In this document: positions 1 through 64,000 of the stretch, one piece after another
How the letters are laid out: each line of letters opens with the position of its first letter
Position numbering within the stretch: the stretch's first letter is position 1
Assembly: GCA_037367355.1 (NCBI GenBank)
Contig: CM074695.1
Location: forward strand, 4,774,001 to 4,838,000
Length of the DNA: 64,000 bases
Source: Neoscytalidium dimidiatum
Lineage: Eukaryota > Ascomycota > Dothideomycetes > Botryosphaeriales > Botryosphaeriaceae
Direction: 5' to 3'
The notes under the pieces: generated by a model
Told to the model about the DNA's origin: nothing
The model's input: the letters and a program-made list of their open reading frames with translations, nothing else
The model's database searches: none
Program-made: the position numbers and the translations under genes

Positions 1-48
1 TTCGTACTGTCAGAGAAATTTATTGTGAGTTGCTAAATACTGAAGAAC

Positions 49-178
49 AGGATGGCGGACGTCATGTCGTGTCACGCTTAACATGCATCCGTCATCCACC
101 GTCACTGCCAATGATGGACAATGACGGCGGATGGATGACGGACGCTTTTTTCAACACGTGACTGACGTTCGCCACCCT
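49..178. repeat. Imperfect foldback (MITE-like) element
   Basis: The two halves of this 130-bp stretch are imperfect reverse complements. The outer arms AGGATGGCGGACGTC (49-63) and, read on the other strand, AGGGTGGCGAACGTC (178-164) match with two differences. The inner arms 85-104 and 145-122 match with one substitution and a 4-nt gap, around a loop of about 17 nt. It lies 58 bp beyond the stop of the reductase gene. A miniature inverted-repeat transposon is the simplest reading; no convincing target-site duplication is visible. Confidence 0.6.
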
Positions 179-236
179 ACGGTAGAATTTGAGACCCGGC
201 CGATACAGCTGGGTCAGTTTGGTTCAAACTTGATCC

Positions 237-1380
237 CTATACACCAAAGGTCTTTAGCATTTTCACTGTATCCACCACACACTTCCGCAGCGGCGTAAAA
301 TCTGTCCCCAGGATTTCTCGCGCTCTCGCGTAATCAACCTTGTAGACGCCACCCGCTGGATACCCGACGCTGTCCCACTGCTCCCTCGGCGGCAGACGAT
401 GCCTGAACTCCGGGAACTCGTCGTACATGATCTCGATGATTTCTTTATTCGAAAACTGCTCCGACGATGTGAAGAAGATGCGCTCGCCCGCCGCCGAGGG
501 ATCTTCCATCGCTTTCACGTGACCCAACGCCAGATCGCGCACGTCTATCCACGAATAGAAAGTCGTTGGTAGGAGCATTCCTTGGAGAAATGCGACGAAG
601 CGCCTATTGGAGTTGTTCAGTGCGTCGAGTCCAGAGAGATAGTGGACGACGGGCCCAAAGACGAAAGGCGGGCATAGCGTTGTCAGCTCAAACCCAGGCC
701 GCTTACGCGCGACAAAGTCCCAGGCCGCACGCTCTGCGAACGTCTTGCTACCACGGTATCCCGCCACGGCATCTGTTAGTGCTTCCTCGTGTGTGATTGG
801 GTTCCAGTCGGTGCTGTTGTACGTATGCGACGGTCGGTCACCCTTGGACAGGTCAATCATAGCCGCCAGCGAGGACAGCACGACCACGCGCACGACGCTA
901 GGCGCGAAGGTTGCAACGGACGAGAGCAATCCGACCGTCCCATTGATTGCAGGGTCGAGCACTTCACGCTGCACGTCTGTGATGCTGAGACAGAGAGGAC
1001 TGGCGGTGTGGATCACGGAGTCGAAAGGCGGGTCTGACTGCACTGCGGCGTCGAAGCAGCCAGGCACGGCAATGTCTGGGACGATGGCGAAGTCAAGCCT
1101 GTCTTTCGTGAAACCAGGGTGTGCCTCTTTGATCTTATTCGCCTTTTCCTGATTACGGACTGTCGTCACGACCGAGTGGCTATTGAATCGGAAGGCTTGT
1201 GTCAGCAGCATTGTACCGATGCTCTGTATTTCTGAGCAGACGACCCACCCGCGCTCGAGCAAGGCGTCGAGAACATGTGCAGCGATGAAGCTGCCAAATT
1301 GATATCAGTATGAATGCTTGCATTCTTTCGGCACATTTCGTATGGACTCACCCGCTTCCACCGGTCAAAAGAACGTGCAT
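237..1380 (-). CDS. NAD(P)-dependent reductase of the dihydroflavonol-4-reductase/Gre2 type (3 exons)
   Basis: An extended short-chain dehydrogenase, predicted 337 aa, expected to reduce a carbonyl with NADPH in the cytosol; the substrate is unknown. Exons are 1380-1352, 1290-1249 and 1179-237 (introns 1351-1291 and 1248-1180), which sum in frame. The first exon is only 29 nt and supplies the N-terminal Rossmann motif TGGSGFIAAH (residues 6-15). The catalytic YxxxK is Y165-R-G-S-K169, preceded by the beta-strand serines VVVLSS. The second intron is 69 nt, a multiple of three without a stop, so an unspliced reading would insert 23 foreign residues between ERG and HSVVTTVR, which are contiguous in relatives. 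Length fits the family. Methylglyoxal/ketone reductase and secondary-metabolite ketoreductase are both possible. Confidence 0.88.
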
Positions 1381-3077
1381 GTTGAGCGCTTGATGTCGAA
1401 GATGGACCTGACGAGAACGCCGTGGCCTCTTCTTCTTCTTGTTTGGTTTTGAAGCCTTGCTGCTGTATGGTTTTAGTAAGTGCGCTTTCGGACCAAAGAT
1501 TAAGCCTTTGTAAGTCCGAAGGAGTAATAAATCCTCCGTATACTTTATATTACTCTTCCATGTAGTATAACTAACATAGTCATCTGTATGCACAACCTCT
1601 TGACTTATTCCATAACTGATCTTTAAATAAAGAGATATAACATTCTACTTAGATATTTAAGATAAACCAAATTCATGACAGCTGTAGCATGCGGCAGGCG
1701 ATCGCGGACTATTACGTAGTATTAAAGCTGGAGCTAAGAGGAGCAACTGGAGTTCTGTCTACGAAATTAGAAGTGCGCAGCTACAGCACTTAAGAATATC
1801 GCTTACATTCGCTAAAGCCGAATATACTTATAGGATAGATTAAGGGAAAGTTCAGAGACGCCTCTTTCATTGCGGAATTGTTTGATCCAACGTCAGCTCT
1901 CTCTCTCAACCTACCTAGCGAATGTCCTAATGTCTCCGATCGATCAACCGGTCATTCCCTAGAGACTCTACCGTGTTTAGTAGATATGCCAATAGGCTTA
2001 TCTGCTCTAACAATGCTGGTAACTTTTTAATACGAATAGCCCAGCCACCGCTGCCTCAGTGGCAAGGTAAAACGTAATGCTAGCGGGCTTCGCTATAGGC
2101 TTCAAGCAGAATCGGCAGCTCCTCGCTTGGCATGACATCCCGCATCGCGGTCGACCCAGCCGAAATGACTGTCTTAGCATCAAGATTAATAGCGTACTCA
2201 TGCGTCCGCGAATACACAGGCGGGCTCTTCTCTCAACGACGGAACGGTCGTTTTTCTTTTCTTTTCTTTATTTGAGATTTCTCGATCTCTCTATGGCTGA
2301 ATGAGTGTTGTTATTTCATCCCGGTTAACCGGACGGCCAAACGACGCGTCGCGTTCCCCCGAAACGCGAATCGCGAACCGCATATCGTGTACCAGGTTGC
2401 AGGTGGGATGACCATCCGAGATTATCACCGAATTATGTCCGCTAAGCGAGACTACAGGGTAGTCGTATTAGACCCCCTAGTAGATATTTACTATCTATAT
2501 TAAATCCGTATTAATTCCGTATTAATTCTATACTAATATCGTATTAAATCTTTATAACTTTTATAAATTTTCTAGAAAAAAGAGCTAAATAAATAAATAT
2601 AAGTATAAAAATAAATAATAAAGAGAAATTAAAATAATTTAAAATAAACTTAGATAGTAGAATATAAGTATTAAATTAAATAGTAAAATTAGTATTAAAT
2701 CTATATTAAGTTTATATTAAGACCGTATTAAAACTATACTAAGATACTTTATATAAGTAAAAAGAGAGTTTTTTTTTATAAGGAGGCTATACGCTAGTTA
2801 GGCTAGGCTTAGCGCCGGAAAAACCTTATCTATCGCCGATGGCCACCCCACTTGTAGCCTCGTATGTACTTTGTGACATCGCCGACCCCCAAATACTAGA
2901 CCTCGTGAGAACAACGCCATCCGCATCCAGAGCCTGATCCTACCATGGCGTAGACTTAGGAGATGTTCCCTCGGTCCAATATCCCCAGGCAGTCTTCACC
3001 CATCACCGACCTATGATCGCCGCAGCGCACCAGCCTCCCTCGAAGCAGCGCCGTCCAAAGCAGTATACGCGACACTC
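1381..3077. other. Gene-free stretch upstream of the reductase
   Basis: No supportable gene is seen. The stretch holds the putative promoter of the minus-strand reductase, a low-complexity CTT run near 1430 and the AT-rich island listed separately. Short open frames at 2007-2304 have no recognisable similarity. Confidence 0.6.
2460..2800. repeat. AT-rich, TpA-rich island (probable RIP-mutated repeat)
   Basis: Composition drops abruptly to nearly pure A/T, with reiterated ATTAAATCCGTATTAATTCC-like words and a very high TpA content. This is what repeat-induced point mutation leaves of an old transposon copy in filamentous ascomycetes. No coding capacity remains and no element family can be assigned by eye. 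Confidence 0.6.
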
Positions 3078-4157
3078 GTGACCGGCAGAATGAATTCGGG
3101 GGTGCCAAACCCAACGCAAGCGCCCATCCCCGGCTACCATTCCAGGACGGCTTACCCTGTGTCACCTGCGGAAGCCGAAGCCATCGTCCGGACCACCACC
3201 TATCACCGCAAGGACTTTGATCTTGCAGTAATATGGTTTCTGCCTCGCGAGCATGCTGCGGTCGCGACTTCTATCTCTTCCACCTTCCGTGACCCCACAA
3301 ATACGCTCGGACAGCTCGACGGGCTGCCTCTCGAGCTTGTTAACGAGATCTGCTTGCAACTGGACATGGCCTCGTTGTTTCGCTTCCGACAGACCAACCT
3401 CCGAGCACGACAGGTGGTCGACTCACTCCGCGAGTATCATATAGTGGCCACAACCTCTCTCAACTGCTTTTGCGCCATTTTACGCACAGGAGCCGCTTCG
3501 CGCGTTACGTTGACCAACTTTTACCGCCGCCTCTGTGATCAGACATGTTCAGTCTGTAGAGACAGATACGGTGACCTGATCAACCTTCTTACTTGGACTC
3601 GGTGCTGCTCCTTCTGTGTCCGAAAGCGAGCTCCAGCGCTCCGCGTTGCCACTGTCGCAACTGTACGGCGAGTTCTCCGGCTCTCTAAGGAGTCTGCGAA
3701 GAAGCTTCCGTCCCTTAAGACTCTTCCGGGAATCTTTTCGATGGAGGAAAAGCCGCGCAAATCCCGAGTCGAGGTCGTCAACGCCCAGTCCGCTCTATCT
3801 GCACACTATAAGGAACATCCTGGAAGCGAACTGTCATTGGACGCACTAAGCAAGCCTGGTCTTGAATTCATGACCTGCTGTGCGATGTCAAGCTACGACC
3901 CACAGACTAAACGAATTCAGAATGGCGTGTCTTGCGCCGGTTGCCAGATCGCTGTGGAAGAGAGTATCCACACCGATGGGACACGATCGGGGTATGATGT
4001 TCGTGACATGGTCTACTCGAAACAGGGATTCCTGAAGCACTTCGAATGGTGTGAGCAGGCCCAGCTTTTGTGGATATCGAGTCAATATGGGGCGATCGAA
4101 TCTGCGAAATACCCTTACAGCTGCAGGAGAGGTGGCTATTTCAAGCCCAGGGAATGA
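3078..4157 (+). CDS. F-box protein with C-terminal cysteine clusters
   Basis: A single-exon frame of 359 codons. An F-box is visible at about residues 77-123 (LDGLPLELVNEICLQLDMAS followed by LFRFRQTNLRARQ), which would bind Skp1 and make the protein a substrate receptor of an SCF ubiquitin ligase. The middle has the paired cysteines CSVCRDRYG and CCSFCVRK, the C-terminal half has CAGC and FLKHFEWCEQAQLLW; this arrangement is usual in the large, fast-evolving fungal F-box families and may bind zinc. The upstream in-frame methionines make the exact start uncertain: residue 1 or M6 would serve, and the poorly conserved first 70 residues could be partly non-coding. Target substrate unknown. Confidence 0.75.
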   Translation: MTGRMNSGVPNPTQAPIPGYHSRTAYPVSPAEAEAIVRTTTYHRKDFDLAVIWFLPREHAAVATSISSTFRDPTNTLGQLDGLPLELVNEICLQLDMASLFRFRQTNLRARQVVDSLREYHIVATTSLNCFCAILRTGAASRVTLTNFYRRLCDQTCSVCRDRYGDLINLLTWTRCCSFCVRKRAPALRVATVATVRRVLRLSKESAKKLPSLKTLPGIFSMEEKPRKSRVEVVNAQSALSAHYKEHPGSELSLDALSKPGLEFMTCCAMSSYDPQTKRIQNGVSCAGCQIAVEESIHTDGTRSGYDVRDMVYSKQGFLKHFEWCEQAQLLWISSQYGAIESAKYPYSCRRGGYFKPRE

Positions 4158-4924
4158 ATTTCAAAGAGAGCTAATCTTTCTAACCGGCTGTCCGGCATCT
4201 CTGTGATTCCGTGTTTCTCCAACTCCCAAAGGCCTCACTGTGAGCTTACCTTCAACATTGATTGATTTCCCCCTTTTGTATCCCCGAAAGATTTTTCCCA
4301 AGAGCCCACGCTGCCCCATTGAATCACCCGTCCTGCTCATATCCCCCTGGAACGCCCCTCGCAAAAAAAACCCCCTCAACCATGCGATCGAGTGGGAGTG
4401 GCCGAGGTGATGGGCTGGAGAGGTTTCGTGGCAGGTTGGTCCATACCGCGGACTGGCCGGAGGACTTCGACTTTCGCGGAAAGACGTTGCACTGATAGGG
4501 AACGGGTAAGGGAATTGTGTGAGGGCCTGTTGGACTGATTCGTGTCAAGCTGTCGGGTGTGGGTTGGACTGATGTCTGGCCGGTATTCAGCCATCCAGGT
4601 TCTGCCGGCCATTCAACCGCACGTCAAGAGTTTGACGACGTTTATTCGGTCTCCCACTTACATCGTTCCGCCGATCGGCGCCTCTGGTCAGAGGGAATAC
4701 ACAGAGGAAGAGAAGCAAATCTTTAAGACGCAGTCGGGAGCCCTTCTGAAACACAGAAAGTAAATAGAAGACAGCTCGAACAGATACTTCGGTGCGTCTC
4801 TTCTCCTCACCTTGGCTTCTATCCCCAACTCGATACCGTGCATGGTGAAATAACATACCCATTGCTGGCCAGGAGATAGCACTCCGTTCTGCGATCTTTC
4901 GTCACTAATACACGCCTACAGCCG
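4158..4924. other. Gene-free stretch between the F-box gene and a monooxygenase relic
   Basis: Open frames up to about 90 codons occur on both strands, but none resembles a protein family and none has codon use like the neighbours. Nothing else is seen. Confidence 0.5.
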
Positions 4925-5494
4925 TCTTCATAAAAGGTTCCGCCGAACAGACCACCTTCCGCACCGCTATCATGGATGCCATGCGCACAACACTATCCTC
5001 GCCCCGATCTCATATCTGCACTGATCCCCAAATGGAGCATTAGCTGCCGCCGCTTCACTCCCAACCCAGGCTACCTCGAAGCCCTCCAAGCGCCCAACGC
5101 CCGCGCCGTTCTCCCGCCCTCTCCTTCCGCCCCGACCAGCGGCGACGACGTCGTCTCTATTACCGAAACGGGCATTACAACTGCTGACGGCAAGCACCAC
5201 AGACCCTTCGACGCGCTTATTTGCGCAAGTGCTTCAACACGTCCTTCCGGCCACGAGACCGAGAACATCCGCAGCTTCACGCCCAAAGCGCGAGGCCGCC
5301 GACGATTTCAACGAGCCCGTCGACGCGATCATGGCGCGCGCCGTGTGGAGCGAGGACTGCCGTAGCTGATACAAGAAGCATTCGGGCCCCGATGGCCTGT
5401 GGCCTGGGAGTATGCTGCACTTCCGCGAGGCGATCAGGGAGCCGCGACTGGGAAATTGAGTACGATAACCATGGAGTCGAGTGGGAAAAATAGC
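4925..5494 (+). pseudogene. Relic of a Baeyer-Villiger-type FAD monooxygenase
   Basis: Pieces of the middle of a class B flavin monooxygenase are readable in three frames. Near 4925 the translation FIKGSAEQTTFRTAIMDAMR is followed, after a frame change, by LISALIPKWSISCRRFTPNP-GYLEALQ and by ITETGITTADGKHHRPFDAL, all characteristic of this family. After another shift come KKHSGPDGLWPGSMLHFREA and, after a third, DWEIEYDNHGVEWEK. The C-terminal region carries a TGA stop (5367-5369) where relatives have tryptophan (S-W-Y-K-K). Both the N-terminal FAD-binding part and parts of the centre are missing. It is the first of four neighbouring relics and cannot make a working enzyme. Confidence 0.8.
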
Positions 5495-5589
5495 GGTCCG
5501 AGTCTGGGCCATTATTCTTTGGATTTCGCATGTTACATGAAGAACTGAACCAGCGCCGTTAGCTTCCAGCAGAAAACGTTGCTTGCGCT

Positions 5590-6129
5590 GCTTGCCTAAG
5601 TATGCCTCTCGTGGGTCTTGTGGCCATCAACACCGTAGTCCCACGGGCCGATTACAATAGTCGTGTTATCCAGCTTCAATCTGCGGATCTCCCTCTGCAC
5701 ACCCTCATCCGCCATGACCACTTCAGCGGCCTGCGATAACTGTTACCTGTCGACCGGCCCGTGGAAGTCGTGAGGAAATTCCTTGTATTAGACCACTTTC
5801 TGATGCGTGACATCCACTAAGCCTTCAAAAAGGCACGGAGTGTTTCGATGTACCAGATCAGGAAAGATACATCTTGCAATGCGGGGCAATGATTGTTTTG
5901 CATGCTCAGCATCGAGAAACTCTAGCATGGCTTGCTTCCGTGGCTCGTTGATGCCAGCCGCTTTGAAGTGGGGGCGGATGCCACTGTACAAGCTTTTGAC
6001 AATATTAGCGACAGAGAAGATCTCTTCGGACGAAGCCGGATCACAAGGATGAACAGTGAGTTCTGACATCTTGAGATCGAGATTGGAAGGGAGACTTGTG
6101 AATCGAATGTTGGGCACGAGTTTTTCCAT
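5590..6129 (-). pseudogene. N-terminal relic of a copper amine oxidase
   Basis: From 6129 a frame of 113 codons resembles the N2/N3 region of fungal copper-containing amine oxidases: HPCDPASSEEIFSVANIVKS, INEPRKQAMLEFLDAEHA and LFEGLVDVTHQKVV match the usual domain start, the EPRK motif and the YDGLVD strand. After stops it resumes as QEFPHDFHGPVDR, AAEVVMADEGVQREIRRLK and VVIGPWDYG-like text (the C/DPW motif region). Nothing of the catalytic domain (topaquinone NYD/E motif, copper histidines) is present, so about four fifths of the gene is gone. It is head-to-tail opposed to the monooxygenase relic. Assignment rests on my memory of family motifs. Confidence 0.65.
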
Positions 6130-6213
6130 AGCGACAGGTAACGCTCATTCTCAACATGCTATTCCAAAAAGAGCCGAGTTGAGACGACTGGGCTCAATTT
6201 TGGCTTCTCGGAA

Positions 6214-7683
6214 ATGCGTCCAGATATGGATTGGGTCTATTGCGACTTAGTCGGTGGCACAGCAATGATCTGCCCTATCAGCTGCGGGCCGAGTCAAACA
6301 CGTGACCAGGAGTACTCAATCGCCTTTCCCCAAACCTCATCGCGCAGCGTCCGTGACACAAAACGACAGGTAACTACGAAACACCCCACGGACGCTACGG
6401 AACGGAAAAGGTGGACCAGTCACGAAGACGAGGTGCTTACCGACTTGATCTGGAAGTATGGTGATAAGAGAGGTCGTGAAGGCCGATGGCACGAGATTGC
6501 CAAATGCTTACCTGGTCGGACCCCAAAGGTAGGATCCACAGAGCACTAGGCGTTATGATGACTCTAACTCCGTGCAGGATTGTCGCAAGCGTTGGTTCCA
6601 CTCGCTTGATCCATCGCTACGCAAGGGCCGCTGAACACAGGGAGAGGACCAGGTTCTGCTTCGGGAATACTCACATCGTGGGCCCGCCTGGAAAGAAATT
6701 GGTTTGTGATCTAAAATTCAAGCAACCGGGCTTTCCTCGCTGATCCGTAGATTTCAGCTCTGCTTTTACCTGGCCGGAAGGATGATCAATGTGCGAAGAG
6801 GTACACTGAAATTTTGGCTCCATCCATGCATCGGCGCCTGCAGAAATGGAGTCCGGAAGAGGACGCATATCTCCATGCAAAGGTCCAGGAAGTAGGTCAT
6901 AGGTGGTCGCTTATCTCGGCTGGTTTTCCTAGCCGACCTCCTCTCACTTGCCGCAATCGGTGGAGGACGCTGGCTAAAGCCAAGTCAAAGCTGGCTGCTC
7001 AAGCAGGCGACGTCATGGACAGGGCCGAGTCTTCTCTCCACAGCCCACTCGACTCCACTCCGGGGACCAATGAAACATGTCCTGACATGCAGATGCCATT
7101 TCCGCATCAGCACCCCGACTACGATCTTTCAGAAGAGTATCAGGCCCCACCGGTTGAGTCCATTGAAATACTTCTTGATGAATTCAACTTCAGCCTTGGT
7201 CTTAGCAAGCTTGGGACCTTCTCGTCTGCTCAAAGGTCTCATAGGATGGCATTTTCAGACGCTGTAATATCCGAGCATGTGTCGAGCCTTGAGGCTTGGA
7301 AAGTCAACCCTGCATCCAACAAAGACAATCAATTTGGCGAGGCCCAACAGTACGACCTAGAGCAGATCCCAGGTTCCCATCGGCGAGTAGAACTTACAGC
7401 AACTAACATCGGAATCGATATTTTAGATCAAGAAACTCCTTCCGCTTCGGGCGTCACACGGGTGATTGACCACCCCCGGCAGATTTATCCAGGAACTCTC
7501 TTCTCTAAAGAAGCTGCAGCATCGCTGTCAAATAACGTCTTGCTGGAATCTTTGGCTCGTAGTCATTTACTCGAAAGGTCGTCTCAGTCTACCAATCCCA
7601 ACGTTAAGGATGGGGGAGAGGCTCCTTCTCGGATGTCATCTTCTGAAACCACCGGATTCGACCCTGGTTCCTTCCGCAGCTAG
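6214..7683 (+). pseudogene. Three-repeat Myb (R1R2R3-like) protein with one in-frame stop
   Basis: Exons 6214-6528, 6578-6701 and 6758-7683 join in frame to about 455 codons. Repeat 1 reads [42 protein letters not shown], repeat 2 GEDQVLLREYSHRGPAWKEI..LLPGRKDDQCAKRY and repeat 3 QKWSPEEDAYLHAKVQEVG..RWSLISAGFPSR..TCRNRW. The first tryptophan of repeat 2 (K-G-R-W) is replaced by TGA at 6632-6634; this is the only lesion. A nuclear DNA-binding regulator is the family role. The long C-terminal tail is not recognisable. The start is uncertain: the first methionine lies well upstream of the conserved part. Nonsense allele, readthrough or sequence error cannot be told apart here. Confidence 0.78.
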
Positions 7684-8313
7684 TTCGCAGCAAATCAATC
7701 TTTTGTGGAAGTCCATCACCACACCCACCACCACCATCACCATTGTCACTAGCACGTGTATGGCGCAGGAAGGCTTATCTCAAATGCAATGTGTTGAATG
7801 GCTAATTCTCTATCGCCTTGCATCCGAAGCACTCTCAGCAATGCTACTAGATAAATGCAACGAAGATTGGTTATACCGATCAACGGTTTCTTCCCAGTGA
7901 AGTTTGCTTATCGAGGGGGATCCCTGTAAAGTAAGATCATTGAGGGCCTCTGTCTAGGCCTCATCGCCGGCAAAATTCCTGAATAAAAAGTGACTTTATC
8001 AGCGGTTTCCCCGCTCTCCGCATCTTTCCGGTACGACCAAATATTCGGCCTATCTAACTCGGCTCTGGCGAAGGCCCTGACACGGCTCTGTGCTTTCCTC
8101 AATGCGGCGTAGAGCGAGAGACGACCGACTTATGACCAACTTGATCCTACTAGCCCAATGAAACAGGTCAATAGGATATCGGATCTGCCAGGTGTTGCTC
8201 ACCTGCTTCGTTTCCTTAAAATTGAGACGTGCAACAATTACTTTTCCAAAGCGATCAAGTCGTTTATTGCACTTATCAGTTGTTATTCTTACTTCAAATG
8301 AAGCACACTCGTA
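7684..8313. other. Gene-free stretch with a short CAC-rich run
   Basis: Immediately after the Myb stop there is a run of CAC/ACC triplets (about 7711-7745). The rest has no recognisable gene. Confidence 0.5.
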
Positions 8314-10119
8314 ATGGCCGGCGATGATTCGAAAACCACAGATAATGAAGATGAGCTCACCACCATACGTTCAGCAAGGGAAGTAACATCTCTCAGCGTT
8401 GGAGAAAGCCAGGACAAAGAGCTACAAGCACCAGGAGAAGAGAGTGGTCTCAACAGAGATCTTCCTCAGAGACATCTTGTGAGTGCACTACTTAAAAACA
8501 TGCTCGTTTACTAAACAGACTAGTATTTGGTGATCTGCTACTTTCTATTAGATGGCGCTTGCCATCGGAGGTGTGATTGGCTCGGGGTACTCTGTTGGCA
8601 TGGGCTAGGGACGGACGACTGCTGGACTTGCTGGTCTTCTTATCTGCTTTGCTGTCTACCTCCGGTCGGTGTTTCCGGGATCACCCCGTATGAAAGACGC
8701 GAGCACAACCAAGCAGCTTACTAGCCTACATAAAACTGTTTGTATTGGGCTGGGTTGGTTGCCTCATAGCATTTAGGAACAGTATTGACAAGACAATGTT
8801 GGCCCGAACAAACAGGTTCATTCGCCGACTACTCCGCCGTTTCCTCGATCCGGCGATCAGCTTCGCTTTGGGCTGAAACTACTGGTTCCTATGGGCTGGA
8901 ATCCTCATGGCAGAATATAGTAAGCCACTATACCTAGATAAGTGCTACGAACATCTACAATTTGATACACTAAGATAATCTCGGCTTGGTGTTGGGGTTC
9001 TGGCAGTCTGCAGTGCCGACGTAGGGCTTGGTCCTGCTGTTCTGGTCAGTCTGTGCTGTTACTGATACTTGCGTTGCTCACGCGAGTATAACTATTTGCC
9101 AGGTTCATCTTCCTATCGTTTACCCTCCTTAGGGTCTATACCTTCGTGAAGCTGAGTTCTGGCTATCAGCTGTGAAGCTTTTCTTCGTTACTACCTTTTT
9201 CCCCTCTACGCAATCCTCATCTCTAGCGGCGCAATCGGCGGTGAGAAGATCGGGTTCGAATTTTACAAGGATCCGGGAGCTTTCGCCAACGGCGTGAAAG
9301 AAGTGTTCAAGATATTCGTTGTTCGCAGCCCTGCAGTACAGCGGCACAGATATGGTGGGGCTGACGGCAGGGGAGTCCGCGAACACCACGCGCGACGTCC
9401 CCAAGGCCCTCCGCGCCGTCTTCTACCGCATCCTTATCATCTTCGTCGATGGCATCTTCTTCCTCACCATCACGGTCCCGTTTGACGATCCAAATCTGCT
9501 CTTTGCCAGCAGCAACGCGGCCCGCAGCCCGTTCGTCATCGCATTGAAACGCGTCGGGGCGGACACGGGCGCGCACTTCGTCAACGCTGTCATCCTCGTT
9601 ACCATCCTCTCGGCCGTCAACGGCGCCCTGTACGTCGGTTCACGCACGCTGGTCGGCCTGGTACAGCAGCACCAAGCGCCCGCCATCTTCCGCTGGGTCG
9701 ATAAGCGTGGCGTGCTCATCCCGGCACTCGTCGTCACCAACGCAGCAGGCTTCCTGTCGCTGATGAACCTGTCGTCCAGCGCCGAGAATATCTACACGTG
9801 GATCATTAATATCACCGGCGTATCAACATTCATTACCCGGGCCTGCATCTGCGCGTGCCGCATACGGTTTCGGCACGCGATGTACGCGCAGCACGTGCGG
9901 CTGGATGTATTGCCCTTCCGCGCGAAGTGGCACCGTTTCACACCGTATCTTGGGCTTGGCTTGTCGGTGTTTTTCATCTTCTTCCAGGGCTGGATGGTGT
10001 TTGCACCGTGGGATGTTGAAAGCTTCGCCATGAACTATGTCATCATAGTGGATTTCGTAGCTCTGACCATCGGGTGGAAAATGTTGAAAGGTTCAAAACG
10101 GTCCAGGAGTACTTACTGA
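8314..10119 (+). pseudogene. Amino-acid permease (yeast GAP/AGP type), disrupted
   Basis: The start (MAGDDSKTTDNEDEL...NRDLPQRHL) joins across an intron (from 8479 to 8550) to MALAIGGVIGSGYSVGMG, the first transmembrane segment of the family, and is then cut by TAG at 8606-8608. A second piece, GSFADYSA / RRFLDPAISFALG-stop-NYWFLWAGILMAEY, has a frameshift and a TGA (8874-8876) at the conserved tryptophan of G-W-N-Y-W. From 9150 the text AEFWLSAVKLFFV, IGGEKIGFEFYKDPGAFANG and, in a new frame, SGTDMVGLTAGESANTTRDV continues uninterrupted through the remaining membrane segments to 10119. The C-terminal half is therefore open but the N-terminal half has at least two stops, frameshifts and missing segments. 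A plasma-membrane uptake system originally. Confidence 0.85.
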
Positions 10120-11393
10120 CTGTCGGATATGCTAAAAAAACCGATGATGACCGTGATACCTTCCACACCTCGCAGTTACCATGCGTTGAAGACCCTGCTG
10201 GCAATCCCCTTCCTATCGCACGCCTCAGGCACGTCTACTACCACATCCTTAATTGCACCGCCACCCTCTTTCCCCAGCTCGCCCTCGCGTTCTGTACCAA
10301 GGTACTGGGCCCTATCGGCGCGCTGTTGCGCACTAAACGCAGGTTGCTACTGACTCTTCCGTTGTGGCCTCTCGGGATACACAAGAGGGGGTATTGTGAG
10401 CCAAAATCCCAACGGGCTTGGATTCCCGCTTTGCCACAACTGATATACTTCCAAAATCTCAGCCCGCAAGTAAAATTCTCCTGCATCGTATATGGTCTCA
10501 ATACATTCCGTAACTTCCAAGAGGAATTTACAGGTATACGTGCTTCGGGTTTCGATATTTAACTGAATGCTGTCCCACCTTCCACAGAGATGTTAACCAG
10601 TCTAGACCGCCTGATTGCTGGAATCAAATCAGCCCGCCATCTGACATGCAGCGTTTGTCATGCATCAGGCGAAACTATAATGGCAGTGGTAAGGGTGGAG
10701 CTGATTTGATCGGTCAGCTGAGCATCAAAGTGCGTGTACCTGCAGGCATGTGTAACATAGATGAGCTCCTGCTCATTCCTGCTGCCTGCAGCCGCAGGAT
10801 ATAATTTGCCCGTGTTCCACAAAGCCTTTAAATCTTTCGTATCCTGCTGTGCTCTAATACTTTTTTTTTTTTAGCTCACAATAACCAAATTCAATGTTCC
10901 CCTTTTTCTTTGCTCGACAGATGCGCTTTCAGCCATTTTGAACCTAATTCCTGATTTGTTCGCTGGCACTATATTTGCGTTGGCACGTACTAACTCTTTG
11001 TGAGTCCGGAGTTTCCGCATGCTCCTTTGATTTTTTTTCATCCCTTTGCCCCCTTTGGCTTACCCTCTTTGGCACGGGTCAAAATTCGTGGTAGACGACG
11101 TTCAAGTGAGCTACCGTATTTATCAAAAGAGGACAATATCACTGCGTGACTGCCAGAGAACCATTATAACCCCGTTGACAGAGATTTTCCTTAACCGTCG
11201 TGGCGCGGTCGATTTAGAAGATCCACGGCTCGAGGTTTTTCCACCAAGTCGTTAAAATCAGTATCAACTTCTTCCATCGACTTCGGCGGGCTCCGCAAAC
11301 TCGAAATAGTCACATAGCACCAGAACTACAAGTGTGACCATTGAAAGCTCTGATTGGTTCACTCCATAATACAGCAGTGATAAGCTTTTCGCT
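10120..11393. other. Gene-free stretch upstream of the 2OG oxygenase
   Basis: Contains a T13 run at about 10861 and, further on, the putative promoter of the oxygenase. A frame of 162 codons at 10074-10562 overlaps the permease end and is not recognisable. Confidence 0.5.
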
Positions 11394-12598
11394 ATGGGTA
11401 GCCTGGAATACCCAAGAAGAATGGAGGTTCGGGTGTTGGACTTTTCGAAATTCCATGATGGTTCGGACATCGAACGCCAGAAGTTCGCAAAGGGTCTTTT
11501 TGAATCCCTTACCAGCGAGGGTTTCGTGAAGATTGTCAATCATGGCGTCACAAAAGAAGAGTTTGACCAACTTTTTGACTGGGTATGCTGAACCAACATT
11601 CCTTATTTGATCGCTAGTCCTTCGTACACTCTCTAACTTGACCAGAACCGTCAGTTTTTTGCACTCCCGCTAGCTGAGAAATTGAAAGTAGCCAACTCTC
11701 CTACGCCAGATCCCCAGCGTGGGTGGACCTGCGTCAATGGCGAGAGAACAGGCACACTGAATCAAGGCGGGAAGACAAACACTACGAAAACTGAGCATGG
11801 AGACCTCGAAGATGCAAAGGTATGCCAAACTCTTCTTGGGGGATCTTTCCTTTGATTTTCACGAAAATTGAGCGCTTGTTCCTTTTTTTTTTTAAAAAAA
11901 AAAAACTGTTCGCTGATGTCTCCCTCATGCAGGAACATCTCGATATAGGACCCTTGGAAGACGTCCAGTTTCCAAATCGCTGGCCCCATGAAAACATTCT
12001 GCCGGGTTTCCGCTCTGGTATAGAGGCGTATTTCACCAAAGCCCGGAAGATTTCCCTGGAGCTGGTGGAAGCCCTCGAGATAGCTACCAAGTCTCAGAAG
12101 GGCTACTTTACTGATCGCTTCTCTGTAGACGCAAGCGAGCTGCGTCTAAACCACTATCCTTCTATTGCGGTCTCGAAGCTCGAAGGTGGCAGTACCCGGC
12201 GCATATGGCCGCACACTGATTTCGGCGTGATAACCCTGCTTATTCAAGACAACAATGGCGGGCTAGAGATCCACGATCAGACCCAGCCCGGAACCGCATT
12301 TGTTCCAGTAGCGCGGACTTCGGAGACTGAGTTTATCGTTAATATAGGTGATACACTGGCTAGGTGGACAAACGGCCTGCTCAAGGCGAGTTTGCACCAA
12401 GTCACATCTCCTCCGCATGCCAAGGATCAACCTGATATCGTGCTCCCTTCCAGGCGCTCCAATGCGTTCTTCCTCAAGGCGAGTAAAGACGAGTCCGTTG
12501 GGCCGATGGAAAAGTTTGTTAGCGAGGACCGGCCGGCAATGTATGATGACATAACTGCGTTGGAGTTTCACAAACAGAGGAACAGCGTTGTTTACTAG
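11394..12598 (+). CDS. 2-oxoglutarate/Fe(II)-dependent oxygenase (3 exons)
   Basis: Predicted 342 aa from exons 11394-11582, 11646-11819 and 11933-12598. The N-terminal DIOX_N-like half starts with VRVLDFSKFHDG and SEGFVKIVNHGV. The C-terminal double-stranded helix carries the iron ligands H215 and D217 (PHTDFGVITLL) and H276 (SLHQV), and the 2-oxoglutarate anchor R295-x-S297. All residues for catalysis are present, and the length is typical of the isopenicillin-N-synthase-like family. The substrate cannot be read from sequence; fungal members mostly hydroxylate or desaturate small secondary metabolites. Intron 2 contains T11 followed by A12. A second start at M10 is possible. It is convergent with the AttH/CrtC-like gene, 617 bp away. 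Confidence 0.9.
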
Positions 12599-13215
12599 TT
12601 TGTATAATAATCTTCTTGTTCCTTATGTTAGGAAATCCCCAACGTTGATTTCGACGAGTACAAGAAAATGTGTTGCAAGACTTCACTCGACCTTGAAGAG
12701 TGCCTCAGTGATATGGATGAGAATTTGTAAGCCCTCAGCTCGCGGGATTCCATAGCTTCAAACTAGAAGATGATTGAAACGTAGCAGGTGCAGGAATAGA
12801 AGGACAGCAATCGACAATATCTCGGTATTTGCATTCGAGTCCCTGAATCAAGTTAAAACCATTGACTCACTATAATCATAGATAGTTTCATGTCTGGGGG
12901 TACACACCTTGGCTCTGCCATAACTGTAGGAGGAACCTCTTCTCGCTAAACCACAGCAAACGCGTTTGGCGACCGCACGATAATGTTGAGGTTCAGTAGA
13001 GGTGCAAATGTGGGGTAGTATTTTTGGCAGGTAGGTGGAGGGTTGCTAGAAGTGTCCTTCTTTATATTACGGTACAGCTGGCACGCAGCTGAAACTACAC
13101 TGCGACTGTGTACACGTTATTCATGGCAGGGAATTATTAAGGCACAGCGGGCTTTGAATCTTCGATTCGTTATCCTCAGCACTTAGCTGCTGCTGCATCC
13201 CCACACTTGCCCCTC
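12599..13215. other. Convergent intergenic stretch
   Basis: This is the shared 3' region of two convergent genes. A short frame at 12632-12730 (33 codons, EIPNVDFDEYKKMC...) follows a TTAG acceptor-like site but has no known counterpart. Nothing else is seen. Confidence 0.5.
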
Positions 13216-14408
13216 TCAGTCATAGAAAGGTTTTTGCTCAGATAACCCCCATCCCTGGACCGGTTTGCCCTCCCATTGGCCCGAATAAACTGCCCAGCCC
13301 TCGAAAAGGATGTTGTTGATATTCGTAGACCAAAGCTCTCCGTATTTCCATACCGCAACATCTGGAAGGGTAACGTTGAGTTGTCCGTTTTTCTCGGGGA
13401 ACTGAAGGAGAAATGAGCTGTAGTAGGTAATGTTGGAAGCCGGTGAGATCCATGGACCGGACTCCTGAATATCGGAGACAACGCTAGTAACCTCCATATT
13501 CCCGCCTGGGTGGAGCACCGAAGCAAATGTCTTGTGGTACTTTCCGATCGGATTCACAGCCCACACACAAATGCGGATGCCATTCTCAAGCTGGATAGGA
13601 AACCAATACCAGCCACCGGAAGCGACGCCTCTCCCCCACTGGCGGTCATACCATGTTGTGGAACGAGATGGATCCACATCGTAGACGGTATCATTAATTG
13701 TAACAGTACCAGACGTGATGGCGTTTGGCAGGGCAAATTCCTGGTTATAATCTGTTCCCCAAAAAAAGCTGCCGCTCCCGCCATCGTATAGTATTGGCCC
13801 GTCCGCTTCAAAAGTGACATTGAAGATGAGACCGTCCCTGTTACTCCAAGAGGTAATAGAAGAGAGATTGTCGTCAGCTGTCGAGTACCAGCGGTAAAAA
13901 TCATCGAACTGAATGTCCAAGGTGTCGTTGTTGAAAGACGCCCGTTCTCCATACGTCTCGTACGCCTTATAATATCCAGATTTAAGCTCGTAGATTGACG
14001 CTCCATAATTGTTGGATCCATCATCGCTCTCTGCGGTTGCACGTAGACTTGTGTGGGAAAGGAGAAGAATATCGAGATCGGTGGTTGTAGTAATCCAATG
14101 CGCGGCCCAGTGCGAGTTAACAACCGCGGGATCGAACACGTGAAAAAGCTGAACATCCCTAACATCATACACTGGCCCGGATGTCTAAGGTAATACCGGA
14201 TCAACGAGGATGCGTGAGCGAGATAAAGTAGGTTACTCACCGTAAAGCTGTAATCAAATGGAGATCTGTTATAGGAGGGTGCAAGCCATGGCCTCCCTGC
14301 GCTGGCTAACGATGCAGCAACTGAGAGCACGATGCTCATGAAGAAAGCTGCGGGGAATGTCATGATAAAAGGGTTTTGCTTTCTTGACCCAGCAGAATGC
14401 TTGGCCAT
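13216..14408 (-). CDS. Secreted AttH/CrtC (lipocalin-like) family protein, kievitone hydratase/Diels-Alderase fold
   Basis: Predicted 378 aa from exons 14408-14241 and 14184-13216, joined as DYSFT-TSGPVYDVRD. A signal peptide is evident (best read from M16: MTFPAAFFMSIVLSVAASLASA); M1 may be a longer alternative start. The body has the family hallmarks SGGWYWFPIQLENGIRICVW, the YDRQWG motif and WKYGELW near the C-terminus, plus many N-x-S/T glycosylation sites. The hydroxyneurosporene-synthase/AttH fold is used by secreted kievitone hydratase (phytoalexin detoxification) and by fungal decalin-forming Diels-Alderases. The secretion signal and glycosylation sites favour the hydratase-like role; neither activity is provable from sequence. 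Confidence 0.82.
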
Positions 14409-15233
14409 AAATAAATTAAACTTGTCAAGCTTGTAAGTTTAGTTCAAAAATCGAAGAACGTCCAACCATCCTTATAAAATGATGGTCCCGACCCCGACCC
14501 CGACTCCGACTCCGACCCCGATTTCGATCCCGATCTTCACCCTGGTCTTGACGAGGATCCTGAGCCTTGTTGGCCAGCGAACGACCATACAAACCATGCT
14601 ACATATCACACTCTTGACTAATGGGCAGCACCTTCGTCGTCAACATGTCAAAGAATTCTTACCCGCACTTTGTACGAACCTCCCGTGCCTGCGGCAACGG
14701 CTCTTAAAAAGCTTAAGTCCTATACTTTATCATGAATCGCTCTCTCTCTCTAGTTCTTTCTTTTTTTGTTTACTGTGATCTTATTGAACGAGAATAATAG
14801 AGTATTGAATCGAATTTGAAAAAGAAGTAAGAAACGTGAGCTAGTGTCAAACGCGGGACTGATGGATCTGGCAGGTCACCAGAGTCCTGCCGGAGGCATC
14901 CGGAAGGCCATGCTTAAGGGTAAAACTCTAACTGGCCGGCTCCTCTATCGAATCGTTTGTTTAATAATCTGAGCCTCCCGTCCTTCCGACGACTCCATGC
15001 CCCCCCTCCACCCCCCCGACACGGTCCTCACAATACGAGATGATCCAAGCAATTCACTAAATTTTTCAATTTCGTTCAGCGCGGCTGCCTCAACATAGCC
15101 TCTATAGCTTTATAGTATAGTAGGAGAAGACATCGAGGTTAGGATGTGCGAGTATATGTATTGCATCTTCACCGAAATGGTCTAACGCCATCTATGATTG
15201 CCTAGCAACTGTCCAATATTCCTCTAGGCTATA
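14409..15233. other. Gene-free stretch
   Basis: Apart from the hexanucleotide repeat given separately, only short frames without similarity are seen. It contains the promoter side of the secreted AttH/CrtC-like gene. Confidence 0.5.
14486..14533. repeat. Hexanucleotide tandem repeat (YCCGAY-type), 8 units
   Basis: Eight consecutive units of CCCCGA with C/T variants (TCCCGA, CTCCGA, TTTCGA) lie about 80 bp upstream of the secreted AttH/CrtC-like gene start. In one frame it would read Pro-Thr repeats, but no gene carries it. Confidence 0.8.
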
Positions 15234-16055
15234 CTAAAGGCCCACTCTGGACAAGATAAATAAAGCAGCCTCAATGATGCACTCTGTGTAGACCAAATGC
15301 GGCAATGATATAGTATTACCTGCTTCACATACACCATCTCCCGCGTTGCATATCTTCAATGCGGTCTTGTTCGCCATCCCACGGAAAGATTCAGAGAGGT
15401 AAGGGTCGCCAAAAGTAACCGCCGCGCTCATCTTGCTATTGGCATTGGCTGGGAGGAGCTTTGCGGTATTGTGCGTGAGCTGCGCGCCATCTGAGTATCC
15501 AGAGATGACAAGCTTGGTTTGTGGGCACGCTATCAGAGCTTCTGTGACGTAGTTTGCCCTAGACCGGTGTTTATGCTCTACTCTAACATAAGCAGGGTCT
15601 CGCGATTAGCAGAGAAACTCACATACGCTGACTACCGTCAGGATCGCCTCCGAGACTATTCTTGGTCATGTTTGCAGCGTACTCGACGCCTTGCATGCCA
15701 ACGCCGATAGATCTGCCGGCCTGCTCGCAAAGGGTGTTAAGGAGATGCGGCTCCAAAGCATGCCGACGTTCCCAATCTCGGAGATGCCGATGGCGAATAA
15801 GACAGTGATGTCGGCGCAGGCTTTGCTAACCCATACAACCGCGCTCTCCTCAGTGTTGATGCGGAATATCTTGGCAAGAGCATCCCACGACTGTACGAGC
15901 CCCGTCGTGTTTGCGGAAACATTAGTGCTTGCTGGGAATACCTCGCTGATTCTGGCAACGACGTTATCTATGTAGGTAGGGAGACCATGCTTCTGGAAAG
16001 GGATTGCAAGGACTGTGCTCGAAATGAGTGAAGTGAGGGTAGTTGAGAGCTTCAT
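15234..16055 (-). pseudogene. Cutinase (CE5), frameshifted
   Basis: Starting at 16055 the sequence encodes a signal-like N-terminus (MKLSTTLTSLISSTVLA), a prodomain-like stretch and ACADITVLFAIGISEIGNVG, the first conserved block of cutinases. At about 15750-15757 the frame shifts by one base; the proper frame resumes with LLNTLCEQAGRSIGVGMQGV and EYAANMTKNSLGGDPDGSQ. An intron (donor GTATGTGAGT) follows, whose junction does not restore the frame cleanly. The last exon has CPQTKLVISGYSDGAQLTHN with the nucleophile serine in GYSDG (consensus GYSQG), then ICNAGDGVCEAG with the aspartate and LPHLVY with the histidine. The catalytic triad survives, but at least one frameshift prevents a full enzyme. 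Substrate would have been plant cutin. Confidence 0.8.
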
Positions 16056-16473
16056 GGTTTACACTCGGTAGTGGTGCGTCTGATATTCAATGAGAAGGAT
16101 TGATTCAAGAAGGGGAATGAGAAGATTCCTTTGACATCTCTTCTGTCTGATCAAAGCGAGATAGCTGAAATTTATACCTCATATACCAGTGGACATTGTC
16201 TTCCCTTATTAATAACGCTGTATAAAACGTCCTGATTGCTAATTGTTTGTCTCGCTATGACCTCCTAGTCACCGACATAGTGTTGGCGCTAATATGCTGC
16301 TTGATCATCGAAGAGCCCATGAATCGTTAGTAGACTTGAGCTATGAGTATATCCGTTACACTCACCCCTAATGTGATTATCATCGAAGAGTCAACGGGAG
16401 GGCTGAAGGAGATCTTAAGATTTGGCAAAAAAAAAAAAAAAAGAAAATGGTGATTTGGATATTCTCACTATGC
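16056..16473. other. Gene-free stretch with an A-run
   Basis: A run of about 18 A (16426-16443) sits here. Nothing else is seen. Confidence 0.5.
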
Positions 16474-17053
16474 TTACACTGACCAAATAGTAGCTGCGTA
16501 GACATAGTTACACGTTATACATACACTCGGATACAGCCGCAGAAGGCTATAGATGCTCGAAGTTACATTCGATCCCGAGCAATCTCGCAGCAAGTAGATA
16601 GCTCCAGTGATTTTGTTACGCCTCCACAATAGGAGAGCGTGTTCGGGTTCGTTAATGCCGAGTTCTACAGTGCTCCCAGAGCCTAGCATCACGCTAGCTA
16701 CACTGCAAGACGATCATAATGTGGGGGCTAAGGGTTTTTTAACCCCTCTTTGCTTTGTAATGTGGTATCGATGTGACCTATGCATTATCAGCCTCAGAAA
16801 CTTACCTTTCCGAGTAATTTGCGCTCAACGTCCATGTCGCGATTCCCACTCCGAGCCGTTTGTAGGTTGTGGTACTCCATACTTCTCCCACCCACTTAAC
16901 ATCCGGAGGAATCGTTGAATCTGCCACGGCCGCTTTCAGACACAATTTTTGAGCAGCAGAGCTGAATGCATCACGTTTATAAAGGTAATACCTACGAAAG
17001 AGTGCATGCTTTGAATTCCGAAGGCAAAATCTTAGATAGAGAACGTCAAGCAA
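16474..17053 (-). CDS. Unidentified two-exon protein, possibly 5'-incomplete
   Basis: Two open frames join cleanly: exon 17053-16806 ends NYSE and, after intron 16805-16703 (GTAAGT..TTGCAG), exon 16702-16474 continues S-VASVMLGSGSTVELGINE, giving 158 aa. The splice consensus at both ends and the exact frame fit argue for a real gene. I recognise no domain. The first about 25 residues are rich in Leu, Tyr and Arg and do not look like a signal peptide, so an upstream exon may be missing. One NVTSS site is present. Confidence 0.4.
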
Positions 17054-17346
17054 GAGACAGATGATGTAGTAAGATATCTTTAATGCTGTTGTTATATTCT
17101 TTCGTCTCTAGAATATGTATGCACAACGTGGCTGCTTCACCCTTGTCCTTCGCTAGACGGTTTCTCTTTGGTCCCTGTCAGTGCCTTACGGAAGAATAAG
17201 AGCAAGATACACGACAAGCCAGCAACTTAATCTTGAAGGACCCATACGTTCAGACCTACGGTCATTCTTCAACTGCTCGAATACTCTCATTTTGCTATTG
17301 CGCACTTGTCTTCATTGTTGTAATCATAGTACCATAACATCACCCT

Positions 17347-19280
17347 CTAGTACGACAGCTTAACCCACTTTCCCTCGCTCGGCACCCCATCCACAACCAC
17401 GAACAACAGATACACGCCCGGCTGCGCGGTACTCGGCCCGGGCGGCGCCCTGACGACCCTCTGGCCGCTCGCCTTGCCCGCCCACCGCTCCAGCTTCACC
17501 ATCCGCTGATTCATCGCGACGGCATGGGTGTGGAAGCCGGGATTGATCAACACGACCTCGACGTCCTCGGCCTCGACGCTGCTCCTCACCGCGAACGTCT
17601 TCCCGTACACGATGGCGTCCGGGGCGGCCAGGATCGCGGGGCGGTGCGGGGCGTCCATGTACGGCGGCGCGAAGATCTCGACGCGGTACTCGGTCGGGAA
17701 GCGGCTGGCCTGGCGCTGCTGCTGGTTGAGGAAGCCGGTGTGGCCGTTGTTCCCGAACTTGGGCCAGCCGCGCGGCACGCCGCCGTCGGCCGTGTAGAAG
17801 ACCATCGGGTTGGAGCCCGCGACGACGACCTCGCCCGACGGCAGCAGCGACGCCACGCTGTGGTACATGCGCGGGATCGTCGTCGCCGGCATGCTCGTGA
17901 AGCGCGACCCCGCGGGCGCTTTCGGGTCGTAGATCAGCGGCGCCAGCACCGGGTCGTCCGCCATGAAGCCGCCAGCGGAGCCGCGGTGCGCGCCGTTGAT
18001 GAGCAGGACCGTGCCGTCCGGCAGGTTGATGCCGTCCGTCATGGTTTGCGGCCCGTTGGGCAGCCGGTCGGTGGGCTCCCAGACCGGGTCGGCCGCGTTG
18101 GGCTGGATCGTGTAGCAGTCGTCGAGGGCCTGCGGGTCCGGGATGTCGCCGCTTGAGCCGCCGCAGAGGAGCACGGTCGGCTCGTAATTGGGCGCTTCGA
18201 GGGGCAGGAGCACGGAGGTGGCGGAGGAGGGGAAGCAGCGCGGCTCGAGGGGCACGGGCGGGAGGGTCTTGACGAGCTTGTCTGCGTGGTAGTCCCAGAC
18301 GACGGCTTGGTTGCCGGCGAGGGTGAAGACTTCGCTGGCGGCGCGGGAGTTGGGGAGGAGGTGGACTTGGGGGGGGGATTGGCGTTAGCTTTGTGTCGGG
18401 CTCGATGTGCGCGACGATTGGGAACTTACGGATGGGGTAGAGGTTGTACGACTTGTTCGGCTGGTTGTTCTCCTCCTCGGTGAACTCGAGGATGGGAAGG
18501 GTGACTGGCGGCGGGGCTTGGCCCTCCGCTTTGATGAGCTCATAGGTCGGGACGTTGATGCTCGCCTCATTCAGCACGAGGAGACCGACGTCGGAGCCGC
18601 CAACAACGAGGATATCGCCGTTAGGCAGGGTCTCAGCACTTGGATACCACCGACGGGCTTGCAGGTGGGAGCCACCCTCAGTGAAGTCCATAGCGCAGGC
18701 GCCGTTGGCACAGGGGCCTGGAGGGTATGTGCGGATGGCGTCGAAGCCGTCACCAACACCAGCCTTAGCATCAGGCTCTGCGCCGGCAAAATTGACCATG
18801 GTACCGTCGGGGAAGAAAGCACCGGCGGAACAGAACGTGTTGGTCTTGGGATGCAGCTTGCGAAGGCCGTTGGTCTTTAGATCGTATTCGGTGGCGAAGA
18901 CGGCCATATCTGAATCATCGTAGTTGTAGGGGTCGGGGGAATGAGCACCGGTGGTGAGATTTACTCCTGGTCCGCCATAGTTGGCATGGTAGCTAATCAT
19001 TTATGTTAGTTACTGTTCAACTTGTTGGGTGCGCCTGAAGGAATGCTCGAAGCTGTTTCTGAGGTTATGGACACTCACTTGTCGAGAAATACGGCAGTCT
19101 CGGTGTAAGGAGGGATGAAGAGCATCTGAGCCGTGCAGCCAGATGTTCCTACTGTCCTGAAACCTGCTCCCGCAGCATGGCGGACGATGCCCGACAACGC
19201 AGCCTAGCAAGAGTCAGCAAGGATCGCAGGAGCGACAGGAAAGAAATCAGACTTACAGCGCGTAGTAGGCGGGATTGCAT
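17347..19280 (-). CDS. Glyoxal oxidase-like copper radical oxidase (AA5_1), 4 exons
   Basis: Predicted 576 aa from exons 19280-19257, 19203-19079, 18992-18430 and 18365-17347, which sum in frame. The enzyme oxidises simple aldehydes such as glyoxal to acids while making hydrogen peroxide, normally outside the cell. The radical-copper site is complete by comparison with the family: C104 (FCSAGAFFPDG) to cross-link Y166 (RRWYPS), and copper ligands Y405 and H406 (RMYHS) and H518 (FHTHAVAMNQR). Kelch-like strands (LPNGDILVVGGSD, LPDGTVLLINGAH) and the C-terminal Ig-like DUF1929 domain are visible. The N-terminus is short and a classic signal peptide is not obvious, so the first exon deserves checking. 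The last exon is far more GC-rich than the first three. Confidence 0.9.
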
Positions 19281-21199
19281 TTTGAGCGTGTTTGAAACGG
19301 CTTTAAATGAGAGAGTGACAAAAAGATTAGAGGATTAAAGAAATTAAGAAGTCTATTCTCTATAAGCCGCGAAAAGAGTGAACAGCAGAGATTGTGCAGG
19401 AAAAGCTCCCGTACAGAGGTAGCGAAAGAGCGGAGAGAGCGGCTCTTTATGACGTGCCGATCAAAGACTATCGCGAACTAACATGCGGTTTACGAGGAGC
19501 TACTTTGAAAGGTAACTCAAGGATCCACCCCGGGATACTTAGCCCAGGCTCGGCATGTGGTCCTTCGGATTTCTATAATCAGCACACGGGCCTCGGGGTA
19601 CAATTGCGGCGCGGGCAGTGCTGCGCTGTTCGGAGCCTCATCAGGCGCGGGAGGTGAATTGGAGCCAATCACCATGATTCCTCTTGGCGCTTGGCAGTGC
19701 GGTTCGTAGCGGATACTCACGTTGTCTGTCCATCAATGTTTTTTGCTTTTTGGTGGCATGCATTGCCTTTTGGAGGCCTGGCGAAGCTTTGATCTGCTGC
19801 TCGTCTGCCCGCAAGCATTACCTTTTGGCTCTTTCCGCGCATTGAACCTTGACATGCACGAAGGTGCTGACAATCGAGGCGAAGCCATGGATTTCCAAGC
19901 GTTGCAGAGCCCGGCTGCCTTACGGGAGCTTTGGCTTTTGCGGGACCGGGCTCCCGGTAGGCGAAAATTAACGGTGATGGTGGAGCAAGGGATCCTTAAT
20001 CAAGCGACACGACCGAGCTCCAGGAGCATCCCAGAAACATCTTTCCGGCCAACCGCTGCAATACTCCGTTTGGACGGCCCGACATGGAGACAGAAAAGGG
20101 GAGTGGGGGAGGCAGAGGCGTAGAATACGAGCACGGCAGACGAGGCTACTGCGGCTACCCGCACGCTAGCCATGTTGTTGACGTAGGCGGATCCGGTAAC
20201 CGACCATGTGGAGCTGGCGGCCGTCGATGATCTCCAAGATACCGGTTCTTGTCCGTGCTGCATGCTCCTGGCATTGGACCTTTAACATTCCTGGCTTGGC
20301 CTCTTCTGTGCTCAGATGCGATTCCACCGATTCACCGGCCTTACAACTTTGCTATTTTTGTACCTAGCGAGCCAAGACTTCTGCTGCCCTGGTCCATCCC
20401 GTCTGTCTATCTCCCGTCCAACTTTCCTTCCCGATGGTACTTCTGCGCTATGGACGCCGATCTGAGCAGAGATCGGAATCTGTATTAGGAACATTCTTTT
20501 GCTATCATTGAGCCAAGTATCACCGTCTTCAGCGAGCTTGTCAGCAAGGAAACAAGTCAGTTTTGTAAAGGTAGCAGCGGGCGCGTCGCGCTCCTTTGAT
20601 AGACGACCGAGAGGAATACAAAAGCTATTTCGGCGAATCCTGGCTTTCTTGTCTCCGCAAGTTTCGCCGCGCGGAGAGCTCCGCCGGGAGTCGCTTATGT
20701 GGGAGAATTCTGGAAGGTGAGCATGAGTCGTAGCATTGCGCATCTGTTTCATCCGTATTGGTGTTGCCGAAGAACGGCCTGCAAGGTATATCATATCCAT
20801 AGGGCCGCCCCTATAGGCTTCGCGGATATAGCTGCCCCGTGCCTGTCTTGAAAGTATTGATTTATTTTGCCTTGCAACATGAACTCTCCCTCTCTCGATA
20901 CGTGTCAGGACGAGAACCTTGAGAGGGCTTAATGGCAGAGTAGGCAGTGTCGTCACCTGGGCAAAGCAAGAAATAGATTGCTAGTCGCTCTTCTCAAATG
21001 TGAGAACCATTGAGGATCGGGTCTGATACGAGAGGTTTGCATTGACTTAAGTCTTCAAGCTGGCATGACAATGACGTTCTAAGTCCCCTTGCACATGATT
21101 CTCCATTCCGTGCCTCCAGCCCGAGCCACGACAAATTCGATTTCAAGACTCTTTTATTATTTTTTCCTAACACCGCATACTCAGTAGAATATGTTTGCT
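19281..21199. other. Long stretch without a recognisable gene
   Basis: The longest frames are 214 codons on the minus strand (20312-20956) and 133 on the plus strand (19722-20123). Neither has a recognisable domain or a sensible composition, and no splice arrangement improves them. Nothing else is seen. Confidence 0.5.
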
Positions 21200-22272
21200 T
21201 TATGCATTCCACTTCGGTTCCCTCTGAACGCTCAAACTCAGCTTGATAAAGACTGATTTGAGTGAATTCGGCGTCCTCGCAGAGCGGTCGTTCGTATCAC
21301 GCTTGAGGCTGCTCTGGAAGAACAGCCCTCCGAAATGATTTGGAAGTAGCGCCCGCATATTGCTTGTGCCGGCGGAGCGAGGATTTGAATAAGACCCTCG
21401 AGAATCATGAAATGCAACGCCATTTGATAGATCAAGGTTGCTATATTTCTTGGTGGTGCGGGCTTTTAATTTACCGGTTAGAGCGGAGAGGATGGCATCT
21501 GTGGGCATAGCAGCTCTTTTGGTCTTAACTTGAGAACCAGATGGCTCTCGACCCTGGAAGTGGCGTTTTGACCAGCTCGGTTTCGGATTTACAACCAAGG
21601 CCTTAATTCGATCCAGGATACTCGACGCAACATCCCAATGAAAAGACTTGTGGCATATGCCATGTAAAAGCTGCTGATTAGGGCCGCAACTAATAGTACA
21701 TGAGACAAGTAAGATTTACAAACCATGATATCGCATCCAACAGCCTTGGCAGTAATTGTACTGTAGTGACAGTGATTTTTCGCGGCCCAGCGAGTAGTGG
21801 ACTGAATTTTTCTTTCCTTAGCTTCAGCAGAGCGGCTGAACTTCGCATAGGAGATGTCTTGGTGCCACGGAACACGGCAGAGCTGACACGTGTCGTCGTG
21901 GCAATGGCGAAATTGGACTCGGGGAAACCCTCACAGCTCCTGTTGTGGAATTCGCCAGCTCCCCAATTAGGACACCAGGCGAAACCAGGATCCTTCTCCA
22001 GTGCTTTTTCAGAGAGAATTGTTCGATTTGACAGCAACACCGGGTGGTACCGAGCCCTGGATGGCTTCGTACTCAAGTCTTTCTCCGCAGACCATGCATT
22101 TGGGTGCCGTCTCCGGATTTTGCTCCAAGGCACGAAGCAGGGCTGTTCTTACGCATGTTTTGCAGGGCAGACTCCACTCATCTTTGAGTAAGCACCGGCA
22201 ATGCACTTCGGCCGGGTCATCCCAGAGTGCGTCCGGACGCTCATGATGGGCGCAAATGTCACAAAAGGGCAT
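21200..22272 (-). pseudogene. Relic of an RBR (RING-between-RING) E3 ubiquitin ligase
   Basis: Reading down from 22272, CDICAHHE...CRCLLKDEW.LPCKTC and CMVCGERLEYEAIQGSVPPG look like a RING1-type region, then the frame breaks at about 22012. It resumes with LSEKALEKDPGFAWCPNWGA and FHNRSCEGFPESNFA, the IBR start (WCPN..G), and breaks again at about 21903. The third frame has CHDDTCQLCRVPWHQDI, which has the C-x2-C-x(n)-W-H ending of an IBR, and CHYSTITAKAVGCDIMVC with the RING2 signature GCD-x-M-x-C. Past an intron-like gap follows HGICHKSFHW (C-x-K-x-F-x-W). The order RING1-IBR-RING2 is preserved but two or three frameshifts make it non-functional. The tail 21598-21200 is an open frame without known domain. 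Confidence 0.68.
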
Positions 22273-23252
22273 AGATGGGTCCTAGGTGAAGTGACCTGTG
22301 ATTGCTGCAGTTGACCGTATCGCTGTTCTGACGTTCAGTCGCAGCGTGAAAATCGTATCTCGACAAGTATTTTTTTTTTTTTTTAGGCAAGCGAACAAAG
22401 AATGGGACGTGCGAAATTGGCAAGATGCATGTGAGTTTAAGAGTACGGTTGGCACAAGATAACCATGGATGGTGCGTTCTGTTGAGCTCAGGGTCATCAG
22501 TGACCATGGAACGGACGAGGAAACTCTTAACTTGAGGCAAGAAGGCTCCGGGACGGATATGGTACTGTCCAATGATAGATTAAATGGTTGCTACAGAAGC
22601 AAGCCATGCAGCATGTAGTTGAATTAGCCGTAGCAGCGACTTCTAGAATAGCCATGTGCAGAACCGTGCTGAGCTGCAACATATACCAGCGCGGAACTGT
22701 TCTCTGCGCACAAGCTTAAGGGTCCAGTAGCCGCAATGTATCAGAGAGTGCGCCGAGCCAAAGCGAGTAGGGATGAGTTCAATTGGTGTAGCCAGTGCCG
22801 GAGCAGCTTGCACCACTGCCCTATAGTTGGTCATCCCGCAAAGGAAAGCAGCGAGCAAAGTCCTGTACTGAGGTTATTGGTGAGCCGTCCGCCTGAATAG
22901 ACCGCGATCATGGCAACGAGTGACCACAGTCCAGCGGCGATGCAATCGGAGAAGTGATAGTTATTCTTCGGGCGAAAGTGAGCGTTGATGGCGGCGATGG
23001 CCAGCGAGCGGCGACGGAGGTGGGTGGGAAAGTGGCTGCGTGCGAGCTGCAGGAACGGCGATAGATCGGAAGATTGCGGCTTCTGTTTCTATCCTGGCCG
23101 TGGCGCCGCGCTGACAAACCGCCGCCGCGGGAAAAGTCCAGAAGAGCGCGTTGACGGCGTCCACGTCAATTGCTCCGCTACACCGACCCCATCCACGGGA
23201 ACGACGTCCATCCATATTCCTTCGCATCCGTCCGCATTCTTTCGACCCCGCC
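22273..23252. other. Gene-free stretch upstream of MIA40
   Basis: It contains a T15 run at 22370-22384 and a GC-rich block from about 22970 that is the likely MIA40 promoter. No other gene is seen. Confidence 0.5.
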
Positions 23253-24095
23253 ATGTTCCGCCCGGCATCGCGCGCCGTCGTGCGCGCCGCCTCGACTTCG
23301 CCGCGTGCCCTCCGCCGAGCTCCCGCTGCTCAACACAGGCTCATCAGCACCGCCCCGCCCACCAAGAAGTCGCGCAGCTGGAAGAGCTCCCTAGCGCGCT
23401 GGGGTTTAGCCGGCGCCGCCGTCTATTACTACAACACGAGCAATGTCTTCGCCGAGGAGCCTGCCTGTAATGACCGCCTGCCCCAGAGCTCTTCCGCAAC
23501 TTCGGTGCACACAGCTCGCTGACATGGCCTACTCGCACAGATGTAGCACCGCAAGACGCCGTCCAAGTCGAAACGGAGAACCTGCCTACCATCGAGCAAG
23601 TTGCCGCCGAGCGCAGGAAGCGCGCCGAGGCCGAGCTGGCACGGAAGGCCGCCGCACAACAGCAACAAGCCTCGCCCGAACAATTACAGGAGGAGGCCGA
23701 CCAGCAGGGCGCCTTCAATCCCGAGACGGGCGAGATCAACTGGGACTGCCCGTGCCTTGGTGGCATGGCTCACGGACCGTGCGGTGAGGAGTTCAGGGCT
23801 GCCTTCAGCTGCTTCGTGTATTCCAAGGAAGAGCCGAAGGGCATGGATTGCATTGATAAGTTCAAGTGCGTGACACGATGGCATGGCTTTGTGGAACGTG
23901 CGATTGGCTGACAGTGGAAACAGGGGCATGCAGGACTGCTTCAGGCAATACCCGGACATCTACGGCGAGGAGCTCGAGGGCGATGACGAGGACAACGCTG
24001 AAACTGACGGCGCGGACGCTGCCGTCGCTCAGGACCTGGCCGAGGCACCCGCAAAGCCGCTTGAGGAGGCGCAGAAGCCGCTTAGCCAGAGCTGA
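23253..24095 (+). CDS. MIA40: Mitochondrial intermembrane-space import and assembly oxidoreductase Mia40/Tim40
   Basis: Predicted 236 aa from exons 23253-23466, 23541-23865 and 23924-24095. It oxidises incoming cysteine-motif proteins in the intermembrane space and is itself reoxidised by the Erv1 sulfhydryl oxidase. The N-terminus is an Arg/Ser/Ala-rich presequence followed by one membrane anchor ([20 protein letters not shown]). A charged Gln/Ala linker precedes the catalytic CPC motif (C141-P-C143) and the twin Cx9C helices C152/C162 and C175/C185. The tail is acidic. All six structural and redox cysteines are present, so the gene looks functional. The start is the first methionine in frame and gives the expected presequence. 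Confidence 0.97.
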
Positions 24096-24782
24096 GCGAT
24101 CGAGCTGCGAGACATTTAGACTTTTGAGAAAAAGAGTGGGGTCCATTGCGCGCGGAGAGAGGGTTGAGCGAAAGATGGAAAAAGAGTCATGCCGGAGGAA
24201 CAGCAGAGCATCGGGAAGCCGGTGGGCCTCCTTTGGAAGATGGTGTGTGTACTGTATGTACAATAGGCATAGGATGCATGGTGGCAGAGGGCAATCGTCT
24301 GGCGTCTGAAGAGCGGGCAAAAACCGGGTGTACTGTACAATTGGGTGGAGCTGCCAATTCCCTACTCAGCCGCAAGAATTCCCATGACAGAGGTTAATGG
24401 AAAAGCTGGAGCGCACAGACGACTGTGTACTATTACTGCGTAGACGATGAGCGATCGGGGCGGAAGCACCCACAGTGACGTCTGTAGTGGTGATTGGGCG
24501 TTGGGAGCCTGGCGTGCTGGGATCCGCCGAGCCAATGACGTCAACCTTGACGAGCTAGCCCATCGAGGCTGGGAAGCCATGTGAAACCGGGACACTTCGC
24601 TCGTCACGCCGCTCTCGTCTTCATAAACCAGCCAGCCAGCCATCGTGTGACTTCTTCCATCACGCGTCGACCTCACACGTACTCCTGCTATCTCCAGCCC
24701 GCTCCATACCTGCTGCTGCCCATTCGCGACCTCCACCCACTCTTCCACACCACACCACTACTGTCCCTCCACCACGCCAACC
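24096..24782. other. Intergenic stretch between two mitochondrial genes
   Basis: MIA40 3' region and promoter of the downstream outer-membrane-protein gene. Repeated TGACGTC/TGACGT-like words occur at 24474-24545. No gene is seen. Confidence 0.5.
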
Positions 24783-25849
24783 ATGTCGTACGCCTCTGTT
24801 GCTGCTAGCGGCCCCTCCCAATCCGCCGATGAAGTGAGTTCCCATTGTAGTCGCTATTTCGAATGCGCACACAGCTAAACCAGTCGCAGGCGTAAGTCTT
24901 ACCAATATTTCATTGTTGTCACATACGCACATGCACGCGCGCACACCAGACACACATCGTGAGGGGCACAGGCACCATGCGGGGGGCGATGAGGGAGAGG
25001 GAAACCGATTGCAGAGGAGTTGCGCATGTGCGGATCCGCACATCGTGGTGTTGAGGCGGTAGCGATGTGCGTAGGGCTGAAGGCGAAGCCCAAAGAGCAC
25101 AGCCGTGCGGATCATCCAACCCTTCAGTTGCGACGCCGTTTCAAATCCAGATCCCCAACATGCCTCTCCTGCTGCGGAACACTCCCTCCTCTGCTTCCCA
25201 TGGCTGCCACTCTCTCCCCACACGTTGCCTGGGATATTTTCCCCTCGTCGTTGCGGCGCGTGTCCATCACGGAAGAGCTGCTGGCAGAACTGGTCAAACC
25301 GCCCACTCTAACTCCTGAACCCAGCCGCGCCCCGCCCGTTCCCGAGGTTGCCCACACCGACGAATCCACTCACTCGCTGATCGATGTCGATTCCCCGCAC
25401 ATCTCGTCCGTTCCCTCCGACTTCGAATCCCAGCCCATAAAGACCGAGACCCAGGCCGACCGCGTCGAGCGCGAGATCGAAGCCCTGGAGCGCCAGGCTC
25501 AGGAGAAGTTGCGCCAGGACAACCAAAAGGCCAAGTCCAAGGGGCGCAAGGCCGGCGCCAAGATCCGCGAGAATGCCGGCAACCCCGTCGTCATCGGCAA
25601 CGCCGTTACCATCGGCGCTCTCGGTGCCGTCCTGGGCTTCGGTGCCTACAAGAAGTACAATGCAGGCCAACTCAACTGGAAGCTCGCTGGCGCTTGGGCC
25701 GGAGTTGTGGGTCTGTTCGGCGTTGCCGATTACTACGTTTCCAAGTATGTGTCACATGCTTCCCTGACCGCCTACGCCGGGGCCATATGTATGCTGACAC
25801 AATTCCTCTCACCAGATACCTCTTCGAGAAGTACCCCACCAAGAAATAG
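24783..25849 (+). CDS. Putative mitochondrial outer-membrane protein, OM14-like
   Basis: Predicted 168 aa from exons 24783-24833, 24890-24891, 25325-25744 and 25816-25849. The protein begins MSYASVAASGPSQSADE, continues A-RAPPVPEVAHTDESTHS and LIDVDSPHISSVPSDFES, then a charged helix rich in Glu/Lys, and ends with membrane segments (NPVVIGNAVTIGALGAVLGFG and LAGAWAGVVGLFGVADYYVS) and the tail KYLFEKYPTKK. This order matches filamentous-fungal OM14-C domain proteins as I remember them. The join between the first 17 codons and the body needs two extra bases; a dinucleotide exon GC with perfect flanking splice signals supplies them (see separate entry). The intron before RAPP is long (433 nt) but ends with CTAAC and CCCAG. 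If instead the acceptor CCTTCAG near 25130 is used, about 65 unfamiliar residues would be inserted. Confidence 0.78.
24890..24891 (+). other. Candidate 2-nt microexon (GC)
   Basis: Intron 24834-24889 starts GTGAGT and ends GTCGCAG; the next bases are GC and then GTAAGT, a perfect donor. Including the two bases turns E17 directly into E-A-R-A-P-P-V-P-E-V in the frame of the rest of the protein. Leaving them out shifts the frame and leads to stops. Confidence 0.5.
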
Positions 25850-27134
25850 ACGACTCCTGATGATACCTACGCGGCGGCGTTCTGCGGACGTGTTTCGACT
25901 TTCATGATTATTCATTTCTCAACTCTGCCGGGTTTTCTTGATGGTTTACCTTCCAGCTCGGTGATAACGCAACCCGTGTCACTTGGACGTTTTAATACCA
26001 CACCCTTCTCAAATACCAAATCAACTTGTTCAAACCTTCTAAAATCCATTTCTTCAACCTGTGACCATCACCAGTCCACTGCGATCAATTCCGTCTTTCA
26101 TCTCGAATTGTTCCTCGTCCTCCATCTCGTTCCTTTCCTGCCGCGACTTCAATCATCTTTCATCCCACCTCAATCTGCTCTTTCTCATGATACCTGCTAT
26201 GTCCCTCGTCTCACCTCCATCCCCTCTCCTAACTCTTCAATATATCCCCCATCTAACCCACCGCCGCACCCCTCCCGCTCCATCGCCTCGCTCGCGAAAT
26301 CGTATCTTCCATCCGCCCGTCCGGGATGACTTGCCACTTGCGCTGTGTCTACACGGCTAGTATGCGGCACGAGCCGCGCGGGTCGGCAGTACCGCCGCTG
26401 AGGTGCGGAAGGTGGGATGTGCATGACGCGAGGTTGTGGATCGAGGATATGGTAGTGATAATGGTGTGGAGGCTAGTTGCGGGGAGTCTGTGATGGGTTT
26501 TCATGGTATGAGCGGAACGAAGGCGGGGGAGATGGAGGGAGGGGGGAAAATTACGGGCATTTGTGCTAGGGTTTAAGGTTTGGGATGGTTATGAGGTGCG
26601 TGGTGGGGGACGCCGGGAGGGAGATATGGAGGTAGAGGGGCGCTGGCGTGTGGGTAGATAAGGGGAAGGGCGAGCGCGTGCGGATGTCGTTGCTGTTGTA
26701 GGTGGAGATCTCTGGTTTTTTCATGGGTACTGGCGCCGATGAAAGAGTTATCCGGGGACTAAGACTTTGGCGGCGGTGAGAGCATGCGGTGCGGATGTCG
26801 GACTTGGCTACGACAATGACAATGGAGGTACACGTTGGTTAGAGTGTGCTGAGGAGGGGCGATATTCGACAACGGGAAGGATTGTGCAAGGATCGATTGT
26901 GTTGATGCATGAAAACAGCGGCGTCTTGGTCTGGGTCTTTGTCACTTGTGAGTGCTAGGCGCGAGCAGGTCCCATGGTGGCAGCATGAGTAGAGAGAAAG
27001 GTCAAGAGGCGGTGGCTTCGAGCCGGAAATGCTATTCGTTCACATCTCACCACTTACCATTTCGTACATATGCAAACACCCGCCGCTCGCAAAGGCCAAC
27101 CGAGAAGAACCCTCCCTTCCAAGTCTCCCACCCC
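25850..27134. other. Intergenic stretch with strand-asymmetric composition
   Basis: The first part (about 25900-26340) is strongly C+T-rich on the plus strand, the next (about 26380-26720) strongly G-rich. Open frames here (141 and 99 codons) are Ser/Pro-rich by-products of composition. No gene is supported. Confidence 0.5.
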
Positions 27135-28757
27135 TCAAGACAGCCTCATCGACACCGCCCTCAGCCGATCGCTCCAGAAATACACCACCGGCACGCCCAG
27201 ATAAACCGCCCACATGACGCCCGCGATGGTCGCGAACTGCGCCTTCGGCCCGCTCGATTGGTACCAGCCCAGGCTGCCGTAGCTCACGCCGAACGCGATG
27301 ACGTTCTTGAACACGTTGACCAGCACGCCGACGTGCGCGGCGCGCGCCGGGAAGCAGTCGACGCAGTACGTCAGGATCACGTTGGCCGACGCCGTCAGCC
27401 CGAACGTCGACATGCCCCAGAACGCGCTGACCCAGCCCCACGCCCATCCGCCCTCCAGCGCGACGCCCATCAGCAGCCACCCCAGCGGCGACACGACCGC
27501 GCCCGCCAGCAGCGCCGGCAGCCGGTCCCGCGGGTCGTGCCGCGTCCCGCCGCCGCCGCCGCCGCCGCCGCGCCGCGAGCAGGCCGCCGACGGGGATCCC
27601 GAGCGAGAGCCCGACGAGGGGCCCCCAGTTGAAGTAGCCGACGGCCTGCGCGTCGAAGAGGTGCGGCGGCGCGGAGTAGACGGCCGAGAGGATGACGGAG
27701 CAGAGGACGGTCCAGCCGATGGTCAGGCCGAAGAGGAGGTTGAGCAGGATGACGGGCGGGGCGAAGAAGAAGAAGGCTTGCTCGCGGAGGAGGGTGAGGA
27801 GGGAGGGGTGCGGCCGGTCGTGCGAGACGAGGAGGAAAAAGGTGCGTGTGAGGTAGGTCGTTTTAAGCGGTGGGAGGGGGTCGGACGCGGCGAAGGGGCC
27901 GCCCTCGTTTCTGTTTTTGTTGCTGCGGTCGGACGGCAGGATGGACGCAGCGGGTGAGGGCGTCTTGATGCCGACGGCGCGCAGTTCGACATCCTCAGAG
28001 GGCGTGCGAGAGGGCAGAGAGGACGGTGGTGGTGAGGCGTGCGTCGTCTCTGGGAGCATGATGAGGCACCCGAGGAGGTTGAGAGCTAGGGCGATGGCGC
28101 TGATGTTGAAGAACCAGCGCCAGCTGGAGAGGTGTGTTGCGATGCCTCCCGCGGCGATGGGGCCGAGTGATGAGCCCGCGGCCAGGAAGCCCACGTAGAT
28201 GACCATAGCTCGTCCGAGCTGCTGCTCTGGGAAGCACTCGGCCACAATGGCGGGGCCGAGTGCTTCTACCACACCGGCAAAGAACCCGCCCACGAAACGC
28301 GAGCCGACCAGTGAACCGTATGATTGCGCTTGGCCCGCCCAAACGTTGCAGAATAGAAAGAGGAGCATCGAGATATTAATCGTGTTGCGCTTGCCGATGT
28401 ACTCAGTGGCGGGGAGAGCGTGGAGATTCTGGAGATGATCAGCAAAGTAATGTATTGGATGAGTGGGGAAAGAGGAAGGCATACTGCAACTCCTATCATC
28501 AGGATTGCATATCCTGGAAGGCGAGATACTTGTGTGGTCGTGCACTGTAGATCTTGCATGATGGGCTCGAACAAGGGCGTGATTCCTGCGCCGAAGACTG
28601 TGCCCATCATGTTGTAGAAGCTGACATTGATGAGGATTACTATGCGCCATGAGATTGGCCAAGTCTGGTACTTGTCAGCTTTACTCCTGTTCACTGGAAG
28701 GGCAATCGTTCATACCACGGGGCTTGGCCCTTCATTCGTTGGAAGTGTGACTGCCAT
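27135..28757 (-). CDS. MFS transporter (DHA1-like), frame disrupted at a CGG repeat
   Basis: Exons 28757-28716, 28664-28485 and 28428-27135 encode about 505 aa of a major facilitator: TWPISWRIVILINVSFYNMM, RLPGYAILMIGVA, then GSLVGSRFVGGFFAGVVEAL, AECFPEQQLGRAMVIYVGFL and the motif SSWRWFFNISAIALALNLLG mark helices 1-6; a charged central loop separates a second half ending AFGVSYGSLGWYQSS and AGVMWAVYLGVPVVYFWSDR. After PVGGLLAARR the reading frame is lost in a (CCG)8 tract at 27547-27570 and continues one frame over as TRHDPRDRLPALLAGAVVSP. One base of indel in this tract would restore it. This may be a real slippage mutation or a sequencing error in a GC-rich homorepeat. Substrate unknown; the plasma membrane is the likely site. 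Confidence 0.8.
27547..27570. repeat. (CCG)8 microsatellite inside the MFS gene
   Basis: Eight CCG units followed by CGCCGCG. It coincides with the point where the transporter reading frame changes. Confidence 0.9.
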
Positions 28758-30478
28758 GGCATTGGAGTGGTATCACACGACAGTGGTGTGAGAGGCACGG
28801 GTGATGCGTTTAAGCTTCTTTTTATGGGCATATCTCCTGGACATTGCCTTGACTCCATGCTATTGTGTCCGAGGCATGGTATTGCGCCATCCTCAGGACC
28901 GGTGCATCTGTGGGGGAAGAACGGGTCGGAAAGATTCCGACCCTATCAAGCAAGCCACAGAGGGGGGCGTTCATGCTTTAAATTCTAGGGTTGTGCTACG
29001 CAGGAGGATCCCCACGTCGGAGAGTGTCTCTGAAAGCTCATTGATTGTTCATGTGGGCTATCTCTTCGATTAATCTAATTAACAACTTTTGGGTAAGTGC
29101 AAGCTAAACTGTTCAGCAGCAGCTTACGACGCTCATTGTGGATCAGATACTATATAATGCTGTTGGATTATTGTCTGATGAATACCTTATCTGGTTGGAC
29201 CGCGTATTCAGCCGCTCCACATCTCCTTGTAGAAGGACAAAACGCGGGGTGAGGCCAATGAGGGGATATGGATTCAGATGATGACGGTCAAAGCTTATCT
29301 CGCCCCGATGATCATCTCAAACAGGCGGTCCCGCAAGAACGTAGCTTTACGTGGCCCTTTTAAAAAGAAAAAGTGCCTCAGATTCCTATCGCCGGGGAAG
29401 GATCGGGAAGTCCGGAAAGTGCTGGCTGCCTGACGTTATCGCGGGGGAGTTGCCGCTCCAGCCCCGACAGGAAACTTGTGGGGTAAGTTGGATAAACTTG
29501 TCTGTATTCCCTTAACTGCGTCAATCCGGGGCTGAAGAGCGCCACACCGAGACATCGATCCGGGGCCCCAGATTTTCTTATTACTACGACACCATGAACT
29601 CCCCAACAAAGCGCGCACAACAACTGCGCAAGAGAATACTATGTCCTGGCGGCACCGCGGTGTTGAGAGATAACGTTTGTTGTGTATGGCACGCACATGA
29701 TCGTGGCATTAGCTAGTGCGTCAACCCGATCACGATGCTGCTATCTTCAACACCATTCTCACAATTTTTAGTCCGGACTCCATACACACATTAGCAGCCA
29801 GCTCTTCAATTCTCAGCCAGCGGCGTCTGCGAATCTCAAAAAAGAAACAACCGAGGGCAGAATGACGACTTCTCAGCATCCCGTCCAGACGCGAGCACAC
29901 AGTCATTGAGGACTCACCTTGGCGGACACCATCCGCGATGAAAAGACATCAATTCCGCTTTGCAACTGAACTTCCTTGACGGAGTCTGTATTCCTTGGAC
30001 AATCACACATTGCTGGCGCAACAAATCCGCAACTTCTATTGCTTCTCAAAGCAGGCCGTCGGCTCCTCTCGGCTTCTTACGGCTCCACAATTCGCGGATG
30101 CAGGATTACTAGGTACATTACAGCTGATGTATAGTTGTAAATGCAGAGGCTGAAGTTTTGCGGGTTTAGCGATAGATCTGGTGCTTGAGCTGTCTCGAGT
30201 TGCTGAAGAGATAACCCAGTAGTCGACGAAAAGTGACCCCATTTTGCAAATGGGGAAGATACTTACCTGCGTAGGGTCAGTGGTACGAAATTGTTTAGAA
30301 CTGTGGGATTAAGAATTCAATCATGCGAGAAGCTGTAGAAACTATGTCTGATTATAATACAGGTGCTCCGCTCTGCTTTCTACCGAGCGTAGCTGTTAAA
30401 CGATGCGTACAAAGGAAAAGGCAAGACGAAACGAAGGTCCAAGACTGATCTACAGTGCGGAACATGTGGAAATCGAAC
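28758..30478. other. Long stretch without a recognisable gene
   Basis: Only short frames without similarity; part of it is the MFS promoter region. Nothing else is seen. Confidence 0.5.
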
Positions 30479-32275
30479 CTACTCGTTCCGTGCAGATGCC
30501 ATATGGTCAACGCCGAGATATGCAAAAGTCATTGCTGGACCCAAAGTTGCTCCAGCACCAGGATAACGGCGACCCATGACCGAAGCAGTAGTGTTGCCGC
30601 TCGCGTAAAGGCCCCGAATTGGCCGGCCCTGCTTATCAATCACTCGTCCGTACTCATCCGTTAGTAGACCGCCTTTAGTTCCCAGATCTCCCGGATACAG
30701 TTTGACAGCGTAGAAAGGGGGACGGGCAATAGTTCCGAGATTGGGGTTAGGCTTGTGACGCGGATCTCCAAAGTATCGATCAAACTTGGAGTTCCCGCGC
30801 CCGAAGTCCTCGTCTTTGCCAGCGTCAGCCATGGCGTTGAACTTCTCCACAGTCTTCTTCAGGCCAGCTTCATCGACGCCAATCTTTTGAGCGAGATCTT
30901 CGATAGAACCGCTTTTGATGAAGAAACCAGATTTGACGGCTGCTTTAGGCTTGATGAGGGGAGGCAGCATTGCGAGACTGTACCGGCGTTGGTAGTTGGA
31001 ATCGACGATCAGCCACGCTGGAATGGCTCGGACCACTGAGTTGCGCTGGAATTGACACCGGCCTGCGTCTACATACGGCTGAGCCTCGTTCATGAAGCGC
31101 CAGCCGTTGGCATCAATGCAAATGGAGTGAGGGAGTGCGCGATCCCATGTGGCGAAGTAAGGTCCATAACCTGGTATCATCATTGTCGGGCCCCACCAAG
31201 CTTCCTCCATCAGTGCGGTCTCGGCATTGACTTGGATGCCTGCTTGAACAGCATCTCCAGTGTCACCTGGAGGGACGGACGACCATGCCGGGTCTAGAGG
31301 CTGCGGTTGGAATTCCGCGCGCATGGCTTTATTCTTGGCGAATCCGCCCGCCGAGAGCAGGACGCCGTGTTTCGATCGGATACGCACGTCCTTGCCAGCT
31401 CGTGAGACTACAGCTCCGCTGATTGATCCATTCGAGCCTCTGATCAAGGACCGAAGTGGTGTCTGTAGCCAGAATTCGGTATTCTCCCGCTGGTTCAGCA
31501 GCAGCATCTGCCCCACAAGGGACATACCCAACGTCACCGGATCTCGTCCCTGTAGTAGCTGAGCGGCCCAGCCTAGAAATATCTTGGTTGTGAAGGCAAA
31601 ATCAGTCCAGGAGCTACCGGATCGTGCCATGCGGGTGACTTGGAAGGAATACACAGGAGGGTTTCGAGAGGCAGGGTTGCGGTTAACAGTGTGCTGTGCG
31701 TCTCCCAATTTCTTCAGATCAAAGATTTTGCCCTCCAAGGTCCGTCCAGCGGGCAGGCCCCCGGGAAGGCTGGGATGATAGTCCGGGTAAGTATGCCCCA
31801 GCTGCCATTGGAAGCCAATGTCAGCGAGGAATTCTGCCATCCGTGGAGCATTATCGACGAAAGCACGCCTCCGTTCGGGCGACGAAGCTGGTCCGACGTC
31901 TCCTATCAGGTGATTGAGGTACTGTAGAACGAGCTCCGGGCTGTCTTGGATGCCGTTTGATTTTTGGAGGTGGTTGTTCGGTACCCAGACGCAGCCGCCA
32001 GAATAAGCGGCCGCGCCACCGATCTTGTCAGATTTCTCAACGACCAATGGGCGGAGGCCGTGGTGGTGACATCGCAAAGCGGCGAGCAGGCCAGCTGCGC
32101 CGGCTCCGACGATTAGGACGTCCGCGGTCTCGTCGAATGCGTGCGGGGCATGTTGTGTTGATGCGTTCCGAATGCTGTCAATTTGGTGATGAAAAGTCGA
32201 TGGGGAAACGGCGGGACGGGCGGGACATATGGCTCGCGGGAGCTTGAACGGCCGCAATCGCTGGGGCATGGTCAT
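30479..32275 (-). CDS. FAD-binding 3-ketosteroid dehydrogenase / fumarate reductase-type flavoprotein
   Basis: A single exon of 598 codons. After a 45-residue Arg/Ser-rich N-terminus with mitochondrial-presequence character comes the dinucleotide-binding motif ADVLIVGAGAAGLLAALRCH, the E of the next strand in VVEKSDKIGGAAAYSGG, the central HGVLLSAGGFAKN and the C-terminal GLYASGNTTASVMGRRYPGA and GATLGPAMTFAYLG that close the FAD site. The substrate-domain motif GWRFMNEAQPYVDAG is typical of the 3-oxosteroid delta1-dehydrogenase group within the flavocytochrome-c superfamily. Length and all FAD motifs are complete, so it looks active. Steroid, other ketone or fumarate-like substrates are all conceivable. 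It stands alone with no obvious pathway partner. Confidence 0.88.
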   Translation of the reverse strand: MTMPQRLRPFKLPRAICPARPAVSPSTFHHQIDSIRNASTQHAPHAFDETADVLIVGAGAAGLLAALRCHHHGLRPLVVEKSDKIGGAAAYSGGCVWVPNNHLQKSNGIQDSPELVLQYLNHLIGDVGPASSPERRRAFVDNAPRMAEFLADIGFQWQLGHTYPDYHPSLPGGLPAGRTLEGKIFDLKKLGDAQHTVNRNPASRNPPVYSFQVTRMARSGSSWTDFAFTTKIFLGWAAQLLQGRDPVTLGMSLVGQMLLLNQRENTEFWLQTPLRSLIRGSNGSISGAVVSRAGKDVRIRSKHGVLLSAGGFAKNKAMRAEFQPQPLDPAWSSVPPGDTGDAVQAGIQVNAETALMEEAWWGPTMMIPGYGPYFATWDRALPHSICIDANGWRFMNEAQPYVDAGRCQFQRNSVVRAIPAWLIVDSNYQRRYSLAMLPPLIKPKAAVKSGFFIKSGSIEDLAQKIGVDEAGLKKTVEKFNAMADAGKDEDFGRGNSKFDRYFGDPRHKPNPNLGTIARPPFYAVKLYPGDLGTKGGLLTDEYGRVIDKQGRPIRGLYASGNTTASVMGRRYPGAGATLGPAMTFAYLGVDHMASARNE

Positions 32276-34950
32276 GGTCCAGGGCCGGGATGTAGCATTG
32301 GCGTTACAGGAACCAGGGAGATCAACTGCAGCCGGAAAGAAAGACGGTTTACTTCACATATTCATACAAAGACGGATGCACGAAATACAAAGTTGCATGT
32401 CAGCTTTTGCCTCCTGTCTCCTTGCCATCGGCTTCCTCCATCTTTTTGTCCATGTCCATCCTTCGCTTAGGGAGGAGCCACGCCACATGCAAACACCGGA
32501 CAAACTGGTCAGCGGATCGTCCGGTCCGCTCATCTCCGCACTCGGCATCATCGCACTCGTCATCTTTTGATTCGTTGTTGAGTTGGGCATGCAGACGTGT
32601 GGTCCAACCTTCGGCATTTCCCGGTCCCCGCGGCGTTTGCCATTGTTTCAGATATTTCTAGAGTCACCGCTCATGACGCAACGCGCAACGGCCGCGCAGC
32701 CATAACGCACCGTCGGCTAATCTTTGAAGCACATCTCGAAGAGCTCCAGTGGACAACGGCCGTATATGTGGTGCGCCGTACGACGAGCCGGGGGTGTATT
32801 CACTTATCCGAAATCGGTTAACGTGCTCCCGATCCCGATGTATTCCCTCGGCCATGGGTCTAAGAAAGCGGTGAATGTCTCCGATGAGTCTGCAATAATT
32901 GAGGATCATTATATGTAAATCACTGAATATGATCCCTTCATCCGAGGCACTAAGACTGATGCGCATACATCATAATAGTGGAAGGCTCTGCATACGACAG
33001 TTGCCTGTCACGCCCCTTCTATAAGAAACCATTTCAATTCCATGCTAAACAACATTTAGATGAGTTTGGCAGTATCGTACATCTCGAAACAGACAGCAGA
33101 CAGGTAGTCGGGGTTGCTCAAAGCGCACGGAATACTTCCGAATTCCGAGTCAATGTCTTTCTATGTTAAAGTTCCTTGATGGCGACTTGGCACCGTTATG
33201 ATGTTTTAGAGGCGGACAAACGTGTAGCAGTGGAGAAGCCAAATAAGAATATCCAAATATAGTATAGCGCCTCTTGGCTGATCCTGTTTACATAGCCTGC
33301 GTTTCATAAGGCCCTCCATGGGATAATCATTGAGTTCAAACACAAGACTCGGCTGTGATACAAGACAGTAGTGATTTTTAATTCAGGCAGTCGTCAGCGT
33401 GAACCGCAGAATCCAAAGCAGTCCAACGGAGGCAAGTAGGTTTGAATCTAGAAAGACAGACTGCGTCCGCAAGTATAAGAAATTTGCAAAGGTGACCAAT
33501 GTCGCGAAGAAATTAGCAAGCAACAGTGCCCCCAAATTTGGTGAAAAAGGTTACCCTTTGATTCGCATTACAGCTTTTATGGGTAACTGAAGCAGTCGTG
33601 CGGACGACTATTTTAATCACTCAACAATCTTTGTCTGAGTGTCTCTTCTTATGAACGGGATCATCCTGAGAAGCAAAGCGTCTTTTCTTTTACTATTCGC
33701 TAATGTGCATTAGTGTTTCGAGTTACAAATAGCTCTATGGAGTACATGCCTGCTCGGTAGTCACACAAACTTTAGCCAAAGCCTTTGCGAGTCTATGACA
33801 GGAACCAGCTGAGACTATCCGACACCGCCTGAGGACAAGATAGCAGAACCCAAGCAGAAGTCAGAAATAATATGCATTTGTAATCAAACAACGCCGAGTC
33901 CCAGAAATGCGTGCTAGAAGCTGACAAATTCCGAAGCAAGTGCCACTCCACTGGATATCACGGATGTTTAACCTTCCGTACGGGAGTTCCCACATTCCAC
34001 GAGCAGTAGCCACATCTGTACCCACATATACCATGTAGCTCAAAAGTTAGATGACTCTGTGCTTATGGCACCTGCAACTTCCAGTAAATCACACTAAAGT
34101 AGATTACGACCCAGTTAAAATACATAATATTCTAGTGAGACTGCTTCCACTAATTGCTTAAATGGGGAAAAGCCAGTTTTAAAGAAGAACAGTTAGTGAT
34201 ACATATGTATTATCACGGTGGTAACTTTGAATGTTGCAAAATATTGTATTTAATGTAGTGATAGAAATTCGTACGGCTGCTTAAAATACTAAATTTATCT
34301 TAAAAATGGTGTAATACGGCGTATGATAGATTGAATGGAGAGGCAAGGCTTTCTTTAATAAGAACAGAGAGAAATATTCAATTGTATATGCTCGCTTTGA
34401 ATACGGGCTGCCACGAAACTGGGAGAGGAGACTTTGTGATGCCGTGTACAAGGACCCGTGGCACGGTATAAACTGTTACGTCTTAAGCAACGCCATGAGC
34501 AGCTACTGAAGCTACTTGGAGGCCAGCGCGTAGCATTGCTAATTTGCCTTGAGTATCTACACTTGCTGCGTTATAGAAAGGAGTCTCATGGTGCATTAAA
34601 TGAGGCTTATCCAGAAGTTTCATGGTCTTTCTGCTTTATCCATAGCCAATTTCAATTACTCAGGATGATCAATTCACGATTCGGTGCGGCGATTTGCAAA
34701 GCCGTGGTTGTTCGCAAGCTCATTTTCGGTGGCCCGGAATTACAACCAGCCGGCACCCTACCACGTCAGCGGTATACCTCGTAAACTTTCACAGCACAGA
34801 AAGTCTGACAGATCTAACAAGTCAGTCCGAGACTGAACCTAATATAGTGGGTGTATGTATTAAGGATGTAACCTCCAAGCATAGTAGAGACATTGGGCTT
34901 TCAACTTTGAAACTTCAATCTCTTCTACCACACATTTCAACCCTGGAGCA
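32276..34950. other. Long stretch without a recognisable gene
   Basis: The first 300 bp carry the flavoprotein promoter. From about 34080 to 34350 the sequence is AT-rich and includes a near-palindrome (GTGATACATATGTATTATCAC, about 34196-34217, with one mismatch pair). No gene is supported. Confidence 0.5.
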
Positions 34951-35959
34951 ATGTCATCTTCCATCGCTAACGCTGTCCTTATTGGAGTAAGGCTAGTTCT
35001 GACGCTTGTCACCAATGCTGATGTATGATGATACTCTTCTCCAGGCCAGTGGGAGGTCCGGGCCAGCGATCTTGACAGAATTCCTCAATTCCACTTTCAA
35101 CGTCACTGTGATCAGCAGGGTTGAGAGCAAAGCTGTTTTCCCGTGTGTAGCAGATCCTCCGTAAACAACTATTTCTAACGATTTCTGCTCCAGTGCCGGA
35201 GTCAAGGTTGTCAAAACCGACTTCTCTCCCGGTTCGCTTCAGAAGGCTTTTGCGGGCCAAGACGCTGTCATCTCCCTCGACGGTGATTGCACCTTCACTG
35301 GGCAGAAAGCCGTCGTCAATGCCGCGATTGCCACGGCAGTGAAGCGTTTCATTCCGTCCGAATTCGCCTCTGACACCTCATCTCCCTAGGTCGTGGAAAC
35401 CGCTCCATTTTTGGTCGGAAAGCGCAAGACGATCGAGTATCTGCAGACGAAGGAATATCAGATTACTTGGACTGCTGTCGTCACTGGCATATTCTTCGAC
35501 TGGGCTCTGAGGGCCGGTATTCTTGGACCCAACTTGGAGGAAAGAACGGCAACAGTATGGGACGACGGCGCAACGCCTTTTGCCGGAACGAATTTGCACA
35601 CTATCGGCAAGGCGCTCATCGCAATACTGTCTGACGCGGCCTACGAGAAGACGAAGAACCAGTACATCAAGATTGCTAGTCACGTGCAGTCTCAGAACGA
35701 CGTTGTGGAGAGTTTGAGACTTATCACTAGAGAGAAGTGGCCGATCGTCGCCCACAACAGCCTGAGTGACTTTACCAACCACTCCAGAAACGAGATAGCA
35801 AAGGGAGATACCAGCGCGGCTCAGAATCTAGTGTTTGAGATCGTCTTCGGCAAGTATAATCTTGGAGTGTATAGCCCTCGCTGGAATGAGGCTCTGGGGT
35901 TGCCTAAGGAGAATCTGGGTGATACTGTCAAAGCTGTGATCGAGGGAAGGCTTCCTTGA
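34951..35959 (+). pseudogene. NmrA/isoflavone reductase-like protein with one in-frame stop
   Basis: Exons 34951-34986, 35045-35142 and 35194-35959 join to 299 codons. The N-terminus MSSSIANAVLIG-ASGRSGPAI is the NmrA-type dinucleotide motif, followed by VTVISRVESK, KVVKTDFSPGSLQKAFAGQD and FIPSEFASDTSSP. There a TAG stop (35387-35389) interrupts; the same frame then continues VVETAPFLVGKRKTIEYLQT, ITWTAVVTGIFFDWAL and so on to the natural end. Only this one lesion is seen. CAG to TAG is the simplest origin and would be a CpA-to-TpA change. Atypical short-chain reductases of this group reduce phenolic metabolites or act as redox sensors. A truncated 64-residue shorter product would lack the substrate domain. 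Confidence 0.85.
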
Positions 35960-37007
35960 AGTGCAAGTAGCAGCATTATCAACTAAAGAGCGCGGCTTCT
36001 AGCGAAATAGACTATTAGACCTGTACAACATCGGGCCACGTATGAGAAACACTTCTGTTCCCCTCCATTGCCACTGACCAAAAGGAAAAATCTAGCGTCC
36101 TTGCATTATTCGTGCAAGGATGGCCTCGAACCAACTGAATATCCCACTGCAGTAACCATGGTAATTAGTTCGGAACACCGCTTCTAGCTCTAAGATCGTT
36201 GTCCTCCGAGTGAGCTCCGGCAATTCCCGGGCCTAGAAAGAACGTGACCTTTAGGCGTCCTGTCTCTATAAGATATAGGGACTAGTATGAGGATACAGCG
36301 TTACCTCTGGACATCTTTGTTCTCACTACGAGGATTATCAATTCTGGTACAGATCTACTTTGGCAAATGGAAAGTAATGTGTGCAGATCGAGCCCGAAGA
36401 CATTCAATCCGAGCCCACTCTCTTTCTCGTAATATCTTCAGGCCTCGCTGCTCAGTACACTTTCTGTTTCAAAGATTAAAAGATAGCCTATGCGATATAA
36501 TTCAGGCGAAGGGCCTCACATTTGGTGTATGAATGTTTGTAGCAGGGAATTCGGTGTAGTAGCTCACAGGCGTTCCGGTGAGTGCGGCGCAGCGCCGGGT
36601 GACATGGAGGACCATCTAGCGGTGCTGCCACGGCTCGCTTCTCGGTCGCTTTTCCATTTTTGCAGGGCGCAGTGTGCATTCACCGATTCGAAAGATAAAA
36701 CGACAAGGCACATTTGCTGACCATGCCACCTTTCAAGCACGTAGTGGTACTTCATTGTGCCTTTGCAGCGTGGCAGACGACGTGGCACAGTTATACTACA
36801 TGGATAAGCTCTCATGGGTCGGTCTCAAGCCAGTTTGGGACTAGATGAAGTGGCACAGCGTATGCGGACGACCGCATGACTTGTTGCCTAGCGGTACGAT
36901 GCGCAATTGACTACGCCGCACTCCAACTCCCACCTTGGCTTTTGAACCACCCATAAAAGCCGTCTACTATCCACATACTGCCCGGAATATCTTGTAAGGA
37001 ATACTGG
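35960..37007. other. Gene-free stretch
   Basis: No supportable gene; short frames only. Confidence 0.5.
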
Positions 37008-39116
37008 ATGGGCGAGAAGCACAATCTTTGCAAAATGCCGCATAAGGACCTTAAACTTGAAGAAAGACTTTATTTTCCCGCATCTACCCCATGCGCGAAT
37101 ACAAACACTGTGACGGGTAAGCCGTGCCCCAACGATGGCACAAAGGCATGTGCCGGTTGCTATCTCGTCGTGGCAAGTCCTGACCACTCTCTCTGTGACC
37201 TTTCTGCATGCGCTCATAGTAGTATCGATAGTATTGTAGCAAAGAATGCCAGACGACTCATTGGAAGCAGCATAAAGTCGAATGCAATTCCAAGCTGATG
37301 AAGGCGTCATGGCAGCCTTCCTGGGAGACAGAAAAGCGACTTCCAAGCTTCGTCTACGATGCCTCCAGTGTCGCAGATTCCATGAGGACTCACGGCAAGC
37401 AGAAGTTCTTGTGGGGCAATGTTCCTGCTCTCGACATCCTCAACCTCAAACAAAACGAAGGGGAAGCCTACGACAGGGATATCCGCCTACTCTTTGCTGG
37501 TAGGTGTGCGAAACCAGCGGCCACATTCAACCCAGCTAACACGTATACACTAGCTTCAGGGGACCTTCGTCACGTTGTCAAGACCGTGGCCAGCATTCCA
37601 CCCGGCAAATTTTCCTCTTCCTCGTCCCCCCCACAGTCCCTGGAAATCTTCATCAACGACCGCGACCTTGACATCGTAGCCCGCAACGCCATCCTCTTAC
37701 TCACCGCGCTCCACGCAGACATCATCCCTGGTGGCATCGAGAGCGCTGCCGCCGCCATGCTCCACACATGGTACTCCGCGCTCGTCCCCTCGACCGTGCT
37801 GCAACACCTACGCGCGACAATCCTCCCGCTCATCCGTGCTGTCTGCGACAAGACCGCCAACAAGCCGCCCAACCAGCTGCTCGCCAAGACATGGACGCGC
37901 GGCGTGCGTTCACTGCGGCTTGTCCTCGAGAAGCGCTGCTGGGACGCGCTGCCGACATACCTGGAGGTGCCGGAGGGCCTGACTGTCGAAGAGGCAAGGC
38001 GCGTGCGCGTAGCGACGGTGCTGAACGAGGGGAGGAAAGATTACGTGGAGCGCGCTCTGTGCTGCCAGCCACCGGCATGGCGCGTTTCGACGATGCAGTT
38101 CCGGCGGGATGGCTTGCTAGCGCCGTTCGGAGTGGACAGGAAGGTATTTGATGTGCCAAATCCGTAAGTGAAGTTTCATCTATTGTTTGGCAACCAGATT
38201 AGCGGAAGAAACAGAAAGACATATATTAGAGCCATGATACATGCTTACCGGAAGAGATTTTAAATGGCTTACTGACTTGATAATGTGAAAAGTACCTTCT
38301 TCCAGGAAAAGAGCGTGTGGCCCATGATGGATTCTGCGGACCCGCTCCAGGGGTGGCCCTTTGAGGAAGTCTCGCGCAGCACGCCGTTAGTTAAGAACGA
38401 CCTGTATGGTGGCTTGTTCTTCTATCTCCGAAAGCTGCTCATACACTTCTGTACGAAGGTTCAGGAGTCAAACATCAGATTCGTGTTACTCCATGTTGAT
38501 GCTGTCAACCTGCCAATGACGCTTGCCAGTGATTTTGGATTATCTGAGTCGTTTGACCGAATCGAGGTAATTAGCCTTTGCCCCTCCAGCCTGAATAAAA
38601 GTGAAGACTGATTACTGCAAGATATCCAATATTGCTGACCGAGGGTACCTTGGGCCGAGATGCCTGCACATCTTCGCGCCTCTTCTTCGTTCTATCAACG
38701 AAAATTCTCAAGCGACGCTGATTATGCTCTTCCTAAACGCCATCGGCGAGGTAGAAACCGAAGCTGACACCATGGAGACGTTAGTTCGTGAGATGGGCCG
38801 CATTGCTAATTATGTTTCGCCCACAACGATGTTGGCAAATCGAAAGGACGGGGAGGTCAACGGGGACAGCGTAAGGCTCATGTCAGCATTATCTCTCTTC
38901 CGGGATTTTGACGCTCTGTTTGAGAGATACATGCGACAGTGTGATTTTAATGATATTGCGAGGCATGCCAGAACTCGACTTAAAATCAAGCATACTATTG
39001 TCGAACCATGGCCACTGCGTCTCGGCAGGCACGCTACCAAAGCAGAGTTCGAGGAGCTGCTTGGGTCGGGCCACTGTGGGCACGAAAGATATGTCGAATG
39101 GCAGAGATCGCTCTAG
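37008..39116 (+). CDS. MYND zinc-finger / DUF4470 protein (5 exons)
   Basis: Predicted 603 aa from exons 37008-37172, 37232-37499, 37554-38163, 38293-38566 and 38622-39116. The N-terminal MYND finger is C-x(n)-C..KACAGCYLV-VYCSKECQTTHWKQHKVEC, split by the first intron, which appears to use a GC donor (GTG|GCAAGT). DUF4470 follows: SWQPSWETEKR, FLWGNVPALDILNLKQNEGE, DIRLLFA-ASGDLRHVVKTVA and IFINDRDLDIVARNAILLL. The second intron is 54 nt and stop-free, so an unspliced frame stays open. The C-terminal part (WPFEEVSRS, HTIVEPWPLRLGRHATK) is conserved in the same fungal family. Function is not established; MYND fingers mediate protein contacts. M10 (37035) is an alternative start. Confidence 0.87.
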
Positions 39117-40684
39117 ACAGGATGTACTTGGACAAGGTCTTGTACCCTAATATTCATTCAACAATATTTCCTTTGTCTACTCATCCAAGCACCCGGTTCC
39201 TGCAGAATGAATGGCGTCGACTGTTCGCATTCACAAGTCAAGCACTACGTGCATACTTAGTCCGACATGATTCAGTTCTTGGCACTGCTGGCGTATCTAC
39301 TAGAGCCAACCAGTGAGCCAGCCACTGTTCAGAAAGCCAACCAATGAATGGCTTCCCTATCGGCTACCTACCTACCTGAGGCCTAACTCAGTTCGCACCC
39401 TTTCCTAGGCTGACGAGTAAACTAGTTACTTATCAATCACCCCAGGCCATTGTATTAGTAAGATCTATTCGTCCGTTTCTAATCCTGCTCTGCGCCAATT
39501 TATTCCATTTTGTATATTTTTCAGCTTTTGAGAATCTTTCGTATTGAGTATGTTGTCATATCAGTAATAATTATCGACATTTAACAATCGGCGGAAATCG
39601 TCGACGCGCAAAAGTCCTGCGTTATTTTAACCTTGTATAAGTGCGACTCGCTCCGATGTCCTATAAATTCAGATTGTTCTAAACCATGAATAAAACTCGC
39701 CTTTCTCATAATAGTTACTTATGAAGTATCAATGTTATTACTCACTTAATAGAGGAGCAGTAGGTTTAGTCTGCTCTTTTATCCATCTGCTAGTATTTCC
39801 TTTGTTAGATATATCATCAGTTATGGTCATGGTCATAGTCATATGTAAGTATATTATGTAGTGTATTCTGGTGGTGTCTGAAATTGTTTATATGGTTCGA
39901 ATAACAGGTAGGGTCACAGCTGGCCCAAGTAGATTCAAATTACTCAAGAAATCATTCTCCCTTACCTCCAAATGAGCAGTATTACAGCCAAGGGCGAATT
40001 GGCCGGCATGGTATACAATCCAAGAGGTTGAACTTATAGGTTCCCAAGAAGTCTAAGCGTGCATGGCGTCACAACACACATCACCGCGGGCTATGGCGAG
40101 CGGCTAATAAGTAATCGTCTTCTGGGTACCCTCGCAGACCTGACGTAGCGTTGCTGGAAAGGGAAAAGCGGGCACGGGAAGGTCGCTGCCAAGGGGAAGT
40201 TTGGCATGTCGTCGGCCGAGGATAATCTTCGGATACTGAAGAGGCACAACACCATAATGCGAGACCTGTGCTAAAGTGAGTCGTGGGGAGATCGAGGTTG
40301 CGGGGTGTTGTATGTCGAGGGAATGGGGATTTGGGCAGGAAGTATCGGGACTGGTGTGAATTCCATACAAACTTCTGCTACCTCAGGCCGAAGCGGGGTC
40401 GACCGTATGGGCTTTAAGGCGTCCTGACATATTCTCAACAAACATGTTAGGCAGAAGTAAAAACTCTATGAGATTTACACTTCATCAGATGCTAGCCACA
40501 GCAAAAGCCGTTCTGTGGGGAGGGCTATTGGCATTATCGGAAAGCCGAGCCGATAGCTGTACCAAAGCGGTCGGGACCCGCGTGAGTCTTCGAAAAATGT
40601 AGGAATCGGTTCATGCATAAGATCGTTAAGTTCACCAACCCTCAAACCCGAACGTCATTGTTCTAGTAGTAGTTGGCCAAGCGA
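39117..40684. other. Long stretch without a recognisable gene
   Basis: An open frame to 39316 follows the DUF4470 stop in another frame but adds no known motif. The remainder is moderately AT-rich with a small GGTCAT repeat at about 39823-39840. Nothing else is seen. Confidence 0.5.
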
Positions 40685-42457
40685 CTACTGCAGCTTGAAG
40701 TACCCCCGATTCAACCCTTCCCGGGTGAAAAGGCCTTCCGGATCCACCTTCGCCTGAATGCTCCTCAACCTCTCCCTGTTCTCTTCGCCATAGCCTCCGA
40801 ATGGATCCTGGCCCTCCTTGCAATAGTTGATGTACAAGTACCGGTTCCACAACCCCATCTCCCTCGCCGCCGCCTCGCTGCGGGACCGGAAATTCTCAGC
40901 AAAGGCGTACATGGCGGCGTCGTCGGCGGCATTGCTCCAGCCATACGTCAACAAGGACATAGTCAGCGGCCCACCGTCGGGTGATTCAATGCCCAAGGCG
41001 TTGCCGCCGCGCTCTCTCGTGGCTGCGATGGCGTTGGCATGAATGGGTTGCGTGACGATTGACGGGAGGAAGCCCGGGGTGGATCTGACTGCGGCTACTT
41101 CCTCTCTGAAGATGGAGAGGATGCGAGCGTCAAGCGCTGCGGAAGGCGTGTACGTGAGGGTCGTAAAGAGGTGGCTAGACGCGGATAAGTACGTGCAGCC
41201 AAGGACTAGTGGATGACAGGGGCGCTGCTTACCGCTGCCCGAATGGCACGCCTTCAGCGATGTGGTTGCTCATCCAATCAATGCGCACATTGCTCGACTC
41301 AGACGGGATGGCGTCGACGCCAGCGAACACTGCAGGTTCGACGACTGGTTGCAGGTAGGCCTCCGTCAACGACAGTATGTACGTGTCCGCGGATTGATTG
41401 TATTGGTAGCGCGTCCAGAAAGTCATGTCAGTGTCATTAGACAGTTCGGTTGTCAATCGATACGCTTCCGCGAGGACCCGGTCCGTATAGTTCAGGTTGA
41501 AGACTTTCGGTCCAAAGAGTTGAGGTCCCTGTGGAACTACACGGACCGTGAAGTGGGTCACGATGCCAAAGTTGTTGGCTCCTCCACGCAGAGCGTAGTA
41601 TAGGTCCGGTTCAGTCTCATATGTGACGTTGACGACAGTAGCATTGGGAAGAACAAGCTGTGTAGATGCAATTAGCAAATCCTCTTAGCCGTGATCATGG
41701 AGTAGGATGTAGATCCAAGCAATGAAGTACGGAAATGCACGGAACTCGGGCAGGGTTGTGGACAGAGAAGGCAAAGCAGGAACGAACATACCTCGTATTC
41801 GAGCACGTTATCCACGGCCAAACCGAGCTTGGGACTTAGGTTCGAGAAGCCTCCGCCCATGGTATACCCTGCCACACCCACGCTCGACACCCTGCCTCCC
41901 ACATTACTCAGTCCTTCCGCTTCAAGCGCGCGGTAGGCCGGCAGCAGGGTCAGACCGGCCCCAAGCCTGGCACTCTCGCGATCTTCCGCAATCTCAACCG
42001 TGTTGAAGCGGTTCATGTCGACGGTCACGCCGCCGACGCTGTTGCTGGCATCGACTGATCGAGAGTGCCCGCCGCCCTTGATGGCGAAGGTGCACCAGTT
42101 GGCGGTCAAAATGGAGAGGACCTGGACGACGTCGGCAGTGCTGTTGGGCTCAACACGGCATGCTGGGATGACTTCGGCCTGCTTGGCGTCCCAAATCTCG
42201 AAGGTGGTGTCTGTTCCTGGGTAATGAAGTGCGGATGAGGGGCCGAAGATGGTGTCCAGCTCAGCACACTTCGGGCACGTTAGCGATCTATAATATGGGC
42301 CAGGTCTGGGTTGGGGGAAGGGTTCCCGGCTGACCGCTCGCTCACAACCCGCGGTAATGGATGGATCTTCTTGAACGAGTACTTGAGAGGTCGCTAATGC
42401 ATTCTGAACGATGATAGTGAGGATAACTTGGGTGAGAATTAGCATGGTGGCTGCCAT
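40685..42457 (-). CDS. Secreted berberine-bridge-type FAD-linked oxidase
   Basis: Predicted 526 aa from exons 42457-41792, 41657-41233 and 41174-40685. A signal peptide (MAATMLILTQVILTIIVQNA, cleavage after ALA) is followed by the PCMH FAD domain: FAIKGGGHSRSVDASN with the flavin-attaching H131, LGAGLTLLPAYRALEAEGLS and VGVAGYTMGGGFSNLSPKLG. The second flavin-linking cysteine found in many relatives (T/A-C-D-N) is valine here (LAVDNVLEYE), so a single covalent bond is expected. The C-terminal BBE segment NRYLYINYCKEGQDPFGGYG and RLRSIQAKVDPEGLFTREGL is complete. Such enzymes oxidise alcohols, sugars or alkaloid-like metabolites, making hydrogen peroxide. It is followed upstream, on the same strand, by the EthD gene. 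Confidence 0.9.
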
Positions 42458-43417
42458 ATTCGTGGCTTGAGAGGATCAAAGAGGGCCTTGGGGGATTCAC
42501 GGAGAAGTTTCTTTGCCTTCCACGGCCAACATCCTTGGTAGATTATATATGTTATATCCGGAATGCACGGAGGTACGGGCTACATAACACCCGGCGGTGA
42601 CGCTGTGGATGCCTTTCTCGCTTTTTTCCTGAACATCATTCGCCGACTAGAGCGAGCTTATTTGCTGCGGGGAGCTACAGAGACATGCAGGTGGAGCCTA
42701 TCCACCACATATACTATAATCCTTTACAGGCCGGAAATAATGCGAAAGATGACCTACCTATTCAGCATATCTTGCATGCCCCGAAGATCTGCCTCGGCCG
42801 TACGAGCGCAATGGAAGACTGCTTGATCGCACATGGGAAGGGAAACGGCCTACAGTCTGGTTACGAGATGCCAGCCAAGCATTAGCAATGTGCAGTCGCG
42901 GAGAAAAACGCGTAAGTCTGCCCGGGAAGCTGGAACTAAGGCTTTATCCGTTTATACTTTTGGGACACGGACGGCTCGACCGGAGAAACGTCAATGCACG
43001 CCCCACTGGTAGCGGCGCCGGCTCCGCTAAGCTAGTCAGGCATGGCGAGGATGTATCCGCGATATTGCGGAGGTGACGCGTGGTTTCCCGAAGAGACTTG
43101 TACAAAAGCTTGAAGCTGAGGAGAAAGGTCGTCTGATTCATGGGCTTCGATGACGATATGATGGATGCTTGATACGGTGCTAGAGCAATTAGATGCTCAC
43201 AAGCTAGTACATCGTTTCAGTCTATCCATTGCAACAGTCGTGGCGGAGCCAGGCCACATCAGGATGCATCCACACTGCGTTCAAGCCGCAGTATAGTCAA
43301 ATTCCGAAGCGCTGTGGAATGGAGTGGCGGTTAGCGTACGACTGGGACATACAATCAAGGAAGTCATTGAAGATAGGGGTACGAACAGTCGGTACGTACC
43401 CACTTGGGGATTGCATT
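42458..43417. other. Intergenic stretch
   Basis: Promoter of the berberine-bridge-type oxidase and 3' end of the EthD gene. No further gene is seen. Confidence 0.5.
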
Positions 43418-43784
43418 TCAAGAACTGCTGGCGTAAGGCTGTTCCTTGAGGAAGATGGGGCGACCAGTGGCGAAGTTTGGCACATCAGCAAAGATCTTCT
43501 TGCCCTCCTCAGAGTCGTGTAAGGAGTTGAAAGCGTCCTCACTGGACCATTCGGTGCGGGAAAGAACCGTGTACGGGGCGTCTTCCGGAAGGGTGGCGAC
43601 TTCCCATTTCAGGAACTTGTCTGGGAAGAAGCTCTTGATCAAAGGCAGGTGGACGTTGACGTAATGGTCCATGTTGAAGATGGCGCCCTTCGAAAAGAGA
43701 ACCTGGAGTCGCAAGCGGTGAGTGCTCCACGCGGAGGGACTAGTGGCATATGTATGGGTAACGAACGGTGTACTTGGCAGTCAT
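43418..43784 (-). CDS. EthD-domain protein (2 exons)
   Basis: Predicted 100 aa. Exon 43784-43767 encodes only MTAKYT and joins across intron 43766-43703 to VLFSKGAIFNMDHYVNVHLP. The rest, KWEVATLPEDAPYTVLSRTE and EEGKKIFADVPNFATGRPIF, is a full single EthD ferredoxin-like (dimeric alpha/beta barrel) domain. Small EthD proteins often assist or catalyse steps in aromatic polyketide pathways, but no synthase is in view. The donor GTTCGT is unusual at its fourth to sixth bases, yet the domain match demands this join. Confidence 0.87.
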
Positions 43785-45072
43785 GGTGAGGTGGGGTATG
43801 TTGTGTCTGGGGCCAGGAAGAGTGATTGCGCGTGGTGCATACAAGTAATAGAAAAACAAGTCTGCCCGCTGGTACTTATGCCTCAGTCTCTAAGCCAAAA
43901 TCCGTGGTTCGTGGTGGACAAGAGGGGCCACCGAAGTTCTTCCTCGGCCGATTCCCTGGAATTCGACTACTGTGCTGGCTTCTCTCGCAGCCATTCCCAC
44001 CAAGGCATCCGCCAGAGTAACACAGTAGACATCAAGGCACGAGTCGTAGTGGGCTCAGGATGCGCTGGATATTCTAAGCGTACGAGCATGGGACGGACTA
44101 TGCCCGTAATCTCCGTGTGTCTCCGTGAGCTCAAGGCGTGAAAAAATAAAAATTGGCGTCTGCTGGCTGATCAATACACCCGGGACAGCTGATTCACGGA
44201 TTGATGTTTTGCAAGCATCGTCATTCGCTCTTACCGCGGTCCGAGGAATGAATGGAAGGGTGCAAGATGGTGATCGAGGCTCGAGTCAAATTTGAGAAGC
44301 TGACGGAGCAGGGTATGCTTGTACGATTGACACCGGTGCGTGAGAACAGACTGAATGTAGCGGGCAGCGGAAACGGATCGGAAGAAAGGTCTTGAAGCAG
44401 ATGCACGGCGTCAAGGCTCGGCGATCGAAGCCGCCCCGAGCACGGATCGGGGGCCACTGCGGCGGCTTGCATGATACGGCAGCCAAAGTGTCGTCGCGGT
44501 TCCAGCAAGGCGGATGGGGATTAAGTCGAGGTAGCGGAAAGTGTAGCTCGCGGTAGGAGAGATGCATTATTGCCTCGAAGGTGAGGTGTTTCCGTTCGCA
44601 GCGCTCTATCTGCGCCATTCCGATTCGAGCAAGCTAATTGGCGAGCGCACGTGACCAGGCGTGCATCGCGCACGCCAAAGCCCCAGCCTCGTCAGTTACG
44701 CACCAGGCACCGCCAAACACCACATCCACCCCATCGCGCCCTCATCGTCCGCCGTCATGCTATCCCTCACCATATCCACCACCCGCTGCCTGCATTCTCT
44801 ACGATACTAGGTGAGTCCATCCTCGCCGCCCGCCGCGCTGCGTCCGCGCCACGTCCTGCTGACGCTTCCACGGACTCCCTCCATCCACCGTCACACCCCA
44901 ACGCTCATCCACCTCGACGAGACCTCCCATTGCGCGAAAAGCCTGGGTGGGTTGGGCATCGCGCTCGACGCGGAAATGCGAAGCGTGGGAAATCCTTTGT
45001 TGTGCATGCTGTTATGTACCATCTCTGTCCCTGCTGCTGATCGTTTGTGCGTCGCGATAGGGAGTGAATGCA
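43785..45072. other. Gene-free stretch
   Basis: Frames of about 100-130 codons here are Arg/Pro/His-rich and follow base composition. The 44650-45070 part is the probable promoter of the following decayed gene. Confidence 0.5.
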
Positions 45073-46348
45073 ATGCCTTCCCCCTCCAAAGACAAATTCA
45101 CCGCCTCGAATGTGCCTGTGGTTCTTGAGTAGGAGGACACCACCAGCGGTGCCGCGCAGTACCTCGGCCGTGGCGCCGCCTTGACCTTGGATGCTTGTCT
45201 CGACGTTCCCAATTGCACCGCTGTCTTCAAACTGCGGACCATCGCCAGCCTCAAGTTCTCGGACAAGAGAGTGCACCTGTACCTCTCCATCCAACCCGGC
45301 CGCATACACGCTCTCGCGGAGGAAGACGGTCCCGCTCCACAACCGGTCAAGGACGGCCTGATCCCGACCCGGAAATGCGCCACCGCAGCGGACATCCTGC
45401 GCCTGCGCTTCACGCTCGCCCACAACGCCGTCCTGGTCGTCGGACCGCCCGGCGCCGGCAGCCCTCCACTGCCCAGGACGAGCCCGTCCGCCCGCATCCT
45501 CGACGCCCTGCGATCGGCGCGCCACGCGTCGGCCTTGACCGTGGCCCCTCCCCCGCAACAGCATTTCCTCCGCATTCGTAGAAGCCCTCCGCGCGCATGT
45601 GAAGGACGCGCAGTTGAGGCTCGCTTAGGGCGAGGTCGACAGCCTGTACAGCGGCCAGGGCGGCAAGCCGCTGGAGTGGCCGGTCGACGGCGACGGCGAC
45701 CCGCTCGGTCGTGGGGATTCGCCGCCCTCGTATGGCGAGCTGGGTCCACCGCCTCCGCCGCCGCCGCTATCGTCGGGCCGGAAGAGGTTGCGGAGCGCGA
45801 CGAGCTGCCGAGAAAGAGGACGGGCGAGGCCTCCGCCACCGCGGGGTTGCCGGCTGTCGGAAAGCCGCCTGGAGGACATGGCGGATACGACGGTCGCGCG
45901 TGGGCCGATGGCGTGGATGAGCGCATGACGCTGCTGGCTGAGCAGCTGGAGGCTTTGAAGAAGGCGGTCGGTGCTGCGCAAACGGAGAAGCCCACTCCAG
46001 ATAAGAGCCTTGCCAGCCGTTTAGTAGAAGTTGGAGGGCGAGATGGCTGCCCTGAGAGCTGAGGTAGGTGCCGTGAACACGCGTTTGCAGGAGATATCGG
46101 AGCGGCTGTGCGACCCGGATGCCCTTGAGGATCTGAGGTATGAGATTCTCGAGGACGTGGAATACCGGCTGGCGCAGACGAGGGAGGACATTGCTGAGGA
46201 AACGGAAGATAGAATGGACGACCGCCTGCTGACAGCAAAAGAGGAGCCGAGGGAGACCATCGAGGAGGAAATCGAGAATGCCGGAGACAGGATCAAAGAA
46301 CAGTTGAGCAGTGGCAGTGCCGTGACATACTTTGAGTTTCCCAGATAG
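45073..46348 (+). pseudogene. Fungal conserved coiled-coil protein of unknown function, decayed
   Basis: From ATG at 45073 the translation MPSPSKDKFTASNVPVVLE is stopped by TAG (45130-45132) and continues in frame as EDTTSGAAQYLGRGAALTLD, TAVFKLRTIASLKFSDKRVH and ILRLRFTLAHNAVLVV. The frame then drifts; FVEALRAHVKDAQLRLA is stopped by TAG (45626-45628) and continues GEVDSLYSGQGGKPLEW and a Pro-rich linker. Two more frame changes lead to a C-terminal coiled coil, EGEMAALRAEVGAVNTRLQE and EDVEYRLAQTREDIAEETED. Both TAG codons sit where CAG is plausible. The domain order (N-terminal globular, Pro-rich, coiled coil) is that of an uncharacterised fungal family I cannot name. Confidence 0.7.
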
Positions 46349-46949
46349 CGTGAATATAATTGCCGAATTTACTGCAAAGACGATTGCCATACGGAGTTGA
46401 CCTCTGTTTCCGCTTCCGTAGCCAACTTTTATTTCGAGTGCTGACATTTTGATCCGTATTATGGCTAGTGATTTGCACGTACAACTATCTACTACCTACT
46501 TCTCCCCGAGGTGGCGCTTTCAGAGTGTCCTTAATTTGAGCTCAGAAAAGCTCACTTCCGATGCAATCAAAGCGGATGGCACAGGTATGCCAGCTGCTCG
46601 ACTTCGGAGCAGTCGGTAATGCGTTTTCAGCTTCCTCGTTTTCCCGCAGAATCTAACTCCGGCCCCCACGAATTAGCTAGGCAAAGGGCGTCGTCTCTTC
46701 CCCCATTCGGGCGCCAAGTTGCTGCCACAGCGCCACGGGCAGCACAGGGTCCCACATCGGGCGCCTGGTGCTCTTGTTCAAGACAAGCTCGTGGTCTAAT
46801 TATAATTCTTCTTGTCCGACCTCTCCCTAACTTCAGCCTTCGTCACGGTTGTTTGAACGCTGCCTTCCATAGCGCTTTCGATCATCCTTTCGCAAAGTCG
46901 CATGCCGAGAAATATGTGAGGCGGCCAGTGCCCGACCATCGCCGTCGAC
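46349..46949. other. Intergenic stretch, putative promoter of the 1006-aa protein gene
   Basis: A Ser/Pro-rich open frame starting at 46619 overlaps the next gene in another frame and is not supported. Pyrimidine-rich tracts are present. Confidence 0.5.
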
Positions 46950-49900
46950 ATGAGCTACAATTACCCTTATCAGAACTACAACCCAGCCGCCTTCCCGCCG
47001 CCTCCACCACCATGGCAATCTTCGACGCCCTCATACGCTCCGACGCAAAAACCAGCTCTTCCACCGCGTCAGCCTCCAACTCCGGGCTCCCCGAATGTGC
47101 AGGATCTCACTGCGGGCTTTGCGCGCCTTAGCACACATAGCCCAGCGCCAACGCAGCAAAGTTATGTCCCACATGCGGAGTACCACCAGGCCACTTCCAA
47201 CTTCACATGGCCTACAACCCATGGTGACTCTTTGAGCGGCGCACCCGAATACGAACCTCCGCCTCCACTCCCACCGCGCCCTGCCTCCCAATCTCCCTGG
47301 CACGGCTCATTGCAAGCACCACAGTCTCCCCCACCCCCTTCGCACACTCCGCAGCAGTCATGGCAGCAGCCTCCAACCCCGCAAAGCCCTTGGACAGTGC
47401 AGCATGGCCAGCCGAGCCCTCAAACCCCGTCTTCTCGATGGCATCAGAATGGGAAATACAATCGCCCACCTCCTCCACCGCCAGCAGAATTGCAAGCGCA
47501 ACATCATCAACAGCAACAGACCCATGCATATTCACCATCATCTTCGGTAGTTTCGCCCACTGAGCCTTGGACTCCAAGCACAGCTAGCCCTGCTTCCGCC
47601 CCTGTTGAGCACCCGCAGTATTCGTATCAACAGACGTACTATCCACCTCCGCAGCAGAGCCATGGTGCTGGGCTCAGCTCTCAGCAGTCTCCGCCAGCTC
47701 AATATATCCCGCAGCCGGCCACTCCAACGCCAGCATGGCCGCAAACAGTCAAAGTTCAGACCGAACATGTACCTCAGCCTCCACAGTTCGTCTTCGAAAT
47801 GGAGGGATCAATCCCCGGAGTTCCCGAGAAGAAACAGCCAGCGGAGGACCTGAAGAGGGTAGAACGGAGTAAAGAACCGCTTCCAGAGAAATTGCAGAGA
47901 ACATGTACGGACACACTACGTCAAGCTGGCCCTTATTTTTACACGCCTCCTGCACAATCCTCGGTTCCGGAGGAAAGCCTGCAAAAACACGGATCAGATG
48001 ATGCAGAGAATGAATCTACGGCTGGTGCGCTACCGGACAACATATCGTCTGCTGGCGCCCAAGCTCGATCCCGCGCCAGTCTATTACACGATGTGAATTC
48101 AGCCCAGCCAGGCCAATCAGGCAGAGAACAAAGCCAAAATCAAACAGAACAGCCCCTTGCCGGTGCTATTGCGTCGTGCTACTACTTGAAGATACCCAAT
48201 CCACCGACCAATATCCCCGCTGATCAGAGTGACGACTACTTTGTTCTCCATGAGTGTACCTATCCCGATGTCATCAGCTACGCCGACATCTTCTGGTTCA
48301 GCCACGTCGACGTCCCCGAATTCCGGATCTGCGGATTCTGCTTCGAAAAGCATATCAGGCGCACGCAGCTCGCTTGCTCGTTCACTGGAAAGCTCGAGTC
48401 GAAAGACGCGAAACTCAGGTGCTCGTTTGGAGCCCCTCGGATGGTTGAGGATCTCTGGCCACAAGCTTTGCGGACAGCCGATTTAAGTCAAGTCAAGCAG
48501 TACATGGAGAGACGGGTGCGAATGATACACTGCCACGGAGTTAATGGAGTATTGGGCGAAGACGTATACCACGTACGCTGGTTTACCATTCGAGAAAACC
48601 AAGTCCCTGGGTTTTTGGCCTGCGAGGCTTGCCTCGAGGAAATAGTCATCAGCACCGCTTTCCAGGAGATATTCGTGCCGTACTCAGAGGCGCAAGGGCC
48701 AGACCAGAGATGGGCTTGCGATCTGGCTGTTGGATTTCTCCGGCGCAGTCTGGCCAATGCTAGAAAGACAGGGAACTGGAGCACTTTCACCGCGGCAGCA
48801 GCGCGCAGGCTGTCTCTCCCTATATGCGAGGGAGAAAATGGCGTCACGGCCGGTTCAAGGAACTGGTACTCGCCTGCGAAGCCCATCCAGGGCGTCGTCA
48901 TCTGCGAGGCCTGCTACATCGACCACCTCGCCGTCACGCAATTCTCCGAAGACTTCGTCGAATACCCCGTCCAAGGAGACAGCGCATCCAACCACTGGTC
49001 CTGCGACTTCGCCCCCATCGCCGTCAAAGCCGCCCTCGACGCCTCGAAGCTGAAATCCTCCTTCACACCCCTCTGGACCACGCTCTCCAGCCTGGCCGCG
49101 CACCCGGTCTGCGCGGCCGGCGCCGTCGCCAACAGGACGTGGTACAGGTCGGCCGCCGCCCCGAACCTCGACCTCTGCCCGACCTGCCACGCCGGCCTCT
49201 TCGCCGCCCTCGACGACCTCGCGCGCCTCTTCGCCCCGGCCACGACCCCGCAGCCCGCCACGCGCGTCTGCGACCTCTCGCCGCGCGGCCCGCGCTTCGC
49301 GCAGTACGCGCCCCTCTACCTCGCCGCCGTCCACACGCCCCGCGGCCTGCCCGCCCTGCTGGCGCACGTGTCGCGCTTCGCCGCGCTCCCGCCCTGCGCC
49401 CGCCGCGACCCCGTCCGCAACGGCCGCTGGCACCTGCTGCACGGGCCCGCGGCCGACCTGGTCGTGTGTGAGGAGTGCTACGCCGCCGCCGTCGAGGGCA
49501 CCCCGCTCGCGGCGCTGCTGGCGCCGTGGCCGCCGCCCACGGGCACGGCCGGCGGCGAGGCCGACCCCGTCCCCCGCGTGTGCGACCTGTACAGCGCGGC
49601 GATGCGGGCGCGGTGGGCCGCGCTGTGCCGGGCCTACGACCCGCGCGATCCGGCGACCGCGCCCGCGCTGGACGCGTTCGTCGCGTTCGCGCGCCGCAGG
49701 CACCGCGTGTACGACGAGACGGTGCCCGCGTGCAGGGAGCTGCTGGTCGCGGCGAGGATGCGGACGGAGCAGCATAGGCTGGCCGGGGCGATGGCGGTGC
49801 ATTCGCATTCGATGGGGCTGATGAGCGGCGGGTTTGGGTACGGGTATGGGGGCGTGTATGCCGGGCAGGCGGCGGCGGCCGGGGCGCAGGGGGTGGGGTT

Positions 49901-49970
49901 GATGATGGAGGGGCTGGCGGATGAGAGGAAGGTGGCGATGCTGGAGGGGAGGTGGAAGGAGGTGGAGTAG
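46950..49970 (+). CDS. Large proline-rich protein with five C-terminal Cys4 units
   Basis: An uninterrupted 1006-codon frame. Residues 1 to about 400 are low-complexity Pro/Gln/Ser/Tyr text (NYPYQNYNPAAFPPPPPPW and similar), surely disordered. From about residue 435 five units of one pattern follow: a Cys, then W or RW/NW followed by F/Y/H, then C-x2-C, then C-[DS]-[LF]. The C-x2-C members are CGFC, CEAC, CEAC, CPTC and CEEC; the closing members are ACSF, ACDL, SCDF, VCDL and VCDL. Unit spans are roughly 435-475, 527-590, 625-685, 720-774 and 815-877. Four Cys per unit suggests zinc sites. The last 100 residues are Gly/Ala/Met-rich. I do not know a function. The third-position GC content rises sharply after about 48840. 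Confidence 0.85.
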   Translation: MSYNYPYQNYNPAAFPPPPPPWQSSTPSYAPTQKPALPPRQPPTPGSPNVQDLTAGFARLSTHSPAPTQQSYVPHAEYHQATSNFTWPTTHGDSLSGAPEYEPPPPLPPRPASQSPWHGSLQAPQSPPPPSHTPQQSWQQPPTPQSPWTVQHGQPSPQTPSSRWHQNGKYNRPPPPPPAELQAQHHQQQQTHAYSPSSSVVSPTEPWTPSTASPASAPVEHPQYSYQQTYYPPPQQSHGAGLSSQQSPPAQYIPQPATPTPAWPQTVKVQTEHVPQPPQFVFEMEGSIPGVPEKKQPAEDLKRVERSKEPLPEKLQRTCTDTLRQAGPYFYTPPAQSSVPEESLQKHGSDDAENESTAGALPDNISSAGAQARSRASLLHDVNSAQPGQSGREQSQNQTEQPLAGAIASCYYLKIPNPPTNIPADQSDDYFVLHECTYPDVISYADIFWFSHVDVPEFRICGFCFEKHIRRTQLACSFTGKLESKDAKLRCSFGAPRMVEDLWPQALRTADLSQVKQYMERRVRMIHCHGVNGVLGEDVYHVRWFTIRENQVPGFLACEACLEEIVISTAFQEIFVPYSEAQGPDQRWACDLAVGFLRRSLANARKTGNWSTFTAAAARRLSLPICEGENGVTAGSRNWYSPAKPIQGVVICEACYIDHLAVTQFSEDFVEYPVQGDSASNHWSCDFAPIAVKAALDASKLKSSFTPLWTTLSSLAAHPVCAAGAVANRTWYRSAAAPNLDLCPTCHAGLFAALDDLARLFAPATTPQPATRVCDLSPRGPRFAQYAPLYLAAVHTPRGLPALLAHVSRFAALPPCARRDPVRNGRWHLLHGPAADLVVCEECYAAAVEGTPLAALLAPWPPPTGTAGGEADPVPRVCDLYSAAMRARWAALCRAYDPRDPATAPALDAFVAFARRRHRVYDETVPACRELLVAARMRTEQHRLAGAMAVHSHSMGLMSGGFGYGYGGVYAGQAAAAGAQGVGLMMEGLADERKVAMLEGRWKEVE

Positions 49971-50548
49971 GGTGTCGTGTGGTGGTTGATGGACGGGTGT
50001 TGGTAGTTTTTGATTTTTGGATCGGGACGACAGGTGCTACCTTTCTCTCGACGTCAGTGCCGGCGGCGGGCTGTCGACAATAGCCGGCGCACCCCTGCGG
50101 ACTCCCACTCTTCACGACTCAATCTGCGTGTCAATCATTTCCACATCGCACGACCCCGCAAGATAGGCGCGTATCCCCTGCCATCATCGAAACCCGAGCC
50201 CGAGCGTTACATCGCTTGCACCCTTCCAGCATCTCTCCGCGCCGTTCCTGGCATACGCAGCCGGCAGCTTGTTTAATTTGCACGGCATGCAAGCGATAGC
50301 GGCCGTGGCCTTGCTACCCCTAATTATGTCGTCGCACAGCAGCGTCGCCTCCGCGCTATCGGAGCCATCGATCCAACTCGTCGCCGTCTGAGCAGTAGCA
50401 TCGAAACGTTGTTCCGGTGGACCCGTCGTCTCATTGGAAGCCCAGACTGCAACGCTCTTCGCACCTGCAGAGGCCAGCTAAAAGGCGATTGCGCCAGGCA
50501 GGCAATTGCTCTGCTCACCGGAGCACCAGTCAGGCCTGTTCATCCGCC
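49971..50548. other. Intergenic stretch before the GH20 gene
   Basis: Nothing beyond a probable promoter is seen. Confidence 0.5.
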
Positions 50549-52740
50549 ATGTGGTTCTCTGCAGCATCCCTTATCCTGTCATTGGTTGCCAGTGGTAAGT
50601 TTCGGACAATCCTGCAACAGCATCGACATCCATGATGCTGATCTTTCCTTGAGGCTCTGCGCGGCTCTTAACCGTCCCGACCATCCCGTTTGAAGCTTCG
50701 AATGGGTCTTTGTCGCTCTCCAGTCTTCGCTCCATCGTGATCGATTCGCGTTATGCCGACGCCGTCAACGGGGATGGAGAGACGCTCATCCCACCCACGC
50801 TCCAAGAGTTCGCCGGCACGTTTGCTGCCGACTTCAGCAAGACTCTGGGCTTGAATCTCAGCTTGTCAACCGGCACGGCATCCGAAACTGGATCTATCTT
50901 CCTTACTCTCGACAACTCGACAGATCTCCTCGACGCTGCTGGCCGCCCCACCGCGGAGGGTTACAGTCTCTCCATCACCACCGACGGCATCACCATTGCA
51001 GGAGCCAGCCCGCTTGGAGCTTGGTGGGGCACTCGCACCCTCATTCAAGCTGCTGTCCTCAACAATGGCACCATCCCAGCCGGCTCCGCCGTCGATGCGC
51101 CAGGTTGGGGGACGCGCGGCGTGATGCTCGATGCCGGTCGACATTACTACCCGCCTGATTTCCTGATCGAGATCTGCTCGTACCTGAGCTTCTTCAAACA
51201 GAATACGTTCCACCTGCACCTGAGCGACAACATGGGCAGCGTCTACTTGGACAACTATGGCTTCATGATGGACCTGTATGCCGCATTCCGCCTGGACTCG
51301 GACGCCCCGGACGTCGCCGGGCTCAACCGCCGCAAGAACGAGTCGTACACGCGTGCCGTTTTCGATGACATCCAACAGCAGTGCGCGGCGCGCGGCGTGA
51401 CCATCATCCCTGAAATCGAAGCTCCCGGCCACGCCCTCGTCATCACGCAGTGGAAGCCCGAGCTCGCGCTGAGCACCGACTACAGCATGCTCAACATCAG
51501 CCACGCGTCGACCATCCCGACCGTGCAATCCATCTGGGCCACCTTCCTCCCGTGGTTCCACAGCAAGACCGTGCACATCGGTGCGGACGAGTACGACAGC
51601 AGCCTGGCATCTGACTACAACGACTTCGTCAACGCCCTCAACACCTTCATCACGAGCACCAGCTCCAAGCGCATGCGCATCTGGGGCACCTTCCCACCCT
51701 CGCCCGCCTACGCAAACAACATCCCCACCGCCGTCAGCATCCAGCACTGGGAGTTCTTCGAGGACAACCCGCTCTTCGACTACATCGCGAACAACTACAC
51801 CGTCCTCAACTCCGACGACGCCTTCTACATCGTCAACAAGTGGTCCGGCTCGTACCCGCAGTCGCTCAACCGCACCCGCATCTTCCACGGCAACCCCCTC
51901 GACGGCGGGCCCTACGCGCCCCACGTCTTCGACACCCGCAACGCGACCAACAACCCGCCGCGCAGCGAGCCCCGCGTCGAGGGCCACATCGCCGCGCTGT
52001 GGAACGACTGCGGGCCCAACGCCACCGTCTACTCCGAGGCCTACTACGCCTGGCGCGACAACCTGCCCGCGCTGGCCGACAAGCAGTGGGGCGGCGACCT
52101 GCGCGAGGCCGAGTACGACGCCGTCTTCGCCGCGCTGCACGCCGCCGTGCCCGCGCAGGACCTCGACCGCCGCGTCGCCTCGCCCGCCGGGCCGACCATC
52201 CTGCGCTACGACTTCGGCGCCGTGCGGGGGAGCGCGGTGCCGGACGCCAGCGGGAACGGGTACGACGGCGTGGTCGAGGGCGGGTGCGCGGCCGGTGACG
52301 GCGACGGCGCCGCGCTGCGCTTCGACGGCGCGTGCTTCGTGCGCACGCCGCTGGCCAGCAAGGGCAGGGACTACGCGCTCGCGTTCTCCGTGTATCCCGA
52401 GTCGGACGCGCCGGGCGCGCTGTTCGTCGGCGCGGACTCGGCGCTGCTGGCGGGCAATGGGAGCGTGGCGAATGTCACGCTGGTCGCGAGCGGGTACGCG
52501 TTCGCGCTGAACTACTCGCTGCCGGTGAACGAGTGGACGGACGTGAAGCTGCTGGGGCTGGGGAACCAGACCTTCTTGGAGGTGGGCGGGGCGGAGCGGA
52601 TGGAGTTCATCACGAAGATGGGGATCCTGGGGAACTCGTTCGTCTGGAGCAGGATTGCCGTGGAGGCGCCGTTGGCGAGGATCGGGGAGGGGTTCAAGGG
52701 GCTGATCAAGGACGTCGTGTTGACGGACGGCTCGGTTTGA
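50549..52740 (+). CDS. Secreted GH20 beta-N-acetylhexosaminidase-like enzyme with C-terminal lectin-like domain
   Basis: Predicted 696 aa from exons 50549-50594 and 50696-52740. Exon 1 encodes the signal peptide MWFSAASLILSLVAS and its join reads A-SNGSLSSLRSIVIDSR. A GH20b-type N-terminal domain (about 25-130) precedes the (beta/alpha)8 barrel, which starts GTRGVMLDAGRHYYPPDFL and has the catalytic pair D-E in HIGADEYD (about residues 312-313) for substrate-assisted hydrolysis of terminal GlcNAc/GalNAc or lacto-N-biose. From about residue 515 (ILRYDFG, DASGNGYDGVVEGG, FDGACFVRTPLASKG) a concanavalin/LamG-like sugar-binding domain is appended, as in lacto-N-biosidase-like members. Many N-glycosylation sites are present. 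Chitin or glycoprotein turnover is the probable role. Confidence 0.9.
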
Positions 52741-52946
52741 GCACAAAAGAGATAAGACCCGCAGTCACCCGCAATGTTGAATTTTCTACGAGTTATTCCT
52801 TTCACAGGCCGTCTTCCCGTCCGCTGAACACCATGCCCGGCGCTCAATCCCGTCCGTTGTCCCGGCTCCCACCTGCATCTTTCCTCTCACAACTCCATGC
52901 TTCGCCCCCTCCGCGGCTCTCTGCTTGAACAGGAGGCAAGATAGTC

Positions 52947-54363
<1,417 letters not shown>

Positions 54364-57280
54364 CTTGAAAGAACCTCAACGCAGATGCGACTGGAGACGG
54401 TTGGACTGTTGGCTCGCGGGGCGTTGTGCGTACTTTGGCCTGGACAGCTGAGCCATTGACACGAGTGAAAAAGCCTTTATACTCCGTCCGAGCAAGCAGT
54501 CTCCTGAGCCCCTGAAGTGCTAGGGAGATATCATGGTGAGGAGAACCACTACTCGCTTTTTGGATCCTAGTTTCATACAGACGCTCTGGGAAAACTCCAG
54601 CGGCGTAGACGCCGCGAAAGGCTGGTCGAAATGCACCATAGTATTGGCTTGGCATGTCCATGTTGTGGTTCTTACACAACGTTGGGTGGGTGGTTGAGGA
54701 GCCAAGAAATACCAAGGCGGCGAAGATCAAATAGAAGAAGGTTAAGTGAAGGTGAACCATCTGGTCCTTGCCCAGAGCGGAAGCACACGGTCAAAGAGTA
54801 CCCGCCGTGGACCCAGCATGCTGCATCCGATCAGTTGCCCTTTCGGGACGAGCACGTTGCACTCGGCAGACACTGGAACGGCCCGCGATATGATGCAACC
54901 TGGCCGGTTCCAAACCCCTGGATATGCTCAGAGAAACCATTCTGTGCTCTTGCATCGCTGTGAACGAAATAGCATTAGCTTTGCACGTGCGATGACTGCC
55001 AATCACGTCTATTCTACGGACAAGTGTCGGAGATGCAGACTTGAAGAAGTGGTATAACTTTTGCGGATCACCTATAAGTACCTGCTATGGTATTTTCTAG
55101 CCTTGCATACAATGTGCCTCTGTTCATGTGTATACATTGCTTATGCCTGCTCAGATATCGCGGTGACATTCCAGATTTCACAGACCCAAGATCTCGCACC
55201 AAACCCTGAATAGCAGATTGAACCAATTGCTCGCTTACTTCTCTAACTGGGTACATATTTCTGTCCGAATATTGAATATAGCGGGCGTGAATGATGTACA
55301 CTAAAACGGAAGGTCAACGCCTCAGACGTCCGAAAAAGAGTTACTGAACACGCGTCGTGTGCTCGGCTGTCTCCGTCAGCTATCCATCCGCTAACTAAGA
55401 TCTGCATCTCAAAACGAATATACATCACTCGTATATCGTCTCACTGGGATTAGAGACGTGAAAGAGAGCCCTCGCAATATCGCCATCAGAAGCCACCTTT
55501 GAGGGCCATCTACATTGAAAATAGGATTGCTGTTACTCTACTTAGGATACTTAGGATCCCACATCTAATGACTGCTCGGAAGAAGAAGAATGATATGATA
55601 TCCTGTGATGTTCGACCTCTGAGCGACGTAGTCGATCAACGCGGAAGCTGCTCTTCTTATCCGGACATCGGCGGCAGATGCTCCGGGAGTTTCTGTGGCG
55701 CCACGCCCATCGGCGTTGAGAGTTGCCGACCTTCCATGTTCGAGGGACCTGGCCATCTTTGGGCATAGTAGAACCTTATCTGTAACTACAAAGCCGCTCT
55801 CTCCGAGCCTCATGTACGCGTGTGCTTATCGGGCGTTTCCATTTCCTCTTATTTCCTTTTTCCGTATGTTCCTGAGTGAACTACTGAAAGGATCCGTTTC
55901 AATTGGGGCTGCGTACCACGCAACACATCTCTCCGGAACGCAGAGCGTCAGATGAATTTTTACTCCAACCAAAGCCCTTCACCACCTCCTAGAACGCGTG
56001 GACGAGACGCCACCGATACACCAAGTCGCCGAACACGTTGTCATCCACCTCATCCAACTCCTCACCCACCCCAATCCCTACACCACCACCACCTACTAGC
56101 CACATCATCTTCCTCGTAATCCACGCTTGCGCCACTCCCACCAAGTTCGCATTGTTTCTCTCCAAATGCATACAATGCATCTCCCCCCGCTCCCCCCGGG
56201 GACTAACCCCCACGTCGTCCAACCCCACCCATTCCACTGCCACGCCTGTCTGCCTACCACCACGCCAACGGTCGTACGTCGCATGCGAACTCGCCCCAGC
56301 TAGATTAGCCAGACCGATACCGGGCTCCGCAACGGGCGGATCGTCCGTGGCGCGCGTTTGGCTCGGGGAAAAAATCACCAGGCCAGTGCGGATGCTAACA
56401 AGCGGAGCATGCCAGAAGCGAAGCCAAGACCGAGAAAGAAACGTGCAGAAGCATAACTGGCGACACGGAGGACTAAGGATTACAGGCAGACATGAGGATA
56501 CTACCTAGATGACTGTCGAGGGAGAGTGCATCCGGGAAACAGTCACGTCCGATATCGAATAAGGCACAGGATAAGTAATTAGTTGATTCAGGAGCTAACG
56601 ATGGGGACTGGTGGGTAAAACTCGAAACATCGCGCTTCACATGCCACAAGGAAAGCCAAGATGTGAACGCGCCGAAGGCCGAGATGGTTGAATGAGGCTA
56701 TTCGCGCGGCTGTGGCAGCAGAACTGCGAGTGATTGACAACCAAGTGCCGAGGAGCCTAAAACCACTTGTGTGGCTACACCTCTTTGGTCAAAAAGTGGG
56801 CATAAGAGCCGATTGGATCCTTAGCTATCATGGTAAGCAGGCGAGAGACGTAGGAACATCTTCCGTGCGACAGAGCTTCCGGGCATCCCGTGAACAATTG
56901 GCTGTGGCCTGAGAAGAGGCATCAGTCGCGCGCAAAGCACTCGAAACATATTTCCATGTCGAGCGCAACGCCATAGCTCTTGTCAGAGACGTCTGGTCAT
57001 GCTGATCGCCTTCTCACGTCCGTACGTAGATCTCTCCAGGCAAACTTTGGACCCGCAGGGGCACGTCAGACAGCGGGGCAGGGTCCTTGGCAAAGCCCGA
57101 ATGTAGCCAATTGCAGAGGGCGGAAAGAGAAGGCCTCGAAACGTCGGAGGCATCGTTATGCAGGGTCTCCCGCCGCGTAGGTTGGAGTGTTTGTCTTTTG
57201 TCGCAGGCATGCATCTCCACCCTGTGCCCAACGTTTTTACTTCGGTAAGCGAGAGTGAGCAACCTTAAAAATGATGCCGC
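54364..57280. other. Long stretch without a supported gene
   Basis: Two open frames were considered and not accepted: 54760-54287 on the minus strand, which begins signal-like but overlaps protease exon 1 in another frame, and 56378-55989 on the minus strand (129 codons, no similarity). No RNA gene or repeat is evident. Confidence 0.5.
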
Positions 57281-57966
57281 CTACGCATTTCCGACGATCT
57301 TCTTGACGCGTTCCAGCAGCACCGGAGCCTCTCTGCCCAGCTTTCTCTTCCCGTCTTTGCCAGGCGAGCGCGCCTTGGCCATCTGTTTCCTCATGCGCTC
57401 GCGCTGGGCAATCTTCTCCCGGCGCTGGCGCTCGGCCTCCTCGTGGGCCTTTCGGCGAGCCTCGGCCTCTTCCTTGCGCTTCTGTCCTATGGCAGCCTCC
57501 TTGCTGAAGGTCTTGGGTTTCTGCTTCCTCCGCGGGCGGCGCTCCTTGTGATCGTCATTGCCCTGGGGCTCGGGGGACGGCTGGTCCAGCAGTGCTTGTC
57601 GTTCGGGATGTGGTTCTACAGTAGGCTCGGGAGAGGGAGGCTTTTCGTCTTGGCCGGCGTCGGTTCTCTGCGGGTTCTGGGCCTGCAGTTCCCGCTCGCG
57701 GATCTTTGCGTACTGCTTCTTGACCTTGGCCTTGTGGATCAGGTCCTTCTTGATCTTCTGAACTACTCGGGCGTCAGCAGATGGCAGGCGCTGGGGCGGG
57801 CGGTGGGTTATTGCAGCTCACCCTTGCGTCTGTAGGTGCCGTCGGGCAGGTTTGCGGGCCCGACGGTAAAGCCTTTCTTGGAGGAGGGCGGGCGGTCGGC
57901 ATCGCCGCGCTGTCTCTTTGAGGACGGCTGGGCATCAGAGTCGTCGCGAGCGCGTTTGGCAGACAT
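57281..57966 (-). CDS. FYV7: rRNA-processing protein Fyv7
   Basis: Predicted 209 aa from exons 57966-57822 and 57765-57281. It is a nucleolar small-subunit (pre-40S) processing factor. The N-terminus, rich in Lys/Arg/Asp/Ser, leads to the family block GFTVGPANLPDGTYRRK, which joins over the intron to VVQKIKKDLIHKAKVKKQYA. A Pro/Glu-rich linker is followed by the long basic helix KEEAEARRKAHEEAERQRRE and the C-terminal KARSPGKDGKRKLGREAPVL. The intron ends GCTGACGCCCGAG, so its acceptor is an unusual GAG while the branch site is good. Both exons carry family-typical text, so the join is firm. The gene is intact. Confidence 0.9.
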
Positions 57967-58087
57967 GATTGCTGGAACTGGGGGACTGGCGGCTGAGCTG
58001 GCGCGTCGCTGCGCTGCGTTGGCGGATGATGAAATTTCTTTGGCTGCGGGACTAGTGCGGTAGGGCGGTAGGGCGGCACACAGGGCT

Positions 58088-58160
58088 GGCAGCGGGCAGC
58101 GGGCAGCGGGCAACGGGCAGCGGGCAGGCGGGCAGGCGGGCAGGCGGGCAGGCGGGTGGG
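58088..58160. repeat. GGCAGCG / GGCAGGCG minisatellite
   Basis: About five 7-bp units of the GGCAGCG kind run into about four 8-bp units of the GGGCAGGC kind. It lies about 120 bp upstream of the FYV7 start. Confidence 0.85.
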
Positions 58161-58208
58161 CCATGGGCGATCCCTCTGCCCTGCTTCCCGCCCGGCCATG
58201 AGCGAACC

Positions 58209-58256
58209 ATCACGGTGCATCACGGTGCATCATGCATCATCATCATCATCATCATC
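58209..58256. repeat. CATCACGGTG duplication plus (CAT)n microsatellite
   Basis: Two copies of CATCACGGTG are followed by CATCATG and a (CAT)8-like run. Confidence 0.85.
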
Positions 58257-58805
58257 GCCTCGCCACTGCCACTGCCACCATTCCCTCCTCCCCTCCCAAC
58301 AAGCGCCCAGCTGGCCGCCGAAGCGGCTGCTGCCCGGAGCGGAGACAGCTGCATCTCTGGCCGGTCGCTGTCGCACCTGTCGCAGCGCGCCAGATGGGCG
58401 GCTGCGTGGCTGGGCGGGGACCTTTGGGCGATTGGCGCATCGTGTGACTTGCAAGAACCCCCGCCTGCCGCCGATACGGATATGCACAGAATCCCTTTGT
58501 CTGCCGTCATATACCTCGCGTGCTGCCCTGTGGCCCCCGGCCCTGCTACACTGCGCCCTCAACGCTCTCTGTGCTGCCGCTGCGCTGTGCTCTCCTCTGC
58601 CATTGCACTCTCTGCCCTTTGCGCCTGCTGTCGCCCGCGCCCGCGCCCGCGCCCACCGCCCCAAATCCTCTCAGCGCTGCGCCAACCTGAAACCGCAGCC
58701 CACGAGACCCGGTTCCCGTTGTTCCTGACGGCCCCGGTCACTGCGTGACTGGGTGACTCGTCTGCTCTTACTCATCGCCCAGCTCGCCGACCTCGCTCCA
58801 TCATC

Positions 58806-58893
58806 CAGCTCCCGGCTCCCAGCTCTCAGCTCCCAGCTCTCAGCTCCCAGCGCCAGCCCAGCCAACCAACCAGCCAGCCAGCCAGCCAGCCAG
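58806..58893. repeat. AGCTCYC and CCAG tandem repeats
   Basis: Repeated CAGCTCCC/CAGCTCTC units (58806-58850) are followed by a (CCAG)n run (58869-58893) in the 5' region of the Atos-family gene. Confidence 0.8.
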
Positions 58894-59042
58894 AGCGCAC
58901 AGCTCTCCGTCTTCCCGCCGCCCGCTGAACCACGGTTCCACCCACCGTTTGCCACGACTGCATCCACAAATTTCTCCTCCTCACCTCTGCCGGTTTGACG
59001 ACTCCAATGTGCTGCTCGTAGCTACGAGCGACACCACCGACT

Positions 59043-61466
59043 ATGCCCATGCCTATCTTCCACGACGACCAAGATCCCTCGACCCCCGAGCCCGCCCGCG
59101 GCTTCAACAGCCCTTATCGCGATTCGAGAAATGGTTACCGCGACAGGAGAGACGAGCTATGGTCCGTGGATTACCTCCGAGGCGCCGACGAGCCGGACCT
59201 ATTCGACTGGGAGGAGGAGCGTTACAATGGCGAGCAGAGACAAGGCACGCTGGACCGTGTGACGTTGATCGAGCGCCTAAAGCGCAGTCAGAGTCCTCCA
59301 TGGCAGCACCAGCAGACTGTTAGTATACGCGCCGCATCTGCCTGTCAACAAAGCGACGGTGCTAGTGTCGCGCAAGACCGGGGGCAGCTGCTAAGTGGCG
59401 ACTTACAGTCTCAACCGCCGCGTGATGAGCGCCTCCAGTCGAGACCAAAGTCCCGCCAGGCGTCCAAGTCGCCTTTGCCGCAGACCGAAGCGTCGCAAGT
59501 CGCGCAGGAGGAAGGGCTGGACAACAGGGAGGCTGGGCTGTCGATTGAGCGGCCAAGGTCGGCGTTGCATTCTGGAGACTTTAGACAGGAACGCGACTCT
59601 GTGACTTATGATCAGCCTGCTCGGAACGCGACCCTTTCGACTTCTCCAGTTGCACCCTGGCACCATGCCTTTCCTCAAGCTGCCCTGCCTCATGCTCGGC
59701 CTGGCGCCGAGCACTACCGATCAGACTTCACCCGATCTATACTTTCCCGCAAACCTTCCCAGTCGTCGCTCCCTTCGAGCTTTGTCCTCCTACCGCCTTC
59801 GAGTCCCCTGGTGCAACAGACAAACAACCCAGACCTCGACTTCACCCAACGGCCAAGCTCCGGGCAGGGCGAGAGGGACAACAGACGGCACACCTTCTCT
59901 CCTCAGTCTCTGCAGACTTTCCACTCTTCGCCCACGCACTCCCCATTCCCCGGCCGGCCTCAACCGCCGCTGAGGAGAGAGGGCACATTTCCGTACCAAG
60001 CGCACCAGCCTCGCCGGTCGCTGTCCTCTTTTTTCGGCCCACACTCGAATTCGACTCCACAGTCGCCGCAACTTCGCCCACGCGGCCCCTCAGTTACCAA
60101 CGAGTCTTCTCCGCTCCAGCATGCTCCGATGGTGGGCTCGTACGAAGAGTCTATTCTGCGCGGTAGAATGTCAACCACGCCGTCTCGACCTCTCAACTTC
60201 ATCGCTCAGATAGGCGTTTTGGGGAGAGGCGAATGCAAAGCCCAGCTGCGCTGCCCGCCACACGTGACTCTGCCGTTTCCGGCCGTCTTCTACAGCTACA
60301 ACAGTGGAAACGGCAGAATCGCGGACAATCAGCCGAGCCCATACGTTGGTCTCATAGACTTGGAGAACAATCTGAAGCCTGCGGAGGAGCAAGACGAAAG
60401 GCGTCGGCGAAGGAAGCACGCGCGCTCCGGGAACCACAGCGACAACGATGACCACGATCATCTCAATGGCTTCCACGAGGACGGTGGAGAAGCTCAGCAA
60501 AAGGCGGCTCACAGGAAGCGGGAGAAGATGAAGCGAAGGTCAACGTCACCAAAATCCCCACCCGGAGGAAGCTATCGCATCCCCCAGCGAGGCCAGCTTC
60601 AGATCGTCATCAAGAACCCTAACAAGACCGCCGTCAAGCTCTTCCTTGTTCCCTACGATTTGAGCGACATGGAACCGGGCCAGAAAACATTCATTCGCCA
60701 ACGGAGTTATTCTGCGGGACCAATCATCGACATGCCCTTGAACAAGCGTACGAACTTTGGAACCGATCGCCCCGAGGCATCACTTTCAACCTCGGAAGAT
60801 CCCAACGACCGACCAACGCTACGATACCTAATTCACTTGCACATATGCTGCCCTTCGAAGGGCCGATATTTCTTGTATAAAAGCATTCGCGTTGTATTTG
60901 CAAATCGCGTACCCGACGGCAAGGAGAAGTTGCGGAACGAAATTCAGCTTCCCGACCCGCGGTATAGTACCTACAAGCCTACCCGGGAAAGCCACAGTAC
61001 TGCCGCCCACTCATCCAACCCACCAAGCTTGTCCGCCTCCGAGAGAGCATTCAGAAGGCGCAGTGCCGGCTTCTCCCTCAACAACGGCCAAGCGCACTAC
61101 GATCGTCTCGACGCAGTCGACTTTGGTAGCCCCAGCAATGGGTATACAGGATACCAGACGTACACTGCTCCTACGGAACCAATTGCACCGATCCCCTTCA
61201 AGCTATCGCGCCGCCTTGAACCGGTCGAGTCTCGCCCTAGCAGCAGAGATCAGATGGACGTGGAGGGTTCGTTGAGAACGTCCGAAGCTGGCTCTTCAAC
61301 GAGTTCCACATTTGACACGGACGGAACGTGGGATAAACGCGCCAAGGGGTCTTTCTCGCCTCCATCCTCGTACACCGGCGCTGGATTGCTTGCGCAGAGA
61401 CTGAAAGGACTGCAAACGTCAACGAATGAGTCAGATTCCAGCAACGCATCAAACGGTTCTGCGTAG
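59043..61466 (+). CDS. Atos-family protein (FAM214-like conserved domains)
   Basis: An 807-codon frame. The first about 375 residues are Ser/Pro/Gln/Arg-rich and disordered. At about 381-440 is the Atos/DUF4210 block RPLNFIAQIGVLGRGECKAQ with HVTLPFPAVFYSYNSGNGRI; at about 505-640 the second conserved block has GGSYRIPQRGQLQIVIKNPN, KTAVKLFLVPYDLSDMEPGQ, KTFIRQRSYSAGP and ICCPSKGRYFLYKSIRVVFA. Animal members are transcription regulators; the fungal domain was named for chromosome segregation at meiosis. The role in this fungus is unknown. A possible stop-free intron around 59319-59375 (donor GTTAGT after WQHQQT) cannot be excluded. The tail is Ser-rich. Confidence 0.88.
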   Translation: MPMPIFHDDQDPSTPEPARGFNSPYRDSRNGYRDRRDELWSVDYLRGADEPDLFDWEEERYNGEQRQGTLDRVTLIERLKRSQSPPWQHQQTVSIRAASACQQSDGASVAQDRGQLLSGDLQSQPPRDERLQSRPKSRQASKSPLPQTEASQVAQEEGLDNREAGLSIERPRSALHSGDFRQERDSVTYDQPARNATLSTSPVAPWHHAFPQAALPHARPGAEHYRSDFTRSILSRKPSQSSLPSSFVLLPPSSPLVQQTNNPDLDFTQRPSSGQGERDNRRHTFSPQSLQTFHSSPTHSPFPGRPQPPLRREGTFPYQAHQPRRSLSSFFGPHSNSTPQSPQLRPRGPSVTNESSPLQHAPMVGSYEESILRGRMSTTPSRPLNFIAQIGVLGRGECKAQLRCPPHVTLPFPAVFYSYNSGNGRIADNQPSPYVGLIDLENNLKPAEEQDERRRRRKHARSGNHSDNDDHDHLNGFHEDGGEAQQKAAHRKREKMKRRSTSPKSPPGGSYRIPQRGQLQIVIKNPNKTAVKLFLVPYDLSDMEPGQKTFIRQRSYSAGPIIDMPLNKRTNFGTDRPEASLSTSEDPNDRPTLRYLIHLHICCPSKGRYFLYKSIRVVFANRVPDGKEKLRNEIQLPDPRYSTYKPTRESHSTAAHSSNPPSLSASERAFRRRSAGFSLNNGQAHYDRLDAVDFGSPSNGYTGYQTYTAPTEPIAPIPFKLSRRLEPVESRPSSRDQMDVEGSLRTSEAGSSTSSTFDTDGTWDKRAKGSFSPPSSYTGAGLLAQRLKGLQTSTNESDSSNASNGSA

Positions 61467-62979
61467 GTAAGTCAAGCCACGGGTAAGGTAGGTCTTGCTC
61501 TTAATACAATCCCTCATCGGATTTTGATGCATTCGAGTGTTTCGCACAGATGATTCTTTTTCCATTCTTTTGCTCCCGTGCCTTTTTGATGCTACACTGT
61601 TAGCATGCGAAAGGGTTTATTCATCATGGATCGGCGTTCAAGGAGTTTCAAATAGACGTGATAGACTCGGATGCGGTGTACAGGTTGCTTTCTTTCTTTC
61701 TTGGACAAAAGCTCTGTTGGCCCATGATCGGCCCTTTTTGTTGGATAAGACGGGGCCAGCGATGGGTTGTTTACTCCATTCTACACCGTAATTGATCGGG
61801 CGGAAGTTAGCCTCCCTCAAGATACTAGCCGGAGCTACATGGGCGGTGAAAAGGCTGAAGTCATCCAATAAGACAGACCCGACGGGTCTCGCCGGTGTCT
61901 CCGGTGATACGAGGGCATTCTCCATGGAGTTCTGGAGCCGGCGTCTTCACCGGATCGACCCGCTGCTACTTTACACTCGGCCTTTCGTAGGTACTTCTCT
62001 AAAACCCACATCAAGAGTTGGAAACAACTACATCAAATGTCGTTTCACCTCGACCTTGTTTTTCTTTTTTTTCCACATCTTTATTCATATTCGCTGTCGC
62101 TCAGCAGACCCCCTCTGTCAAACGAATACGAATACTGTTATTGTTGCGGGTCGTGGTCGCCGCCCCTCCACCTCGGGATATCCGACATGTGGATGATGTG
62201 CTCTCGGCGTTCGGCATTGCCTTCTACTACGTAGTCACTCGCCACCTTGGCAAACACAATTTCCTTCCACACTACATCTGCTTCCGATTACTTGGACATT
62301 CTGCGGGAGTTGCCGTGGCGGACCGTAACGTGTGGGCAAGAGAGCGGGGAGGCAGGAACAGAAAATGGGGAATCCGGTCTCTTTCACCATCCTCATCGCC
62401 CGAGATGTCAAGTCCAACGGTCGGGACCGCCTCTTCATCAACGCAAGCGCAAGGATACAGTCACGAGTCATCGCTCTCGGTGCATCATTGTCCCCGCCCC
62501 AGAGAGCTTTCGGATTGGTTGCCGGTGAGGTTGAGCTTGCAGATTGAGCTGGCCGGGTAGCATGCCCGGCCTTCCCCACACTTGTCCTTCCCCGCAAATA
62601 TGTGCGTATTTGCCGGCGCCGCTTCGGTGAATGATGTCAAGGGTTGAAACCCTGGGGTGCATGGCCTGCTCCCGCCCGCTATTTCGCACACACTTCCTCC
62701 TTGGGACATCGTCTCTTCCGGCCTCCACACCCACCTTGCTCTTTTGGGCATTGTCATGATGACCGGCATGGCTTGCAACTCCCAACCCCGGCTCCGGCTC
62801 GGCCGTCGATGCACCGAGTGCGCAGTCGATCAGGTACAGCTTGCGGTTGTTTTTTTTTTTTTTTTTTCTTTCCTTGCCTGTATAAGAGCTTGGGAACTGC
62901 GACACAGTGTTGTTCCTTTTGCCTAACAGCCTAGCTGCTCACCGGTCCCGTTGGTGCACGACGCCCAGTTCTCAGTACG
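61467..62979. other. Long stretch without a supported gene
   Basis: It holds T-rich tracts (62059-62070 and T20 at 62849-62868), the 3' end of the Atos gene and the promoter of the following gene. Open frames of 100-180 codons have no similarity. Confidence 0.5.
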
Positions 62980-64000
62980 ATGAGCCGCTCTTCAATTGCT
63001 ACTGCGGCTTACACCGCGTTGCTGCTCGCGGCACCCGCTGCCGCCAGCTTCGCGGAGCCAGAGGTCCAGTACAGACCTAAGTTCCGGTACTGGTACGTCG
63101 GCACCAGCCTCTCTCCTCCTCCATAACGCTCTCGAGCCGCCACATCTCTCTCTCCCCGACACCAATTCTGCCCTGTACCCCATCCACGCCTCACAAACCG
63201 CCTCGCTAACCGCCAAACTCTCCCCCCTCCCCACAGGCTCCCCGACGCCTCCGTCCCCGCGACCACCGTCGCCGCCGACATCGCCAACATCTCGTCCGTC
63301 GGCGCCGGCGGCATCGAGCTGCTCGGCTACTACCAGTACGGCCTGCCCGAAGCCGAGCGCGGCGTGGCCCCGCCCACGGACTGGACGCTGTACGGCTTCG
63401 GCACGCCCGCCTTCGCCGACGTCTTCCACGCCGCGCTGCGGGCCTCGGCCGACCACGGCCTGGTCATGGACTTCGCGCAGGGGGCGAACCAGGGCCAGGG
63501 CGTCCCCGCCGAACCCGGCACCGAAGGCCTGGCCGTGGAGCTGGCGTACGTGAACGTGACCGTCGAGGCGGGCGCGACCTGGGAGGGCCGCGTGCTGCCC
63601 GAGAGCGTGCAGCCGAGCAATCCGTTCAGCAGCTTCATGCACAGCTTGGAGGAGTTTGGGACGCAGGTGTTGAAGGCGGTGCAGGCCGTGGAGGTTGTGG
63701 GCGGTGAGTCTGCCTGGACACTTTTTTTTTTTTCTTTCTTCTTCTCTCTCCCCGTGCCGAAAACTATTGGTATTGATTTGCTCTTGCGTTTGCAGAGTCG
63801 GAGATCATCGCCGGCGCGGGCGGCTTCTCATCCTCGGTCCCGCTCGTCGTGGTGGGCCAGGTCATCGATTTGACGGCGGAGGTCGGGGCGGATCGGTCGT
63901 TGAGCTGGACAGCCCCCGAAGGGAGCTCGACCTGGCGCATCATCGCGTGGTATGAGCGGTACACGAACCAGAAGTCTTGCTCGGGCGGGCTGAATGCGAC
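62980..64000 (+). CDS. Secreted GH106-like (alpha-L-rhamnosidase-type) glycoside hydrolase, 3' end outside window
   Basis: Exons 62980-63092, 63237-63703 and 63796 to the window edge encode the first about 260 residues. The signal peptide is MSRSSIATAAYTALLLAAPA. The exon 1/2 join reads KFRYW-LPDASVPATTVAADI followed by NISSVGAGGIELLGYYQYG, which resembles the N-terminus of GH106 rhamnosidases (RxWWP..., then GxGGxE). Next come DWTLYGFGTPAFADVFHAAL and GLVMDFAQGANQGQGVPAEP. The last visible part is a beta-rich segment ending WRIIAWYERYTNQKSCSGGL. Catalytic residues lie beyond the window. The second intron holds a T11-like run. Family membership is inferred from N-terminal motifs only. Confidence 0.75.

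What the first reader, a model, noticed from the sequence alone, without database searches (positions are those of the whole stretch)
24834..25324. Apparent 2-nt microexon (GC) in the OM14-like gene
Seen: the first 17 codons and the body of the protein are out of frame by two bases unless GC at 24890-24891 is kept. Those two bases are flanked by CAG on the left and GTAAGT on the right, both strong splice signals, and the following intron ends with CTAAC 14 nt before CCCAG. The resulting junction E-A-R-A-P-P-V-P-E-V agrees with family members as I recall them. Exons of two bases are extremely rare and would need exon definition without room for normal binding, or stepwise splicing of one long intron.
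Basis: partly seen in the sequence, partly recalled or inferred. Interest (0 to 1): 0.75.

Follow-up and report, generated by a model that had tools for sequence, protein, structure and literature searches.

The report
Two-base exon in a mitochondrial gene
A fungal gene for a mitochondrial outer-membrane protein very probably contains an exon only two bases long, and the intron after it seems to hold a second, conserved beginning for the same protein, which would explain why gene models go wrong at this place.

Summary
Exon 1 (24783-24833, phase 0) and the body (from 25325) cannot be joined in frame through donor 24834 and acceptor 25324 unless two bases are added. GC at 24890-24891, between CAG and GTAAGT, supplies them. 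YAG-N2-GTRAGT arises in 21 of 5000 shuffles of the interval, with GC in 3 of 5000. Of 42 homologues on short, cDNA-like contigs, 37 carry both flanking motifs, and all 37 have exactly one residue (35 Ala, 2 Lys) at this junction; of 42 long-contig models with both motifs, 24 have more than one. Best reading: a 2-nt exon, the two introns being removed one after the other (0.82). It is of a known kind: 1-nt exons are published for Arabidopsis and Fusarium. A tandem acceptor at 24883 would make the exon 8 nt; less likely. No RNA and no relative's DNA were available; intron 1's acceptor and branch site score poorly.

The parts
24783..24833 (+). Exon 1: MSYASVAASGPSQSADE, ends in phase 0
   Evidence: Sequence; N-terminal motif shared with homologues
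24834..24889 (+). Intron 1, 56 nt, GTGAGT...CAG
   Evidence: Donor at the 48th percentile, acceptor below all of 21 self-trained local introns
24873..24879 (+). Putative weak branch site AGCTAAA of intron 1; branch A24878, 11 nt before the end of CAG24889
   Evidence: Best match; score below all 21 training introns
24881..24883 (+). Upstream tandem acceptor CAG; if used, the exon is 8 nt (TCGCAGGC), E-SQA-RAPP
   Evidence: only 1 nt between the branch element and this CAG, so less likely
24890..24891 (+). 2-nt exon GC; joined as GAA-GC-C CGC = E-A-R
   Evidence: Phase arithmetic, chance control, family junction
24892..25324 (+). Intron 2, 433 nt, GTAAGT...CTAAC (25308-25312)...CCCAG
   Evidence: Donor at the 86th, branch at the 29th, acceptor at the 5th percentile of 21 introns; 24834-25330 does not fold better than shuffles (z -0.03)
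25200..25324 (+). Conserved open frame in the 3' part of intron 2: alternative N-terminus MAATLSPHVAWDIFPSSLRRVSITEELLAELVKPPTLTPEP(S), continuous with the body; probable alternative first coding exon
   Evidence: P0001-P0005 are 78-95% identical to it; P0065 scores 59.7 bits against at most 10.0 for shuffled segments
25251..25271 (+). LRRVSIT in the alternative N-terminus, LRR[VI]S[ILM]T in all seven sequences; resembles a PKA consensus (recalled, from no call)
   Evidence: Alignment
25125..25127 (+). Rival acceptor CCCTTCAG; exon 1 joined here directly is in frame and runs through 25200-25324 into the body
   Evidence: acceptor at the 81st percentile, branch below all 21
25325..25744 (+). 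Exon 3 (if GC is exon 2): protein body RAPPVPEV...YYVS(K)
   Evidence: OM14_C match below Pfam's cut-off (20.4 against 26.1 bits)
25745..25815 (+). Last intron, GTATGT...TGCTGAC...CACCAG
   Evidence: acceptor and branch
25816..25849 (+). Last exon, (K)YLFEKYPTKK and stop
   Evidence: C-terminus like that of homologues

Best explanation
The gene encodes an OM14-like mitochondrial outer-membrane protein. Its main mRNA contains a 2-nt exon, GC, between a 56-nt and a 433-nt intron. Most likely the short intron is removed first as one intron-defined unit; that creates GAAGC|GTAAGT, a normal donor, and the long intron is removed in a second reaction, giving GAA-GCC-CGC (E-A-R). The two introns lie too close to be worked on at once, so removal should be one after the other. 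The 3' end of the long intron (25200-25324) doubles as an alternative coding start read straight into the body, probably from an internal promoter, so the locus makes two N-terminal forms. Shown: sites, phases, chance rate, family junction, conservation of the second N-terminus. Inferred: order of splicing, internal promoter, and that both forms are made.
For: Exon 1 is phase 0 and the body acceptor phase 2; no in-frame single intron uses both 24834 and 25324 (GC donors). The 2-nt path shares the top motif score (19) among 1167 in-frame two-intron paths with an inner exon of 1-60 nt. Chance: 21 of 5000 shuffles, with GC 3 of 5000; 2 of 1059 other genome pieces, none with GC. One residue at the junction in 37 of 37 short-contig homologues with both motifs (35 A, 2 K) against 18 of 42 long-contig models; Fisher p 5e-9. 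Of the 16 models from sources other than NCBI that have the anchor but no N-terminal motif, all 16 have R or S before the anchor (counted by hand from the rows, sources). Four models (P0012, P0049, P0079, P0084) show Val after the motif and R or S before the anchor. Alternative N-terminus about as conserved as the body: 95% against 92% for P0001, 59% against 61% for P0065.
Against: No RNA from this species; no relative's DNA found. Intron 1's acceptor and branch score below all 21 local training introns; intron 2's acceptor is at the 5th percentile. The 8-nt alternative ties on motif score. Among the 120 listed hits no close relative (80% identity or more, P0001-P0005) shows the E-A-RAPP junction; the closest that does is P0006 at 67%. 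That short contigs are cDNA is inferred from length and open frames. R and S have codons without AG, and only protein was seen. Homologues are related, and the 2.5-kb cut was chosen after seeing the list, so the Fisher p is too small. P0023, P0057, P0067 (QA-RAP) suggest that some lineages may lack intron 2.
Confidence: 0.82

Rival explanations
1. The exon is 8 nt, not 2: intron 1 ends at the tandem CAG24883 and the exon is TCGCAGGC, giving E-S-Q-A-R-A-P-P.
For: Same donor, in frame, equal motif score. Three long-contig models (P0023, P0057, P0067) read QA before RAP, as an earlier acceptor would give.
Against: Only 1 nt lies between the best branch element (ends 24879) and CAG24881-24883, against 7 nt for CAG24889; fungal examples in passages of PMC5639578 have 5-7 nt. 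None of 37 short-contig homologues with both motifs has SQA; all have one residue.
Confidence: 0.08
2. There is no tiny exon in the main mRNA: exon 1 is joined directly to 25128 (294-nt intron), in frame, making a longer protein that carries the MAATLSP segment internally.
For: In frame, strong donor, acceptor at the 81st percentile of local introns. The segment 25200-25324 that it would include is conserved.
Against: Branch site below all 21 training introns. 25128-25199 has no coding bias in this frame (-0.295 per codon). The three named Botryosphaeriaceae models start at MAATLSP or MTATLSP instead of using this ordinary intron. Short-contig homologues join E-A-RAPP or E-K-RAPP directly.
Confidence: 0.06
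3. A single intron 24834-25346 with a GAG acceptor removes ARAPPVPE, and the tiny exon is an illusion.
For: In frame, CTAAC upstream, motif score equal to the best single-intron path (9). Some relatives' models drop this stretch, e.g. P0028, P0050, P0064.
Against: GAG acceptor; in 17 aligned homologues A20, P21 and P24 of this stretch are invariant; the dropping models look like annotation work-arounds (inference).
Confidence: 0.02
4. 24834-25324 is a classical stwintron (one intron inside a splice signal of another), leaving no exon between.
For: Two adjacent introns, stepwise removal, an order with a known stwintron (bioDA in Botryosphaeriales, passages of PMC5639578).
Against: Complete removal of 24834-25324 leaves the frame wrong by two bases. 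The second donor GTAAGT is intact and does not need the first intron's removal to be formed.
Confidence: 0.01

Closest known systems
1-nt exon of CYP621A P450 genes in Fusarium (PMC12940212; outline with abstract, passages and Discussion seen)
   Same: Filamentous ascomycete; ultra-small exon revealed by a phase conflict and by conserved protein sequence; gene models wrong at this place
   Different: One base, backed by SRA reads; here two bases, no reads, and a second conserved coding start inside the following intron
1-nt exons of plant APC11 and VPS55 (PMC4674806 and PMC8831610; passages seen)
   Same: Ultra-small exons; for VPS55 GTRAGT donors and wrong N-termini when missed; sequential removal proposed for APC11
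   Different: Plants, one base, confirmed experimentally
Stwintrons of Pezizomycotina (PMC5639578, PMC12403724; passages seen)
   Same: Two consecutive intron-defined reactions at one position, testable by the splicing intermediate
   Different: In a stwintron the outer intron is only usable after the inner is removed and no exon remains; here both introns have complete sites and two bases remain
Microexon switch of Xlr2 in Trichoderma (PMC11121469; outline with abstract seen)
   Same: Fungal microexon affecting which protein form is made
   Different: The abstract describes regulated inclusion; here inclusion is probably constitutive and the alternative start a separate event
OM14, yeast mitochondrial outer-membrane ribosome receptor (PMC4268710; title, start of abstract and two reference-list passages seen)
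   Same: C-terminal half matches Pfam OM14_C weakly; uniref titles of some homologues begin 'Mitochondrial outer membrane protein OM14'
   Different: Below Pfam's cut-off; ribosome binding not testable here

Membership tests
Ultra-small (1-3 nt) spliceosomal exons | Exonic bases bounded by a usable acceptor and donor | tested here: met
   CAG|GC|GTAAGT at 24887-24897; donor strong, but acceptor and branch of intron 1 weak
Ultra-small (1-3 nt) spliceosomal exons | Needed to reconcile the phases of the flanking exons | tested here: met
   Phase 0 to phase 2; no single intron with both sites is in frame
Ultra-small (1-3 nt) spliceosomal exons | Predicted residue conserved in the family | tested here: met
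   Ala in 35 and Lys in 2 of 37 short-contig homologues with both motifs
Ultra-small (1-3 nt) spliceosomal exons | RNA reads across the double junction | not testable with these tools
   No tool here gives RNA reads of this species
Stwintron | Inner intron splits a splice signal of the outer one; removal leaves no exon | tested here: not met
   Removal of all of 24834-25324 breaks the frame; GTAAGT is intact
OM14 family (Pfam PF17304 OM14_C) | Score above the curated cut-off | tested here: not met
   20.4 bits against 26.1; E 0.00072. Some homologues carry the precomputed domain
OM14 family (Pfam PF17304 OM14_C) | C-terminal membrane helices | tested here: inconclusive
   Helices 129-154 and 160-180 in a low-confidence model (mean pLDDT 60.7)
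OM14 family (Pfam PF17304 OM14_C) | Ribosome/NAC receptor at the outer membrane | not testable with these tools
   Needs an experiment
Alternative first coding exon | Second N-terminus under protein-level constraint | tested here: met
   Identity close to the body's; aligns without gaps among six and with 3 gaps to P0065. Constraint on DNA level could not be told apart
Alternative first coding exon | Own transcription start | not testable with these tools
   No RNA or CAGE data

The most novel reading that the evidence does not exclude
The 2-nt exon is ancient in Dothideomycetes (signs of the same phase conflict are visible in gene models of several genera) and sits in a two-ended gene. In Botryosphaeriales the intron behind it carries a conserved alternative first exon whose N-terminus has a PKA-type site. 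The order of removal of the two introns, or use of an inner promoter, would then decide between a constitutive and a kinase-regulated form of the outer-membrane protein.
Probability: 0.25. Interest if true: 0.72.

Novelty: new member of a known kind. Interest (0 to 1): 0.52.

Why it matters
Exons of one or two bases test the lower limit of what the spliceosome can use. Among the papers seen here the one fungal nuclear case is a rarely expressed Fusarium P450 gene (PMC12940212). A 2-nt exon in a conserved mitochondrial gene would be a second fungal test case, and it would explain why many public gene models of this family differ at one exact place, which hides the true N-terminus. The conserved alternative start inside the following intron makes the locus a compact case in which splicing and start-site choice may set which protein form reaches mitochondria.

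Tried and rejected
Whole-genome enrichment of tiny exons: the strict pattern CTAAC-N3-25-CAG-NN-GTAAGT gave 3 matches against 5 for the reversed control, so no sign of a genome-wide habit. The window's own site does not fit that strict pattern, because its branch is not CTAAC.

RNA structure bringing the sites together: 24834-25330 folds no better than shuffles (z -0.03). Rfam at gathering thresholds and the tRNA scan of the whole window gave nothing.

Relatives' DNA: the search for related loci in genome contigs and viral contigs gave no relative; both hold prokaryotes or viruses, so little was expected. More homologues of the alternative N-terminus: (P0065, residues 1-50) returned only itself; one search returned P0001-P0005 only. 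The apparent likeness in P0056 (LTEEILSSLLK) scored 2.8 bits against a shuffled median of 2.6 and maximum of 10.0 and is rejected.

Splice-site models: a larger self-training run drifted to non-intron signals (234 'introns') and was discarded. Only the 21-intron set is used; it is small and was selected with a CTRAY branch requirement, so percentiles are rough and branch percentiles are biased against other branch sequences. D3 was scored one base off.

Structure prediction gave low-confidence models (mean pLDDT 60.7 and 66.6); no fold search was made.

Homologue counts: 120 of 368 hits are listed by the tool; 118 were used in the short/long comparison (42 short, 76 long) and two without a contig length (P0094, P0105) were set aside there, though not in the 49 and 35 counts of broken models, to which they do not belong. 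A first version of the count had slightly different motif rules (17 of 41 long models with one residue); one search is the one quoted. Order names of the homologues' species are recalled.

Full report
The window lies in an unnamed 43.76-Mb genome of 40 contigs. The gene's best named homologues are from Macrophomina phaseolina, a record labelled Neofusicoccum parvum (locus tag GTA08_BOTSDO10487) and Diplodia intermedia, so the organism is very probably a member of the Botryosphaeriaceae (inference). The gene looks single-copy: of three matches of P0001 in the genome, one is the window (E 2e-113) and the other two are weak (E 0.005 and 0.06).

Anatomy. Exon 1 is 24783-24833 (MSYASVAASGPSQSADE, phase 0). 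GTGAGT follows at 24834. CAG ends at 24889, GC is 24890-24891, GTAAGT starts at 24892. CTAAC is 25308-25312 and CCCAG ends at 25324, followed by C CGC GCC CCG. The body runs to 25744, a last intron is 25745-25815, and the protein ends YLFEKYPTKK with its stop at 25849.

Is GC needed? GT-AG paths from the start codon to the body frame were enumerated. Forty-two single-intron paths are in frame and stop-free (20 printed); none uses donor 24834 with acceptor 25324. The only one ending at 25324 starts at a poor donor inside codon 2 (24788) and removes the N-terminus. No GC donor gives a stop-free path to 25324. Of 1167 in-frame two-intron paths (inner exon 1-60 nt) two share the top score: the 2-nt exon, and an 8-nt exon that starts after a tandem CAG ending at 24883. 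The best branch element of intron 1 ends at 24879: 1 nt before the tandem CAG, 7 nt before CAG24887-24889. Fungal examples in passages of PMC5639578 have 5-7 nt between branch element and acceptor triplet, so 24889 fits and 24883 is too close.

Chance. In 5000 dinucleotide shuffles of 24834-25324, YAG-N2-GTRAGT with room for two introns appears in 21, with GC in 3, and any exon of 2, 5, 8, 11 or 14 nt in 79. In 1060 same-length pieces of the 264 kb held the raw counts are 3, 1 and 10, but one piece is this site itself, so among 1059 others they are 2, 0 and 9.

Family evidence. Of 120 listed homologues (368 found), 118 with a contig length were split at 2.5 kb, a cut chosen after seeing the list. 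Of 42 on short contigs, 37 carry both the N-terminal motif and the RAP-like anchor, and all 37 have exactly one residue between them: Ala 35, Lys 2. Their contigs are 0.9-2.2 kb with an uninterrupted frame, as transcripts would be; that they are cDNA is an inference. Of 76 on long contigs, 42 carry both and 18 have one residue (Ala 10, Lys 7, Val 1); 24 have more (Fisher p 5e-9, not corrected for kinship). The broken models hint at where the true sites are. Of 49 with the anchor, 34 have R or S before it, as read-through of an xAG|N acceptor would give; by hand count this holds for all 16 models from sources other than NCBI that have the anchor but no N-terminal motif. Of 35 with the N-terminal motif, 9 continue with Val, as read-through of a phase-0 GT donor would give; P0028, P0041 and P0097 among these are ambiguous. 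Four models (P0012, P0049, P0079, P0084) show both signs, so the same two-base conflict probably exists elsewhere. R and S can have other codons, and only protein was available. Against a uniform picture: P0023, P0057 and P0067 read QA-RAP, which fits a single intron ending CAG|GCN, so some lineages may lack intron 2.

The five best-matching proteins, P0001-P0003 (named records) and P0004-P0005, do not begin with MSYA. They begin MAATLSPQVAWDLFPSSLRRVSITEELLAELVKPPTLTPEP-RRAPP or close variants. In the window this is 25200-25324, the 3' end of intron 2, in frame with the body and without a stop. It is about as conserved as the first 90 residues of the body: P0001 39/41 (95%) against 83/90 (92%); P0002 88% and 89%; P0003 85% and 82%; P0004 78% and 81%; P0005 83% and 82%. 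P0065, whose 135-residue body is identical to that of the Phyllosticta capitalensis protein P0036, has the same segment: 24/41 (59%) against 61% for the body, and an HMM score of 59.7 bits where 50 rounds of 109 shuffled segments reached at most 10.0. An unconstrained intron would not be expected to keep this (inference; no DNA of relatives was seen). P0036 reads MSYADVAASGPRQSP before that same body, so both N-termini probably lie at one locus there. LRR[VI]S[ILM]T, which resembles a PKA site (recalled), is kept in all seven sequences. Coding bias is mild: 0.091 per codon for 25200-25325, against 0.165 for exon 1, 0.367 for the body and -0.295 for 25128-25199, which fits a start near ATG 25200 better than a long insert from acceptor 25127.

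Mechanism. Ascomycetes pair splice sites by intron definition (passages of PMC12403724). Intron 1 (56 nt) is within the 51-109 nt range of the 21 local introns. Its removal leaves GAAGC|GTAAGT, a strong donor for intron 2. The reverse order also works, because removal of intron 2 leaves CAG|GCCGCGCC. Simultaneous recognition across two bases is not plausible (inference). If intron 2 is retained after intron 1 is removed, the frame stops at once (GAA GCG TAA), so the second N-terminus needs its own start, most likely an internal promoter. Order, promoter and the making of both forms are inferred.

Weak points. Local splice-site scores come from only 21 self-trained introns. On these, donor 1 is at the 48th and donor 2 at the 86th percentile, but acceptor 24889 and its branch site are below all 21, acceptor 25324 is at the 5th and its branch at the 29th; acceptor 25127 is at the 81st with a branch below all 21. 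No RNA and no relative's DNA could be read. None of the close relatives among the 120 listed hits shows the E-A-RAPP junction; the closest that does is P0006 at 67% identity.

Comparison. One-base exons are known in Arabidopsis APC11 (PMC4674806, passages), plant VPS55 (PMC8831610, passages) and Fusarium CYP621A (PMC12940212, outline, passages and Discussion). [quoted passage not shown] Searches for phrases naming a 2-nt exon listed no paper whose title or abstract start describes one; only open-licence PMC text was searched and most hits were not opened. Stwintrons (PMC5639578, passages) are similar in two-step removal but leave no exon; that test fails here. The find is a new member of a known kind with an unusual neighbour: a conserved alternative coding start inside the second intron.

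Noticed in passing
window 23151-24095, + strand: Directly upstream, on the same strand, lies a MIA40-like gene (PDB Mia40 chains, best E 6.7e-15, for 23765-23908; CHCH E 4e-5, below Pfam's cut-off), so two genes tied to mitochondrial import sit in tandem. The gene's limits are only roughly judged.
   Followed up: partly
window 27040-28662, - strand: MFS transporter reading frame (MFS_1, 89 bits), convergent with the OM14-like gene.
   Followed up: no
window 25026-25043: Perfect 18-nt palindrome ATGTGCGGATCCGCACAT inside intron 2; the interval as a whole does not fold better than shuffles.
   Followed up: partly
P0030, P0035, P0051-P0055, P0069, P0078, P0081, P0082, P0085, P0116: Thirteen Aureobasidium gene models carry a long extra N-terminus (MSLEFLQRPNSDA...) before MSYASVAASGP, perhaps another alternative start in this family.
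   Followed up: no
homologues P0037, P0043, P0062, P0063, P0099, P0100, P0117, P0118: Some homologues have Lys instead of Ala at the junction residue (EEKRAP or DEKRAP); if a tiny exon exists there it would be AA, or the intron is differently placed.
   Followed up: no
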